This document shows positions 1 to 64,000 of a DNA stretch of 64,000 bases, piece after piece. The position numbers and the translations under genes were made by a program. The stretch comes from Macrotrachela quadricornifera (taxonomy: Eukaryota; Rotifera; Eurotatoria; Philodinida; Philodinidae): NCBI GenBank assembly GCA_022393335.1, contig JAJEKB010021111.1:559630-623629 (forward strand). Reading direction: 5' to 3'. Below the pieces are notes generated by a model, which was given only the letters and a program-made list of their open reading frames with translations, was not told where the DNA came from and did not search any database. Position 1 is the stretch's first letter. Each line of letters begins with the position of its first letter.

Positions 1-115
1 TAAAAAATTATCATAAAATTTTCATTAATTCGTGGGTTGACCGACGGGTTCGGAATAGAAATTATTCAACCCGTGAGACGCACCTGGTTAACAGACGGAT
101 TAATAAAAATATCTC

Positions 116-814
116 TCATGAACATATACTATCTGGAAGGAATAGTTCTAGTAGTTGTTCTTCTCGCTCTTCGTCTTGTTGTTGTTTTAAATTTTCTGCT
201 TCTTTAATGAGACCAATATTATCTTTATCGCCTTCCAACAATCTCAAACGAGCGGTAGTCGCACTATTCAGTGTGTCTTTTTTGTTTGCTGTTGATTCTA
301 AATTACGAGAACGATGAAAATAATCAAGTGCAACATCTGGATCATTTTCCATCAAATGTCTTTTTCCTTGCTCAATCATTTCCCATGATATATCACGAAC
401 GAGTCGTACAAGTAAATCAAGTTCAATATCAAAAATTTGCAGACGATCTCGATATTCATAAGCAAAATCAACAGAATTTTCTATTACATCACAAAAGATA
501 TAAAACGAATAAACGTGAGGATATTGAGAGATAATTGATGGAATTATTTGTTTACCAAGCGATTCTGATGAAATAAATATAATCTGTTTGTCTTGGTTTA
601 TATTGATTTCATGAATTGCTTTATCACAAATATCAACAAATATAAATGGAACAACATTTGTATTTAAACCACAACATAGTATATCATATTCATAACCATA
701 CTGAGAATTTGGATCTAATGCAGTAACAAACATACGTTTAAAACTGTAATATTGACCATCTTCACCAATATATGCATCTAACCAAATAATTCTATGTGTT
801 TCACTTAATGCCAT
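116..814 (-). CDS. Receiver-like-domain protein, truncated left-arm copy
   Basis: A 232-residue protein starting MALSETHRIIWLDAY. It shares almost all of its first 220 residues with the 291-residue protein at 4781-5656. The N-terminal 130 residues alternate hydrophobic strands and helices (IIWLD near residue 9, QIIFISS near 76, VYSFYIFC near 101), a pattern like small alpha/beta receiver or TIR-type folds. Residues about 145-220 are a charged helical region that may form a coiled coil. After residue 220 the reading frame departs from its sister and stops, so the acidic Gln/Glu-rich tail is missing; this copy is probably frameshifted at its 3' end. I do not know the function. The same domain pattern opens the broken ART-TPR gene at 22868-23408, so the family probably belongs to a lineage-expanded group. 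Confidence 0.7.
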   Translation of the reverse strand: MALSETHRIIWLDAYIGEDGQYYSFKRMFVTALDPNSQYGYEYDILCCGLNTNVVPFIFVDICDKAIHEININQDKQIIFISSESLGKQIIPSIISQYPHVYSFYIFCDVIENSVDFAYEYRDRLQIFDIELDLLVRLVRDISWEMIEQGKRHLMENDPDVALDYFHRSRNLESTANKKDTLNSATTARLRLLEGDKDNIGLIKEAENLKQQQDEEREEQLLELFLPDSICS

Positions 815-898
815 GCTTTTTATTTCAAAATTCTAATAGATTTATTCTACCAGTAGACGAATGTCTAAATAAATAAATATATCTTTATATATGTTATA

Positions 899-1530
899 GG
901 CGTGAGCAACCGACTTGTGACCCCATGATACAGTGTGGGAAATGGTATTATTTTATGAAGGAGTATATATTGAATTTTATACTAAATGAAAGCCCATCAA
1001 AAATGGAATTTACTGATACTAAATAATAAGAATTTTCTAAACTTCGAAATGTCGAATTTAGGGAACTTTGAGAAGTTATATACATTAGAAAATGTTATAA
1101 AACTCAGATTTTCTATCTGAAAGCAGAACATTAATTGTTCCCAAAAAATTAGCTTTTTTCATTATTTCTACTATCTCATATGTGTCTCAATACACTTATT
1201 AAGTTCAGCTTTCCACATTGTATTTATTGGATCTATTTCGAAATACATGAGCTAGTGAAAACAATGAAAAAAGCTAATTTTATGGGAACAATCAATGTTT
1301 TGCTTCCATATAGAAAATCTGAGTTTTTTAAAAACACTTTTTAATGTATATATCTTCTCAAAATTTCTTAAATTCGACATTCTATAGTTTTCAAAATCCT
1401 GACTATTCGGTATCAATAAATTTCATTTTTGATGGGCTTTCATTTAGTATAAAATTCAATATATAGTCCTTCCTAAAATAATACCATTTTCCATTCTGTA
1501 TCATGGGGTCACAAGTCGGTTACTCACACC
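899..1530. mobile_element. Foldback/MITE element inserted only in the left palindrome arm
   Basis: The 632-bp segment is almost entirely self-complementary. It opens with GGCGTGAGCAACCGACTTGT and ends with the reverse complement of a near-identical sequence; pairing continues inward to a loop of roughly 80 bp near 1170-1250. There is no open reading frame. The equivalent point of the right arm (near 4715) has no such sequence, so the insertion post-dates the arm duplication or was lost from one arm. The AT-rich flanks prevent a sure target-site call. A segment at 1395-1450 resembles 62697-62760 inside the element at 62063. Confidence 0.8.
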
Positions 1531-3297
1531 CATATATATATGCTTCAATCTTCGTTATGATTCATTCATTTTACAAAAAAAAATAAAAGAACGTAAAACA
1601 TCCACAGTTAACAGGAAAACAAAATTATTTTCCAAGAAAAAAATAGGGTTATATGCACATTTAAATCTATTGTATAACGAAGACAGTTTAAAGTTAAAAA
1701 GAAAAGAGAGAGTAAAAATATTTGTTTTAGTTCTGTTTTTAAGTTAATAGACTATTTTAACCAAGGAATCTGTGACTTAAAAGAACTTTGGAAATAGTTA
1801 AAAACAATTGTAAAAGTAAAAATAAAATGCATATTCATGTAATATTGAGTAAATAGAAATAACTTTATTTCACATTGATAATAATAAATAAACGAGCAGA
1901 ATGTTGGAAATAATTTATTCCCCGTCATCCATAGAAAAAAAATCCAACCAATCGCAAACAATATTTAAGTTTATATTAAATGGTGTTGATTGATAACCAA
2001 AGAAAAATATTAGTAGCTGTCGTTAGTTGTTATTAATCATTTTTTAAATAATGTTTTGTGTTAGAAGAACATCAATATTATATGAGAGTTGTTTTCAAGT
2101 AATATGATGATTATCATTTTACTACACCTATTAATACAAAGAAAATTTTCTTCATCTTCTACTATTTTGTATTCACGTTGATTTTTTTCTATGATATGAA
2201 AGTTAAATTTCTATATATTTTCTAAATATTTGATAGAATATTTTCAGAACTCGAATAATACATTTTGAAATATCTTAAAATAAATAATTTGCAAAGATTC
2301 AAACTTGAACAAGTGATATTCGACGAAAAACTTTGGAATAAAGCGAAATTTTTCTCTTTTTAGTCATTTTATTCTGAAACAAGTGAATATCAATATTAAG
2401 TTAAACAGAGTTTTCTTTCTATAGACAAAAAAATTTTATCTAAATTTTTGTAATCAATACCATTTATAGATAAATATATTAATAATAGAAAAATTTCAAT
2501 TTACAGAAGAGAAACTATTATTTATAAGTATCTGAATCGAAAATGATCACGAATTCAAATAATATATAATAGAACTTTCGAGAGTACTTATACAGGCACA
2601 CTTACTTCGGATGCTGATGAGGAGGCTTGAAGTCTCGAAAGCAGAGATGTGCATCGCGATGTTGCCACGGTAGCAGTAGATCTTTTCCAGAAACCATTGT
2701 GGCGCAATGGTGGCAGCTTTTCTATGAAAGAATTTTTCAAAACTCAAGAATTTGCAGATAATCTCTATGTTTATGCCTGCTACACGATAAACCTTGAAGA
2801 ATCTGATCGGTTGTCATGATCAACTCTAGTTTAAACCGGTCACACCCTTGAACAATCCAAAAGTTTTTAACAATACCATCGCGGTAGTGATGAGCTTTTA
2901 TAACAATGCGCCACGGTAGCATTTTTCTGATGATCGGTGCGGCGTGGATGGCTTTCTTTGATTATCGTCACGATGCGGCAGCGGCAGATTCTCAATCACG
3001 ATGGACATCTCTATTCGAAAATTCTATGATGTACTTCGATTTCGATTCATAATCATTTTCGATTGAGATACTTATAAATAGTATTTTTTATTCTGCAAAT
3101 TGAAATTTTTCTATTATTATTTGATTAAAAACAATACCTATTAAATCATTTATTAAATGATTTCGTCAATTTTTTACACAATTATTTCGTAGTTATAGCA
3201 GATAGACTGATTTTTTATTAAATTCACAAAAATAATCATTATCAGTTAGTCAAATGTTACCGAAAACATCTTTTGACCGAAATCTAATTAAAATTGA
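1531..3297. other. Non-coding palindrome arms and spacer
   Basis: AT-rich DNA without a convincing gene. 1531-2560 is the inner part of the left arm, 2561-3044 is the non-palindromic spacer (less AT-rich, with many short GC-containing words but no supported coding frame), and 3045-3115 is the inner end of the right arm. Short open frames here are not supported by composition or homology. Confidence 0.6.
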
Positions 3298-3910
3298 AAA
3301 TAATTAGTTTAATTAATTAGATAACTAACAAATGACATGACGATCAAATGAGATAGTTAACAAGTCGGATAGTTAGCGACTTGTATGCTTGTTAGTGGCT
3401 AACTAACATGGTTACTAACTCAGATCGTAACCAAATGACATGGTTACGAAGTAGTGTTTTGCTTGACTGATATTTCTGATCATGATCACTATTAGCGACG
3501 TCTCTCTCCGTGAAAACGAATATTAATCTATATATTCGAGAAACATATCTAAAAAGAATCTATATAGAAAATAACAATCAAAAGGATAGAGAACAGTGTA
3601 AGAAAGTATATATACATAAACGTCTGTAACAATTACGATCCCGAAAAACGTTTCTAATCACGCATGATCACGATCACGACGAGAGAAAACGTTGTCAATG
3701 ACGCACAATCACGCGTGATAGGGAAATTCGCACATTAGCCAAAACAATATTACCAAATGAGATGATTACAAAGTGAGATAATTTCCTAACCAGGACAGAT
3801 ATCAATTTGTATGATTATTAATGTGCAACTAATCTGATTACGTAATAGATCAAAATAGTTAGTCATCATCTCGTTTGTTAGTTAGAGAATTAATTAAACC
3901 AATTATTTTC
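3298..3910. mobile_element. Arm-specific inverted-repeat element in right palindrome arm
   Basis: The right arm diverges from the left between about 3120 and 3910. Within this segment 3298-3340 and 3865-3910 are inverted copies of each other (AATAATTAGTTTAATTAATT against its near reverse complement), each followed inward by a GATAACTAACAAATGA-like word. The interior repeats short words such as AAATGACATGGTTAC. No open frame is present. It looks like a second small non-autonomous element added after the duplication; exact ends are uncertain. Confidence 0.55.
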
Positions 3911-4780
3911 TATTCTAAAAAGTTCTTCATCAATTGTCACTTTTTCAAGTTTGAATCTTTGTAAATCATTTATTTTAAGATATTTCAATATGTATTATTC
4001 AGGATTTTGAAATATTCTATCAGATATTTGAAAAATATATAAAATTTTCATTGGTAAATTATAGAAAAAAATCAACATGAATAGAGCATGATAGAAGCGA
4101 AATAAAAGTTTCTTTTCATCAATAGGCAAAATAAAATAATAATCTTCATATTTATTCAAGGTAAGTATCATATAGGATTGATGTTCTTCTAACACAAAAC
4201 AGCAGAAAGAAAAATGATTAACGACAACTAACGACAACTACAAACATTTTTCTGTGGCTATCAATCAACACCATTTAATATAGACTTAACTGTTGTTTGG
4301 GATTGGCTTGTTATTATTTTCTATACATGACGAAAAATAAAATAATTTCAATTTTCTACTCATTTATTTATTATTATAAAATGTGAAATAACGTTGTTTC
4401 TATTTAATTAATGTTACTTGAATATGCATTTTATTTTTACTTTTAAAATTATTTTTAACTATTTGAAAAATTCTTCTAAATGACAAATTTTAAGGATAAA
4501 ATTGTATATTAACTTAAAAACCGAATTAAAACAATTATTTTTACTCTTTCTTGTTTTTTTTTAACTTTAAACTGTTTTCATCATACAATAGGTCCGTATA
4601 TCAATATAACCCTGTCTTTTTTTCTCGGAAAAAAATTTTGCTTTTCTATTGTCTGTCGTTGTTTTGCGTTCTATTATTCTCTTATAAAATGAATGAATCA
4701 TAACAAAGATTGAAACATATATTTATTTAGACATTCGTCTACCGGTAAAATAAATCTATTAGAATTTTTAAAAAAAAAGC

Positions 4781-5656
4781 ATGGCATTAAGCGAAACACA
4801 TAGAATTATTTGGTTAGATGCATATATTGGTGAAGATGGTCAATATCACAGTTTTAAACGTATGTTCGTTACTACATTAGATCCCGATTCTCAGTTTGAT
4901 AATGAATATGATACGCTAATTTGTGCTTTAAATACAAATGCTGTTCCATTTATATTTGTTGATACTTGTGATAAAGCAATTCATGAAATCAACATAAACC
5001 ATGACAAACAAATTATATTTATTTCATCAGGATCACTTGGTAAACAAATAATTCCATCAATTATCTCGAAATATCATCACGTTTATTCGTTTTATATCTT
5101 TTGTGCTTTAATAAAAAATTATGTTGATTTTGCTTTTGAGTATCAACATTGTCTACAAATCTTTACTAGTGAACTCGACTTACTTATACGACTCGTACGT
5201 GATATATCGTTGGAAATGATTAAACGAGGAAAAAGACATTTGATAGAAAATGATCCAGATGTTGCACTTGATTATTTTCATCGTTCTCGTACATTAGAAT
5301 TGGCAGCAAACGAAAAAGACACACTGGATAATGCGACTACTGCTCGTTTGAGATTGTTGGATGGCGATAAAGATAATATTGGTCTCATTAAAGAAGCAGA
5401 AAATTTAAAACGACAACTAGATGAAGAAAGGGAAGAACAACAAGCAGAACCATTCATTCCAGATTACGATCGACATGGACAAGAAGAAGGCACGATATAC
5501 CAAAATCAAGACTTAACCACAGTAGAACAAGAACCAATTGATCACAATTCAGACTTAAACATAGCAGAAGAAGTAGCACTACAAGAACATAAAGGAGAAA
5601 TGCAACAAGATTCCGAGTTACCAATTGTGCCAGAAATATTAACAGTAGACCAATAA
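4781..5656 (+). CDS. Receiver-like-domain protein, full-length right-arm copy
   Basis: A 291-residue single-exon protein from the ATG at 4781. Residues 1-130 form an alpha/beta-looking domain: strand IIWLDAY at 9-15, a central VPFIFVD near 66, QIIFISSGSLGKQIIP near 76-91 and SFYIFC near 103. Residues 135-225 are helix-rich (the segment around FHRSRTLELAANEKD) and charged. Residues 226-291 are acidic, Gln/Glu-rich and probably disordered. It is the better preserved member of the inverted pair with 116-814. The strand order and the GxLGxxIIP element match the N-terminal exon at 22868-23408, which belongs to an ADP-ribosyltransferase-TPR gene, so this may be a stand-alone version of that domain. 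Function unknown; not recognised as a named family. Confidence 0.75.
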   Translation: MALSETHRIIWLDAYIGEDGQYHSFKRMFVTTLDPDSQFDNEYDTLICALNTNAVPFIFVDTCDKAIHEININHDKQIIFISSGSLGKQIIPSIISKYHHVYSFYIFCALIKNYVDFAFEYQHCLQIFTSELDLLIRLVRDISLEMIKRGKRHLIENDPDVALDYFHRSRTLELAANEKDTLDNATTARLRLLDGDKDNIGLIKEAENLKRQLDEEREEQQAEPFIPDYDRHGQEEGTIYQNQDLTTVEQEPIDHNSDLNIAEEVALQEHKGEMQQDSELPIVPEILTVDQ

Positions 5657-5935
5657 AACATATGACTAATATTTAATGTTTCTACTTTCCTAGTATAGTA
5701 ATAACATTGTTTGGTATCCAAAAAAAAATTTTTTTTATATAATTTCAAGAAAAAGGAAGTCAATAAACAAATCAATAGCAAAAACATTTCTCTTTCTCCT
5801 ACTAATATGTAAAACTGTAATTAAAATATTTATTCATCAGTGTAGAGAAGCGAATTAATTCGAAAAGATCATAAGTTTCATAAGTTTATTCGATATATAA
5901 GAATATAAAGTTTAAAAGTGAATAATGATATATGT

Positions 5936-6427
5936 TTATAATCCCCATGCTCCCGATCCTCCATTGACTTTGCCATGAATATTATTTGTTTTCCATCCTC
6001 CATAAAATCCTCCTGGTTGTGCTTCAACTTTCTCATCATTAACATAACAATCCCATGGTCCAACATAAAAACTATAATAATCTTTTATATCTGAATATTT
6101 TCCATTAGTTCCATTTGGATTATTATATGACCATACTCGTGAATGCACAATTGGTTGATTATTAGGTGGATTAAAATCATAATATGTTGCTAAACCTTTC
6201 CATTGACAAAAGGTTGTTTTATCATTATGTGTAAAATATTCTTGTTTAACATCTTTTGGAGGAAAATAATATGTTGGAGGATGACCTGTTTCTAACATGC
6301 GTATACCATTCATTGTATCAGCTAATACCACATCGTTATAGATAATTTTGAGACGTGCTTGAACTGGTTCAATGGCAGGTGGTCTTGGATAATCCCAAAC
6401 ATTTTCATTAGGAAGATTACTAACCAT
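5936..6427 (-). CDS. DUF427-domain protein
   Basis: A 163-residue protein matching the DUF427 family (PF04248), small beta-rich proteins common in bacteria and fungi and of uncertain biochemical role. Recognisable family segments are VLADTMNGIRMLETGHPPTY (residues about 33-52), the following YFPPKDV, a WKGLATYY element (about 77-84), YYSFYVGPWDCYV (about 117-129) and a C-terminal FYGGWKT...GGSGAWG block (about 141-162). The last block is what I associate with fungal and bacterial versions. The ATG at 6425-6427 lies just inside a likely splice acceptor (TTTTTCAG ending at 6438), so a non-coding first exon or trans-spliced leader is plausible. Metazoan DUF427 genes are unusual; acquisition by horizontal transfer is my inference. 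The eukaryotic acceptor argues against bacterial contamination. Confidence 0.85.
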   Translation of the reverse strand: MVSNLPNENVWDYPRPPAIEPVQARLKIIYNDVVLADTMNGIRMLETGHPPTYYFPPKDVKQEYFTHNDKTTFCQWKGLATYYDFNPPNNQPIVHSRVWSYNNPNGTNGKYSDIKDYYSFYVGPWDCYVNDEKVEAQPGGFYGGWKTNNIHGKVNGGSGAWGL

Positions 6428-6445
6428 AATTACAGATCTGAAAAA

Positions 6446-7470
6446 TATGAATAATAGACAAAGAATTCTCGTTTGATTTATAAAAAATATAATTAGAGAA
6501 AATTTTTAGAATAAGTTAAAACATATCGATAAAATAACATGCATTTTCAAAGTATAGAAACTGGTAGCTTTTAAACCACTTAATTCATATTTATACGTGT
6601 TTTTCTCGTTTTTGAATGTCATATATTTGTTTACTGAAGCTAACTGAAACACTTTAATACAATGACGTTCTATTCTTCTTTCTTTCTTTCTTTCCTAATA
6701 GCTGTCTCTTATTCCAAACATCGACTTTTTTAAAAATAAAAAAAATATTTTGCGTCTTAACAATAAGAAGAATAAAACTAAGGCACTTATATATTAATCT
6801 ATTTCGAGTAAGGATGAATTAATTCAAAGAAAAGACTCGTTTAAGTGGTATAAGAGTATGAATCGATTTATTGAATTCAGCTCATGATTGGTTGTTTTTA
6901 GTTTGAGTAGATGACATATTTATTATAAAATAATTAGTTAAATTGATTATACAAATATGGTTTTTGTATAGAACTATTCGGAAATTAATATTAATTTCTA
7001 GTATCGTTTTAACTAGTTTCATATTCATTTTTTATAATAAAATCTCATTAGTATTGTAATGATTAGTAGTGGTATGTAATAAAATGTTGTTTTGAAGAGG
7101 AAATTATATCTTTTTCTGGTCATTAGAAAATCTAAAAATGGCAAAAGAAAATGAAATTAAATTGATAAACAAGTTCTAAAATAATAATTTAAATGGAATG
7201 TTTCTTTCTATTTATTAATTTCATTCAACAAAGCACAGATAGAAAAGAAAAAAAATTATTTGCTTCACATCATGTCAATAGAACTACGTAAATATAAATC
7301 TTACCATTTTATTAATGATAAAATTTCTTATGCATCACAAAATTAACAAAAATCTCTCAAATATGGCAGCATCACATATTATTACACTTCTCTCGCGGTG
7401 ATGTGACATGTGATAATGAACAATTTTTCTCTGATTTTTAACTTGTGTCAAAAAAGTCTTTGTAGGAAAT
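6446..7470. other. Intergenic AT-rich DNA, nothing recognised
   Basis: No supported gene. It holds a short TTTC microsatellite near 6678-6695 and otherwise unremarkable AT-rich sequence. Regulatory sites for the DUF427 gene would lie here but none is recognisable. Confidence 0.5.
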
Positions 7471-7982
7471 GTTCGGACAGTTTTAGATCACTTAGACGCA
7501 ACTCGTGAATGCAAAAACTAGTCAGTTAGAATGAAAATTTCATGCTCTTTCCGAATACGTACCAAACGTTTCCTTTCAATGAACGCTTAGTGAACTATGA
7601 GATCGTTCTTCTAAAAAGCTCAAAATGATGACCGTTCAATTCTCTATAAGACGAACTATTAAGATAATCGAAATCGCGAATTATTAAAAGCTTATGGTTC
7701 TCTTTTCGAAAAGCACTTTCAATATAAATCGGTTTTTGAAAAACAATATATCATTGATCTTCAATAAAATAAAACAGATAACTAAATAACAAATGTTATT
7801 GAAAATTGAACGCTCTACAAAACTTAATAGTTAGAAAATGTTTCTTATTTTGTATTAAATCGATTTGAGTTAAAATACAAAATGAGATGAAATTAAATTT
7901 TGTACAAATATCATTTTGAGCTTTTTCAGAAGAATCATGTCATGGTTCACTAAATGTTCATTGAGAAGCAACGTTTGACACG
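7471..7982. mobile_element. Foldback element, main part (continues at 13650-13745)
   Basis: The left arm (7471-7660) is complementary to a right arm made of 7905-7982 plus 13650-13745. The right arm is split because an LTR retrotransposon inserted in it: the sequence stops at ...TTTGACACG and resumes at 13650 with ACATGTATTCGGAAAG, exactly where the complement of the left arm predicts. The loop (about 7660-7905) is AT-rich and non-coding. No transposase is encoded. Confidence 0.75.
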
Positions 7983-8309
7983 AGTTAGAATGCTCACTAC
8001 CAGCTCCCTCCCCTTTATTCAGAGAAACACACACTATATATACCAATGAAATGGGGAAAAAAAACATATTATAACATATATCAGGGAGAATCCGAAGAAG
8101 ATAATAAGGACAAAAAGATGATGGCCAGATCAGTGGTGGAATAAATCCACATTCGTGAAAGAGCTGAGAAAAAGAAAAGAAAAAGAATGAAAGGAAAAGA
8201 TAAGAGAGAGAGAACAAAAGCCTATGTTGAGGTTCGAGTCATCTATATATGATGATACAACGAAGAAGAGATGGAAAAAAAAGAAAAAAGAGTGTCTCAT
8301 ATCCTAACA
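7983..8309 (-). repeat. 3' LTR of the Gypsy-type element
   Basis: The segment 8081-8309 is repeated directly at 13409-13649 (shared features: GACAAAAAGATGATGGCCAG and the TCGATATATGATGATACAAC region). It ends CTAACA, the complement of the expected TGTTAG start. The proposed outer limit at 7983 (AGTTAG) rests on the target duplication and the near-symmetrical terminus. The first 98 bp have no partner in the other LTR, which is damaged there. Confidence 0.7.
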
Positions 8310-8320
8310 CCTCCTTCCTT
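8310..8320 (-). other. Polypurine tract of the LTR retrotransposon
   Basis: On the minus strand AAGGAAGGAGG lies directly against the start of the 3' LTR. This is the position and composition expected of the plus-strand primer of LTR retroelements. It supports the LTR boundary at 8309. Confidence 0.75.
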
Positions 8321-8799
8321 ATGCCAGGTGAACGCTTCATCTGTTCATCGACCCAAAAGCAACTGAAGGAGATACAAAAACAGAAGAAAAAAAGAAAAAG
8401 AAAAAGAACGTAAACCAATTTTTACTTGCGTGTAAAAACAACATAGATATCCAAAACGCGTATTTGTCTCTACAAGGCTTATGCGAATAACAAATATCCA
8501 AAAAATCTTTTTCATTTGTTCGATTAACAAAATTGCGAGAAACATCATACAAATAGAAAAATCAATAAATTGTCACTGGTAAATATTGATGAAAGGTAAT
8601 AGCATGTTGTATTGCAATTATATTGTGCACTATGTACTACAGTTAGTATCATCAATTTCGATGAGACCATGATAGAAGGTAAAAATGAAGTAGGACATAC
8701 AATTCCAAAGATTGCTAAAACAATTACGCGTCTTGGCAGAGATTATGGGATAGGGATTGATGCCAATAAGTCAGTTTCGATGGTAAAATGGAATAAAAT

Positions 8800-9720
8800 T
8801 ATTAACATGTTCTTCTCGCTGATAGTATGGTTCATAATAGTGAGGATCCATTTTGGAACGACCACTCACAATTTTAAGCCAAACCATGTTACCTGAATTG
8901 AAAATTGGATTAGTTCGACCTTTATCATAACGTTATTTACTAATTGTTTGTTGATACTGTATGTTAATTGGAGCGGCTCGAATTACTAGTCTCTTGAATT
9001 TAATTTGTGAAAGATAATTGTGGTGCAAAGGAGAAAATTGTCTTTCGATTAAATGCTAACTACGCCTGTATTACAGGCCCGCACAACCGATTGTAAATAA
9101 ATATCCCAATCGACAACATTGGTACTACAGTATTTCTTGAATTGATCACAAAATGTGCAATTAAAGCGCTCAACTTGGCCATTAGACATAGGGTGATGGG
9201 GAATGCAGAAGATTTGTTTATAACCAATAAATTTGGTGATGGTCGCTAGAAGGTCAGTTTTAAAATGAAGTTCTTGGTTTCACTGTAAATAACGAATTGC
9301 ACCATGTTTTAGTATTATATCTTCAAAAGGCATTTCAGCAGCATCCTTAGCAATTGCTGATGGTAACGCGTGTGCAAAAACAAATTTTGATAACCGATCG
9401 GTGATGATCAACACGTATTGATTACCACTAGATGAAGGAATCGGTGATTTCCATAAATTCATTTGAATGATTTCATAAACACCATTCGGCTTCTTTTGTG
9501 GATGTACATTGAATGGTGCACATTGAGGACAAGAACGAACATAGTGTTTGCCAGTGTCAAACATGTGGAGCCAACAAAATTTATCTCTGATCTTCATGTA
9601 CTTGCGTTTGATTTCAAAATGGGTATTAAATGGGTGGTCATGACATGCTGACAAAATGTCTGTAATTAATATAGACGGTATCCATAGTAATTCGGTTGTA
9701 ATATTCCCATTGCGAATCAC
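8800..9720 (-). pseudogene. Integrase remnant of the Gypsy-type element
   Basis: The open stretch 9280-9720 encodes the HHCC zinc-binding module (CHDHPFNTH ... RSCPQC) followed by the start of the catalytic core (VLIITDRLSKFVFAHALPS), typical of Ty3/Gypsy integrases. Further along the minus strand, near 8810-8900, lies the C-terminal part with WLKI and RSKMDPHYYEPYY-like wording. Stops and frame changes separate these blocks, so no complete integrase is encoded. The plus-strand open frame at 8612-8896 is only the antisense of this region. Confidence 0.8.
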
Positions 9721-10371
9721 TAATTTATATAAAACTTCATCTACTATAACTTCATAGGGAAACTTTCAAGAATCAGTTTGAATATCTCGAATTTTCATCT
9801 GAATATTGATCTCATTCATTTGTTTACGTCGAATACGATCAATACTAAAATCATAAACGGACGAGGATGAAGTATTCATCGTTGCGGCCGTTGTTATATT
9901 TTTATTTGTCACAACGACGGGATTCATTGCCACCTTAGCCTTTTTTTCGACCTGGCCATGATTTAAAATAATGACAGTTGGTTCAAGGTGGATGACTGAT
10001 TATAACGTTGAGTGCTGAATTGATGTTGATCATCGTCAACATCGGTTTCCACCTACATGGGTCGTCCTAAAGATAATCTTTTAACTTCTGAATGCACCAT
10101 ATCATTGATAAACATTCCTGTTCTGTTATGTAATACTTTTTCTGAACTGCACTGAATTTTTTCGAGACATATTTAATTACCTTAGATCCATTTGATGTAA
10201 TTTAGCGTAGAACACGACCCGTACCCTCGCCAGAAGCATCTGGGGACAATACGAATGATGAAATATCGTCTGAGAAGTTAAGAAATATAGGTGGTGTCGT
10301 CAAACAGTGCTTTAGATGATTAGATCCTATATCCATTTCCGGCGTCCATCCTTGCCAGACAGCATTCTTTT

Positions 10372-11032
10372 TCATATACAAAAATCATGGTACTGCAATT
10401 TTAGAAAAGTTTGGAATATGATCACGATAATAATTAGCAGCCTGTACAAACGAATGAACTTCTTTAGGTGATGTTGGTGTTGGTAGTTTAATGATAGCAT
10501 CAACATTCTCTTGTAAAGGTCGAATATCGTGTCCATTGATTGTGTGCACGAGAAGGTCGATTTCGGATTTAACCAATGAACATTTTTGTGGATTAAGTTG
10601 TAGATTAGTTTCAAATAAGATCGAAAGAATTTCATTTAAATGTGTAACATGTTGAAATGTACAGGTAAAGATTATCACATCATTAATATAAACAAGGCAA
10701 AAATCTCATCTTGTGTTTACCAAAAATTCGTACATAATTCGTTGAAAACTCGAAGAGGCATTCTTTAACTTTTGGAGCACCACCTTGAAGTGAAATAATC
10801 CATTAGATGTAATAAATGCAGTCTTTTCACGATCTGATGAATGGATGACTATTTGGTGATACACCGTTTTCAAATCTAATTTTGAGAAATAATTATGACT
10901 GTTCAATCTATTCAATGTATCTTCGATATGTTGTAAAGGATAACAGCTGCGGTGGGTGATATTATTAAGTTGACGATAATCGACGACAGACCTGTAAGTG
11001 CTGTCTTTCTTCGTGATTAAAAATACCGACAA
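10372..11032 (-). pseudogene. Reverse transcriptase remnant of the Gypsy-type element
   Basis: Two open blocks (10706-11032 and 10385-10678) encode the palm region of a Ty3/Gypsy reverse transcriptase. They include RSVVDYRQLNNIT, YFSKLDLKTVYHQI and the F-x-R/Q fingers-palm words, then the thumb/RNase H connection with KCSLVKSEIDLLVH. Between them the active-site box reads YIND where functional enzymes have Y-x-DD, so one catalytic aspartate is replaced. With the frame breaks, this copy is inactive. Confidence 0.85.
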
Positions 11033-11769
11033 GAATTACCTTGAATACGATTTTTCTATTTGCCCAACCTTCAACATCTCATCAGTTAGTTTTGATAGAT
11101 GTTTTTGTTTGATCTAATCGGTACGATAAACACGGGAGTAGATAGGAAGGTTTGGACTGGTGTTAATCATATGTGGTGCAAAAACTTTCGAAATTGATGG
11201 TTATGATGTATCGAAAATTTTTTGATATTTGTGAAACAGTTTAGCAATCTCGTACTTCTCATGCAAATCATGTAAATGGTTTAATAATTGATCAAAAATT
11301 TCATTCAATGAGTCAATTTTATTCAATTCCGATTATTGAGATCGAACCAATGGTGGTATCAATAGGAATCCGGCATGTTTTACTTGTCGGGTTAGTAATA
11401 GTAATACAAGTTTTATAATTTTGAATAGATAAAAGGGCATGTGAAATAGCAATTAGTTTGTAATATTGAAGATTTTGATTCGGATGAAAAATAGCATGTG
11501 ATGAGTGAGATAATGGTTGTCAATATTATTGTCCATAGGAATAGTAACAGTCGATTTCGTTGTATGAACAATAATTTGCTGACTTGGTTGACAGATATCA
11601 ACTGAATATTTTCGGATCTAATTTTGACCTAAAATACAAGATGTAGATACAGATTGTGACACAAGTGCTGTAATGATAGTTATAATATGGCCAATATTAA
11701 TATTGACTTGACCATCCACATGAAGTACCGTATCTTCATCTGCCAATTTGTATTTCTCTTTTGTTTTTC

Positions 11770-12090
11770 AAATGGGATGATGACGAAGTTTAGCTGGTGT
11801 GGATGCATGAATAAAAGTGTGACTTGCAACTGTATCTACAAGACATTCTAAACGAACATTATTCACCGGAACTGTAATGCAACATAACGTGTGATGGATT
11901 TATGTCTTGTACAGAGGAGCTGCCATCCGGCAACTCTGCTTATAATTTTTTGAATATGTGCTGTGTCGGCGGTCAGATACTTTAATACCGCCTTGGTGAC
12001 AATTACGAGCAATGTAGTCTGTTAGTCCACAGTTATAACACTGAAGATTCGATAGGTAGAATCTATCATTTTGATTAAGTGATGATGAAT
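11770..12090 (-). pseudogene. Gag zinc-knuckle and protease remnants
   Basis: On the minus strand near 12010-12045 lies CYNCGLTDYIARNC, a CX2CX4HX4C zinc knuckle in which the His position is Tyr. Further downstream, near 11815-11860, LVDTVASHTFI matches the retropepsin active-site neighbourhood, but the usual DTG/DSG is DTV. Both changes are consistent with decay. No continuous frame spans the region. Confidence 0.65.
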
Positions 12091-12423
12091 ATGATTAATT
12101 ATAATTGGTAGCAGACTTTTGTACAGAATGTGAATTGGACTTAACAGGATATGAATGAGATTGTAGATATGAAGAATCATTGCGATTTGACCAATAAACC
12201 TGTGATGATTTTGCACTTTGCCTGTGTGATTCTCCTTTCCCCATGGATGTATATAATTTTTGAGATGGATGAAATTACATTTGAGATGGTGGCGCCGCAG
12301 GACGAATCTCTTTCGATATCATTGATACTTCTGTTTGGTTTTACTGTAACTCAATCAATTGCTAGATATTTTCCGAATTTTATACCTTGATCAAAAATTC
12401 AGATGTATTAGTAGTTGCATATA

Positions 12424-13406
12424 CTTAGGGCATACCAAAAGTAGTGAGAGTTCCAATTTTTTCTTTCAAAGTAGGCTTTAGAAAATTTTCTTTTTATGTA
12501 GTCTAATAGAGAAAAAAAAGCTCTATCTTTCTATGCTATTTGATTACTATTCATCTAATGTCATAGTAATAAAATTTTCATAAAAACCTTTTCTGTTGAA
12601 ACCTCGCTGGATATTTGAGATCATAATATGTGGAGCGTTTTGTATTCCACTTTGTCGTCGTTTAACAGATTTTATTAGAAAAATAAAATATACCAGAAGA
12701 TGCAGCGGGAAAAGCTCTACAATATATAAACGTTTACTTATTTCATAATTGCATTTCTTTCTTTTCAAAATGAGCAAAACCCCAAGCAACTAAATTTCAA
12801 TGTTACAAAAACAGGATTTTTTTTTGGTAAAAACCATATTCGTGTTTGCCCCTGCCATCTTCTTGTTATTTGATATGCTTATTAGAAAAACAGAATAGAC
12901 TAGAAGATGCACCGTGAAAAGCTCTACAATTTACAGAGAACAACTATAAAAAGATGACATGCGCAAAAGTGAATATGACTTTCACCAAAAAAAAGTCCTG
13001 TTTTTGCAACATCGAAATTTAGTTGCTCGGAGTTTTGCTCATATTGAAAAGAAAGAAATGCATATATGAAATAGGTAGACGTTTGTATATTGTAGAGCTT
13101 TTCACGCTGTATCTTCTGGTATGTTTTGATTTTTTAATATAACCTATTAAAAGACGAGAAAATGGTAAAAAGACAAAATGAAATTCAAAAGTGCTCCACG
13201 CATTATGATCTAAAATAACCAGCGAGCTTTCAACAGAAAAAGTTTTTATGAAAATTTTATTAGTATGACATTAGATGAATAGTAATCAAATAGCATAGAA
13301 AGATAGATCAAAAGACGCTCTATCTTTTTATAAAAAAAAGAAAATTTTTTCGAGCTTTCTGTAAGCAAAAAAAGTACCATTGCCACTACTGTTGGAATGA
13401 CCTAAG
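12424..13406. mobile_element. TA-flanked foldback element inside the right LTR
   Basis: The 983-bp element starts CTTAGGGCATACCAAAAGTA and ends with the near reverse complement (GTTGGAATGACCTAAG). It is flanked by TA on both sides (12422-12423 and 13407-13408), as expected for Tc1/mariner-type insertion. Inverted homology extends inward for hundreds of bases (for example 12475-12620 against 13210-13370, and 12770-12830 against 12985-13045). No transposase frame is present. A fragment of the same family occurs at 40440-40545. Confidence 0.85.
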
Positions 13407-13408
13407 TA

Positions 13409-13649
13409 TCAGAGAAAATCCGAAGATAACAAGGACAAAAAGATGATGGCCAGAAAAGTAGTGAAATAAAATCGCACTCATGAAACAGGTGAGAAAACGA
13501 AGAGAAAAAGAATGGCAGGAAGAATCCATGATCATAGAGAAGGGAAGAGAAAAAGAAAGAAGCGTATGTGAGATTCGAGTCATCGATATATGATGATACA
13601 ACGAAGAAAAGATGGAAAAAAAAGAAAAAAGAATGTCTCGTATCTTAAC
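13409..13649 (-). repeat. 5' LTR fragment of the Gypsy-type element
   Basis: Direct copy of 8081-8309 with scattered substitutions and small indels; ends CTTAACA at 13649. Its inner end is interrupted by the TA-flanked element at 12424-13406. The sequence left of that element (before 12422) does not clearly continue the LTR, so part of it is diverged or deleted. Confidence 0.75.
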
Positions 13650-13849
13650 AACATGTATTCGGAAAGAGCATAAAATTTTGATTCTAACTGACTATTTTTT
13701 GCATTCATGAGTCGTTTCTAAGTGACCTCAAACAGGTCGAATATTTTCTACAAAAAACTTTCGTGACACAGATTATTTTAAAAAAATGTTCGTTTTTACG
13801 AGTTAAGTATAACGGTAGTAGCGTCTTTTATAGAAATCAGCTCTTGAAA

Positions 13850-14310
13850 ATACAATTCGAGTTATTGATAGTTGCAAGTACGATCTGCTTATCATTAAAT
13901 TTTTTACTTCGATTTTTATATGGCTGGTTCTAGTCCATGATTGAACGAATTCCGGTCATTGATATGGTGGAATATAGTCTTTGTCATCATTTTGATTCAA
14001 TAAACCAATATTCTCTGATATTTTTCCTTCTAATAAATGAAAAACAGTTGTATTTTGACCAGTTTCTTCTTCCACAGAATATCAAGGTCAATTGTTATAA
14101 CCAATATTTGTTACGTATGCTAATATTGCATCTGTGTTCAGATATCGAATGAATATTTTTCTTAGAAATATTAATGCTATTTCATTACCATTATATTGAA
14201 CAGGATAAATATGTGGTGCATTATAATAAACTGATAGATACCCATGTCACGAATATCGGATCACTTTTAGCGGTAAATGGTGTTTCACCGATCATATTCC
14301 GATGAGCTAG
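13850..14310 (-). pseudogene. Degenerate coding remnant, family unknown
   Basis: The minus strand reads as protein-like sequence broken by stops. Near 14310 comes AHRNMIGETPFTAKSDPIF, and near 14110-13920 TDAILAYVTNIGYNN, then EEETGQNTTVFHLLEGKI and DDKDYIPPYQ. In-frame stops interrupt it, including TGA codons where a sense codon would fit. I do not recognise the family. The composition is much more protein-like than the surrounding AT-rich DNA, so a dead gene is likelier than chance. Confidence 0.45.
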
Positions 14311-15180
14311 ATATAATAGAAAGAATATGCGTACACAAAACGAAAAAAAAACGATATATATATGTACATGTGCTCATGTTCTGTTTTATTTATTTTGTTT
14401 TTTTTCACTTACTGAAAGATACGAATACATTTTAACGACGTTGAAGTTCAAGTAAACATTTATTTTATTTTTAATATTAACTTTTCATATAAACTGTTTG
14501 GAAATTTGTTAAAATTATTTTTTCTATTTTCATATTTTCTTGAATTTTTGTTTTGAGTGAAATAAAAATTCTATGAATCCAAAAGTATCTGTTCAGTTTT
14601 GCTATACAAACATACAGTAAATATAGGCAAAACGGTATTGTCTAGTTGCACATACCACCATCGATTAACTCCGATTCACCGAATAAAACCATCGGTTTTT
14701 ATCCGGTTTATATTACATGGGTAGATTATATCCTAACGACGAGAAGAATTGACGATAGAATATAAATTTATTGAAATGGCTTCTTCTTCAATGAGTGACA
14801 AAGTATTTGGACTAATTAAGGACATATTCTTTTACTGTAGCCTACTCTTATCAACTAAAGTGGTAATGAAAAGAAGAATGTTAAAAATTATCTGTTATTT
14901 GTTTGATAAGTTATTGCACAATGAAAAGGTAGGTTGAAAGTTTATTTTAGTTTTCTATAGAATGATACATAAACATCGTATTCAAATCCTAAATGCTGTA
15001 ATCGTATTTTAATAAAACTATTTGCGTACCTTAGCAACATGCACATCTTATTTGTCAAGTACATACACTAAACATTTTTATATACAAAAGGAAAAAATTT
15101 TCAGTAAGCGAATATGAAGATAGTTTGATTTTTGATCATGAGCTCCTTTTTATTTTCAAATAAATAATCAGAATACAACA
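14311..15180. other. Intergenic DNA, nothing recognised
   Basis: AT-rich DNA with T and A runs. The small open frame at 14749-14937 has no recognisable feature. This is the 3' flank of the NmrA-like gene. Confidence 0.5.
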
Positions 15181-15210
15181 TAAATAATTCACTGTCATAG
15201 AAATGTTTTT

Positions 15211-16131
15211 TTATTGAAATGCTTTGGCATTCTCTGTTAGCCATTGTTCAAATGTACGTAATGGTCGACCAATAATAATAGCTATTTCTGGAGTTGTCGT
15301 TTCGCATATATCTTTTGAAGGAAACATTGCAAAGTGATAAACTAATGAATGAGGTAGTCCATTACCAGTAAGTGTTTTATAGAAATCTTCTACTGATAAT
15401 TGTTTATATACGATAGATCTTCCTAATACTTTAGAAAGAATAGTTGCACGTTGTTCATTAGTTAATTTTTCAGCACCCATATCATAAACATTTCGATCAT
15501 GTTTTTCTATTGATTCACTTAAAACAACAACAGCACAATCCGAAATATCTTTAGTATCAATCCAAGTTGTTGGTGATGAAGGTAATCCAGAAGAGACAAG
15601 TGTATTTGAATGTTTAATACTATGAATATCATGCATAAAATGATTTGACATGAATGAACCAGGACGAATTACAACTAATGAACGTTGTTCAGAATTTTCA
15701 TCAGCAAGTTTCCATAATTTTTCTTCAGCTGCTGTATGTATATATCCAATAATACCTTTTCTACCATAAGTAGTAACAAAAGCTGAAGAAAGATCAACAA
15801 TTTGTTTAACACCTTGTTCAAAAGCAATCTTAGCAAAAGTTTCTTTTATTTCACTCATTGATGCTGGTTTATTACCAGTAACGGCAACAAGAAGAAAAAG
15901 CCGAGTATGTCCTTGAATTGCTTTTGTAAATACATCAATAGATGAATACGTACCAACGACAAACTTAAGATGACCAGTGTTTACTTCATCTTTAAATAAA
16001 TCTTTAGCTTTCTGTTCATCTCTTACATATGCTGTTGTGTCAATTCCCTTTTTAACAAGACCACGCACAATACCACTACCAATATTACCACTTGCTGCAG
16101 TGACAAACACACGTTCTTTGCTCGACGACAT
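15211..16131 (-). CDS. NmrA-like NAD(P)-binding oxidoreductase (atypical short-chain dehydrogenase)
   Basis: A 306-residue single-exon protein. The N-terminus VFVTAASGNIGSGIVRGL (residues about 8-25) is the glycine-rich dinucleotide-binding loop (GxxGxxG form, T-A-A-S-G-N-I-G) of atypical SDR/NmrA proteins. It is followed by a second strand with TAYVRDEQKA, where an Arg is typical of NADP preference. FLLVAVTGN near residue 80 and VDLSSAF near 112 fit later Rossmann strands, RPGSFMSN near 158 is the substrate-side P-G-x-F-M-x-N motif, and the WIDTKDISDCAVVVL block is typical of the NmrA C-terminal half. Members act as quinone or other NADPH oxidoreductases, or as redox-sensing regulators without catalysis; which applies here cannot be told. 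A decayed inverted copy starts 408 bp upstream (16540-17315). Confidence 0.88.
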   Translation of the reverse strand: MSSSKERVFVTAASGNIGSGIVRGLVKKGIDTTAYVRDEQKAKDLFKDEVNTGHLKFVVGTYSSIDVFTKAIQGHTRLFLLVAVTGNKPASMSEIKETFAKIAFEQGVKQIVDLSSAFVTTYGRKGIIGYIHTAAEEKLWKLADENSEQRSLVVIRPGSFMSNHFMHDIHSIKHSNTLVSSGLPSSPTTWIDTKDISDCAVVVLSESIEKHDRNVYDMGAEKLTNEQRATILSKVLGRSIVYKQLSVEDFYKTLTGNGLPHSLVYHFAMFPSKDICETTTPEIAIIIGRPLRTFEQWLTENAKAFQ

Positions 16132-16539
16132 GTTAACGATCAGAATGAAAAGAAAAATTTTTTTTATGTGTTTTTATAAAGGATAAAATGCAACGCATGA
16201 TGACAAGACAAAAATGCGGGATGGATGTAATTAAAGTACGATCGCGCACGCTTCGTAAAAAACGCGTGGTTAGTCTAAAATAAGAATAAATATTTTTATC
16301 AGTTTCTAACCTATTCATAATTGAATGTATAAAATAGATTTTTATCATTTAAATTGGGATAGTTATAGTCAAATAGTTACAAATTGAAAAATACTTCTAA
16401 ATGCCAAGATTTACGTTTTTTCTTCAAAATGTGTGTCATTGCAGTTTCATTACACGTGTGATTTTTTTTTTATTTTTCTCTCATACCTCGTTGATAAAAA
16501 GGCAAGCAATAGATTAATCTTACTCTTTTTATTATGAAG

Positions 16540-17315
16540 ATGTCGTTGAGTGAAGAACGCGTGTTCGTAATTAGAGTAACTGGAGATATCGGTAGTGGTG
16601 TTGTTCATCGTCTCTATAAAAGTAATTCAAGGATATACTCGGCTTTTCCTTCTCATTACTGGCAATAGTAAGAGACCAGCATCGATGAGTGTAATTAAAA
16701 GGAATTTTGTCAAAATTGCTTTCGAACAAGATGTTTGACAAATTGTTGATCTAACATCAACTTGTGTTAGTACTCATGTCAAGAAAGGTATCATTGGATA
16801 TGGACATATAACAGCGGAAGAAAAACTATGGACACCCGCTGATGAAAATCCTGAACCTTCATTCTGAATTATTCATATCCAATCACTTTATGCATGATGG
16901 CCATAGTATCAAACATTCAATTAAACTTATCTCTTGTGGATTACCTTCATCTACAATGAATTGGATCGATACTAAAGATATTTCTGACTGTGCTGTAATT
17001 ATTTTGAGTGAATCAATAGAAAAACATGATCGTAATGTCTATGAACTGTGTGGTGAAATTTTCAATAATGAACAGCGTGCAGCTATTTTTTCCAAAGTGC
17101 TTGGTAAAACTGTCATATATGAGCAACAATCTATAGAATATTAGTAGGAGACATTAACTGGTATTGGCATGTCTCATTCGGTCGCCTATAATTTTGTATC
17201 AATCTTTACACAGAGTATAGGTGATATTCCTACTCCTCAATTGTCTATTCTAATCAACCGACCATTGTGTACACTGGAGGAATGGCTAAGGAAGAACATC
17301 AAAATATTTCAATAA
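16540..17315 (+). pseudogene. Decayed head-to-head copy of the NmrA-like gene
   Basis: Starts with an ATG and the same glycine-rich opening as its neighbour (VFVIRVTGDIGSGVVHRL), then loses about 55-60 codons by deletion near 16615. Later blocks still match: MSVIKRNFVKIAFEQD, then SNHFMHDGHSIKHS, and SSTMNWIDTKDISDCAV, ending EEWLRKNIKIFQ. Lesions are the internal deletion, an in-frame TGA near 16736, a frameshift near 16850 and a TAG near 17142. The longest surviving frame is 16842-17144. It is clearly a pseudogene from an inverted duplication. Confidence 0.88.
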
Positions 17316-18694
17316 TATCGCTAGAATTCATTTATGTTTGCGAATCTATGACTTTTTAATATAGATTCTCCTTTAGGCCTAGTTTTTCGATTTGATCTAT
17401 ATCTTTCAAGAAAAGCCAGTAGTGTCAAACTCGAAAGTTGAATTCAAATATTCAATATTTTACCTTTCCTCAAACAGTATTTTCCTCACCCTCATTATTT
17501 CTATATCTTTATAGCTGACGCTTCTTGAAGTAGCGTTAATTGTAGAGCGTCTCGGTCTTTATATGACCATAGCCATAATACATAATAAATATATCATATT
17601 GCATATAAAAAATGAAAAGGATCAGAACATATTAAAATTGAAAAAAATTAAAATTTCAACCCGAGTTTGAGATCAAAGTGTTATAATTATAGAAATAATT
17701 CAAAAAGTATAATAGATGGTATTGTTTTCGATAGATATCTAATTACATATAAAAGTTATTTATACTTTGCTATTAAATATTTATGAACAAAGAAGTCTTA
17801 GAAAGATATTCTTAGGCGTTTCTTATGCCGTTTAAATATGCTTTATTGTCTATTTCTTGTACTTGTTTATCCAAGAAAAAAACCTCCGGTTAAAAGCAGC
17901 TATAAAAATAATGTTACTATGTGTAACAATGTTCATTGATTCAATGTCAAAAATTAAGCGTCACCTTGTAGTTCCAGGCAGCCGCGACACTAACTGTTAT
18001 CTCAATTGTGTTGCTCATAAAAATGGCACAACGGATATTGCGACTGGTTGTGAAAGTGCTTACTTTGCAGTATCGACATTAGTAAATTTTCATATTTATC
18101 TAACATTGACTAATGTTGTTTTCTTCTGCCACTTGTCATCATAATAACCGACCACGACTCATCAGCTGGTACCACAGATGACATATTGATTTCAGACTAT
18201 GACACCACTCTCTTCTGTATTTTGGATACACAGTTTAAAAAATCACAGTGCTTAGTTCGACTTGTACGAAAATTTGCCATCATTCTTTGAAGACTGTTAA
18301 TTATTGTGAAAACGATTGTAAAAGTCATATTCTCCTTCAGGACACAAGTATAACATCTTCCAGTAGATACACAGAGCAGCCCGTAATTTTTGATAAAACA
18401 TTTTGTGGAGAAGGGAAGAGAAAATTCATTTACAAAAGGGACACTGCATCTCTATGTCCCGTCCCCGCCGGTATTGGTCTGCTACAAGTTCAAATGTATT
18501 ATGAATATGAATTATTTTGATACTCGAATAGAGAAAGTGATAATATATGAAATGAATTTTTTGAATAGTCGTTTGTATGCGAAAAAGGATAACGTGCATT
18601 GTCTACGCCAAGTAGCTATATCGTCACCGCCGGTGAACTGAATAACCCTCATCTACTGCTGATCAACCGATCGCCTTAATGCTAGTTACTACCA
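17316..18694. other. Intergenic DNA with two small unexplained frames
   Basis: No recognised gene. The frame at 17857-18144 contains a short hydrophobic start (MLLCVTMFID near 17911) followed by a cysteine-containing stretch CYLNCVAHKNGTTDIATGC, which could be part of a small secreted protein. The frame at 18248-18520 also has several cysteines. Neither has a convincing exon structure, so both are left unannotated. Confidence 0.35.
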
Positions 18695-18702
18695 ATACTT
18701 AC

Positions 18703-19824
18703 TAGTGGCGTAACTAGGGTTTCAAGCTGGTATGGGCTCGGTACCGAACTCTTTCTAATTGTATATAACAGTGAAAACGAGTGCCATGGATTAGTGATAT
18801 TTTTAAACAGAGAGAAAGAAAGATTTGATCCAACTAAATCAGAGAAACCGATTGAGATCTGTATACCGGCAGTTGCAACTCTTAATATTCAGATTTAATG
18901 ATTGAACGATGGAACAATAGTTTCTCCGGAAGAGCATCGTACATTTTGTCGATATGGCATAATGTACCGAAACACTCTGATCAGTATAAAAATCATTGAC
19001 AAGCGTTATATGCCCACCCTGTCATCTATTTCACGGTTGGGTATATTCACTCGTTAGCATGGTTTCATTAGTAGCGGGAGCAGTATTCCGGATCGGATAT
19101 CTCCTGATTTTGATATGGCATATACACATCGACTACCCCTGAAACAATATTCTGTGAATTTCCGGAGAAAAACCTGCAGGAAAGAAACCGTTTGCGCTGG
19201 GAACTTCTGAAAAACGCTGAGAATTCGATAACTGTATCAGACTGCTGGTTTTGCCAAGTTCTTGGTGGTTTCGAGCGGAAGTGTAAAAATCTGACTATCG
19301 ATCCGTTTCTTGGATTAGTACTTCCGAGTTCACTGCGCTTTCGAATGTTTTTCTGAAAAATCTAACCTGTACTTCTTGACTTGGGTTCTTTATAGTGGCC
19401 GACAAGTGAGAATTTGTACAACTCTTCTTGAAAGTGTTCAAACTAGACTTATTCAGACAAATACATTGCTAATTTTTGCCTTTCTAACTGAATATTGTAC
19501 TCAGTTTGATGTCGCTGAAGGCATCCGCTGAAGAGATTTTTACTGAGAATGTTACGAGGTTTAAGTAGTCATATGAATTTAATAGAAGCTCGTTCACAAT
19601 GAAATATACTATTTGAATCGAACAGTAATCTTTCAAAACCTTTGACGAATGTAAAATGGAACTAATCTTCATCAGCCGAAATCTTTTTCTGCACATCCTA
19701 GCTCCTTGTAACACAGGACATAACAAGTAGTTATTTTTCACGAAGTCCAAAAATTTCTAGAGGAACTCAGACAGTTGTGGAAGCGACTTAATCCATCCCA
19801 GCCACCGTGGTGGTTGCGCCACTA
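18703..19824. mobile_element. Non-autonomous hAT-like element with perfect 8-bp target duplication
   Basis: The 1122-bp element starts TAGTGGCGTAAC and ends with the complement TAGTGGCGCAAC, giving 12-bp terminal inverted repeats with one mismatch. It is flanked on both sides by ATACTTAC (18695-18702 and 19825-19832). An 8-bp duplication with short TIRs is the hAT signature. Unlike the foldbacks here, the interior is not palindromic and not especially AT-rich. I see no transposase-like frame; 19484-19750 on the minus strand is open for 88 codons but unrecognised. Confidence 0.8.
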
Positions 19825-19988
19825 ATACTTACGCTTATCGTCAATTTTGAATGACAACGGAGGACATGGGAACCACGCTGAATCACCTATTTATGTTTGT
19901 TTTATTTTTCCAATCAAAGAAGCACCGATACACAATGTCTAACAAATCAGCTAGTTTTCGAAATATTCTATATTAACATGATGTAAGA

Positions 19989-20990
19989 CTATTTCTTTTC
20001 TGATAGCTGTGCAACAAGTTGGATTGATTTCTTGAGCTCCTGATGATTCAGCGGCAGCTTAGCCTGACAAATAGTCACAGCTCTTCGTGCATAGTCAAGT
20101 GCTATTTTGCGCTCATCATCTCTTTCAGCGTGCAGCATGGCTAGTCCGTAACACGTTCGAGCAACGAATAGATGATCGTTAGCTAGCAGTGATTCGCGCA
20201 TGTGCAATGCTTCTTTGAAACAATCTAGTGCCTTTTCTCGATCGCCCAGTACATATTTTATTCGACCCATTGTGTCCAGTGATTGTGCGAGACCAGTATA
20301 ATTGAAGGGCGACTTCTGTTTAAATACTTCTAACGCATCCGAGACAACGGTAAGTGCACGCTCGTATTGTTTTTCCTGCCAGTAGGCATAGGCAAGCCGA
20401 TTATAAATAACTCCCAATTCAAAATGATTCTTAGGCAAAAGGCTCTTTTGGATAACCATTGCTCGTATTTGAAGACTTACAGATCGTGCTGATTCACCTA
20501 AATCAGAATAGACATGAGCAAGGGCTGAAAGTGTATTAGCATAGTTGAATTTCTCCTGTGAAAAGTTATGCCGTTGCAATATTTGAGCACACCGGAGATA
20601 CGTGATAGCCTGTTGGTTTTTACCCATGTAATGATAGACGCGTCCCAGTTGATAATAGATAAGAGGACGATGCACATCGTCAGTGGATCTTGCGCGCAAC
20701 TCACGATGGAAGTACTTAATAGATCCAATATAGTCACACTTGGTACAGCTCAAATAGCTGCCGAACAAGATTTTTGGATCATATAAACTTAGCCGTTCGT
20801 GAATATACTTGTTATAGTCTTGATTGATTTTAGCTACTTCTGACGATGGCACCATTCGAATGTGCCAAAGATAATGTTTAGCATCATAGCCTATGTCATT
20901 AATTATGAAAATGGTTCCTAAATCGAAGATCACTTCCTTCTCATCCGGTATAAAGCTTTGATTGGACACATCAGCCACTACGGCGAGACC
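19989..20990 (-). pseudogene. ADP-ribosyltransferase C-terminal part plus TPR repeats
   Basis: About 330 residues. The first 50 (ADVSNQSFIPDEKEVIFDLG, then TIFIINDIGY) match the end of an R-S-E-class mono-ADP-ribosyltransferase domain, with the E-x-E catalytic pair as EKE. From about residue 90 to the end there are roughly five tetratricopeptide repeats of the kinesin-light-chain type, e.g. YYQLGRVYHYMGKNQQAITY, ALAHVYSDLGESARSV, YNRLAYAYWQEKQYERAL, DTMGRIKYVLGDREKALDCF. Proteins with an N-terminal receiver-like domain, an ART domain and TPRs are, as I recall, numerous in bdelloids; ARTs transfer ADP-ribose from NAD+ to protein arginines. The reading frame runs at its upstream end straight into the foldback element 20991-21381, and the first half of the ART fold is not visible upstream. 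I therefore treat the locus as broken although this exon itself is open. Confidence 0.72.
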
Positions 20991-21381
20991 TGGCTGAATT
21001 CCGTGAATTCTGAATCCTTGAGGAATCCATGGAATCCAAAAAGTATCAAAATTGACTATTTACAAAGCCAAAGCAATTCAAAGAATTGAAGAAAATCCAA
21101 GGAAATTAAGGACCTCAAGGAATCTGAAGAAACCAAGGATTCCTTGAATTCTTTCAGCAGTACCTGATTTCCGTAGAATTCTTAAAGATTCAGAATTCGT
21201 GGAATTTAGGTACTGCTAAAAGAGTGCAATAAATCCTTGGATGTCTCTGATTCCTTGAAGTGTCTGACTTCGTTGGATTCTTTAGACTTTTTGACTTAGC
21301 TTGGCTTTGTAAATAGTGAGTTTTGATACTTTTTGAATTCCATAGTTTCCTCAAGGATTCAGAACTCACGGAATGCAGCCA
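20991..21381. mobile_element. Foldback element interrupting the ART domain
   Basis: A 391-bp near-perfect palindrome. It opens TGGCTGAATTCCGTGAATTC and closes with the near reverse complement (CACGGAATGCAGCCA); pairing continues through 21050-21075 against 21290-21320 towards the centre. It is rich in GGATTC/GAATCC words. It abuts the ART exon within a few codons of its conserved part. No target duplication is obvious. Confidence 0.8.
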
Positions 21382-22867
21382 CTGCTGGTGAATGTTATTC
21401 AGGATACGATAATACCGAATTTCATCGAAGAATAAAGGTACTTAGCACGAGTACTTAAAAGTACAGAACTTGAGCATATTTGTACTTTTTACTAGCACTA
21501 AGTACAACATACTTAAGTAAAGACCAAAGTATATAAAACTAGTACAAAGTATTTGTATTTGTACTTGGTATACTTGTACTTATCCAGTCTCTGATCTGAA
21601 CTATCAAAGCGACTCTATTGTGTTTCATATTTTAATCCCTCATGGATTACGCTAAGAGCTTCTATTCATCGCATACATTTTCGATAAAAAAAGTATAAAG
21701 ATACTGCATTTTAGAAGACGTTTCATCAACAAGTAACGGCCATCTGATGCATTCGCCAGCTCTTTTCAGAAAGATGGCATATTGCTCTACAAAAAAATGT
21801 TTGACCTGGATTTCGTAACAGTTTTTCAATTCTCTATACAATTGGTCACTCAAGCAAATGTTTTATATTTTTCTGAACCTTTCTGCAGTCGACTCGCTCT
21901 CATAAAGTTCAACAATCGTTTCCGAGTCGTTCGTCCGGATTGCTTTGGTCCACCACCCTCGGCATGTCGTCCATTCCAAAAATCATCTTATATTAATCAT
22001 ATAAGTGTCTTTGTGTATTATTCTCAGCGTTGAAACTTCTCTCGCCACACCGGATCAATTCAGAAGTCAAGCAGAGCCGGTCGGAGTCATATTTTTTTCT
22101 GTATGCTGTGACAAAATTTTTACCAACTTCGGACACAATTTCAACCACTCGAACGTGACTGCTTGATAATTTCTCTACAGATTCGAGTTTTGTCTGAAGC
22201 ATACATTCGACGAAAATCTCGAATAACCGTCTAGTCATTCGTCAGTACCACTCAAGGCCAGCCATGCCCACGTTTAGATCTCCTGAAAGTGGACTTTGAA
22301 TTTAGACTCCGCCTTCTTAATTACCTTTGTTCACTTTTTTTTTCAGAAATCTGACCTTGAATCTAGATTCCACATCATCAATGACCTTTATTCAAGCTTT
22401 GTGTCACAAAATTTGTGGTAAATATGCCAAAACCTGATTTTGACCTCAGAATAGGATTTTCTAAAAATGATTATTTTTTAGCAAGTTTTGTAGATAATTA
22501 TTAAAAATTATTAGTTGTCATATTAAAAATGTTTAAAATATTTAAAAATATTGAAAGTGAGCTGAGATTAGAATTTCCAATCCTGGATTACCCTTTGATC
22601 AATGTTTATTATTAGCAAACATGCTACAATGTACTACCAGAATGGTGCTGCTTTCGGATTGGTTAAACAGACAGACGAACATTTTTGTGTTTTAGACCTC
22701 TTCTTTCAGAAAAGGAAAGAATGCTAAAGCATTTACATTCTTATTGAGAAATTATTGTATATAGGAAACTAAAATAACTTTTTTTGAAGGCAAATTTTTT
22801 AATTGGGAAAGTCCTAGTGTGCCCTTCAGAAATTAAATTTTCAAATAAATTCTACTGTGCAATTATG
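21382..22867. other. Repeat-rich interval between the ART gene pieces
   Basis: 21430-21590 is dominated by recurring TACTT/AAGTA words in both orientations. 21660-22240 on the minus strand has two protein-like open blocks (63 and 81 codons; e.g. CLTSELIRCG and VVEIVSEVGKNFVTAYRKKY) separated by frame breaks, probably a dead gene or transposon remnant of unknown family. 22282-22393 holds two diverged direct copies of about 60 bp beginning CTTTGAATTTAGACTCC / CCTTGAATCTAGATTCC. The missing N-terminal half of the ART domain was not found here. Confidence 0.45.
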
Positions 22868-23408
22868 TTAAAGCAACAACGAACCTCTGAATACCTGACC
22901 CCACACGAATGAACCAAGCTCCTGGCGAACATCTTTTACAGCTTTCTGCCTTGGATCGAAAGTTGTGAAGAGACCATCATCGAACTCTTGAGTGCTTTGC
23001 AACAATTCTTCTAATTTGATAACCATTGATTGATAATTGTCGAAAACTTGGATCTGTTTAGAAGTGTCGTTTTGGGTATATCCATCATTTTCTTTGCAAG
23101 AAGAAACTATGAGTATCGATTTTACTTGGCGATAATGATAAAATCGAGAAATATCTATATCAGCAATTATACTGGGAATTAAGACAACAATCACGTGTTC
23201 GTATAATCGTGCTTGTTTCAAATATTGAACACATTTTGACACATTTGTGTAGCGAAGAATATAGCATTTATTCAGGGATTTGAGACGGATAATTGTTTCA
23301 TCACATTCTTTGGACGACAGAGATGACAAAAATGGATCTTCAATCCAAGCAATAGTGATGCCGCTGCGAATCGAAGGTAGACGACGCAATGAAATGTCAT
23401 GAGTTCTT
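22868..23408 (-). CDS. N-terminal receiver-like exon of an ART-TPR-type gene (partial)
   Basis: An open exon of about 178 residues after a likely acceptor (ATCTCATCACAG ending at 23409). No in-frame ATG precedes it, so a first exon is missing or elsewhere. Residues about 10-135 show the same strand pattern as the 4781-5656 protein: ITIAWIEDP, VIVVLIPSIIA, VKSILIVSSCKEN. The tail DPRQKAVKDVRQELGSFVW resembles the linker that, in this family, leads into the ART domain. It then ends at a stop at 22868 without the ART. Together with 19989-20990 on the same strand it probably represents the two ends of one gene whose middle was lost or replaced by repeats. Confidence 0.6.
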
Positions 23409-24875
23409 CTGTGATGAGATGAAGCCAGTCAATAAAGAGAGAAAGAATTCATTTATTTTTGGGATTCTCAGTTGTCGACTTACTTTGAAGTCATTGTCTC
23501 CAGGAGTTGATTCATTTGCGATTTCATCTTTATATATGAATCGATCGAGCTCGTTTGAGTATATACGCAAATTAAGCTCTCATATTAAACAAGAGTCTAC
23601 TCACTGAAACAGCCATATTCTGTATTATTTATGGATGCATACCGCGTACATTATTTGGATTAAATCGTATCAACAAGAGTTAATGAAGCGGCAGAGTATT
23701 TTATGCACAAATTTTGTAGTGGATACCTTGAAAGGAAAGAAGAATACGATGGATCATTTATTTTATCGTGACATAAACCAGCAGAAATGTCTTGAGTTTC
23801 ATTATGATGTAAAAAAGTAGTAGTAGTTATTTTCGGGATAAAAGAGCGTTGCGCTATTGTTTCTCAATCAGTTCTGAATAAAGGTGAAAGAAATTAATAG
23901 TTGGAAGAAATCACAGACACAGTAAAATGCAAAATAAGTTAATAATAAATGTGAAAAGCTTGCATTTAAATTCGAGTGTTATGTGTACTTCAAAAAGTAA
24001 AAAGAATTGACGAGAAAATAGATTTTGATCGACACTCTCGAAAAAACGAGCTATCGAAAGTCTATGATCACCATTTTGGCCTTATCTCGTCAACGGATTG
24101 GACATTTGAGCTCTGCAAAATCTCAAACATTTTAGTCTACAAATTCATTCTACTCAAGTGAGCAACTTATGAAACAAGAGAAGTGATAGCAGTCAACAAA
24201 CTAAGGAAATATTATACATCGGGACGGTGCCATTTTGGATTTTTCTCACTTGGTGCACGATATCCTAGCCTTAGTTTTCTATAAGACATAGATCTCATCA
24301 CCGACACATCTTTTCTCAATAAATTATACCAATAAAAACCTGGGGAGCCAAGTAAGGATGGATGACACTGAAGGCGACCCTATCGAATGATCATTGACTC
24401 AACCCTCAGAGTGATATTATATATTTAGAAATCACAGAAGTTGAGCTCAGATTCGTGATCAGCTTAGAAAACTGGGTTATAGAGGAGTTATTTTAGAATG
24501 GATTTGGGATTGGATCTAACGAGATTATGGTCATAGGTAATCTCATAGATCTATAATAGATAGATGATAGAGAGAGGTATCAGTATTTTCATAATAATCT
24601 ATCAATATAAATAGTTATCGATTTCGGATTTTCTCCATTTGATAACTCTTTTTAGTAGCGGCAAAACCATGCATCACGAACACCCTAAAACCGATAGTCA
24701 CTCGAGACATATTTAGTCGCACTGTTCTCAGACTACAGATTTAGTGCATTGTTTGGATCCTGTTTAGTATTAGATGCCTAATTCGAGTGTTAATATAAAT
24801 GAAGTTGCAGAAGCAATTTTTCATTTCGAAAATAAATAAAGATTTAGGACCATTGATTATCTGATCTATAAGAAA
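23409..24875. other. Intergenic DNA, nothing recognised
   Basis: Short open frames at 23389-23607, 23635-23820 and 23976-24161 have no recognisable features. No repeats of note by eye. Confidence 0.45.
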
Positions 24876-25041
24876 TAATCACTTTCATATAGGTTAGAAA
24901 AAATAAAATTTTTATTCGATTCATATCATTTCTAATAAATGATAAATGACCACTTTATTGTACGTTAGGAAAAACAATAAAATTTTTATTTCATTTAAAT
25001 CATTTATAATGAATGATAAGTGGCCACTTTACTGTAAGTTA
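24876..25041 (+). repeat. Tandem ~73-bp repeats with inverted partners downstream
   Basis: Two full and one partial unit, each with AATAAAATTTTTATT followed by a TCATTT/AATGATA stretch and an ACCACTTT...GTTAG-like tail. Inverted copies of the same unit occur at about 25410-25450 and 25895-25950. The interval 24940-25960 therefore resembles a composite foldback element about 1 kb long. Confidence 0.55.
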
Positions 25042-25960
25042 CATATGATGCGTTTGGAGAATATCCCCGGAAACTCGACTAAATACTTAGAAAGCAAACG
25101 TAGCAGATATAGGAGATATAAACGGAAACATACACGGAGGGCGTGTCACTCAATGAGGGTGCCACGGAATGTTAAATGAACATTCTAAGAGGGAGCGGTC
25201 AAGGTGAGAGTGCCACGAAACACGAATACAGACGGAAACGCAGATAGAAGACATTTTTGTTGAGAGCTTATCGCGGGTATACGAGATGGATGGGTTATAC
25301 AAGATATAGGAGCTATAAGAGATATAGGATATAACATCTCTTATATACCCTATATCTGCTAGGTTTACTTTGTTGGTAGTTAATCGAGTTTTCTGGAATA
25401 TTCTCTAAACGCATCATTTTTAACTTACAGTAAAATGGTCAGTTATCATTCATTATGTATATTATAATGTTCAGTGTGTGTCTGTCTGTTACCGGGTAAC
25501 AAAAAGATGGTTTTAGATTACCCCTAGGGATCAAAAAAAGATGATTTCAGGTAGGTCCAAGCGGTCAAAAAAACATGGTTATAGCTCGAGCTGTAGAGCA
25601 AAAAATAGGCTTGACTATCTTCTTCTATATAATAATATTAAGTGTCTCTGTGTGTATTAACAGGTTAAAGGAACAGGAGTGATGGTAGAGATGGGATTAA
25701 AGGAGCATATGATTGTTTTCAAAGATTTTTTTATATTTGTTACTTTTAAATAAATTAAATATCATGCAATAACCTTTTTTTCGGAACAGAGTTAGAATTC
25801 TAAAAGTGCCTTTAAGAATTCTCTCGCGATTAGAAAAGATTTTTTTCACAGAGAGAAAGCGGCCGTTCAGTATGCACGAGTCTCCACCAGTTAATGATAT
25901 AAACGAAATAAAAATTTTATTTTTTTTCTCACTCACAGGAAAGTGGTCATTGCAGCTACA
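25042..25960. repeat. Interior of composite foldback region
   Basis: Inverted homology links 25040-25085 (ATGATGCGTTTGGAGAATAT) to 25385-25425. Between them lie short repeated words (GAGGGTGCCACGGAATG and variants at 25155 and 25207) and a run of GATATAGGA/CTATATC palindromic words at 25290-25365. No coding signal. Confidence 0.45.
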
Positions 25961-27617
25961 CTTATACTATAAGTCGAATTAGGCAGCTATTCTTGTGTAA
26001 GCAACTTTCACTTAAAAAAACTACAATTTGATTCAAAAGTAATATCATGTTTTGAATCATCGCTGAAAACTGAGTCGATTTATATATGTTGTGAATAATT
26101 CTGAGGAAAAAAAATTGTTTTTTTTGAAAAAGTCTTTGTACCCCGTCAGGGATGGTTTGGTCAATAATTACAGTATTTTCTCAAACTCATCCACTTCTTG
26201 ACAGATCATTCTTATCTTCTTCTCTCGGGCGAGATATTGATGAGACAATTTTGTGCACAACATTTTAGCACAATTGAATGTGATTGTCAAAAGTTACTGT
26301 GTAAACGGGTACATTGACCGATTCTAGAGTGTATGAACTTTTTGAGTACATAAAAAGATTTGAAAGAGAGAAAGTATTTTTCTCAATGAAAAGCTTGTTA
26401 TTTATTGCTCATCTAGATTTGAATGGAAGAAATATTTACTGAGCGAGAATACCATGAAAATTATTCTGATCGTTTCAATAATAAAATGGATATAGAAAAT
26501 TTTCTATTTCGAAGATGGACGATTGTAAACCGAGTAAAAAGCATCTAGAAAAGTATAGAATAGTAAATCATGTGTTCTTTTACATGTATGGCTTATCCTT
26601 TCTTTCATCAACACATTCACCAAACTATATATAGAATATGTGTCTTATATGAAAGATAACAACTTTCTACGTTTTTTTTTATCAATACTTTTTGTAGGAT
26701 TATCTCTCTATGATATGTGATATAGTTGAAAAAGCTAAACTAAAACTGAATAAATGTTATGGCTGTCATTAGTTGCACAATCAGAGTTCAATGATATAGT
26801 GAATCAACAATAATATCAAAATTTTTGAGATAATGGTTTGGAACATTTGTCTAGTCAGATAGTTATAATTTTTCTATTTAGAAGCATATACATTTTATAG
26901 CAATCTTCATTGTTTGAAGCAAGTGTAGAGGTTACAAGTCGATTCTACCCATGTAAAGATCTTTTACACTCGAAACAGTGCCATTATTTTTTTGGTTAAA
27001 TTATTAAACATTTATAAATGTTTATTTATATATTCAATAGAAGAATTTCTTGAAAGAGTAGCTAAAATTGAAAATACAAATTGAGAGAAGATATTTATAG
27101 ATCTATTGATTAGATAAGAAACATATTTCGCAGTCAAATGTGAGAGTCAGATAAACGCGTATATTTGCAAAAAATTTTCTAAAACCAGCATCGACATGGA
27201 AAATATTTTTTAAATCACCATAGTCCATGTATGCAAACTATATGAAATATTTTCATTTTTTGCATGTAAATACAAAACATCAACACACGCGTTGAGTTGC
27301 GTTTTCTAAATGCATGGATAGAAATACAAATTTTGAAATTTTTTAGTATAACATGCGAGTTTGTACATGAAATCTTCCCATAAAGATACTCTTCACTTTT
27401 TAAAATTCTTGATTATTATTGGACGCAAATGTGAAAGAAATAAAATGAGACTCTTTTGATTGATTAATTACAATGGTTGAACTTGTTCTTTTAAATTTAA
27501 AATCAATTGATTTCAAATGTTTCATTCTTGAATTGATATTTTAAACAGTAGAGATTAAAAACTTGATGAGATATTTCTTTTTATATTCTTCATATTTTTG
27601 ATTAAATTGATTTTTTT
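25961..27617. other. Intergenic DNA with one dispersed repeat
   Basis: AT-rich, no supported gene. 26985-27117 is about 85% alike to 43617-43748 in the same orientation (shared core CATTTATAAATGTTTATTT...AGATCTATTGATTAGAT), an unidentified dispersed repeat. Confidence 0.45.
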
Positions 27618-27619
27618 TA

Positions 27620-28867
27620 CATAGGGTGATCCAAAAGTTCTCGTAACATCTATCTTTTTAATGAATAAATGAACTTTACAAAAAACTTATTTCATTAAGT
27701 GTTCGGAGTACTCGCCCTTGTTGCTTATGCAAAGTTGCAATCGCTGAATCAATTTGTTAAAATGTCTTTCGAAATTCATTTTGTGATATATCGTGTATTA
27801 TCTTGGTTACAGCTCTTTTAAACTTCCAGTATCAGAACAAGTAACTAATTGTTGTTTTAAATAACTAAATAACCAAAAATCTGATGGTGCCAAGTCAGGC
27901 GAATAAGGTGGGTGAGGTAACTGCATGACTCTTTATTGTTGAAGAAATATTTTAATAACTTCTGTTTGATGGGGTTTTGCATGATCATGATGCAATTTTA
28001 TGGCATGCAAACCAGATTTTGGTCTTTGTTGCTTGGTATTGTCAAATAATGGTTCCAAACAATTATCTTTGTAATAATCACTAGCTATTGAATCACCACG
28101 TTCAAGCATATGAATAAATTCTGATCCGGTTGTACAAAAAATATCATAAACATGTTTTTCTGATCGTATTGATTTCGTCGAACCACTGTTGGTGGACTTG
28201 TACCTTCCGAACACCAACCCGTATTGGACTGTTTTGAGCCAATATCACGATGAAAGATCCAACTTTGCAAGATTTTCTTGACAGATTTGCATTTGTTGTT
28301 GTTTGTTTTTTTCTGTCAATTGATGTGGTATCCATCTTGCACACAACTTTTTAAGTTTTTAATCATCATGAATAATTCTACTAATAGTTTCATTTGATAA
28401 ACCAGTTTCAAAGGCCATATACCTAATGCTAATATGTGGATTTTCATCAATTAATGTTCGAATAGCTTCAATATTACGATCAGATGCTTCGGTTACTGGT
28501 CAACTAGATCTTGAATGATCTTCAATAGAAGTTCTACCTTGATTAAAGCGTTATGTCCATTCAGCTACTGTTGTGTAAGCCACACAACTTTTACCCCAAG
28601 CATCACACAATTCCTTATGAATTTGCTTTGCATTAACTCCAAGTTTAAATCTTGTAAGATATAGAATCGAATATTTATTGTATCTATCTAAAAATACATG
28701 TTGCCGAAAAACTAAGCCTCAAATTTAGCAAAAGTAAACGAGAAGTATCGAATCCCCGTAGTTAATAGATCAGCCCCTGTAGTATTTAAGTATTACAAAA
28801 AAAGTCCTCGGCTACATCTAATAAAAATAATCAAGAGCAGTTACAAGAACTTTTGGATCACCCCATG
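27620..28867 (-). mobile_element. Mariner-type DNA transposon, inactive
   Basis: A 1248-bp element with terminal inverted repeats CATAGGGTGATCCAAAAGTT / CATGGGGTGATCCAAAAGTT and TA on both sides (27618-27619 and 28868-28869). The size, TIRs and TA duplication are those of a complete-length mariner. It encodes a broken transposase on the minus strand. Confidence 0.92.
27840..28720 (-). pseudogene. Mariner transposase remnant
   Basis: The N-terminal helix-turn-helix region is at about 28700-28400 (words around GVNAKQIHKEL and SISRIIHDD-like stretches). The catalytic domain includes LHHDHAKPHQ at 28000-27965, followed after a stop by LPHPPYSPDLAPSDFWLF near 27920-27870, the mariner DD34D hallmark. 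Several in-frame stops (e.g. near 28555, 28500, 28365 and 27933) and frame changes show decay. The second catalytic aspartate lies in the HHDHA motif, which is HQDNA in active mariners. Confidence 0.85.
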
Positions 28868-28869
28868 TA

Positions 28870-30354
28870 TTTGTATGATACGCCGCCGTCACCGAAACAA
28901 GGAACAAACTGACTATTGTATCCAATCGAAGCGTAAATAATTAACTATCAATAGGCAGACGACAAACTCGCATTTCGTGTTCACTTTTCATCGAGATGAC
29001 TGATATTATTATATTTTTCGAGTTTTTACTCTCCAGATTATGAGACCTCTTCTCCTTCATCTACCACTCTATATCCAAGCCCGTTTTGCACACTATTTAT
29101 TTTGTTTCGAACATCCATATATTTGCTTTCCAAACATCCGGTGTCAAATACGGATGTTCGGTATAACCGCGGCGAAACGTCTGGAGACCGATAATCTTTA
29201 TTAACAATTTTGAGATACCGACATATTGTGGTAGTTATACTCACTCACCATCACACGCAATATACTACAGCACAAGGATAAACCTAAATAGATTAGCTTC
29301 TAAATTTGAGTCAACAAGTTCTATTTTTTCAAGTTTCTCCTTCTAATTGGTTCAGTTAAGTAATGCAGAGACACAAAACTTAACAATTCTAGACTGAAAT
29401 ATGACGCTTTTATTCTAAAGCAACAGATATCCGTGTGCCGATAGGCACACTACTCTTACATGATATTACTCTTATATAATATCATTCTTGCATAATACCC
29501 TTTCTGTGGGGAAATCCTCACTATCAATATTGCGTATGCGTCGTTTTATCTTTCATCTTTTTGTTATATCGATGTTCTCTCCTTTCTCTTTCCTTTTTGT
29601 TCTTTTATATAATGTAATGTGTTGTCCGATATGAACACAATTGGATGATTGAGTAGTGAAGTGAACATCATATACCGAGGATAGCGATAACGCTATTCCA
29701 CCAGTTTGTCATAGTGATCACAATAAAATAAAATAAATCCTGCAACAGTGACGAAATATTCCATCTTTAAAATTCGTTACAATACGTTTTTTTCGAATCG
29801 ATTGGTTGAAACTGTCTTCGAATACCTTGAGAAATCAACTTATCCCATTTGAAGATAGATCAAATTCAAAATCCGAGTGCATTAAAGGCATCCTGTAAAC
29901 TGTATCACAAATATTAATTGTTTCACACTATTTCTTAGGATTTTGGAACCGCATACTTGAATTTTTCGCCGTTCGTGCTGATTAGTCTTCCGGCAGTAAA
30001 TAAAAGAAAACAACGATATTTCTGTAAGTCCACCAAAATTCAGAAAATGGAAACACTATAGAAGTCCAAAAAATCAAACAAATACAGATATTCAGCAGAA
30101 TTCCAGAAGTATACAGCTATCGGGAGAAGTCATCACTCTCACCATAGAGATTCCAATGGAGTATCGTACTTTTAAGGTTGCATAATACATCAGTCTTTTT
30201 AGGATTTTTCTCAGCCAAGATAATACACACCTATGACTTTATCTCCAACGATATAATAATAATAAGAATCACTCATTTATTTTATATGAAGTAGGTCGAA
30301 TTGACTTACATCTAGATTAAAAATATCAAAAAAAGTTTAGTGAAAATAAAAAGA
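28870..30354. other. Intergenic DNA with a small perfect hairpin
   Basis: No supported gene. 29433-29450 is GTGTGCC-GATA-GGCACAC, a perfect 7-bp stem. Just after it, three diverged copies of a TACTCTTACATGATAT-like word follow in tandem (29451-29500). Role unknown. Confidence 0.45.
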
Positions 30355-30833
30355 TTATTGTTTTTGCACTATAACGTATGCAGCATTCAAGTCTCCAACA
30401 GATGGATCAAAATTATGTAGTCCAAATTGGTCATTAGTTATATTCCCGATTAAAAATATGTTTGTACCGCCGAATATATAATATGTTTTCGGAAGAGACA
30501 ATGTGATTCTATTGCTTATTGTAGGACATCGACATAAGTACGGTGTTTCAAACAATGATATCATGTTACCATTAAGAAACGTTGAATAAATTCCCATTGC
30601 ATTCCCATTATTTTTACATTGCTCTCCTATTGCAAATTTGATTGTAATATTGGTAACAGCTTGTGAACTATCGTTAGATAATGTATCGTTCCAAAAATAA
30701 CCTATAGATGATGCAGGAGGCCAGGTAACACTCCCGTAGTTCTCATATGAATTACTACTCCAACAGTTTCTCACGGCGTTGACTAAATTAGCTGATGTTA
30801 AATTATACGTAATTGTCGTCCAGTTGACAAAAG
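30355..30833 (-). CDS. Terminal exon of a probable secreted glycoprotein (partial)
   Basis: About 159 residues after a likely acceptor (CCCTCTTTTAG ending at 30834); no proper ATG is in frame, so upstream exons are missing. The protein has six N-glycosylation sequons (NWT, NLT, NDT, NDS and two NIT), four cysteines (NCWS, EQCK, LCRC) and many aromatic and Gly/Asn residues, which suggests an extracellular beta-rich domain. I do not recognise the family. No confident upstream exon was found within 3 kb. Confidence 0.5.
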
Positions 30834-31114
30834 CTAAAAGAGGGCACAAAAGGCTTGATGTTTCCGTCGGTTAGAGGTGCTTCATCTGATTTTACTTCTT
30901 TGAAGCAAATGAATCTATATTTTTTCTTAGTACAACGACATCTATTCTCTTTCACATTTATCAGCAATAAGAATTTCCATTGTTCAATTTCTCCAATATA
31001 TACAGTACCATGCAAAATTATAGATTTTTCTCTTCAAACTCAGTTATTCGATTATTCTCTATCGCTTTACAGTGTTGTGTGAAGAAACTTCCATGTGACA
31101 GCATGTATTCGAGA

Positions 31115-31930
31115 TTGCACTGTTCAAATATGAAATTAGATTTGCCTAATATCATTTTCAAGTTTGAGAAAACAAATGTTCGTCAAAACAAGTCGTTCTT
31201 TATTGATACATAGTTGTTGGATCAATATGATATTTTTGTACAAAAGTAACATTAGTTTGCCTGAAAAATTGCGTGGACAGGTAGACAAGTTGTTTCTAAA
31301 CATTTTCATTTGAAAACCATTGAAAAAATATCTATCTTTAGTTATATTATTAGATTTTCTTGGTCAAAATACCACCTAAGTTCCATGTTTTTGGATACAA
31401 ACTTTGAAAGCAAGAGAGATATGATTTTATAATGACGAATTCGAATAGAAGACACTTTTTACTAGAAATTGAGAGATTTGCGAGATTCGTGCATCATTTC
31501 ATCACAGAGATACAGACAGTGTCACAATATATGTTACTTTTTCTTTGTACTGAAATGCACAGACACGACTTAAATCTGTTCTATTCGATTGTTGATGATT
31601 ATGACATGGTCTTTATCTCCGTGATGAAATGATGCACGAATCTCGCAAATCTCTCAATTTCTAGTAAAAAGTGTCTTCCATTCGAATTCGTCATTATAAA
31701 AACATTTCTCTCTTGCTTTCAAAGTTTGTATCCAAAAACATAGAACTTAGGTGGTATTTTGACCAAGAAAATCTAATATTATAACCAAAAATAGATCAAT
31801 TACTTTTGTACAAAAATATCATATTGACCCTATAATTATGCACCAATAAAGAACGACCTGTTTTGATGAACATTTGTTTTCTCGAATTTGAAAATAATAT
31901 TGAGCAAATCTAATTTCATATTCGTATAGA
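31115..31930. mobile_element. Large foldback element (~815 bp)
   Basis: The left half (31115-31500) is the near reverse complement of the right half (31620-31930), centred near 31560. Paired landmarks are AAATTAGATTTGC, AAAACAAATGTTCGTCA, TTTTTGTACAAAAGTAA and CTTTGAAAGCAAGAGAGA with their complements. The open frame at 31432-31632 lies across the centre and is an artefact of the palindrome. Confidence 0.8.
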
Positions 31931-33400
31931 TTACACTCGGATGTAAGAGAGTATTATGGAGAGGAAACGCAGAATGCACTCATTTCTCAGAGGTTTTATT
32001 TTAACAGACATGTAACTTTTTATGTTATTTTCTGCTAAAATAAGCTTGCTTTACTTATAATCTAGTTATTCTAACTGAACTAAGAAGTAAGTGTGCGTTC
32101 CGAACTATAAGACGGTTTTTGAAATATGTCAATGTAACGACCCCAGTTAAGTGCATTCTGTCTTTCCTTTCATATTCTTTTCTTCTCTCCGATGTGCGAG
32201 TATATAAACACTGTTTTGTATGAAAGCGATGCGATTCTCGATATAGAAGAAATATAATAAAGCGTAATGCCATCATCGCTAACATCTTTTCTACCAGAAA
32301 TTGTCACAGTCAGGAAGAAAGGGAATATGTAGAGCATAGTATTATAGGTGGTATTAAGAGTACTCAGTATGGGGAGTATAGCGAGTAAGTGCACCTTTTC
32401 TGTATAGAAATGTAGAATTATGAGATTACCAATGAATCAGACAGAACAGTGCATGGAAATTAACCAATCAAAATAGAAAATTAACAACAGCGGATCAATC
32501 AAAATAAATAGTACTGAAAAGTCAATTTATCCGAATAGAATGCAAGCAAACTCCGGATATTTCGAAAGTGATACATAATAGCAGCACAGGAAATTGACTG
32601 GGACAAACTATCTGTCAACGGTTAAAATAGGTATTTTTCACTGTCGAATACAGCCAAGAACTCCCTACTGGGTTCTGACTGAAAAAAACACCATAGACGC
32701 CCGACTACAACTCGTTTACGATACAGATACAATTAACTTCGTATTTCTGGGTGCAGTAGTACGGGAAAATACGGATCGTTTACGGGCCGTATTTTCACCG
32801 TTTACCACTGTAAGATGGATTGTAAGTGGTAGCCGTTTCGATCGACCTGGCTAATTAGACTAAAGGAAGCTCTTTCGATCTGCACAAAACTGCTCTTGTC
32901 CTTATGCAGATCGGCAGTGCTTGCTTTTCTGTATTCATTGATTATTGCTAGACTTCAAATCGAAAAGAACAAATTAGAGTTATGCCACACCTTTCGTAAA
33001 AAACCGATTTTTATTCTTGTTCTAGATTACTTTTGACCCTACGTTGGATGTCTTGCAGATGTGTGCGTTCTGTTTTCATGTCAAATACCTTCGAACTGCT
33101 GAATGTACTCTTATATAAAAGAACCACCTTCAAGCCTATTTTAATCGGAAAATGACTTCTTTCCGTCAAACAATAACCTTTTTTGGCTCAAAAAGTGACC
33201 TATTTTGTTCTTCTGCATAAACATATCGAGAGAGAACGATCAACTTTGCAGAATAAAAAAAATTAGAAGAGATCACTTTTCGATCAAAATAGGCGTTGAA
33301 CAGGGATTTTTCTGTAGACAGATCAAAAATGAAGGAGAATGATTATACAGGAAAACATCGAAAATCGTCGTTTCTCGATCAAAATATGACAGATTACTTT
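31931..33400. other. Intergenic DNA, nothing recognised
   Basis: No supported gene. Small open frames at 32055-32394 (minus) and 32594-32854 (plus) lack any recognisable feature. Confidence 0.4.
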
Positions 33401-33544
33401 TTCAGAAGAGAGGTATCCACAAGACATTCGACATGGGATCCAAATAATCTAGGAGACCAAAACAGATGTTTTTTCTTAGAAAGCAATCCATAAATGGATG
33501 GCGATCTTTCTCTAGTGTGGCGAAGAACTTCTTTTTTCTATTAC

Positions 33545-35293
33545 TTATTGTTGGTGTTGTCCATATTGCAGCAGTGCTTGTTGTTGTTCGTGTTGTGCTG
33601 GTAGTTGTTGTTGTTCGTGGTGTGCTGGTAGTTGTTGTTGTTTGTGTTGTGCTGGTAGTTGTTGTTGTTCGTGTTGTGCTGATGGTTGTTGTCGTTCGCA
33701 ATGCAGCAGTGCTTGTTGTTGTTCGCGTTGTGCTGGTGGTTGTTGCTTTTCGTGTTGTGCTGGTGGTTGTTGCTTTTCGTGTTGTGCTGGTGGTTGTTGC
33801 TTTTCGTGTTGTGCTGGTGGTCGTTGTTGTTCGTGTTGTGCTGGTGGTTGTTGTTATTCGTGCTGCAGCAGTGCTTGATATTGTTGTTGATTGTCCATAG
33901 GATGTTGTCGTAGAGGTGGCACCTAAATAATTATAAAAGAGTCTTTTCGAGAATTGTTTTTTACAATTTTCTTTTATTAGTTATATTGTCAGTTGTATCC
34001 ATCTTACCGTTTAGTTGAGAACAAATACCAACGAGAGATAATGGTAAGCAGACAGCTCGTGGAGCACAGCAACTATTGATGACACACACTGAAGTGTTCG
34101 ATGGACATTGACCATTAGCTGTACACTGATCAAGTACAGAACATAAGGCCGATGGTCCAAATTTTCAAATATTACATTTCATTATTTATAAAGCCTTTTA
34201 TTTCGTAAAAGCCTAATAAAAAGTAGATACCGTATATTTGAATATTTCATTGCGCAGAAACTTTTGTCATCAGCGGTTCGAAAATCGTAGCAGGATGACC
34301 ATGTTGAACANNNNNNNNNNNNNNNNNNNNNNNNNNNNNNNNNNNNNNNNNNNNNNNNNNNNNNNNNNNNNNNNNNNNNNNNNNNNNNNNNNNNNNNNNN
34401 NNNNNNNNNNNNNNNNNNNNNNNNNNNNNNNNNNNNNNNNNNNNNNNNNNNNNNNNNNNNNNNNNNNNNNNNNNNNNNNNNNNNNNNNNNNNNNNNNNNN
34501 NNNNNNNNNNNNNNNNNNNNNNNNNNNNNNNNNNNNNNNNNNNNNNNNNNNNNNNNNNNNNNNNNNNNNNNNNNNNNNNNNNNNNNNNNNNNNNNNNNNN
34601 NNNNNNNNNNNNNNNNNNNNNNNNNNNNNNNNNNNNNNNNNNNNNNNNNNNNNNNNNNNNNNNNNNNNNNNNNNNNNNNNNNNNNNNNNNNNNNNNNNNN
34701 NNNNNNNNNNTTGTCATCAGCGGTTCGAAAATCGTAGCAGGATGACCATGTTGAACAATTGTTGCTTGTTCCCGAGGTCGATTTGCTCATGTTGCATATA
34801 GTTACGGAACAGGTCGAAGAGATCGGAGCTGTCAAAGCATCTATAGTATGAACAAAGATGAATTAAAATAAAAAATAGCATAAACATGAATATGAGCATC
34901 TTAAGATTATTAGAACGATCAAAGTCTTTTTTGAACTTATTTTGTGAAGAAAAACCAAAGGTGTTTCTAACATTAACGTTTGGATCTATCTGATGATATA
35001 ACAAGTTTAATATTAAACTTAAAAGCTCGAAGATCAGTTTCCATAAAAATTGGTCTCAAAAAAGATTTTCACCTGACAGGATTGATGTTTGTCATAGAAT
35101 AAGTTTGAAAACACTAGTGGTTTGCTGTTTGTAGACAAAGAGCGAAACAGGTTTACAGTTTTTTGTTCATTTTTTATTTTAATCAAATTTCCAAGAATTC
35201 CCTTCTTAAAATAAGGATATCTATAAATTAGAGAAACCTACCATTGCCATAAAGAAGCAAAACTCCGCAAAATACGACGGCCAACATATACAT
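33545..35293 (-). CDS. Secreted Cys-rich, Thr-rich mucin-like protein (multi-exon, interrupted by gap)
   Basis: Exon 1 (35293-35242) encodes a signal peptide, MYMLAVVFCGVLLLYGN, ending at donor G|GTAGGT. Exon 2 begins at 34840 (acceptor ACTATAG) with DALTAPISSTCSVTICN and runs into the N gap. Exon 3 (about 34160-34008) has eight or more cysteines (CSVLDQC, GQCPSN, NSCCAPRAVC) and ends at G|GTAAG. Exon 4 starts at 33922 after TTATTTAG, in phase with exon 3, and is a Thr/Ser-rich tract (TTSTTRKAT-type 9-residue repeats) likely to be O-glycosylated. The join between exons 2 and 3 is unresolved because of the gap and an in-frame stop near 34165. It is probably a cuticle, mucus or matrix protein; the exact family is unknown. 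The 3' end past 33545 is not defined. Confidence 0.6.
33550..33895 (-). repeat. 27-bp coding minisatellite (Thr-rich tract)
   Basis: On the plus strand the unit GTGTTGTGCTGGTGGTTGTT plus GCTTTTC repeats almost perfectly at 33726-33860, with more diverged units on either side. On the minus strand each unit is nine codons, mostly Thr with Ser, Arg, Lys and Ala. The plus-strand Val/Leu/Cys-rich open frames here are shadows of this repeat. Confidence 0.8.
34311..34710. other. Assembly gap (400 N) flanked by an identical 47-bp repeat
   Basis: Exactly 400 N. The 47 bases before it (34264-34310) and after it (34711-34757) are identical, starting TTGTCATCAGCGGTTCGAAA. Either contig ends were not merged or there is a real tandem duplication within exon 2 of the mucin-like gene. 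Confidence 0.95.
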
Positions 35294-36954
35294 TGTCTCA
35301 ATGTAAATAAGAATCGATTTGTGAATAGTAGTTTGATTCAAAGGTTAGAACATGCATTTATATACTAGAGCAATTGAAGTGTTTACCGTTTAATTAACGA
35401 TCCCTGATTTAACCGAAAACATTGCAGACACAGTAGGCATAAACAGCTATTCTTAGTATCAAACGCATCAGTAATCATTGAATAGAAGCGCACAATGAAT
35501 TGATCTGTTTAGCTGATGATAAGTAGAATTGAAGCATCAAGTATCAAGCAGACTCTTGTAATGCGTTGAATCATAGTCAAATATTTGAGTGAATTAATCC
35601 ATTGTAGTAACATTTCTTATGCATGAAAGTAATGATGCCTCGAGAAATAACATCGTCTTTTTCAAACAGAACGAATCTGTGTTTTTATACTTCAGATTCA
35701 CCCATTGCACTACCAGAAGTCAAATTTAAGTACACAGAAAACATTTAGAATGAGAGAAATATCCAAACATATCTACATATCATATGCATGATTGATACTT
35801 TGCTAATGTAATCTGCTGTAAATCGAACGAATTCATTCGAGCACATATGCGTTCATTCATCTCTCATCTTTTAAACAGTCATTCGACTATAAAGTGATGC
35901 ATTATATCGCAGTAAATAATCGATGGGAGTTAAATCAAGTGATGCCTGCTTTCATGAATGAGGGCTTGAAAAACAAGAAAAAATAAAACGACAAACCATT
36001 CTCATAATTGCGACGGGAAAGGTTGCAAGTTTCGAGCTTCAGAGTAAACGAAAACAGTGCCTTTTTTTCTAATGTCGAGGGTGAGGATGAGTTTTGAACA
36101 AATAACTACCACAACCGGTTTCGATCCCGATTAAAGAGATCGATCATCAGGTGGTAAATCTAATCTACATAATAAAATTAATTTAAAATTAAATTCAAAA
36201 GTATAAAAAATACTTCTAATATTAATTTTTAAAACCAATTTCTAAATCGTAGATAGTCAAATGAACAAAATGGTGAGTTTTAAAATAAAGACCTTACAAT
36301 CCAGATTTCGATCTTTCTCAAGGATCGTCATCAGGTAAACTACCAAAATTCAAAAGCAAAGCGTAATATATAGCAGAGAAATCTTTATTTAGTAGCCTAA
36401 TTATCACGATAAACATTTCAATGGAGATGAAATTAAGTCTAATATATCAATTATCTAGAACAATCAAAGTAGAATAGTGAATTAATGAATTATTTTAAAT
36501 GTGTAGAGGTATCTATGAATGAAAAGAAAAAAGCTAAATGAAAGTAAAGTAGATATGCTAAACAGTGAAAATTTTTTATGGAAGAATTGATGAGATAACG
36601 TTCTGAAATGAAATAATTTTTTGTGTACGATATTCAATATTAGCTTGACAAGTTTCAATAATAGTACGTATTGTATTATCAAATAATTGTAAAAATGATA
36701 TTTGATATTGTTGATGATCATATTCCGTATGATGCTAATTATTTCCGTTAAATATTATTGTAGTATTAGCTTGCTCGTTTTTTAATGAATTTGCTTTTAG
36801 TTGATGACTTTGATGTTGACCGAATTTCCGTTTTCTTCGCCAAATTTTTTCTGCATTTAATTCCTAGAATAGAAATAAACAAAATAAAAAGAATACGAAA
36901 TGTATAAATCATAGACTACCTGATCTTCGGTTGGATGAAGATCATAAAATAATT
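35294..36954. other. Intergenic DNA, mostly unexplained
   Basis: No supported gene. 36115-36160 and 36295-36345 share a repeated word (GGTTTCGATC...GATCATCAGG and GATTTCGATC...GTCATCAGG), perhaps part of an old repeat. The AT-rich minus-strand open frame at 36482-36721 is low complexity. Confidence 0.4.
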
Positions 36955-37545
36955 TTAATAGGTAAATACTTATGGTTGACCGAAAATTCGTAGAACAGTT
37001 AAATGACCCTATTGGATAAGGTAATCTATTCAGAGATAAAAACACTAAATATACCATGTTGTAGAACTTTTCGAGGCGCGTCAAGTGATATATAGTAAAT
37101 GCTGGTTTCATAAGTCTTTGAATGAACTAGAGTTAACTTACTAATAGACGACTACACACCCATATTCACACCCTTATTCAAGCATGATAGGTCATTAAAT
37201 ATTGTGGTTCTCGGTATTGGTCAAAATATTTATAAAATATTGTTTCTCGCATATAATTTGGTAGAGTTTTTGACGGGTTATAATCTCATATATGCAATAT
37301 GTTCGACCATCTTTGCAGTGTGTGCATAAGTAGTTGTGGGTGTGAATGCCTCTTCATTTATCAGAAAGTTAACTCTAGTTCGTACAAAGTCTTATAGAAA
37401 CAGCATTTCCTATATACCATTCGACGTGCCTCGAAAAGTTCTACAACATGGTATATTTAGTATTTTTATTTCTGAATAGATTAACTTTATCCAACAGAGT
37501 CATTTAACCGTTTTACGAATTTTTGGTCAACCCTAAGTATATTAG
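36955..37545. mobile_element. Foldback element (~590 bp)
   Basis: 36955-37140 is the near reverse complement of 37362-37545. Paired landmarks are GGTTGACCGAAAATTCG, ACCATGTTGTAGAACTTTTC and AACTAGAGTTAACTT with their complements. The loop (37141-37361) is unique. The minus-strand open frame at 36857-37111 falls in the left arm and is not regarded as a gene. Confidence 0.75.
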
Positions 37546-38743
37546 GCTTAATAAAACGAACCAAATATCGCAACTGTTGTTGTTATCTATAATAGAGAAT
37601 TGAATGAATTAAAAAGTGATGACACTCTCACCTACTTATCGATAAACGAGTGGTCTGGCTTCTACCTGACATATAATGCACACGAGAGTGGGTGGAGGAT
37701 GGTAAAAATAGCAATTTTCATGCATCAGATGACCATATGAAAGGACGACCATGGATGGATAGTTCCTAAAGATAATATGCAGTCCACATCGAGCGCAGAT
37801 CATTGAATGTGCCTTGTTGATGGTAGACAGACAAAAAAATGAAATCTGAAATGATCAAAAAAGACAAGTTGTTATTTTTTCTCAAATGATGTGTATCTCT
37901 CTCTTCTATTAGTACGTTTGGTTCAATAACTCAAAAGAATTTTTTCTTGTGACGTTTAACTTTGTCTTATGTATTAAATGTAGTCAATCTCTTAGGTGTA
38001 TTGACCCTCAGCAGCAGAGATGAGCAACTCCACAGTTAACTTTCCTAACAACAAAGTTTTTGGTACAACTCCGATTTTCTCTCACAATTTCGGCGTAACT
38101 CCGCCGGAGTTGCCCATCTCTGAGGACTTATGGGTACCCCGTATAGTAGCCCATGAGGACCAGTGTTTGTATGCATCAAAGATTTAAAACCATGTTCTTT
38201 TAATCCCGACGATATCTATTCATTCTCATTTTATCTGTTCATGCGTATATGTATGCATAGTTTTCTTCTCTTTATTCCTCCTCTTAATTGTTAGTCATGA
38301 TTGGTGAATCCTTTTCACTTAAGAATAAATACGTTATCCACGTCATGTACGCGCTTCGTTATAGTCGAACATAACAAAAGTGACTAAATCTATCAACAAG
38401 TAACTTATTCATTGAAAAAGAGAAGAAATAGTTCTTTGGTAGACTATACTGTGTAATCCATAACATTTTAATAATTACGTGATCTTCAACTACAATTAAT
38501 AATGACCATAAAACACAATTTCACATGCAAGATCAGATGCCAACGAACATGAAAACAACATAAAAAATATATCTTCAAAATCAAATTTTCACCATTGAGT
38601 GTTTTTTAATTGAAAAACTAGGCAAAATGAACATTACGAGGCATCCATACTAATATCTTCACAGTGAATCATGCTCTCCCTTTCATGCACATCTCAATAG
38701 CTGGTAGTGCTACAAAAGAATTGGTTCTTAAGGTTGAAACTGA
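37546..38743. other. Intergenic DNA with a short hAT-like inverted-repeat element
   Basis: No supported gene. The only structured piece is the 108-bp element at 38015-38122, described separately. Confidence 0.4.
38015..38122. mobile_element. 108-bp MITE-like element with CAGAGATG termini
   Basis: Starts CAGAGATGAGCAACTCC and ends GGAGTTGCCCATCTCTG, inverted repeats of 17 bp with one mismatch. The terminal CAGAGATGGGCAACTC-type sequence is common among non-autonomous hAT elements. No clear 8-bp target duplication is visible, so the class is tentative. Confidence 0.6.
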
Positions 38744-39634
38744 CTAATTTTGGTGAAAAAATTGTAATTGAACAGACCGACGCAGATAATATTTGTCCGA
38801 AGGGAAGATGGCAATCCGATTTCCGATCTTATCTAGATGTTCGAATCCTAAATTTCGATACATTTTCAGTGCAGATATGGCTCCACTACCTCGATTGGCA
38901 CAGACTAGACCAAGTGATCCAGTTGCCTGTTGTTGACTAGCATCTTGACGGATGTATGTACCAACAAGATAATTGACAATAACTTTTCCTAAACTTTTGC
39001 CTTGATGTTGAAGAGTCACAGCAACATCCGATAAGTAGCCAAGTATTTGTTCTTCATTGCCAATATTATTTCGCATTATAAATATTCTTCCAAAACCGAC
39101 TGGAATTTGATTCACCTTATCGAAGATCATTGCTACAGCTGATGCCGAAAGAATTCTATCATGTGCTTCTTGTTCATTCCACTGTTTAGCCCAGAATGCT
39201 TCAGTAGTCATTATGATCATGATTTGTTTAGCATAAACTACAATCGCTTGTTTGTCTGTGATTAATGCATATTGTTCGCGATCGTATTCAATTAAATAAT
39301 CATTATCGTACTTCAAATCAGACAGATTGACTGTCATAAATGTTGATACATTAGTCTTTAATTCTGGTTTATTCCTATCGATCTTATTATCGAATGATGA
39401 TGGAAAACGCACGATAACACGTGCTTGATAAGTTTTACCAAAACGTTCATCAAGAACTGTAAGTAGATTATGGATTTGCTGATCATCATCTGTTGAAATT
39501 GTGATAGAAATGATTTGAATCAAAACCATGTAATCTGGTATATCGACAGCGAATCGTCCTTGAGCTACTATTGTCGAATCATTTTCTTTGATTTTAATAG
39601 AAGAATTATCTTCGTTGATATCAATATCAAACAT
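38744..39634 (-). CDS. GNAT-family N-acetyltransferase
   Basis: A 296-residue single-exon protein. The second half is a GNAT fold: a strand with VGFGRIFIMR (about residue 180), then YLSDVAVTLQHQGKSLGKVI (about 207-226), which is motif A. Here the acetyl-CoA pyrophosphate loop reads QHQGKSLG in place of the usual Q/R-x-x-G-x-G/A. Then follow LGLVCANRGSGAISALKMYRNLGF (motif B region), with the conserved A-x-x-x-Y-x-x-x-G-F. The N-terminal 140 residues are an extra beta-rich domain I do not recognise (FAVDIPDYMVLIQI). It probably acetylates an amine, using acetyl-CoA; the substrate is unknown. The GKS variant in the CoA loop may weaken or alter binding. Confidence 0.8.
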   Translation of the reverse strand: MFDIDINEDNSSIKIKENDSTIVAQGRFAVDIPDYMVLIQIISITISTDDDQQIHNLLTVLDERFGKTYQARVIVRFPSSFDNKIDRNKPELKTNVSTFMTVNLSDLKYDNDYLIEYDREQYALITDKQAIVVYAKQIMIIMTTEAFWAKQWNEQEAHDRILSASAVAMIFDKVNQIPVGFGRIFIMRNNIGNEEQILGYLSDVAVTLQHQGKSLGKVIVNYLVGTYIRQDASQQQATGSLGLVCANRGSGAISALKMYRNLGFEHLDKIGNRIAIFPSDKYYLRRSVQLQFFHQN

Positions 39635-42127
39635 GTTTTGGTAGGATTATCTCAAATGAATATAATGAAAACAATATAAATGGTGCATGGTCGGTCTAAC
39701 GATTTTAGTAACAAATGTACTTTGACATATACGTTTAATGCCAAAGTTCTCATGTTTTTCGCTATCCAAGAATGTGAAATTTTTTTCCTAAAAGATGTGA
39801 TTGTATTTTTCTCTCTGAAACCTTTTGATCCCACCTAAATGGAGTTCATATTCTCAAGCGGAACAATCAGGAGTACTTCGATATTAAAGTACATTTATTC
39901 CCATGATCTCTTTAATCTTAGTTCTATCGAGGATGACATAGTACTTAAATGTATTTTACTGCTAGTCAGATTCCTTCCCTTGACATGATGCATAGCCTCG
40001 GTTTTAACAACAAAAAAAAGTCAGGTGATGAAAGAATAGTCAAAACGAAGGAAAAAAGAAACAAAACACGTGGACAGAGTTATCGCTATGTTGTCCAATT
40101 GTTTTTTTTCTGTTCTCTACATGTTATATGTTACCATCACCTTATCTTTCGTAAGCGTCCTAAACAATCGTGAAAAAAACGTTAGATGTCACGACTAAAA
40201 TACTACATTATCAATAAAAATATCTCGGTTCGATCATACCTGTCTCGCTGTCAGCTAATAGATTTCGTAATCCTTGAAGTCTTTGTCGATCCTATAGGGA
40301 TCATTTAGCCCAAAAACATACCTCCAATACAAGAGACAAAAAAAAATGAAAAGAGCTATTGCATATAGAACACATCAATAAGATAAAAACTAAAGGAGAA
40401 AAAAAGAAAGACGGCAATAATAAAATAAGATAGTGAGAGTTAAACTTTCTTTCTATGCAGTCAAATAGAGAAAAAAAACTCGTTTTTTTCTATGCTGTAT
40501 GATCACTATTCAACTAATATTATAATAATAAAACTTAATAGTGAATGATGAAATGTATATGAGCGCGTCATTAATAATCTCTCACGATCGAATAATGCTG
40601 AGGAGGCATGACTAAAGATGACCTAAATTTTTCGGAAAAATATATTATAACATTATCATAATGTCAATTTTTCTATTGATTAAGTATATGAATAAGCAAC
40701 GAAAAAGAAGAATATGAATGGATTATATCTTTTCACTCACTCAATTCTTTAATACCATACTGCAAAAATCTTATTCAATTATAAACAATATTTTCTTTGC
40801 ATCATATTGACGATGACATCGATGTTTCGTCCATAGAAAAATACTTTTTTTTTCCAATATAGTTTTTCACAACATTTCGTTTTTTGCTCTTAACTTTGCT
40901 TATTATAATGTTCTATTACGTCAGATATTTTTTCAAAATCCTGTTCTTGCAAAAGATGAATATACATATGAAAGACAAACCATTACTCAATGGATAAGAT
41001 AACATGAAACAAGTCCAATTACACGAGAATTTGGTAAAATGACGCAAATTTTTTAAGCTTTCAACTTTCTGATTACATTTAGATATATGTATAAATTTTT
41101 TTGATTTTTGATACTTTAAAAATACAACCGTTTATGAAAGTGACATATTTCCAGTGAAGATATAGAAATTTTGTTTGGACATTGTTTTCTGTTAGAAATA
41201 ATCTTTAGTGGAACTTGAAAATAATGTCAAATTAAACAGAAATAGTAGTTTTAATTCGGTTTGAAATTATTTTTCAAACTTTTGAATGCTCTAAGCAATA
41301 GCATTTATTATTCTGCGATAGATAGTTATACTGAAAATCAGTTGAACATAACATCCTCTCTACATTCAACATATAATCTACGATGTATAAGTATCCGTAC
41401 AAATATCAAATTCTATTGTATTCGAATAGAGAATGATAAAAGCCTAATTTCTTCCCTGATGGATAGAGTATAGCTTGTACTTTAAAATGTATATTGACGT
41501 TATAATTGAAGATGTAGCTTACGATGTCAAATCTCAAGTTTCTTTCAAGCACTGAAATTGATTTATTATTAAAGCAAATTATTTTATGATTTTTCATGTG
41601 TTAACTTGCATTATGTTGACTAGAATAGAGGAAGATGAAATCAAACTTCGCAAGAAAAGTGCTTGAAAGAACTTTGAGATTTGATATCGTAAATTACGTC
41701 TTCAATTATAGTGTCAATATGCGTTTTAAAGCACAAGCTGTGCTCTGTTCATCAGTGAAAAAATTAGGCTTTTAACATTTTCTATTCTGCGATGTTGAAC
41801 ATTATGGAATCAGTTTCATCCAACTTTGGAAACTTGATCATTGTTCAATATCACCGATCTATAGTGTATTGATCGAATTTCATCGATTTTTGGAATTCAC
41901 GATACTGGTTCCGCTTCGACCCAACAACGAAATTCTGCTCCAGAATTGCTACTCACCCTCGCCCTCAAAGTATTTTCAAATGATAAGAAAACATGATAAA
42001 ATTGTATGTACACATGTGCTACAGACATGTCAAAGTCAGATTGTTATTACTGTCTTAAACACAAAATAATTATTTGTGAATTATTATTCTTATCTTTTGC
42101 ATAGTATATCATTTGAAAAAAAGAATC
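39635..42127. other. Intergenic DNA with foldback remnants
   Basis: No supported gene. 40440-40545 is a fragment of the TA-flanked family seen at 12424-13406 (words TCTATGCAGTCAAATAGAG and GATCACTATTCAACTAAT). 41424-41505 and about 41680-41790 are inverted copies (GATAAAAGCCTAATTTCTTC against its complement), a foldback of about 350 bp with a second pair of matching stretches inside. Confidence 0.5.
41424..41795. repeat. Small foldback repeat
   Basis: Inverted halves pair TAGAGAATGATAAAAGCCTA with its complement near 41770-41795, and ATGTAGCTTACGATGTCAAA with its complement near 41680-41705. No coding content. Confidence 0.6.
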
Positions 42128-43096
42128 ATGGCAAACGATACATCAGTAATAGTAACTAGTCTTGAAACATCTTTCACGCGTACTATCAAACTAATTCTAT
42201 TCTCAATTCCATTAGGTCCATCGCTTATATGTTCGTTCTATATATTCATTTGTTTTATTCGTGAACGTACTCTACGTCGTCGCATCAATCATGTTATGAT
42301 TGCCATTATTTTGATTGATTTTCTTGAACTTATGAGTGATCTTGTTCCTATTTCACTCTCCTACTTTTATACAGGACATGTTCGGAGTTTATCAATCTGT
42401 CTCTATTGGGTAACAGGAAACTATACATTGCAAGGTATTTCAAGTTGGTTAATGGCATGGGCATCGATCGATCGATATCTTCTCATATTTTTCTATCGTC
42501 TTCGAAATACATTTTTTCGACATGATTTTCCACTATTAATCGTATGTATTTTGGTTGTTGGTTGGTATATTACTTTAACATTAACGCATCCGTGTAGAGA
42601 AGATTGGTTTGATGGTACTCAATTTTTATGTGGTGGTCCTTGTTTTACGAATGATGCAGTTATAGTTACTGCCGATTGGTTGCTTATCGTACTTTTACCA
42701 ACAGTATTTATTGTTGCATTCAATTTCCTTCTTCTTGGAAGAGTCATTTTTCAAAAATGTCGACAACGAACTGGTTTTGACAGAAGATCATTTACATGGC
42801 GTAAAAATAGAAAATTACTTATACAATTACTTTCTATTATCTTTGTCTATTTTGTGACACAACTTCCTTTAGCTATTTTCTCACTTGTTCGTCTCTTTGG
42901 TCCAATTGATTTTCTTATTGATATTTCACTTATCTGGCTTTTCTATACTCCCTATCTTATTTATATAATCATACCTTTTGCCTATATAGCAACAACTAAG
43001 GAATGTCAAAAACGAATATTTTCATGTCAACATGGTTTAGGACCTGCTGCAGTCATGCCTCTTCATCGACTTAAAACGCGTACTACTGCTGTATGA
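42128..43096 (+). CDS. Rhodopsin-like seven-transmembrane GPCR (orphan)
   Basis: About 322 residues from the ATG of MANDTSVIV; an in-frame ATG 15 bp upstream adds MKKRI. A likely acceptor (TTTTGCATAG) lies just upstream, so a non-coding exon or spliced leader is plausible. Seven hydrophobic segments are visible: LILFSIPLGPSLICSFYIF, VMIAIILIDFLELMSDLV, the TM3 around SSWLMAWASIDRYLLIF, LLIVCILVVGWYITLTL, WLLIVLLPTVFIVAFNFLL, LLIQLLSIIFVYFVTQLPL and LIWLFYTPYLIYIIIPFAYI. The IDRY at the end of TM3 is the class A (E/D)RY motif. A short N-terminus carries one NDT sequon. The NPxxY of TM7 is not present in canonical form, and a Cys-containing tail may be palmitoylated. The ligand is unknown; bdelloids have many such peptide-receptor-like genes. 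Confidence 0.88.
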   Translation: MANDTSVIVTSLETSFTRTIKLILFSIPLGPSLICSFYIFICFIRERTLRRRINHVMIAIILIDFLELMSDLVPISLSYFYTGHVRSLSICLYWVTGNYTLQGISSWLMAWASIDRYLLIFFYRLRNTFFRHDFPLLIVCILVVGWYITLTLTHPCREDWFDGTQFLCGGPCFTNDAVIVTADWLLIVLLPTVFIVAFNFLLLGRVIFQKCRQRTGFDRRSFTWRKNRKLLIQLLSIIFVYFVTQLPLAIFSLVRLFGPIDFLIDISLIWLFYTPYLIYIIIPFAYIATTKECQKRIFSCQHGLGPAAVMPLHRLKTRTTAV

Positions 43097-44047
43097 TCAG
43101 ACAATGGAAACTGTAGAAATCAACGAAAGAATAAACTGTCTGCGCTAATACTTTCTCTAATTCATACTTTGTAATATTGCACTACGTGATATATGAAAAG
43201 ATTGTTTGGATTGAGTTAGATTTTAATTTCATACTCACAAATAAATATATTTTTCTGTTTTACTCACATAATTCTATCGAAATAAAACATTCATCACCAA
43301 TTTTGATAATGACATCACCTAGTACATTTCCTTTAAAAAAATCAAAATATCCAGATAAAAGATCCAGTGTGAAATGCTGTAGAACTTACAAAGGACAGTT
43401 TATTTTATTTAGAACATAGAGATTACAATATGAAATGCAAAGTGTCACCATCTTTTGTGGAACACTCCATAATATTATCTAGATCCGTAGGTTATTACCA
43501 ACCGGCTCTCAAGTCAGATTGAGAAATAGACTCAAGCCCGAACTCGACAAAAGTTAGATTTTCAGACCCTCAGGTCTCTACTAGTTATATATTTATAATT
43601 TTTCTATTTAAAAGATTATTTTTTTGTTAAATTATTAAACCTTTTATAAATGTTTATTTGCATATTCAATATAAGAATTTCTCGAAAGAATAGCTAAAAT
43701 TGAAAATATAAATTGCGAGAGAATATTTTTAGATCTATTGATTAGATTTATCTGTACTAAAAATACAAAATATAATTTACTATTATTTTTTAATGTTTTT
43801 CTTATCCTCCATTTTTGTTGGTTGTGTATTAATAAAAAATCGAAGACTATTTATTACTGAATTCCTGTTCTTATTTTTTTTTTCAGTATAAAGTGAGTAC
43901 ATTAGGAACGAAAATTGAAATATAAGACAAAATACAATTCCATCTTCTTTGATTCAAATGATTTCTATGATCAATTTATATTCGATTTTCTTCATATTAT
44001 TAATATCGTTATTAAAGAAAAAGAAAAAGATATTGAAATATTGATTT
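43097..44047. other. Intergenic DNA with one dispersed repeat
   Basis: No supported gene; 43177-43419 is an open frame without features. 43617-43748 matches 26985-27117 directly (see there). Confidence 0.45.
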
Positions 44048-45327
44048 TTAAACAAGTGGATAACTAGCCCAGTTAGCGATACCACATTGATTATTCTTAT
44101 TTCGACTCATCCAAATATAACCATACCAACCCCATGTTTCACCCCAAGAATTTTTTACAATATAATAATCTTGTTTCGTTGTAGCATTTTTAAATGTATC
44201 ATATCCAACAATAGTCATTGTGTGTGACCATTGTTCAGTTGAACATGCTGGTTCATCATAAACACCTGATGCATAGAAAAAAAATGAATCGTGTAAATCA
44301 TCAACTGCTATTCCAATAGGACCCACAGTAGCAATAGCTATTTCTAAAGCTGTTTCATTTCCTTTTTCAATATTAACAAAACCCTATATGATGAATAGAA
44401 TAGAGAATGAAAAGAATATAGATATAATATTTACTGTATCAGTTGCACCCACAGTTGATCGATTGAATCGACATTTACCTTCAATTGCTTCATATGGATA
44501 GCTTGCTTCTGTATCGATACCTTTGTTGGCTTTAATATATTGAAATGCAGCATTGACTAGTCCTCCATTACATCCTTCATTGCCAAATTTACCCGAACAA
44601 TCCAATAGATTCTGAGCTGAAAGTCGTATTAAGTTGCCTGTCTTAAGAAAATGTTGTCCTTGTAGTGCGGTCGTTGCTGTATAAGCCCAATCTGAAGCAC
44701 ATTGACCTTGATTTTCAATTAATGGAGTTACAGCACCTTTCTTACGCCAATCTACAAATATATTTAATCAAGATGAATTCAATTAAAAGAGACACTGACC
44801 AACAGTATCTGGTATCGATATATCCAATGGTGGACGAAATATATTTCGATTAGATTCAGTTGATATCTTCGAAATTGGACTCGTTTGAAATTTATTCGAC
44901 ATAGTTTGTACGATCTCCTTATATGTCTAAATATGATAAATAACATTAGTATTCAATTAAAAGACAGTTTTCGCTTAGAAATAATCTTAATATCGAAAAG
45001 TAAATAGTTTACAAATATACCATATCAGCGAATTGATTAATCTTGAGTTTATAAGTATGCAAACCCAAATCAGCTTCAAAATTATGTCGATTAATCATAG
45101 CAACTCGATCATTAAAGATAGTTCGACTAGAAAGGTTGCAAAATTTAATAACACAGATATTCTTTATTCGAATTATTTTTTTCTTACCGATAATTTTCTT
45201 CTTCAACATTATTATACTGTTTCATATGAGCATGTTTGAACAAATTCCAAAGTTCTGTTGATGTTAATTCATTAGATTTTGTTTCAGCAAAAAATAAAAT
45301 AGCAATGAGAAAGCAAAATAAATGCAT
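44048..45327 (-). CDS. Cathepsin L-like papain-family protein with catalytic Cys replaced by Asp (pseudoprotease)
   Basis: Five exons joined in phase: 45327-45188, 45126-45021, 44926-44800, 44751-44435 and 44383-44048, together 341 residues. MHLFCFLIAILFFAETKS is a signal peptide. Exons 1-3 give an I29-type propeptide (FNDRVAMINRHN, YKLKINQFADM). The mature domain has WRKKGAVTPLIENQGQCASD, where peptidases read QGQCGSCW: the catalytic Cys is Asp. Other family features remain: LLDCSG, GCNGGLVNAAFQYI, YPYEAIEGKCRF, the catalytic His in WSHTMTIVGYD and Asn in VKNSWGETWGWYGY. The gene is otherwise intact with good splice sites. It is therefore likely a secreted or lysosomal inactive homologue that binds rather than cuts, comparable in principle to other papain-fold pseudoproteases. 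A single-base error cannot explain it, because TGC/TGT to GAT needs at least two changes. Confidence 0.9.
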
Positions 45328-46309
45328 GTCAATAAATGACTCTACACTAAATTGTGATAATAAAATAAAACCTTTCATATACACTTTAAATACGCAAAAG
45401 ATAACAATAATGATAACGTCATTATGATAACTTTTATGAACTATTCAAATGTTTATATCACATACTACAAAGTATTTTAAGAAAATTTCAATTATGACCG
45501 ACTTGAATTTTTTTACTCTTCAATGATCGTATGAAATTCGAAGTGTCGATATGAATCATTATTCTATTCATTACATTTATATTCTCACATGTAAAATTTA
45601 TCTCTAATGAGTAACACTTCAAGTCTTATGAATTTAGTGAATATATCAGATGAGTCAAACTATTGAAAATATTATCAAGCAATAGGTGAGTAACAATTCC
45701 GAAAATAAAAGATATTCGTGTTTAATATTTTAATTATTCAGAGATTGTATTAACAGCTTTTCCTATCATAGTTGAAGTAAAAGAGAGTAATAATCAAGTA
45801 AATATGGACAACTTCAATTGGCGATTCATTCTTTTTTGTTAGCAGAACTAGAGTGGAATTTTGTATTTCATAGGTAGAGTTAGAGTGTACAAAGTTGTAT
45901 TTCTAAGCATAGTATTTTGTTTCGAACTTTGATGTGTTTCTCAATAGACAATGAATAGTAAACTAGAATCCTCTATAGCTTCGCAAGTAGTATGCTGCAA
46001 CATCTAATGAGGAATAATTTAACTTTTTTGCAGTCTCTAAAAAACTCCAAAGTTGCTTGGGTATGTAAACAAGCAATAATCAATCGTAATATTTTTCTAA
46101 CCTATAACCAAGCAATATCTGTCATAGAAGTTATGAAATAGTATTTTGAAAAAAAGCTTCGAAAGTGATAGTCATAAATAAAAGAATTCATTCATCTTTT
46201 AGGTCATTTTCTTTCAAATAAGCTGTTTTTACTTGTATCTAAAAATAACATGACAGCTTTCTAGAAACAATTTTGAAAACACGCAAACAAAAAAAGATCA
46301 TGACTGTTT
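45328..46309. other. Intergenic DNA, nothing recognised
   Basis: Upstream of the cathepsin-like gene and downstream of the next gene; AT-rich, no supported features. Confidence 0.5.
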
Positions 46310-46935
46310 TTACAATGATGATTCTGGTATAGGGACACATCGATAATAAACGGACTTAGTTGATATAATTTTTTTCGGATCCTCATAAACGTAAGTAGTG
46401 TCAATTGCTGTAAATATGTGTTTTGTGTCATAATTTGATTGTAGGTATGCCTCGGCGGATCCCTTCGTTGGTACATGTTTGAAACATGCATATCGAAGGA
46501 GAACATAGGCATTTCCAATGATTAGATTTTTCATTGTTACAATACCATCCATTTCGTCTGGGGCATTAAAGATACACGGATCGGGTTCGGCCGATTTCGA
46601 AACGGCTAGATGAACAGGTAGTGTCACGTGATCTTCATCGATAATTCCAGTAATAGCGATGCCATAGGAGACCTAGAATTTGACAATTTTCTATAAAAAG
46701 GTAGTACGAATGATGGTACATACGTTTAATGGTACACATCCATCGTTTACACGTCGTTTCATACAGATCGATTGCCTTGTTGCACCAAATTCGTCTGCAC
46801 ACATACATCGCTCAAATTTTCTGTCACAATAAAGGTCATAGAAAATGACCTTATCATCATCGGTGTAATCATCTTCATTTTGATAACGTATGCCTACCGC
46901 CGGTACAATATGATCATAGTCTTCATAGTCCATAC
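46310..46935 (-). CDS. C-terminal two exons of a possible papain/C39-like-fold protein (5' part in gap)
   Basis: Exon A (46935-46724) follows an acceptor TATCTTCGAG and begins VWTMKTM or, in the frame used, YGLYGL-type wording ahead of DYEDYDHIVPAVGIRY. It ends at AAC|GTATGT. Exon B (46672-46310) starts after AAATTCTAG in phase with VSYGIAITGIIDEDH and continues through TLPVHLAVSKSAEPD and NLIIGNAYVLLRYACF to ESSL. The YDHIVPAVG segment resembles the catalytic His strand of papain-fold/C39-like proteins found in several eukaryotes, with the nucleophile expected upstream. Eight cysteines and the lack of transmembrane segments suggest a secreted protein. The N-terminus lies in or beyond the N gap at 46982-47381. 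The family call is tentative. Confidence 0.5.
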
Positions 46936-46981
46936 CTCGAAGATATATACCAAAAATGACTGGATGTTTATGTAAAAGTGA

Positions 46982-47381
46982 NNNNNNNNNNNNNNNNNNN
47001 NNNNNNNNNNNNNNNNNNNNNNNNNNNNNNNNNNNNNNNNNNNNNNNNNNNNNNNNNNNNNNNNNNNNNNNNNNNNNNNNNNNNNNNNNNNNNNNNNNNN
47101 NNNNNNNNNNNNNNNNNNNNNNNNNNNNNNNNNNNNNNNNNNNNNNNNNNNNNNNNNNNNNNNNNNNNNNNNNNNNNNNNNNNNNNNNNNNNNNNNNNNN
47201 NNNNNNNNNNNNNNNNNNNNNNNNNNNNNNNNNNNNNNNNNNNNNNNNNNNNNNNNNNNNNNNNNNNNNNNNNNNNNNNNNNNNNNNNNNNNNNNNNNNN
47301 NNNNNNNNNNNNNNNNNNNNNNNNNNNNNNNNNNNNNNNNNNNNNNNNNNNNNNNNNNNNNNNNNNNNNNNNNNNNNNNNN
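46982..47381. other. Assembly gap (400 N)
   Basis: Exactly 400 N, a placeholder length. It hides the 5' exons of the gene at 46310-46935 and the outer end of the left TIR of the element at 47382-50947. Confidence 0.97.
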
Positions 47382-47724
47382 CTTCCACTAGAGTACTAAT
47401 AGATCGATCTTGTAAACCTATCTAGTCCTTCTAAAGAGGTGCGAGGGTCAATATTTTTTTTTTCATTTGAATCCTCATACCAGCCCCCAAAAAAGTGCGC
47501 ATCGCTTTTACTTTGTCCTATTTTGTAGGTGGCGAAAAATTCGCTTTAGTGATGGTGTAGCAAAATCGGGGAGGTCATTTGGATATAACACATCCATTTT
47601 TCATTCAAATCAAATGAAAATTTTTTTTACAAGGGTAAAACTCAATGCTAAATCGGATGAGCATGCTCGGAAGGTGTATACTCAACAAAGGATCTCGAAG
47701 GAATCTTTGAAAAACCATTTTTTT
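47382..47724 (+). repeat. Left long TIR of the DDE transposon
   Basis: Near reverse complement of 50607-50947. Contains a short inverted word GCATGCTC near 47661. The outer end is truncated by the N gap. Confidence 0.85.
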
Positions 47725-47847
47725 AAAGTATGCTCGTTGTATTTTAAACAATATTTAAGGATAATTTAAGCACAAATTTAACTGTTTTAATGACTTTAGA
47801 TCAAATATGAATAGAAACGTATAGGGCAAAATATAGAAAAAAATCCA

Positions 47848-49751
47848 TCAATCGTCGTTTATGTTATCGTTTGGTATTCGTCGATGTGATTGAATAGATG
47901 CACTACAAAATTGACTAAAGAACAGTTTTAACACATCACCATATGTTTGTCCTTGAGAATATGCTTCAATTGAATGCCAGAAACGACGAAATAGTTTTAG
48001 TACAATTTTTTTTCGAGAAAATATTCACAAGATTCTGATATTAATTTTATCATTTTTTCAAAGGTTTGATCTGTACGTGATCAAACAAATGCTTTCTGAC
48101 TGTACCCCAAAGGCCTTCAACTGTATTGAGCTCGCAGTGATATTTTGGACAAAATATAACATTAGCTTTATATTCAAGTGCAAGAGTTTCGAGCTTTGTA
48201 ACCTAGATAAAAAGCAGTAAAACAACACAATAAGTGATGCGTTTTAATGAAATAGAACTGCTTTTTGCTTACGTTTTGAAATGCTGGATGTTTTGACAAT
48301 ATTTCACAAATTTCTTCTAATTTAATTTTAGGAGGTAGTTATATACCTAAATCTTTACATATTTCAACTAAACCCCTTTGATTTACCTTTGTTTTCTCCT
48401 TCTTTAAAAAAACAATCAATAGTGTGTTGATTACCGTCTTCATCAAGATACTCGATATAGTCAACGTCGTAACGACCTCCCATTGATTTTCTGAAGGCTT
48501 GAAGTGAATAAGCCTTAGTCGTATGAGTTCTTGCGTTATCAACAATAATATCAATTTGATGTTGTTTATAATCCTGTTTGAATTCGAGCATTTGAAATAA
48601 CCTTTCAAATTGATTTACGATAGTTTCGTTGTTGAAATATGCATCGATTCCAATATTGATACTTGCGGATGCAGTTCGTTCAACATAATCTAGGTCGCCA
48701 TTTGTATTTAATGATGGATACTTTTTTACAGCTTGCTTCCATTCATGTTTATTAAGTTCAAAAAATGGTCCTGATGGATGTTGAACAAGGAAATAATAAA
48801 CCATGTGGCTACGACCACGACCTTTTGAAAAAAACGGAGTAGTTTCTTTGAAAAACCAACGTTTTGGATAAACTTCACTACTTCGAAAGGTGGATTCATC
48901 ATGAACTAATTTAGTCAAAAACGAAAACAAAAGAGTAAAAATAGAGAAAAGCTATAACAAATTCACTTACAAATTAATATCCTTTGAAGATTTTTGACTG
49001 GAGGACTCCATGTAGATACCTCTCCATCAATAATAGTATGATAGAAATCCTTGTTCCAAAAAATATTTTATCAATTCATTACGATGTTTTACAACATCTT
49101 CTCTTTCATGTCCTTCGAAGTACGGACGTTGTGCGTTGGCTTCGAACGTCGCTCCCCATCTACGAAGATCTAATTGACAACTTCTTTCGGACCTTACATA
49201 ACCACAATTAACTTGTTCTTCAATATCATTTAATTTAGAATATTTCTCATTAATAAATCAGGCCAAATGCATCGCTTTAAACTTACCTGATTTTTGAGAA
49301 CAAGCTTCTGCAACAAATGCTTTAGCATCTGCCTCAATTTCCGAATATATATCATGAAATGAATCCGAATGTTTTCCACCACGTAAATCACGTGTGAATT
49401 CTTTATAATCACTGTCCAAAAATATGTCAGCCCATTTGTGCGAAGTTTCTGCTGTCATAAAACCTATACTTTTTAGATATTCATCAATATCATTCCATTT
49501 AATTTTAAAATATCGTAATGACATGTAGAATAATATACTTAGATATTTTGCACTGCATTGTAAGCGACACATTTCAGTCAGATCTTGAATATTGGAAAGT
49601 GTAAGTTTCTGCATACAGTTTAATTCTAAATTGTCAACATTACGTGATACTCATAATTTGGGAAATCAGGTGGACTTGGAATTCTTGCATTTTTCCATCG
49701 GCAAGCTGATGCACTGCGTGATTGGGTTGTTCGTCTGTTTGGTTTAGGCAT
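47848..49751 (-). pseudogene. DDE transposase, damaged by frameshifts
   Basis: Starts MPKPNRRTTQSRSASACRWK at 49751. Further exons give YFEGHEREDVVKHRNELIKY (about 49100), HDESTF with the first catalytic Asp (48905), FFSKGRGRSHMVYYFLVQHP, IDIIVDNARTHTTKAYSL with the second Asp (about 48540), and CELNTVEGLWG with the final acidic residue (about 48120), ending RFWHSIEAYSQGQTYGDVLK near 47950 and a stop at 47848. The D-D-E layout is complete. However, the frame shifts near 49040, again in a G run near 48375, and a TAA follows near 48345, so this copy appears inactive unless these are sequencing errors. The family resembles DDE proteins found in fungi and many invertebrates; I cannot name its superfamily with certainty. 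Confidence 0.75.
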
Positions 49752-49980
49752 AAGAAAATAATCAAATATAACTAATAAATACCTGTTGCAATACGAAAGG
49801 ATCCTTAATATATTGTGTGTTTATTTCAGATGAAACAGATCTATTTATAGGTGGGAGTGATATATAAGAACGGTGCCAGATATCATGAATATAAAGATAT
49901 AAAGTGATTACATGATCTAGAAAAGATAGTACGAGTAGAGAGATCTAGATTATATGAAGTGCGTACAAATAATCTTCATT

Positions 49981-50486
49981 CTAAAAAAAATAGATACTCT
50001 ACCGAACCCCCAAAAAAAGGTTCAACAGTTGTCGAAAAGCTTCCAAATGTGCCCAAAGTCACAAAAAAAGAATAAAAAAATCTACGAAACCTATAAAGGG
50101 TTCTTACCGTGTATCTAAATGAAGAACCTTTTGATACGGAACCAATTTTTAAGTTCCGTACAGCAAAAAATGGTTTTGTAGGAAAATACGAAACCTTTGG
50201 AGTTTCGCACTAAATTATACACATCATTAGGAGTTTAGTACGAAACCATTAGAGTTTAATACAAAACCCTAAAAGTTTTGTATTTTCCTACGAAACTATT
50301 TTTTACTGTACGGAACTTAAAAATTGGTTCCGTATTAAAAGGTTGTTCACTTGGATACACGGTAAGAACCTTTATAGGCTTCGTAGATTTTTTTATTCTT
50401 TTTTTATAACTTAAGGCATATATGGAAGCTTTTCAACAACTGTTGAACCTTTTTTGGGGGTTCGGTAGAGTATCTATTTTTTTTAG
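49981..50486. mobile_element. Foldback MITE nested in the DDE transposon
   Basis: Starts CTAAAAAAAATAGATACTCT and ends with the near complement ...TATTTTTTTTAG. Almost the full length pairs: GTTCAACAGTTGTCGAAAAGC, GTTCTTACCGTGTATC and GGAACCAATTTTTAAGTTCC appear again inverted at 50265-50460. The inner loop (50190-50260) contains repeated GTTTCGTA/ACTAAA words. No coding frame. Confidence 0.85.
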
Positions 50487-50606
50487 TATAGGGTTACATG
50501 CCGGATACAGTCCCTACATGACTTGGTGAAAAATGAAAATCATAAGACGAATCATGTAAAGGAAACATAAACAAAATCATAATATACGCGATGAATCAAG
50601 TATCCA

Positions 50607-50947
50607 AAAATGGTTTTTCAAAGATCCCTTAGAGATCCTTTGTTGAGTATACACCTTCCGAGCATGCTCATCCGATTTAGCATTAAGTGTTACCATTGTA
50701 AAATAATTTTCATTCGATTTGAATGAAAAATGGATGTGTTATATCCAAATGACCTCCCCGATTTTGCTACACCATCACTAAAGCGAATTTTTCGCCACCT
50801 AGAAAATAAGATAAAGAAAAAGCGATGCGTACTTTTTTGGGGGCTGGTATGAGGATTCAAATGAAAAAAAAAAATATTGACCCTCGCACCTCTTTAGAGG
50901 GACTAGATAGGTTTACAAGATCGATCTATTAGTACTCTAGTGGAAGG
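50607..50947 (-). repeat. Right long TIR of the DDE transposon
   Basis: Inverted partner of 47382-47724. It ends around CTCTAGTGGAAG and then runs into host DNA (GTGTTAGAAG); because the left end is hidden by the gap, the terminus may lie a few bases further out. Confidence 0.8.
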
Positions 50948-51739
50948 TGTTAGAAGTGGCACCATAAAATGAATATTTGGGTTAATACCGATTTCAGACT
51001 TTCTCTGGAATCAGTTTTTGATGCTGAATCTAAAAATAATATTTTGAAAAAGTTTCAAGAACAGGAACCTAGTGATTTTTGCATTTTGTGCCCAAAAACC
51101 CGGTTTTTAGCAAACTTTTGTTTTTTAAGTTTTTTTATTTTTAACTACAAAAATCCTTTAAAAATGAATAAAAAGTAGTTCATCGTGATCAGCAGCTCAC
51201 GCTCTATTAAACTATGTAGAAAAAACCTAAAAATAAATTTCAGTCGATTTTTGCAGCGCGTGTGCCTTACTAGCAGTATCAAGAAAAAACTAATTCCACA
51301 GTTATGATCGTGACGTCACTTCATATTTGGTAAGCCAAAAGAACTCTTTATCATTTTAAAGAAATAAAACAAAAAGAGAAATGAAACTAATTGAACTGTA
51401 GTAAAATAAAATGGCGAAGTATGAATTAACTTATGAATAGAAATTAGTTAATCTGACATTATTTGCTAAAACATTCAGAACAATAACAAAAGCCGAAAGA
51501 AACTAATCAAAGAACAAGACTACAGAAAATAGCTTGATCGATATAATAATTAAGAGTAAATGTATTGTTCACTAAAAAATATTAATATTCTTATTCTAAA
51601 TGTATTGAATCTTCTCGTAAGTATAGAAGTATTTTCGTTGAGCATGTGACAAGATCACTTGCAAGTTGGCTCGGTGCTATATTCTAATCAAAATCTGATC
51701 CAAGCCAATCTAACATTTTTGTTCTAATAATTGGTTTTG
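50948..51739. other. Intergenic DNA, nothing recognised
   Basis: Contains a 69-codon open frame at 50969-51178 without features. Otherwise AT-rich and unremarkable. Confidence 0.4.
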
Positions 51740-52600
51740 GTTATATCATTGTTTACCGGTGGTAATATATCATTTTTATCATGATAAAAATTTTCATAAT
51801 GTTGTGCATAAATTTGATAAATAGTTTTCATTCGATAAGTTGATGAAATGTCTTGATTACAAAATTTACATGTACATATTTTCAATTCTTTATTAATTGA
51901 TGAATAACAATAATCAAATAATTACATTTCATTTCAAAGAGAATACTTTTTTATTTTAAATTTAAAAAAAGTCGAATTTTCTCACTTTTGTATGCTGAAT
52001 AACAGTGCTAGAAAATTATCCTTGAAGATAATCTTTTTCTACCATTAAAATCTATTTGAAAACATTTGAATATAATTTGAACATCATGATCCACAACATT
52101 GAACCAAATTGGAACGAACTATTTGTAATATATATTGTGTTTATAAAACATCCATGGCGCGCCAATGCTCACCTAATTTATGTATATGAAATTCGTGTTC
52201 TCCTACTACTTTTTCTTCATTTTTAATTAAAACAAAAACTAAATCTTATTTTCGTAAAATAACATCCATAACTATTTTAATATCAATTTCTCGATGTTCA
52301 TCTTTTAATGTAGCTGCTCAATTAATATATTCAGCAACACATAGAGAACCATCAATAATTGATTGATCTCATGTTTCAGCTAAGATTTATCCAGTTTTGC
52401 GAAAGTTTTATTCTTCTAAAACATCATTTCACTGTTTCGTCTGAATCATTTAAATGTGCGCTAAAATGATCATGTGGTAAAAAATGACGATCTAAATCTT
52501 GAAATAATGGTGTCATACGACTTTACACAATATTATAAGCTGATGAGTCAGGACTACAATGATGTCGTTAAAAATTTCTTTTCATCATGTTTTTCTTTGA
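51740..52600 (-). pseudogene. Dead protein-coding gene of unknown family
   Basis: Minus-strand sequence reads as protein with several in-frame stops. From 52530: PLFQDLDRHFLPHDHFSAHL, then IIDGSLCVAEYIN near 52350, TLKDEHREIDIKIVMDVILR near 52300 and KNEEKVVGEHEFHIHKLGEH near 52190. After a gap a clean 52-codon block, ICTCKFCNQDIS followed by STYRMKTIYQIYAQHYENFY, ends near 51740. At least four stops lie within it. I do not recognise the family. The CTCKFC pair may be a zinc-binding or disulfide pair. Confidence 0.5.
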
Positions 52601-55600
52601 TGACGATGAATATCAGTATATAGATTTAACCTATTCTAACTTCACCTCATATGACATTACACCTAATACGAAACGCCGATAAAAACATTCGTAGAACGAA
52701 GTCGTATTGGTCAGACGAGCAAAATGGTATAAAAATATTTCATTCTGTTCTTTATTATAGATTTATAGACAAAGGTAAGCACACAAATTATCGATATTAG
52801 GGATTCAATCTAATCGAGATGAACGAGCGATGTGCATCAGCATCAGAAAGAGAAAAATAATAGTTGTAAGAGGAACATTTGTCTTTGACAATAGTGTACA
52901 ATGACGTCTACATTACTGTCGATATAATGAATCATAAAACGATTTTTTTATAGCATTCGCTGCTGCAGCCATAGTTATAGATTAAGGTTCTGGCATCATC
53001 CATAGACGTTGAAGATTTATTTAATTGTAAAAAATACGCATTGAATCAAATATATGCTGTATGTAGATTAGCATATTTTTGGCAAAGTTGTGAAATAAAA
53101 GTAAAACAGTGTTATCTTCGGTAAGATACTTTCTTCTCTGAACTCTATATTCGTTTTTTTTTGCGATAGTCGTTTTTTGCTTTGAATGGAGCCACTGGAA
53201 ACTGGCTCACATTCATATCGCTGAGAATTGTTGTATTTTAGATAACTTGTCTTTAGATTAAGTGCTCTATTTAGTGTGTTTAAATGTCTAGGCGATGAGG
53301 CGAAAGGCCGACCGACAAGCCGAAGCATCATTTTAGTCACTCTTCAAGTTACAAGGTTGCCAAAGACAAAGCACAAGAAGCTGGCAATAACAATCCATCT
53401 GTTCATCATATACCTTTTAATCTATCTTCACATATTTATCGTAATATCAAAGTTTTTATTTAGTCCGGAAAACATTTTTGTATAATATATAAAAATGCAT
53501 CTTATGAGTGAGAAAAGCCTTTTCGAATTCGTATTCAAAAGGGTTTTGCTAATCAGAAATCGTCAAATCTCGCTTAAGTATATTGAAAGTTTGTAAAATA
53601 ACTAGCATGATTTTTTTCTTATGAAGACTTCTAATACCTCCATGATAGTTTTATTCTATATTAACACTTCAAAAGGTGGTATGGCTATGATTTATTTAAA
53701 AGCAATAAAGAAATCTTAAGAGTGAGACTAGCCACCATGATATACATATCAATGTTGGCTAAGATAACTTGTCACAAATAAAAAGATCTGTATGGTATAT
53801 AAAAATCGGAAACAAATCAATGTATTATGCTGCAAATAGTAATAAAGAGTACAGAAAACAGACTGATCCTATCTTTTGAAGAAGGAACAAGTTCAATTTC
53901 CTAGCGACACTATTATTGTTGGCATTTCGTTCGATCATGTACGAGTATACAAAATATCCGTGGGTTTTTTCAGCAAACTTTTATAGACTAAGATTACCGA
54001 TATACTGATTCTCTAAGACTTATCACCTAGTATATGTAGCCCAAATATCAGATCTAAGGATTGTTGTATAAAGGAAGAGATGAAAGGAGTACTGTATTTC
54101 GTCACTTTTCGTTCATCTTATATGTTTTAATTAAGAAACGAACAGAATGGAATATACTCTCCTAGATTCTTCAAAGATTTAGATTGTATGATGATCTTGA
54201 ATTGAAAGCACGACTGATTAATGAGAAAGTCACAAACTCCCCTATTCTGTATGTTTGTCTTTTTCATTCTTCATTTATCCGCAATACGGAATGGTTTTCC
54301 TTGCCTCGTCTGCAAACCGATTTGAACATAAAATAGATGGAAGACAAATAATGATTGAAGTTTGATGAATAAAGAACTACAGTATCTATCGTTATTGTAA
54401 ATGTAATCATTATAATTAGCTCATCTTTTTGAAAACTGTGGTGATATAGCTGATAGATACCTCTGGCTTTGTCAATGGTTGCATTGCTATTGAAGACAAT
54501 AGAAAAGTATATGTGAAACGTTTAATATCATTATTTGCCCACGAAGATCTCTTATCTTGAATAAAAAGAACACTAAGTCAATATTCGAAGCCATATTTAT
54601 TCAAATGAAGAGAAGAGCAAGTGAGAAGAAAAAGTTTATCTATATCTTGTAAAGACTACAAAGAGTGGCAATCGAAGGTGAGTGTTTATTGATGAGAATA
54701 AGTTCGTCGAGTAATGTATCTTCAATGAACATATTCAACTTTATACTAGGGGAGTGTGCGCTCCTAATTCTACTAGAAGAAAAATGAATTTCTTAGTATC
54801 TGATTTATTACTTGGCTGAATAACAACGCACAAACACTATTTCATAAGCATCCAATCATAAATGAATGAGTATCTGTCTTATGAAAATCCCAACAACACA
54901 AGTAGATGATATTTTCATTTGTGTTCCGAACTTACCCATTTCTACAGAAAATAGGATGTGTCTCAAAAAGAAACTCCATTTGATAGAGCAGACTGTCTCT
55001 GTTCGAGAGAAAGAAAATCATTCGAGTCGTTTCGTCATGATGCATCAATATATTTTTTTTCGTGAAACAAACAGAAATCATATTCACCTATACTCAAAGA
55101 GAATCAAAAGTGAAGAAGTGCTTGTCAGTCGAAGATTGGTCAGAACTGATAAACAGACACTAAAGTCAAAATCAGATTTTCCACCAGCAGTTTAAAAAAA
55201 CCATTACTCGTAGTTTGAAATGTTCGAAAAGTCCGATTTGAGAGTTGAAAAATAACAACTAATTATGGGTACAAGTACATGTATATTAATCAATGATTTC
55301 TATCGCAAATTCAACAATTTGACAAACTGACTAGGCTTCTGCTGAACTGAACAAAGAGACCCTAATTTGATATAACTATCTGAAAATCAAAACATTGCCT
55401 GATCGGAATTTATTAAACTGAAGAATATGTCATCGAAGTTCTGTTTCTCTCCATCTCTTTATCATATTGATATCGGTTTTGTTTATTAGATACCGAAACA
55501 AACAATAAGACAAACGCTACAGCCGATTCAACTGAAGTCACAGTGAAAAAAACAAACGGTGCTACTGACATAAAGACAAACGAAGCGAAAATTCAAAATG

Positions 55601-55993
55601 AACGAAACTGAAAGATCAGACAAGAACACGAGTATGTTTCATGTGATAGTGACTTAAGATATGATTTGTCTTTTCCTCTTCACAGTGATTTGAATCGTTA
55701 TCTTAGCAGTAATGTACAGCTGAAAAACTACACTCACCTAAAAAATTGACTTCTCGATTTTTCAAACTTTAAACTTTCGTTCTCTTTCTGTGGGTGCTTG
55801 TGCCACATGTTTTCGGTGCGTCCATCAAGACTAACTAACAATACAGATCTCATATTATGTTAGCTTGACACCTGTATAAATAGTTCTGTAGTTCATGAAA
55901 CGCAGACGGTCATCATTTTATACAAAATTCAGAAGAAGAACAAGTTGTTTTCAAATATTCTGTTTTCTTGAAAAAAAAAACGGCGAAATCTTA
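52601..55993. other. Intergenic DNA, no confident gene
   Basis: Several small frames (53068-53340 minus, 54866-55195 plus) lack recognisable domains. One exon-like piece stands out at 55491-55610 on the plus strand: after GTTTATTAG the frame reads DTETNNKTNATADSTEVTVK, then a similar Thr/Asn/Lys-rich tail to a stop. It could be the last exon of an unidentified gene. No repeats were noticed. Confidence 0.35.
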
Positions 55994-56157
55994 CTAGTGA
56001 ACAGGGGCGGCGCGAAAGGGTAAAAGCAGAGGGGGGGTATTTTCTAAAATGGAGAAAATTTTAGAAATCGCTTTGACTTTGAAAAATTAAAGTCTTAGCA
56101 TCTAAGTTAATAATAAAAACAACTGTATTATTAGCCTCTACTTGTTCGTCTATATAT

Positions 56158-59100
56158 TTAATAAAAAGTAACTTTAAAAAAACCAAAGAAGAACATAAAC
56201 AAGTTAAATTCGACGCCCAACTTTTTTTTTGACCATTTTTGAGCTAATTTTTTATTATCAATTTGATCTAAAATTGATGTTTCTAATGCACATGTAAGTA
56301 ATGAATGTAAGCGATCATCATTCATTTTTGTTCGTAATCTATTTTTCACGATCTTCATTTTACTAAATGATCGCTCTACACTTGCTACACTAACAGGTAA
56401 TGTTAGAAGATATTCATAAGCTTGAGCCAGTAATGGAACATATGATTTTCGTTCATGAACAAATTTACTTGCAAGATTAATTGTTTCAAATTCACATATC
56501 TTCATTTTTAATAGTTGTGCCTCATTAAATAATAAATCACAATCATCAATTTGTAACATTTTACATATATTAGCAGCATCGTTTTTGGTAAAGTTAATTA
56601 TATATTTAGGTGATAATTTTGATAATGATTGAACATTTGAATCAATCGACATTAAAATTTGTTTATATTCGACAATCAACTGATCCATCACTTGTCGAAA
56701 TATTCTTCTATAATGTTCTATTCTAAATCAGTAGAAAATATGAATAAGTTTCTGAGAACAGTGAAGTTTAGAGCAACTATTCTGCTAAATAGAAAAGAAA
56801 TCCTCATCAATGAAAAAGAGCTACCGTGAAAAATGATGAGCTGTTTGTGGATTATTATCATATTTTTTTGGTGGTCTTCTTTTCCTATGTTTACGATTAA
56901 ATTCATCATCTGGATCGATCCCATATTTTCTTGTCATCTTTTCAGCAACAAAAATTATATTGTTCAAGTTATCATCATTTAAACGTTCAAATTCTAATAA
57001 TCGTACAGTTTCAGCCAGTAATTCACCAGCTGTAAGTAAATCTAATCTTTCAGCTTGAAATTGAGTTGTGATACTGTTGGTCATTGCCATCAGATTTTTC
57101 ATAAAAACTAAATATGTCATGAAATTGAATGTTGTAATACAAGTATTGATAGAACTAGCTTCTTGTCGTGATTCTGGATCAAAATTAGCATCATCATTAG
57201 TTATTGCATTCAATGCTTGAATAACTTCATCAAGTGATTCATAAATAGCTCTCATAGATTGATATTTAGCATTCCATCTAGTTGTTGATGTTGTTTTCGG
57301 TGTCAATGCAAATATGTTTGATGAATACTTATCATCAAGTACAGCTAATCTGAATAACATAAAAAAGGATGCTAACGTAAAAAACACTGTTCTTAGACAA
57401 AGCATTCCTACCTTTTGGTACTAGCAGTAAAAAAAACATATATATTCTGAAGTGTTCCAAAAAAACTGTGTATATCTAAACTAGCTTCAGACGAATGTTT
57501 AACAACTGTATTAGATCTATGTGATGAACAAGGAATATATTTTATGTCACGTTGTAGTTTTTCACAAAGTTTAGCCTGAACACCATTAAATTGACCACTC
57601 ATGTTCTTGGCAAAATCATACGATTGTGAGATTAATTTATTTGTATCTAATTCAAGTTCATTTAATACTTCTAACAAATGATTTGCAATACCATCACCTA
57701 AAAGGTAGAGATTGCGATCAAAGTTATGTATAACCTAGCGCTAGAAAATCTGGATTTAATCTGACCTCAAAACATCTTGTATTTGTAACCTAACGCTAAA
57801 TTAGTGAACTCTATTGTCTCGTGTATCTCTTGCAAAATTAAAACCTTTTCATCCTAAGTTTATTAAGTATTAATTTAAGTTTGCTTGCTTGTCTATTATT
57901 ACGAACTTGACTGATAATAATTTTTCGAGTGACTGTACCAGTTTTCATGTGTAATTGCTTGATTGATACGAAACGTTCTTCAGGTTCACCTTGTTCATTG
58001 ACAAATCGAATAAAAACAGATAACATATCTTGACGATTAGAATCTATTGCAGAATCAGCCATAACTGAATAATACGATGCTCTTCGTATATCAGATAAAT
58101 TTTCCTGTTGTACATAATCACCCAATAGTTCGATAAACTCATTTTGAGAATCTTTACTCATGTATGTGGTCTAACAGAAAACATATGAGTCGTTTTACAA
58201 AAAACAGACTACAAAAAAAGCTTAGTAGTCGCATATTTACTTTAAATGGACGATTATTATTATTTTTTATCCAATCGTTCAATAATGAATTATGTCGTGA
58301 TAACAAATAAACCAGCTGATGAAAATTACCTTCTTCATCTTCATGACCACGAAACGCTAAACCTTGTCGAGCTAAATATCGAGCACAATCAATTAGCATA
58401 TTAATTACTTCTTCATTTGATTTATTTTGTTCGATTTTTTGTTGTTCTTGTTGCTGCAAATTTTTATCCAACATATAATCAACATTATTTTTACGTTCTT
58501 TAAAATTCAAATAACGTTGTAATGAAGATTGATGAGTTTCACTTCGAATATGTACATCCAATTTTCCTTTCTTTCCAGCTCCTTGACTACCTAAATCAAA
58601 ATAACCAGGTTGCAAAAACAATCAATTATTATTGAATAAGTTATAATTCAAAAACCTTTTATTTTATTCCAAGTTCTGACACCAGATGAGATCCACGCAC
58701 TCTCTGATTGTGCACAACCAGGACCAAAACCAAACAGACGACAACAAAAGCAATATATTGAGTCGGTTATTAGACTATACTCAACTAATGGAAATTCATT
58801 ATACCATCCTGATACAAAATGACATGTATTATTATTTTTTTTTAATTTTTCATCAATTGGATAACGTGCTAATTTAGGCTGATATGGACCTTGTTCAACT
58901 AAATAGCGTAATTCTACTTCATTATAGATCTTTGTTCTTGATGGATCACGAGATATAATTGTTTCTGATGATCTTAATTTATCAACATCAACAGTTGTTG
59001 ATGTGGATGATATATTTTTAAGTGTTGTATTACATAAAACTAATAAATCATTTAGTGACTCTTTTATTTTATCAAAAGATGATGCTGTTTCAATTACAAA

Positions 59101-59599
59101 ATTTTTTGTACTAACAGTTTCATCAAATGACCTCTCAATAACTTTAGATGCAAGTTGAGTTTGTTTTAAAATAAATTGAATGTGACCACAAATATTATTT
59201 TTTATTTCAGTGATATTTTGAGAACTATCTGAAGGTGTATATTCATCGAGTAATACATCAGGTGATGATGATACACATTCATTATCAGCTAATGCTTGAG
59301 TTATTTCTTTTTCTATCATATCCGGTGATGTTTCATTTGATGTTGGTGTTAATGGCTCATTCGATGTTGTTAATTCTAGAAAGATGCTATTAGCTAATGA
59401 TTATTTTTACATGAATTATATTACTTGATGTTGATAACTGTAAAGATTGATTATTAATAGTTTCTTTAAGTGTTTTTAGTAATTTTTCATATTTTTCTTT
59501 GGTATCAACACTATTATGACGATCACAGTGACGTTTAAAGTTTTTGACAAGAATCGTTGTAAAACATAATGGACATTTCCCTGAAGAACTACTGGACAT
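56158..59599 (-). CDS. hAT transposase, zinc finger MYM/TTF-type with DUF4371 and C-terminal dimerisation domain
   Basis: Seven exons placed from GT-AG sites: 59599-59425, 59375-58656, 58590-58241, 58170-57939, 57697-57412, 57349-56825 and 56722-56158. Their summed length is 2853 nt, a multiple of three, giving 950 residues, and every junction keeps frame. Residues 8-28 hold a C2H2-like finger (CPLCFTTILVKNFKRHCDRH). The middle has a TTF-type zinc finger (WYNEFPLVEYSLITDSIYCF then CCRLFG, and later HIRSETHQSSLQ). Then come a DUF4371-like catalytic region (ISQSYDFAKNMSGQFNGVQ with the conserved D, and IPCSSHRSNTVVKHS) and the hAT dimerisation block LTLPVSVASVERSFSKMKIV followed by KNRLRTKMNDDRLHSLL. 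It would cut and re-join the element as an oligomer in the nucleus. It lies inside intact TIRs. The longest intron (57698-57938, 241 bp) is less certain than the rest. Confidence 0.9.
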
Positions 59600-60115
59600 T
59601 ATATTAATAAATCTAAAATACAAGTCTAGTAGTGTGATGTGAAACTTTCATTTGGTGGACCGAGTATAGCTATCATAATAAAGTTCTAGAAAAAAAATTC
59701 TCAATGGCAAAGCTAAAAATAATAATAAAATCATTCTATGCGTCATCCGTCAAGAGAGGAGAACAAAATAATATTATTATTTGATAATACACGCACCAAT
59801 GAGTGATCATCATTATCTCAAACTACTAGGTATTTCAAATCATAGGTGTCTATAGTAGAAAGAGTGAATTTGAATATAGCTTGTATTGATCTTACACTAG
59901 TCGTGACACGCTTCTCGATAAACAAACGATTAAATATATATTAACTAAGGAGAATGTTACTTCAATTTGTTACATATATAAGATTTTTACAATGATTTCT
60001 TAGTATTAATAATTCTTTCTTTTTAAAGCAGAAGAATAATGAAATTTTTAAGTTTTCATTATAAATCAGGAAAAAATCGAGAGAGCTAAAATAAGTTGTC
60101 AAGTTCCGAAGAAGT

Positions 60116-60320
60116 TTGAGACATATATATCCTCTCAAATTGGAGAAAATTCAAGGTATATTTTCTCCTGTATTGAAGAAAATTTCAAATGTATTTCCTC
60201 CGAAATTGGAGAAATTTCAAGGTATATTTTCTCCCGCATTGATGAGAATTTCACATGTATTTCCTCCGAAATGGGAGAAAACTCAAGGTATATTTTCTCC
60301 AAAATCAGAGAAAATTTTAG
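60116..60320. repeat. Subterminal tandem repeats of the hAT element
   Basis: About 72-bp units with the words TCAAGGTATATTTTCTCC and ATGTATTTCCTCCGAAAT repeat nearly three times, and each carries TTGGAGAAA-like words in alternating orientation. In hAT elements such subterminal motifs are transposase-binding sites; that role here is inference. A TGGAGAAAATTTTAG word also occurs near the left end (56050-56064). Confidence 0.7.
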
Positions 60321-60424
60321 ATAATTTTCTGGCAAAATCGGAGAAAGCTCTGTTCACATTTTCTAAAAGCAGGAGGGGGGTACCCTCCTATCCCCCCCCC
60401 GGTCGCGCCGCCCCTGCTAGTGAA

Positions 60425-60901
60425 AACTCGACCGTACTGATATTGACACACAGTATCTGGTAACTAATTTTTTCGAAAGTTGAATCGATAATCTAGACAA
60501 AAAAGAAAAATAATATAGGTATTCTGTGACCATTCAAAGATTATTTTTTTCAAAGACCAGTAGTGGTTGTAATATTGCAAAAGTTTCGGCAGTCGTAGAA
60601 ATGCTGTCATACAGAGTTTCGTTCAGATCGCTCCGTTTAGATTAACTCGTATTCTTCTTGTCCAAAAAGCACTCAGAAACGAAAACAACTGTACAAGGAC
60701 CTGCGAATATTTTACTTACAGTTAGAAAGATCTGCCGTCTTCCTATCGCTGAAATAGGAGACATGAAAATAATAGGAATTGTTAGAACGACATTGAATTG
60801 ACTCCTCGTTGTTTTCACGATAATAGAACGTGTGACATTTCGTTTCTAGTCGCCCAAGAAGTAATCTATTACGATGAGATCTACTTCAATTTCTTTTTTA
60901 G
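60425..60901. other. Short intergenic interval upstream of the NHL gene
   Basis: No clear coding content. A first exon of the NHL protein gene would be expected here or further upstream, but none is certain. Confidence 0.4.
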
Positions 60902-61818
60902 CTCTCCCAAACATTTCTTCCAATGCCAGATGGACACAAAATGGCATCATTGTCGCTGGCGGTCACGGACGAGGCAATGTACTCAACCAACTTAATCATC
61001 CTTGCGGTCTCTATGTGGATGATGATCAAACTATTTTGATTGCTGATCATTATAATCATCGAATTGTAGAATGGAAATGTGGTGCAACGAATGGAGAAGT
61101 GATAGCCGGTGGAAATGGACCAGGAAATCGAAATGATCAATTGTTTTGTCCATCAGATATTATTGTTGTCAAAGAGACAAATAATCTTATCATCTGTGAT
61201 CGATACAACCGACGAGTGATGCAATGGCCGCGTCAAAGTGGTACTAGTGGATCAGTGATAATCGAGGATATCTCTTGTTTTGGACTGACGATGGACGACC
61301 AGCGTTTTCTCTACGTTTCTGATTACCAAAATCATGAAGTAAGACGATATCGACTGGGTGAAACGAATGGAACATTAGTGACGAGCAGCAATGAAAGAGA
61401 TGATCGTCTCGACAAACTCTCTCATCCTCACAATATCTTCGTCGATCGAGATCACTCTTTGTACGTGTCGGACAACAACAATCATCGTGTAATGAAATGG
61501 ACGAAGAATGCAAAAGAAGGGACTGTCGTAGCTGGGGGTCGAGGACAAGGAAATGAGCTCACACAGTTGTCCTGTCCTACAGGATTATTCGTCGATTCCG
61601 TAGGGACCATCTATGTGGCAGATTGTAATAATCATCGAGTGATGCGTTGGTGTAAAGGTGCCACAGAAGGAGAGGTGATTGTAGGCGGAAATAATCAGAC
61701 ACAACACACAAATCTATTGAAGTGTCCTACAGATTTGTCATTCGACAGATATGGCAATCTCTATGTCAGCGACTGGGCTAACCATCAAGTAAAACAATTC
61801 CCCATCGAAACAATTTGA
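60902..61818 (+). CDS. NHL-repeat beta-propeller protein (main exon)
   Basis: About 305 residues after a strong acceptor (TTCTTTTTTAG ending at 60901); an in-frame ATG at 60874 exists but falls in the apparent intron tract, so the true start is probably in an upstream exon. Six NHL-type repeats are visible, each with a pattern G-L-x-V-D ... I-A-D-x-x-N-H-R-I/V: GLYVDDDQTILIADHYNHRI, NNLIICDRYNRRVMQW, RFLYVSDYQNHEVRRY, DHSLYVSDNNNHRVMKW, GTIYVADCNNHRVMRW and GNLYVSDWANHQVKQF. Linkers carry VAGGxGxGN. Together they form one six-bladed beta-propeller used for protein or RNA binding. No RING or B-box is seen in this exon. Such genes are numerous in bdelloids, and the exact partner is unknown. Confidence 0.9.
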
Positions 61819-62062
61819 TTTTGTTTACCGATATCCAGAGAATCGATAAAAAAAGTAATAATTAAGCGCGATTTATCAAAACGATAATCGACAGTTTTCC
61901 TTCTTTATTGTATTGATTATTTATGCAGTTTGATACATGCAAACTAAATTTTCATTATTTTTTTATAAACCTTTTATTATTGATTTTCACTAACGAATAA
62001 TTTTATTGAAAAAAGCTTAATACTTACAGTGTTTGACACGAATATAGATGATGCAACATATA

Positions 62063-63027
62063 AAGGGTGGTCCAGAAGTTTCGATCCCTCGTCATAGATG
62101 GACTATAATTATAAGAATTTTATATAAAATTAATTGGTCAAATGATGTGATTTTGTAGAGAAAAAGGCGGGCTATCTTTTTCTATAATAAGATGTTTTTG
62201 AAATGCTTCATTAGAAGATAATCATATGATCATTTTATTTCTTTCGAGTAAGCTTTTCTCATTTTGCGTTTTTAAAAAATCGTGTTGTGCATAATTTTTT
62301 CATTATTTTTGCATCCGTAGATGCTTTAAAATCGATTCCTGGGTATTAGTTTTTCACGCTGCATCTGGTGAGTTGATTTTAAAGCATCTGCGGATGTAAA
62401 AATAATGAAAAAAACTAGTTTTGTTGAAAATTGGATGTTCTTCTTCCTAACCAAAAAAACAGAAATTTTTCAAATTTTTTATGATATTTTACTGTTTTTT
62501 TAATTTTTATGCCAGGAAAATGGCTTAAAAGATTTTAAATATATATAATTTTGTAGAGCTCGACGTGCTCTATTAAAGCACGTAAAAATATGCCAGAAGA
62601 AAAACTTTTATTCCATTTTTGAATTAGTAGCGCCTTAGTTTTCTGCCTCAAAAAGTGAAAAATTTGTGAAAGTTTATTAGTTTCGACATCAAAAAGTTCC
62701 GACAACTCCCGTTATTTGGTATCAATAAATGCAGTTTTTGACGAGCTTTCATCTAGTAGTTCAACTTGAAATCATAACGCTATCTCCCTACCAAAATGTT
62801 ATGGACAACACGGTTTTTTAAAAACGCAAAATGAGAAAAGCTTACTCGAGAGAAATAAAATGATCATATGATTATCTTCTAATGAAGCATTTCAAAACAT
62901 CTTATTATAGAAGGATAGTCCGCCTTTTTCTCTACAAAATTACATCATGTGACCAATTAATTGTATATAAGATTCTTATAATTATAGTCCATCTATGACG
63001 AGAGGTCGAAACTTCTGGACCACCCTT
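62063..63027. mobile_element. TA-flanked foldback element with a nested inner hairpin
   Basis: 965 bp, starting AAGGGTGGTCCAGAAGTTTC and ending GAAACTTCTGGACCACCCTT, with TA on both sides (62061-62062 and 63028-63029), typical of Tc1/mariner-derived elements. The outer arms pair for over 200 bp. Inside, 62297-62335 and 62380-62420 form a second independent inverted pair (CATCCGTAGATGCTTTAAAA against its complement). There is no transposase frame. Confidence 0.88.
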
Positions 63028-63182
63028 TAGAATGCATTTTCTTTTTCGAATTATTTTTCACTGGGAAACCAATGTGCTTATACTGTAAATATAGTGTATG
63101 TTGATTTCTATTGAAAATTTTATTATAAACTGCACAATAGAAAAGCATTGTTAAATGTATCGAAAAATATTTGATAAAACTT

Positions 63183-63493
63183 TCAAAAGAAGTTTTTCAT
63201 TCCAATAAGACTCATTAGTAAAGTAACAATAAATAACTCCTCAAGTCTAGTTGCTGCAGAATTAAGTCGAACAGCAATTGTATTACATTGAGGACCAACC
63301 GAACTGATAAGAGAAATAACTTGACTGTCTTGACTTAATGATAAATTAACAGGATGGTCGAACAGACGAAATGGTAATGTGAAATCTTTTGGCATATCAA
63401 TGGTTGTAAACAGAATTGGTTTCTGTGCACATAAACCAATTCCATCAGCTTGTCCTATCATTTGTAATTTTGTTCCATTTTGTGAAACACGAT
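63183..63493 (-). CDS. Terminal exon of a probable membrane-anchored or GPI-type protein (partial)
   Basis: About 103 residues after an acceptor CTCTCTTTCAG (ending at 63494). The protein reads VSQNGTKLQMIGQADGIGLC, a Pro/Phe-rich middle (MPKDFTLPFRLFDH), then SLISSVGPQCNTIAVRLNSA and a hydrophobic C-terminus LFIVTLLMSLIGMK. The hydrophobic tail after a small-residue stretch is what a GPI-attachment signal or single membrane anchor looks like. The family is not recognised and the upstream exons lie beyond the minisatellite or outside the window. Confidence 0.5.
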
Positions 63494-63552
63494 CTGAAAG
63501 AGAGTGTTGAAGTGTTTAGGGGTAGAAATTTGCACCCCCCCCCTCCCCCCCC

Positions 63553-64000
63553 CACAGACCGTGACAGACAGACTCGATGACCTTTGTCACAGACCGTGAC
63601 CGACAGGCAAAATTAGTGTCACAGACCGTGACCGACAGGCGAAATCAGTGTCACAGACCGTGACCGACAGGCGAAATCAGTGTCACAGACCGTGACCGAC
63701 AGGCGGAATCAGTGTCACAGACCGTGACCGACAGGGTAAAAGGTCACCGAGTACATATTGATAGGAGACGATCATCATAGGCCGTGATCAGTGGGGTCAA
63801 AGGTCACCGAGTACATTTTGATAATAGAAGACTATCACAGACCGTGACCGACAGCCAAAGGCAGCGTCACAGATCGTGACCGACAGCCAAAGGCAGCGTC
63901 ACAGATCGTGACCGACAGCCAAAGGCAGCGTCACAGATCGTGACCGACAGCCGAAGGCAGCGTCACAGACCGTGACCGACAGCCAAAGGCAGCGTCACAG
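63553..64000 (+). repeat. 32-bp minisatellite with a hairpin in each unit
   Basis: At least thirteen tandem units of about 32 bp beginning GTCACAGACCGTGACCGACAG, in three sub-types: with GGCGAAATCAGT (left), a longer AGGTCACCGAGTACAT-containing variant (63735-63835) and CCAAAGGCAGC (right). Each unit holds GTCAC-AGACC-GTGAC, a 5-bp stem with 5-base loop. The array starts next to a poly-C run (63532-63552) and continues to the window end, so its full length is unknown. Confidence 0.92.

Follow-up and report, generated by a model that had tools for sequence, protein, structure and literature searches.

A young, apparently hemizygous hAT transposon insertion of the DUF4371 type in a bdelloid rotifer

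In the 64,000-nucleotide stretch of bdelloid DNA analyzed here (the window), positions 56002-60416 are occupied by an element of 4415 bp that is, very probably, a bdelloid hAT DNA transposon of the DUF4371 (Tip-like) type, and that would have transposed after the homologs carrying its site had diverged; its chemistry, DNA binding, and splicing are features that we infer. Judged from sequence, it is best described as a young hemizygous insertion, ordinary in kind. A wider reading, offered tentatively and held to be short of probable, is that the element belongs to a bdelloid-restricted hAT clade currently on the move in an animal that is putatively asexual over the long term; an autonomous source, 2-kb deletion derivatives, and MITEs of approximately 165 bp would all bear one TIR.

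The following features delimit the element:
55994..56001, plus strand: left target-site duplication (TSD) CTAGTGAA, adjoining the left TIR; the homologous empty site has a single copy, CTAATGAA
56002..56015, plus strand: left TIR CAGGGGCGGCGCGA, perfect over 14 bp and 89% complementary over 19 nt
60121..60346, plus strand: subterminal tandem array (33/66 bp) that includes inverted GGAGAAA motifs, a candidate transposase-binding and promoter region
60403..60416, minus strand: right TIR, a 14-mer identical to the left TIR
60417..60424, plus strand: right target-site duplication CTAGTGAA, a perfect 8-bp match to the left one

The perfect 14-bp TIRs and perfect 8-bp target duplication claimed in a preliminary description of this DNA were thus both recovered. 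Elements of the hAT superfamily have short TIRs that begin with CAGGG, and CAGGGGCGGCGCGA is of this type. Within the window, the TIR 14-mer finds two matches at up to three mismatches, both of which are the element ends (chance mean 0.19), while exact occurrences across the 450-Mb assembly number 30 for the 14-mer (13 forward, 17 reverse) and 0 for its backwards-read control, a result that rules out a chance origin of the TIR and TSD. The 8-mer CTAGTGAA by itself is not rare, with four occurrences in the window versus 1.81 expected; it is taken as a real TSD because it abuts both TIRs and because the homologous contig has the single copy CTAATGAA at the joined site. TSDs of 8 bp were also found at other copies of the family (L002, L004, L005/L006, and L025-L027), none was seen at L003, and comparison by eye revealed no consistent TSD motif across copies. 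The GGAGAAA motif occurs eight times in the element, once within the first 100 bp and seven times within the last 320 bp, and 11 times in the remainder of the window (0.18 per kb); some of these motifs are retained in L004, in the 2-kb copies, and in a 166-bp copy, and two in L003. The repeats are putative binding sites for the transposase.

The transposase gene lies on the minus strand and comprises seven exons:
59425..59599, minus strand: exon 1, start codon and a CxxC...HxxxH zinc-finger-like motif (by eye)
58656..59375, minus strand: exon 2, a zinc-finger-like region, which we take to be TTF-type
58241..58590, minus strand: exon 3
57939..58170, minus strand: exon 4, first catalytic D region
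57412..57697, minus strand: exon 5, second catalytic D region and CxxH motif
56825..57349, minus strand: exon 6, RW motif
56158..56722, minus strand: exon 7, hAT C-terminal dimerization region and catalytic E; homopolymer-shifted tail near 56222

As described earlier, these exons can be read through 950 codons with agreeing phases and no internal stop, the stop codon ending at 56158, and the six introns (49, 65, 70, 241, 62, and 102 nt) are all GT-AG. The predicted exon joins are supported because rotifer database proteins are collinear across them, up to residue 932. In addition, the predicted GT and AG intron ends are kept in 12 of 12 cases in L002 and in 11 of 12 in L003, while in L004 five of the six donors and all six acceptors fall in the same alignment columns; at the intron-1 donor, inspection by eye places a GT three bases downstream. 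The encoded protein matches the Pfam hAT dimerization domain PF05699 with 33.8 bits (cut-off 21.4) and DUF4371, PF14291, with 53.7 bits (cut-off 32.1); alignment to relatives places in it the catalytic and accessory positions that we presume to be the DDE triad, CxxH, and RW of the superfamily. None of the 177635 distinct PDB sequences was matched at E<=1, and the predicted fold of a relative, P0001, was therefore used; this fold matches that of Hermes (15% identity in the VIA match). Membership in the hAT superfamily, also claimed previously, is borne out by the 8-bp TSD, the CAGGG TIRs, the hAT dimerization domain together with DUF4371, the DDE, CxxH, and RW positions, and the Hermes-like RNase H fold predicted for the relative. 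The minus-strand gene, once its six introns were spliced, would yield a DDE transposase with a Hermes fold and N-terminal zinc-finger-like motifs; this enzyme would recognize the TIRs together with the GGAGAAA repeats next to them, excise the element, and reinsert it at a new site, duplicating 8 bp in the process. Members of the superfamily transpose by cut-and-paste with hairpinned flanks.

Recent movement of the element is supported by a homologous contig, C4716, and by a sister copy, L002. The left flank of the insertion matches C4716 at 94-97% identity, and on C4716 the two flanks meet in a shared 8-base stretch, CTAATGAA, where no footprint is seen, which indicates that only one of the two homologous contigs carries the insertion, in a hemizygous state. 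The window contig and C4716 are approximately 95% identical over the compared pieces, one segment being inverted; overlapping repeat rows contribute to the mismatch rate of 4.9% obtained by summing. L002, located on contig C4569, differs from the window copy by 26 substitutions in 4414 aligned bp and by five indels, has flanks without similarity to the window, and carries its own TSD, ATTTTTTC. The divergence between the two copies (0.6%) is far below the approximately 5% observed between the homologs. The empty homolog and the near-identical sister copy in unrelated flanks indicate that transposition occurred after the homologs diverged, and the recent mobility proposed in the preliminary description is supported; a near-identical copy and an empty site with a single target copy, both of which it suggested looking for, were found in the window’s own assembly. 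That description had also set an intact copy beside dead relatives, all other transposons with coding capacity in the window being broken. The latter part holds for the transposon-like ORFs within the subset of ORFs that were scanned, all of them fragments; the former does not, the pieces scanned being Ty3-like and DDE_3-like and thus members of other superfamilies. As the broken transposons of the window are not relatives, the argument for recency rests on copies elsewhere.

The search for such copies scored the best 40 of 90 candidates in the assembly, so that the copy count is a lower bound. Within the window, no second copy was found, all matches falling on the element or on repeats internal to it. 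L003 is a 94% copy with a broken frame that includes several stops and frameshifts, and it has flanks in common with L008 (94.6% and 91.0%). L004 retains an open frame of 937 codons and has TSD TGTAGATT; it is 74% identical to the window copy in the best match, and 26.7% of aligned bases differ when matches are summed. The deletion copies L005 and L006 represent one insertion, with TSD CCTAATTG, on two homologous contigs that are 96.9% identical; this event would be older than the window insertion, because the same site is occupied on both contigs. Two 2.02-kb non-autonomous copies have identical TIRs and separate perfect TSDs, and are 22/2020 substitutions apart. Shorter still are nine MITEs of 133-167 bp among the 30 TIR loci (L035, L037, which is the same copy as L027, L038, L040, L045, L050, L053, L058, and L060), with perfect TSDs in eight and one mismatch in one, and a mean identity of 96.3% over 36 pairs; they carry the window TIR, and one MITE end resembles the 3' end of the element. 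The pairing test that led to them covered all 30 TIR loci at approximately 3 kb each, so that long elements were unpairable in it, and the MITE alignment consists of the 9 of 30 that were paired at MITE length. Further copies may be unassembled, since three copies, L020, L021, and L022, are interrupted by stretches of N at an element end or close to it.

The element had initially been considered structurally complete, and this stands for its anatomy, with a qualification at the C-terminal tail. Relative to L002 and L004, the window copy is one base short in a homopolymer near 56222, and the last 18-20 residues of its protein are out of frame relative to relatives: BLASTP alignments to P0001, P0002, P0003, and L004 end at residue 932, after which the window copy has 18 unrelated residues, and it lacks the short GRR tail with which P0001, P0003, and L004 end. 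L003 has a separate deletion at the same homopolymer. Either mutation or misassembly could account for the missing base, and the shift that it causes lies beyond the recognized domains and catalytic positions. The window copy thus appears to be only partly intact, and its own competence for transposition is uncertain because the tail is frame-shifted with respect to its kin.

There is a little less than an even chance that the window copy is already inactivated, having either moved in trans or died after landing, with the enzyme supplied by another copy. The frame-shifted tail of the window copy, the frameshift in exon 5 of L002 (first stop at codon 585), and the open frame of L004 all fit this possibility, and the 2-kb copies and MITEs, which combine the window TIR with separate 8-bp TSDs, suggest that such ends are mobilized in trans; it is weakened by the location of the window frameshift outside the recognized domains and by the fact that L004, the copy with the open frame, is only 74% identical in its best match. 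Full autonomy and current activity of the window copy, its tail difference being harmless or an assembly error, is plausible, if somewhat doubtful. Recognized domains and catalytic positions precede the shift, which comes down to a single homopolymer base, and polarization with L003 assigns 3 nonsynonymous and 4 synonymous coding changes to the window copy and 10 and 0 to L002 (Fisher p 0.015, small numbers), the window-private changes including fewer nonsynonymous ones than neutral (p 0.036). However, seven window-private changes are too few to be firm, and the GRR tail common to P0001, P0003, and L004 is absent. Against the main reading of the element stand the frameshifts of the window copy and of L002, and a dN/dS between these two of 0.83, from 17 changes (13 nonsynonymous, 4 synonymous), which is not different from neutral (p 0.76). 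The codon comparisons exclude codons for which either row has a gap or a stop (8 stop codons per pair with L003), skip columns that other copies have inserted relative to the window, and omit the tail (window positions <=56222).

Elements of the hAT superfamily excise, and their excision usually leaves footprints. It is very unlikely that the empty site on C4716 arose by precise excision rather than being a pre-insertion site: it has a single target copy and no footprint, and the L002 site is likewise clean on C1696 and C1395, where similar sequence (82-92% identical, among repeats) has one ATTTTTTC, these relatives of the L002 site being weaker evidence than C4716. The purifying selection seen between the window copy and L004 (dN/dS 0.30) would suit a hAT transposase domesticated as a host gene, but this reading is highly improbable and is rejected: the TIRs and TSD of the element are intact, its copies are dispersed, and it is absent from the homologous contig.

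With regard to the surroundings of the element, a single ORF of >=120 aa crosses its boundary, that at 60095-60463, which is composed of repeat, TIR, and 47 flank bases. The nearest candidate gene is an NHL-repeat ORF at 60865-61818, approximately 450 bp from the insertion, which has at least 40 matching places in the assembly, including the window and the homolog (best 40 of 666 candidates). The segment that is inverted with respect to C4716 lies at 47382-51270, is flanked by inverted repeats of approximately 341 nt (95.6% identical), and contains a broken DDE_3-like transposon whose DDE_3 score is below the Pfam cut-off. Ty3-like remnants (RVT_1, Integrase_H2C2, rve_3) are spread across several frames of the minus strand at 9052-11035. 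The ORFs at 116-832 and 4772-5656 are inverted duplicates, approximately 90% identical, and the former has no Pfam match; an NmrA-like ORF at 15211-17315 has a second copy adjoining it in the opposite orientation, 75% identical. For a GPCR gene in the window, the closest named relatives among the matches listed are from Rotaria and Adineta, none exceeding 80% identity.

The window provides a relatively dated, hemizygous DNA-transposon insertion with an empty homolog in a bdelloid. If the wider reading of a clade now on the move is true, comparing homologous chromosomes for the presence or absence of insertions could serve to date transposition in an animal that has no known meiosis. In a previous study (PMC7943196), bdelloid transposable elements were argued to have been recently active, most low-divergence copies being of class II, and an LTR-element insertion was described that looks hemizygous, its homologous scaffold being empty. 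The word hAT is absent from the main text examined, and the window element is named in no title or abstract opening among the papers listed in a literature search. Our results add a class II case and a non-autonomous family to published recent bdelloid transposition, and introduce no new principle.

Among the matches listed, the closest named relatives of the transposase are proteins from Rotaria and Adineta, none with more than 80% identity; together with those of the GPCR gene, they mark the DNA as that of a bdelloid rotifer. Three unnamed bdelloid DUF4371 proteins, P0001 (Rotaria socialis), P0002 (R. sordida), and P0003 (Adineta steineri), have domains and motif variants in common with the window protein and are 58-63% identical to it over the BLASTP alignment, which for P0002 starts only at residue 127; the GRR tail of P0001 and P0003 is lacking in the window protein. 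The three form a 100/100 clade with it in a tree of DUF4371 kin only. Further afield, BuT2, of the Tip group of hAT, resembles the window element in its DUF4371 and hATC domains, MITE-like relatives, and the 8-bp TSD of its group, according to its description (PMC3942097), which gives it a five-exon gene and 643 aa, whereas the window transposase has seven exons and 950 aa. The Tip-like assignment of the window element is suggested by DUF4371, which BuT2 is reported to have. Hermes, finally, has the catalytic fold that is predicted for P0001, at 15% identity, while the N-terminal zinc-finger regions of Hermes and of the window transposase presumably differ.
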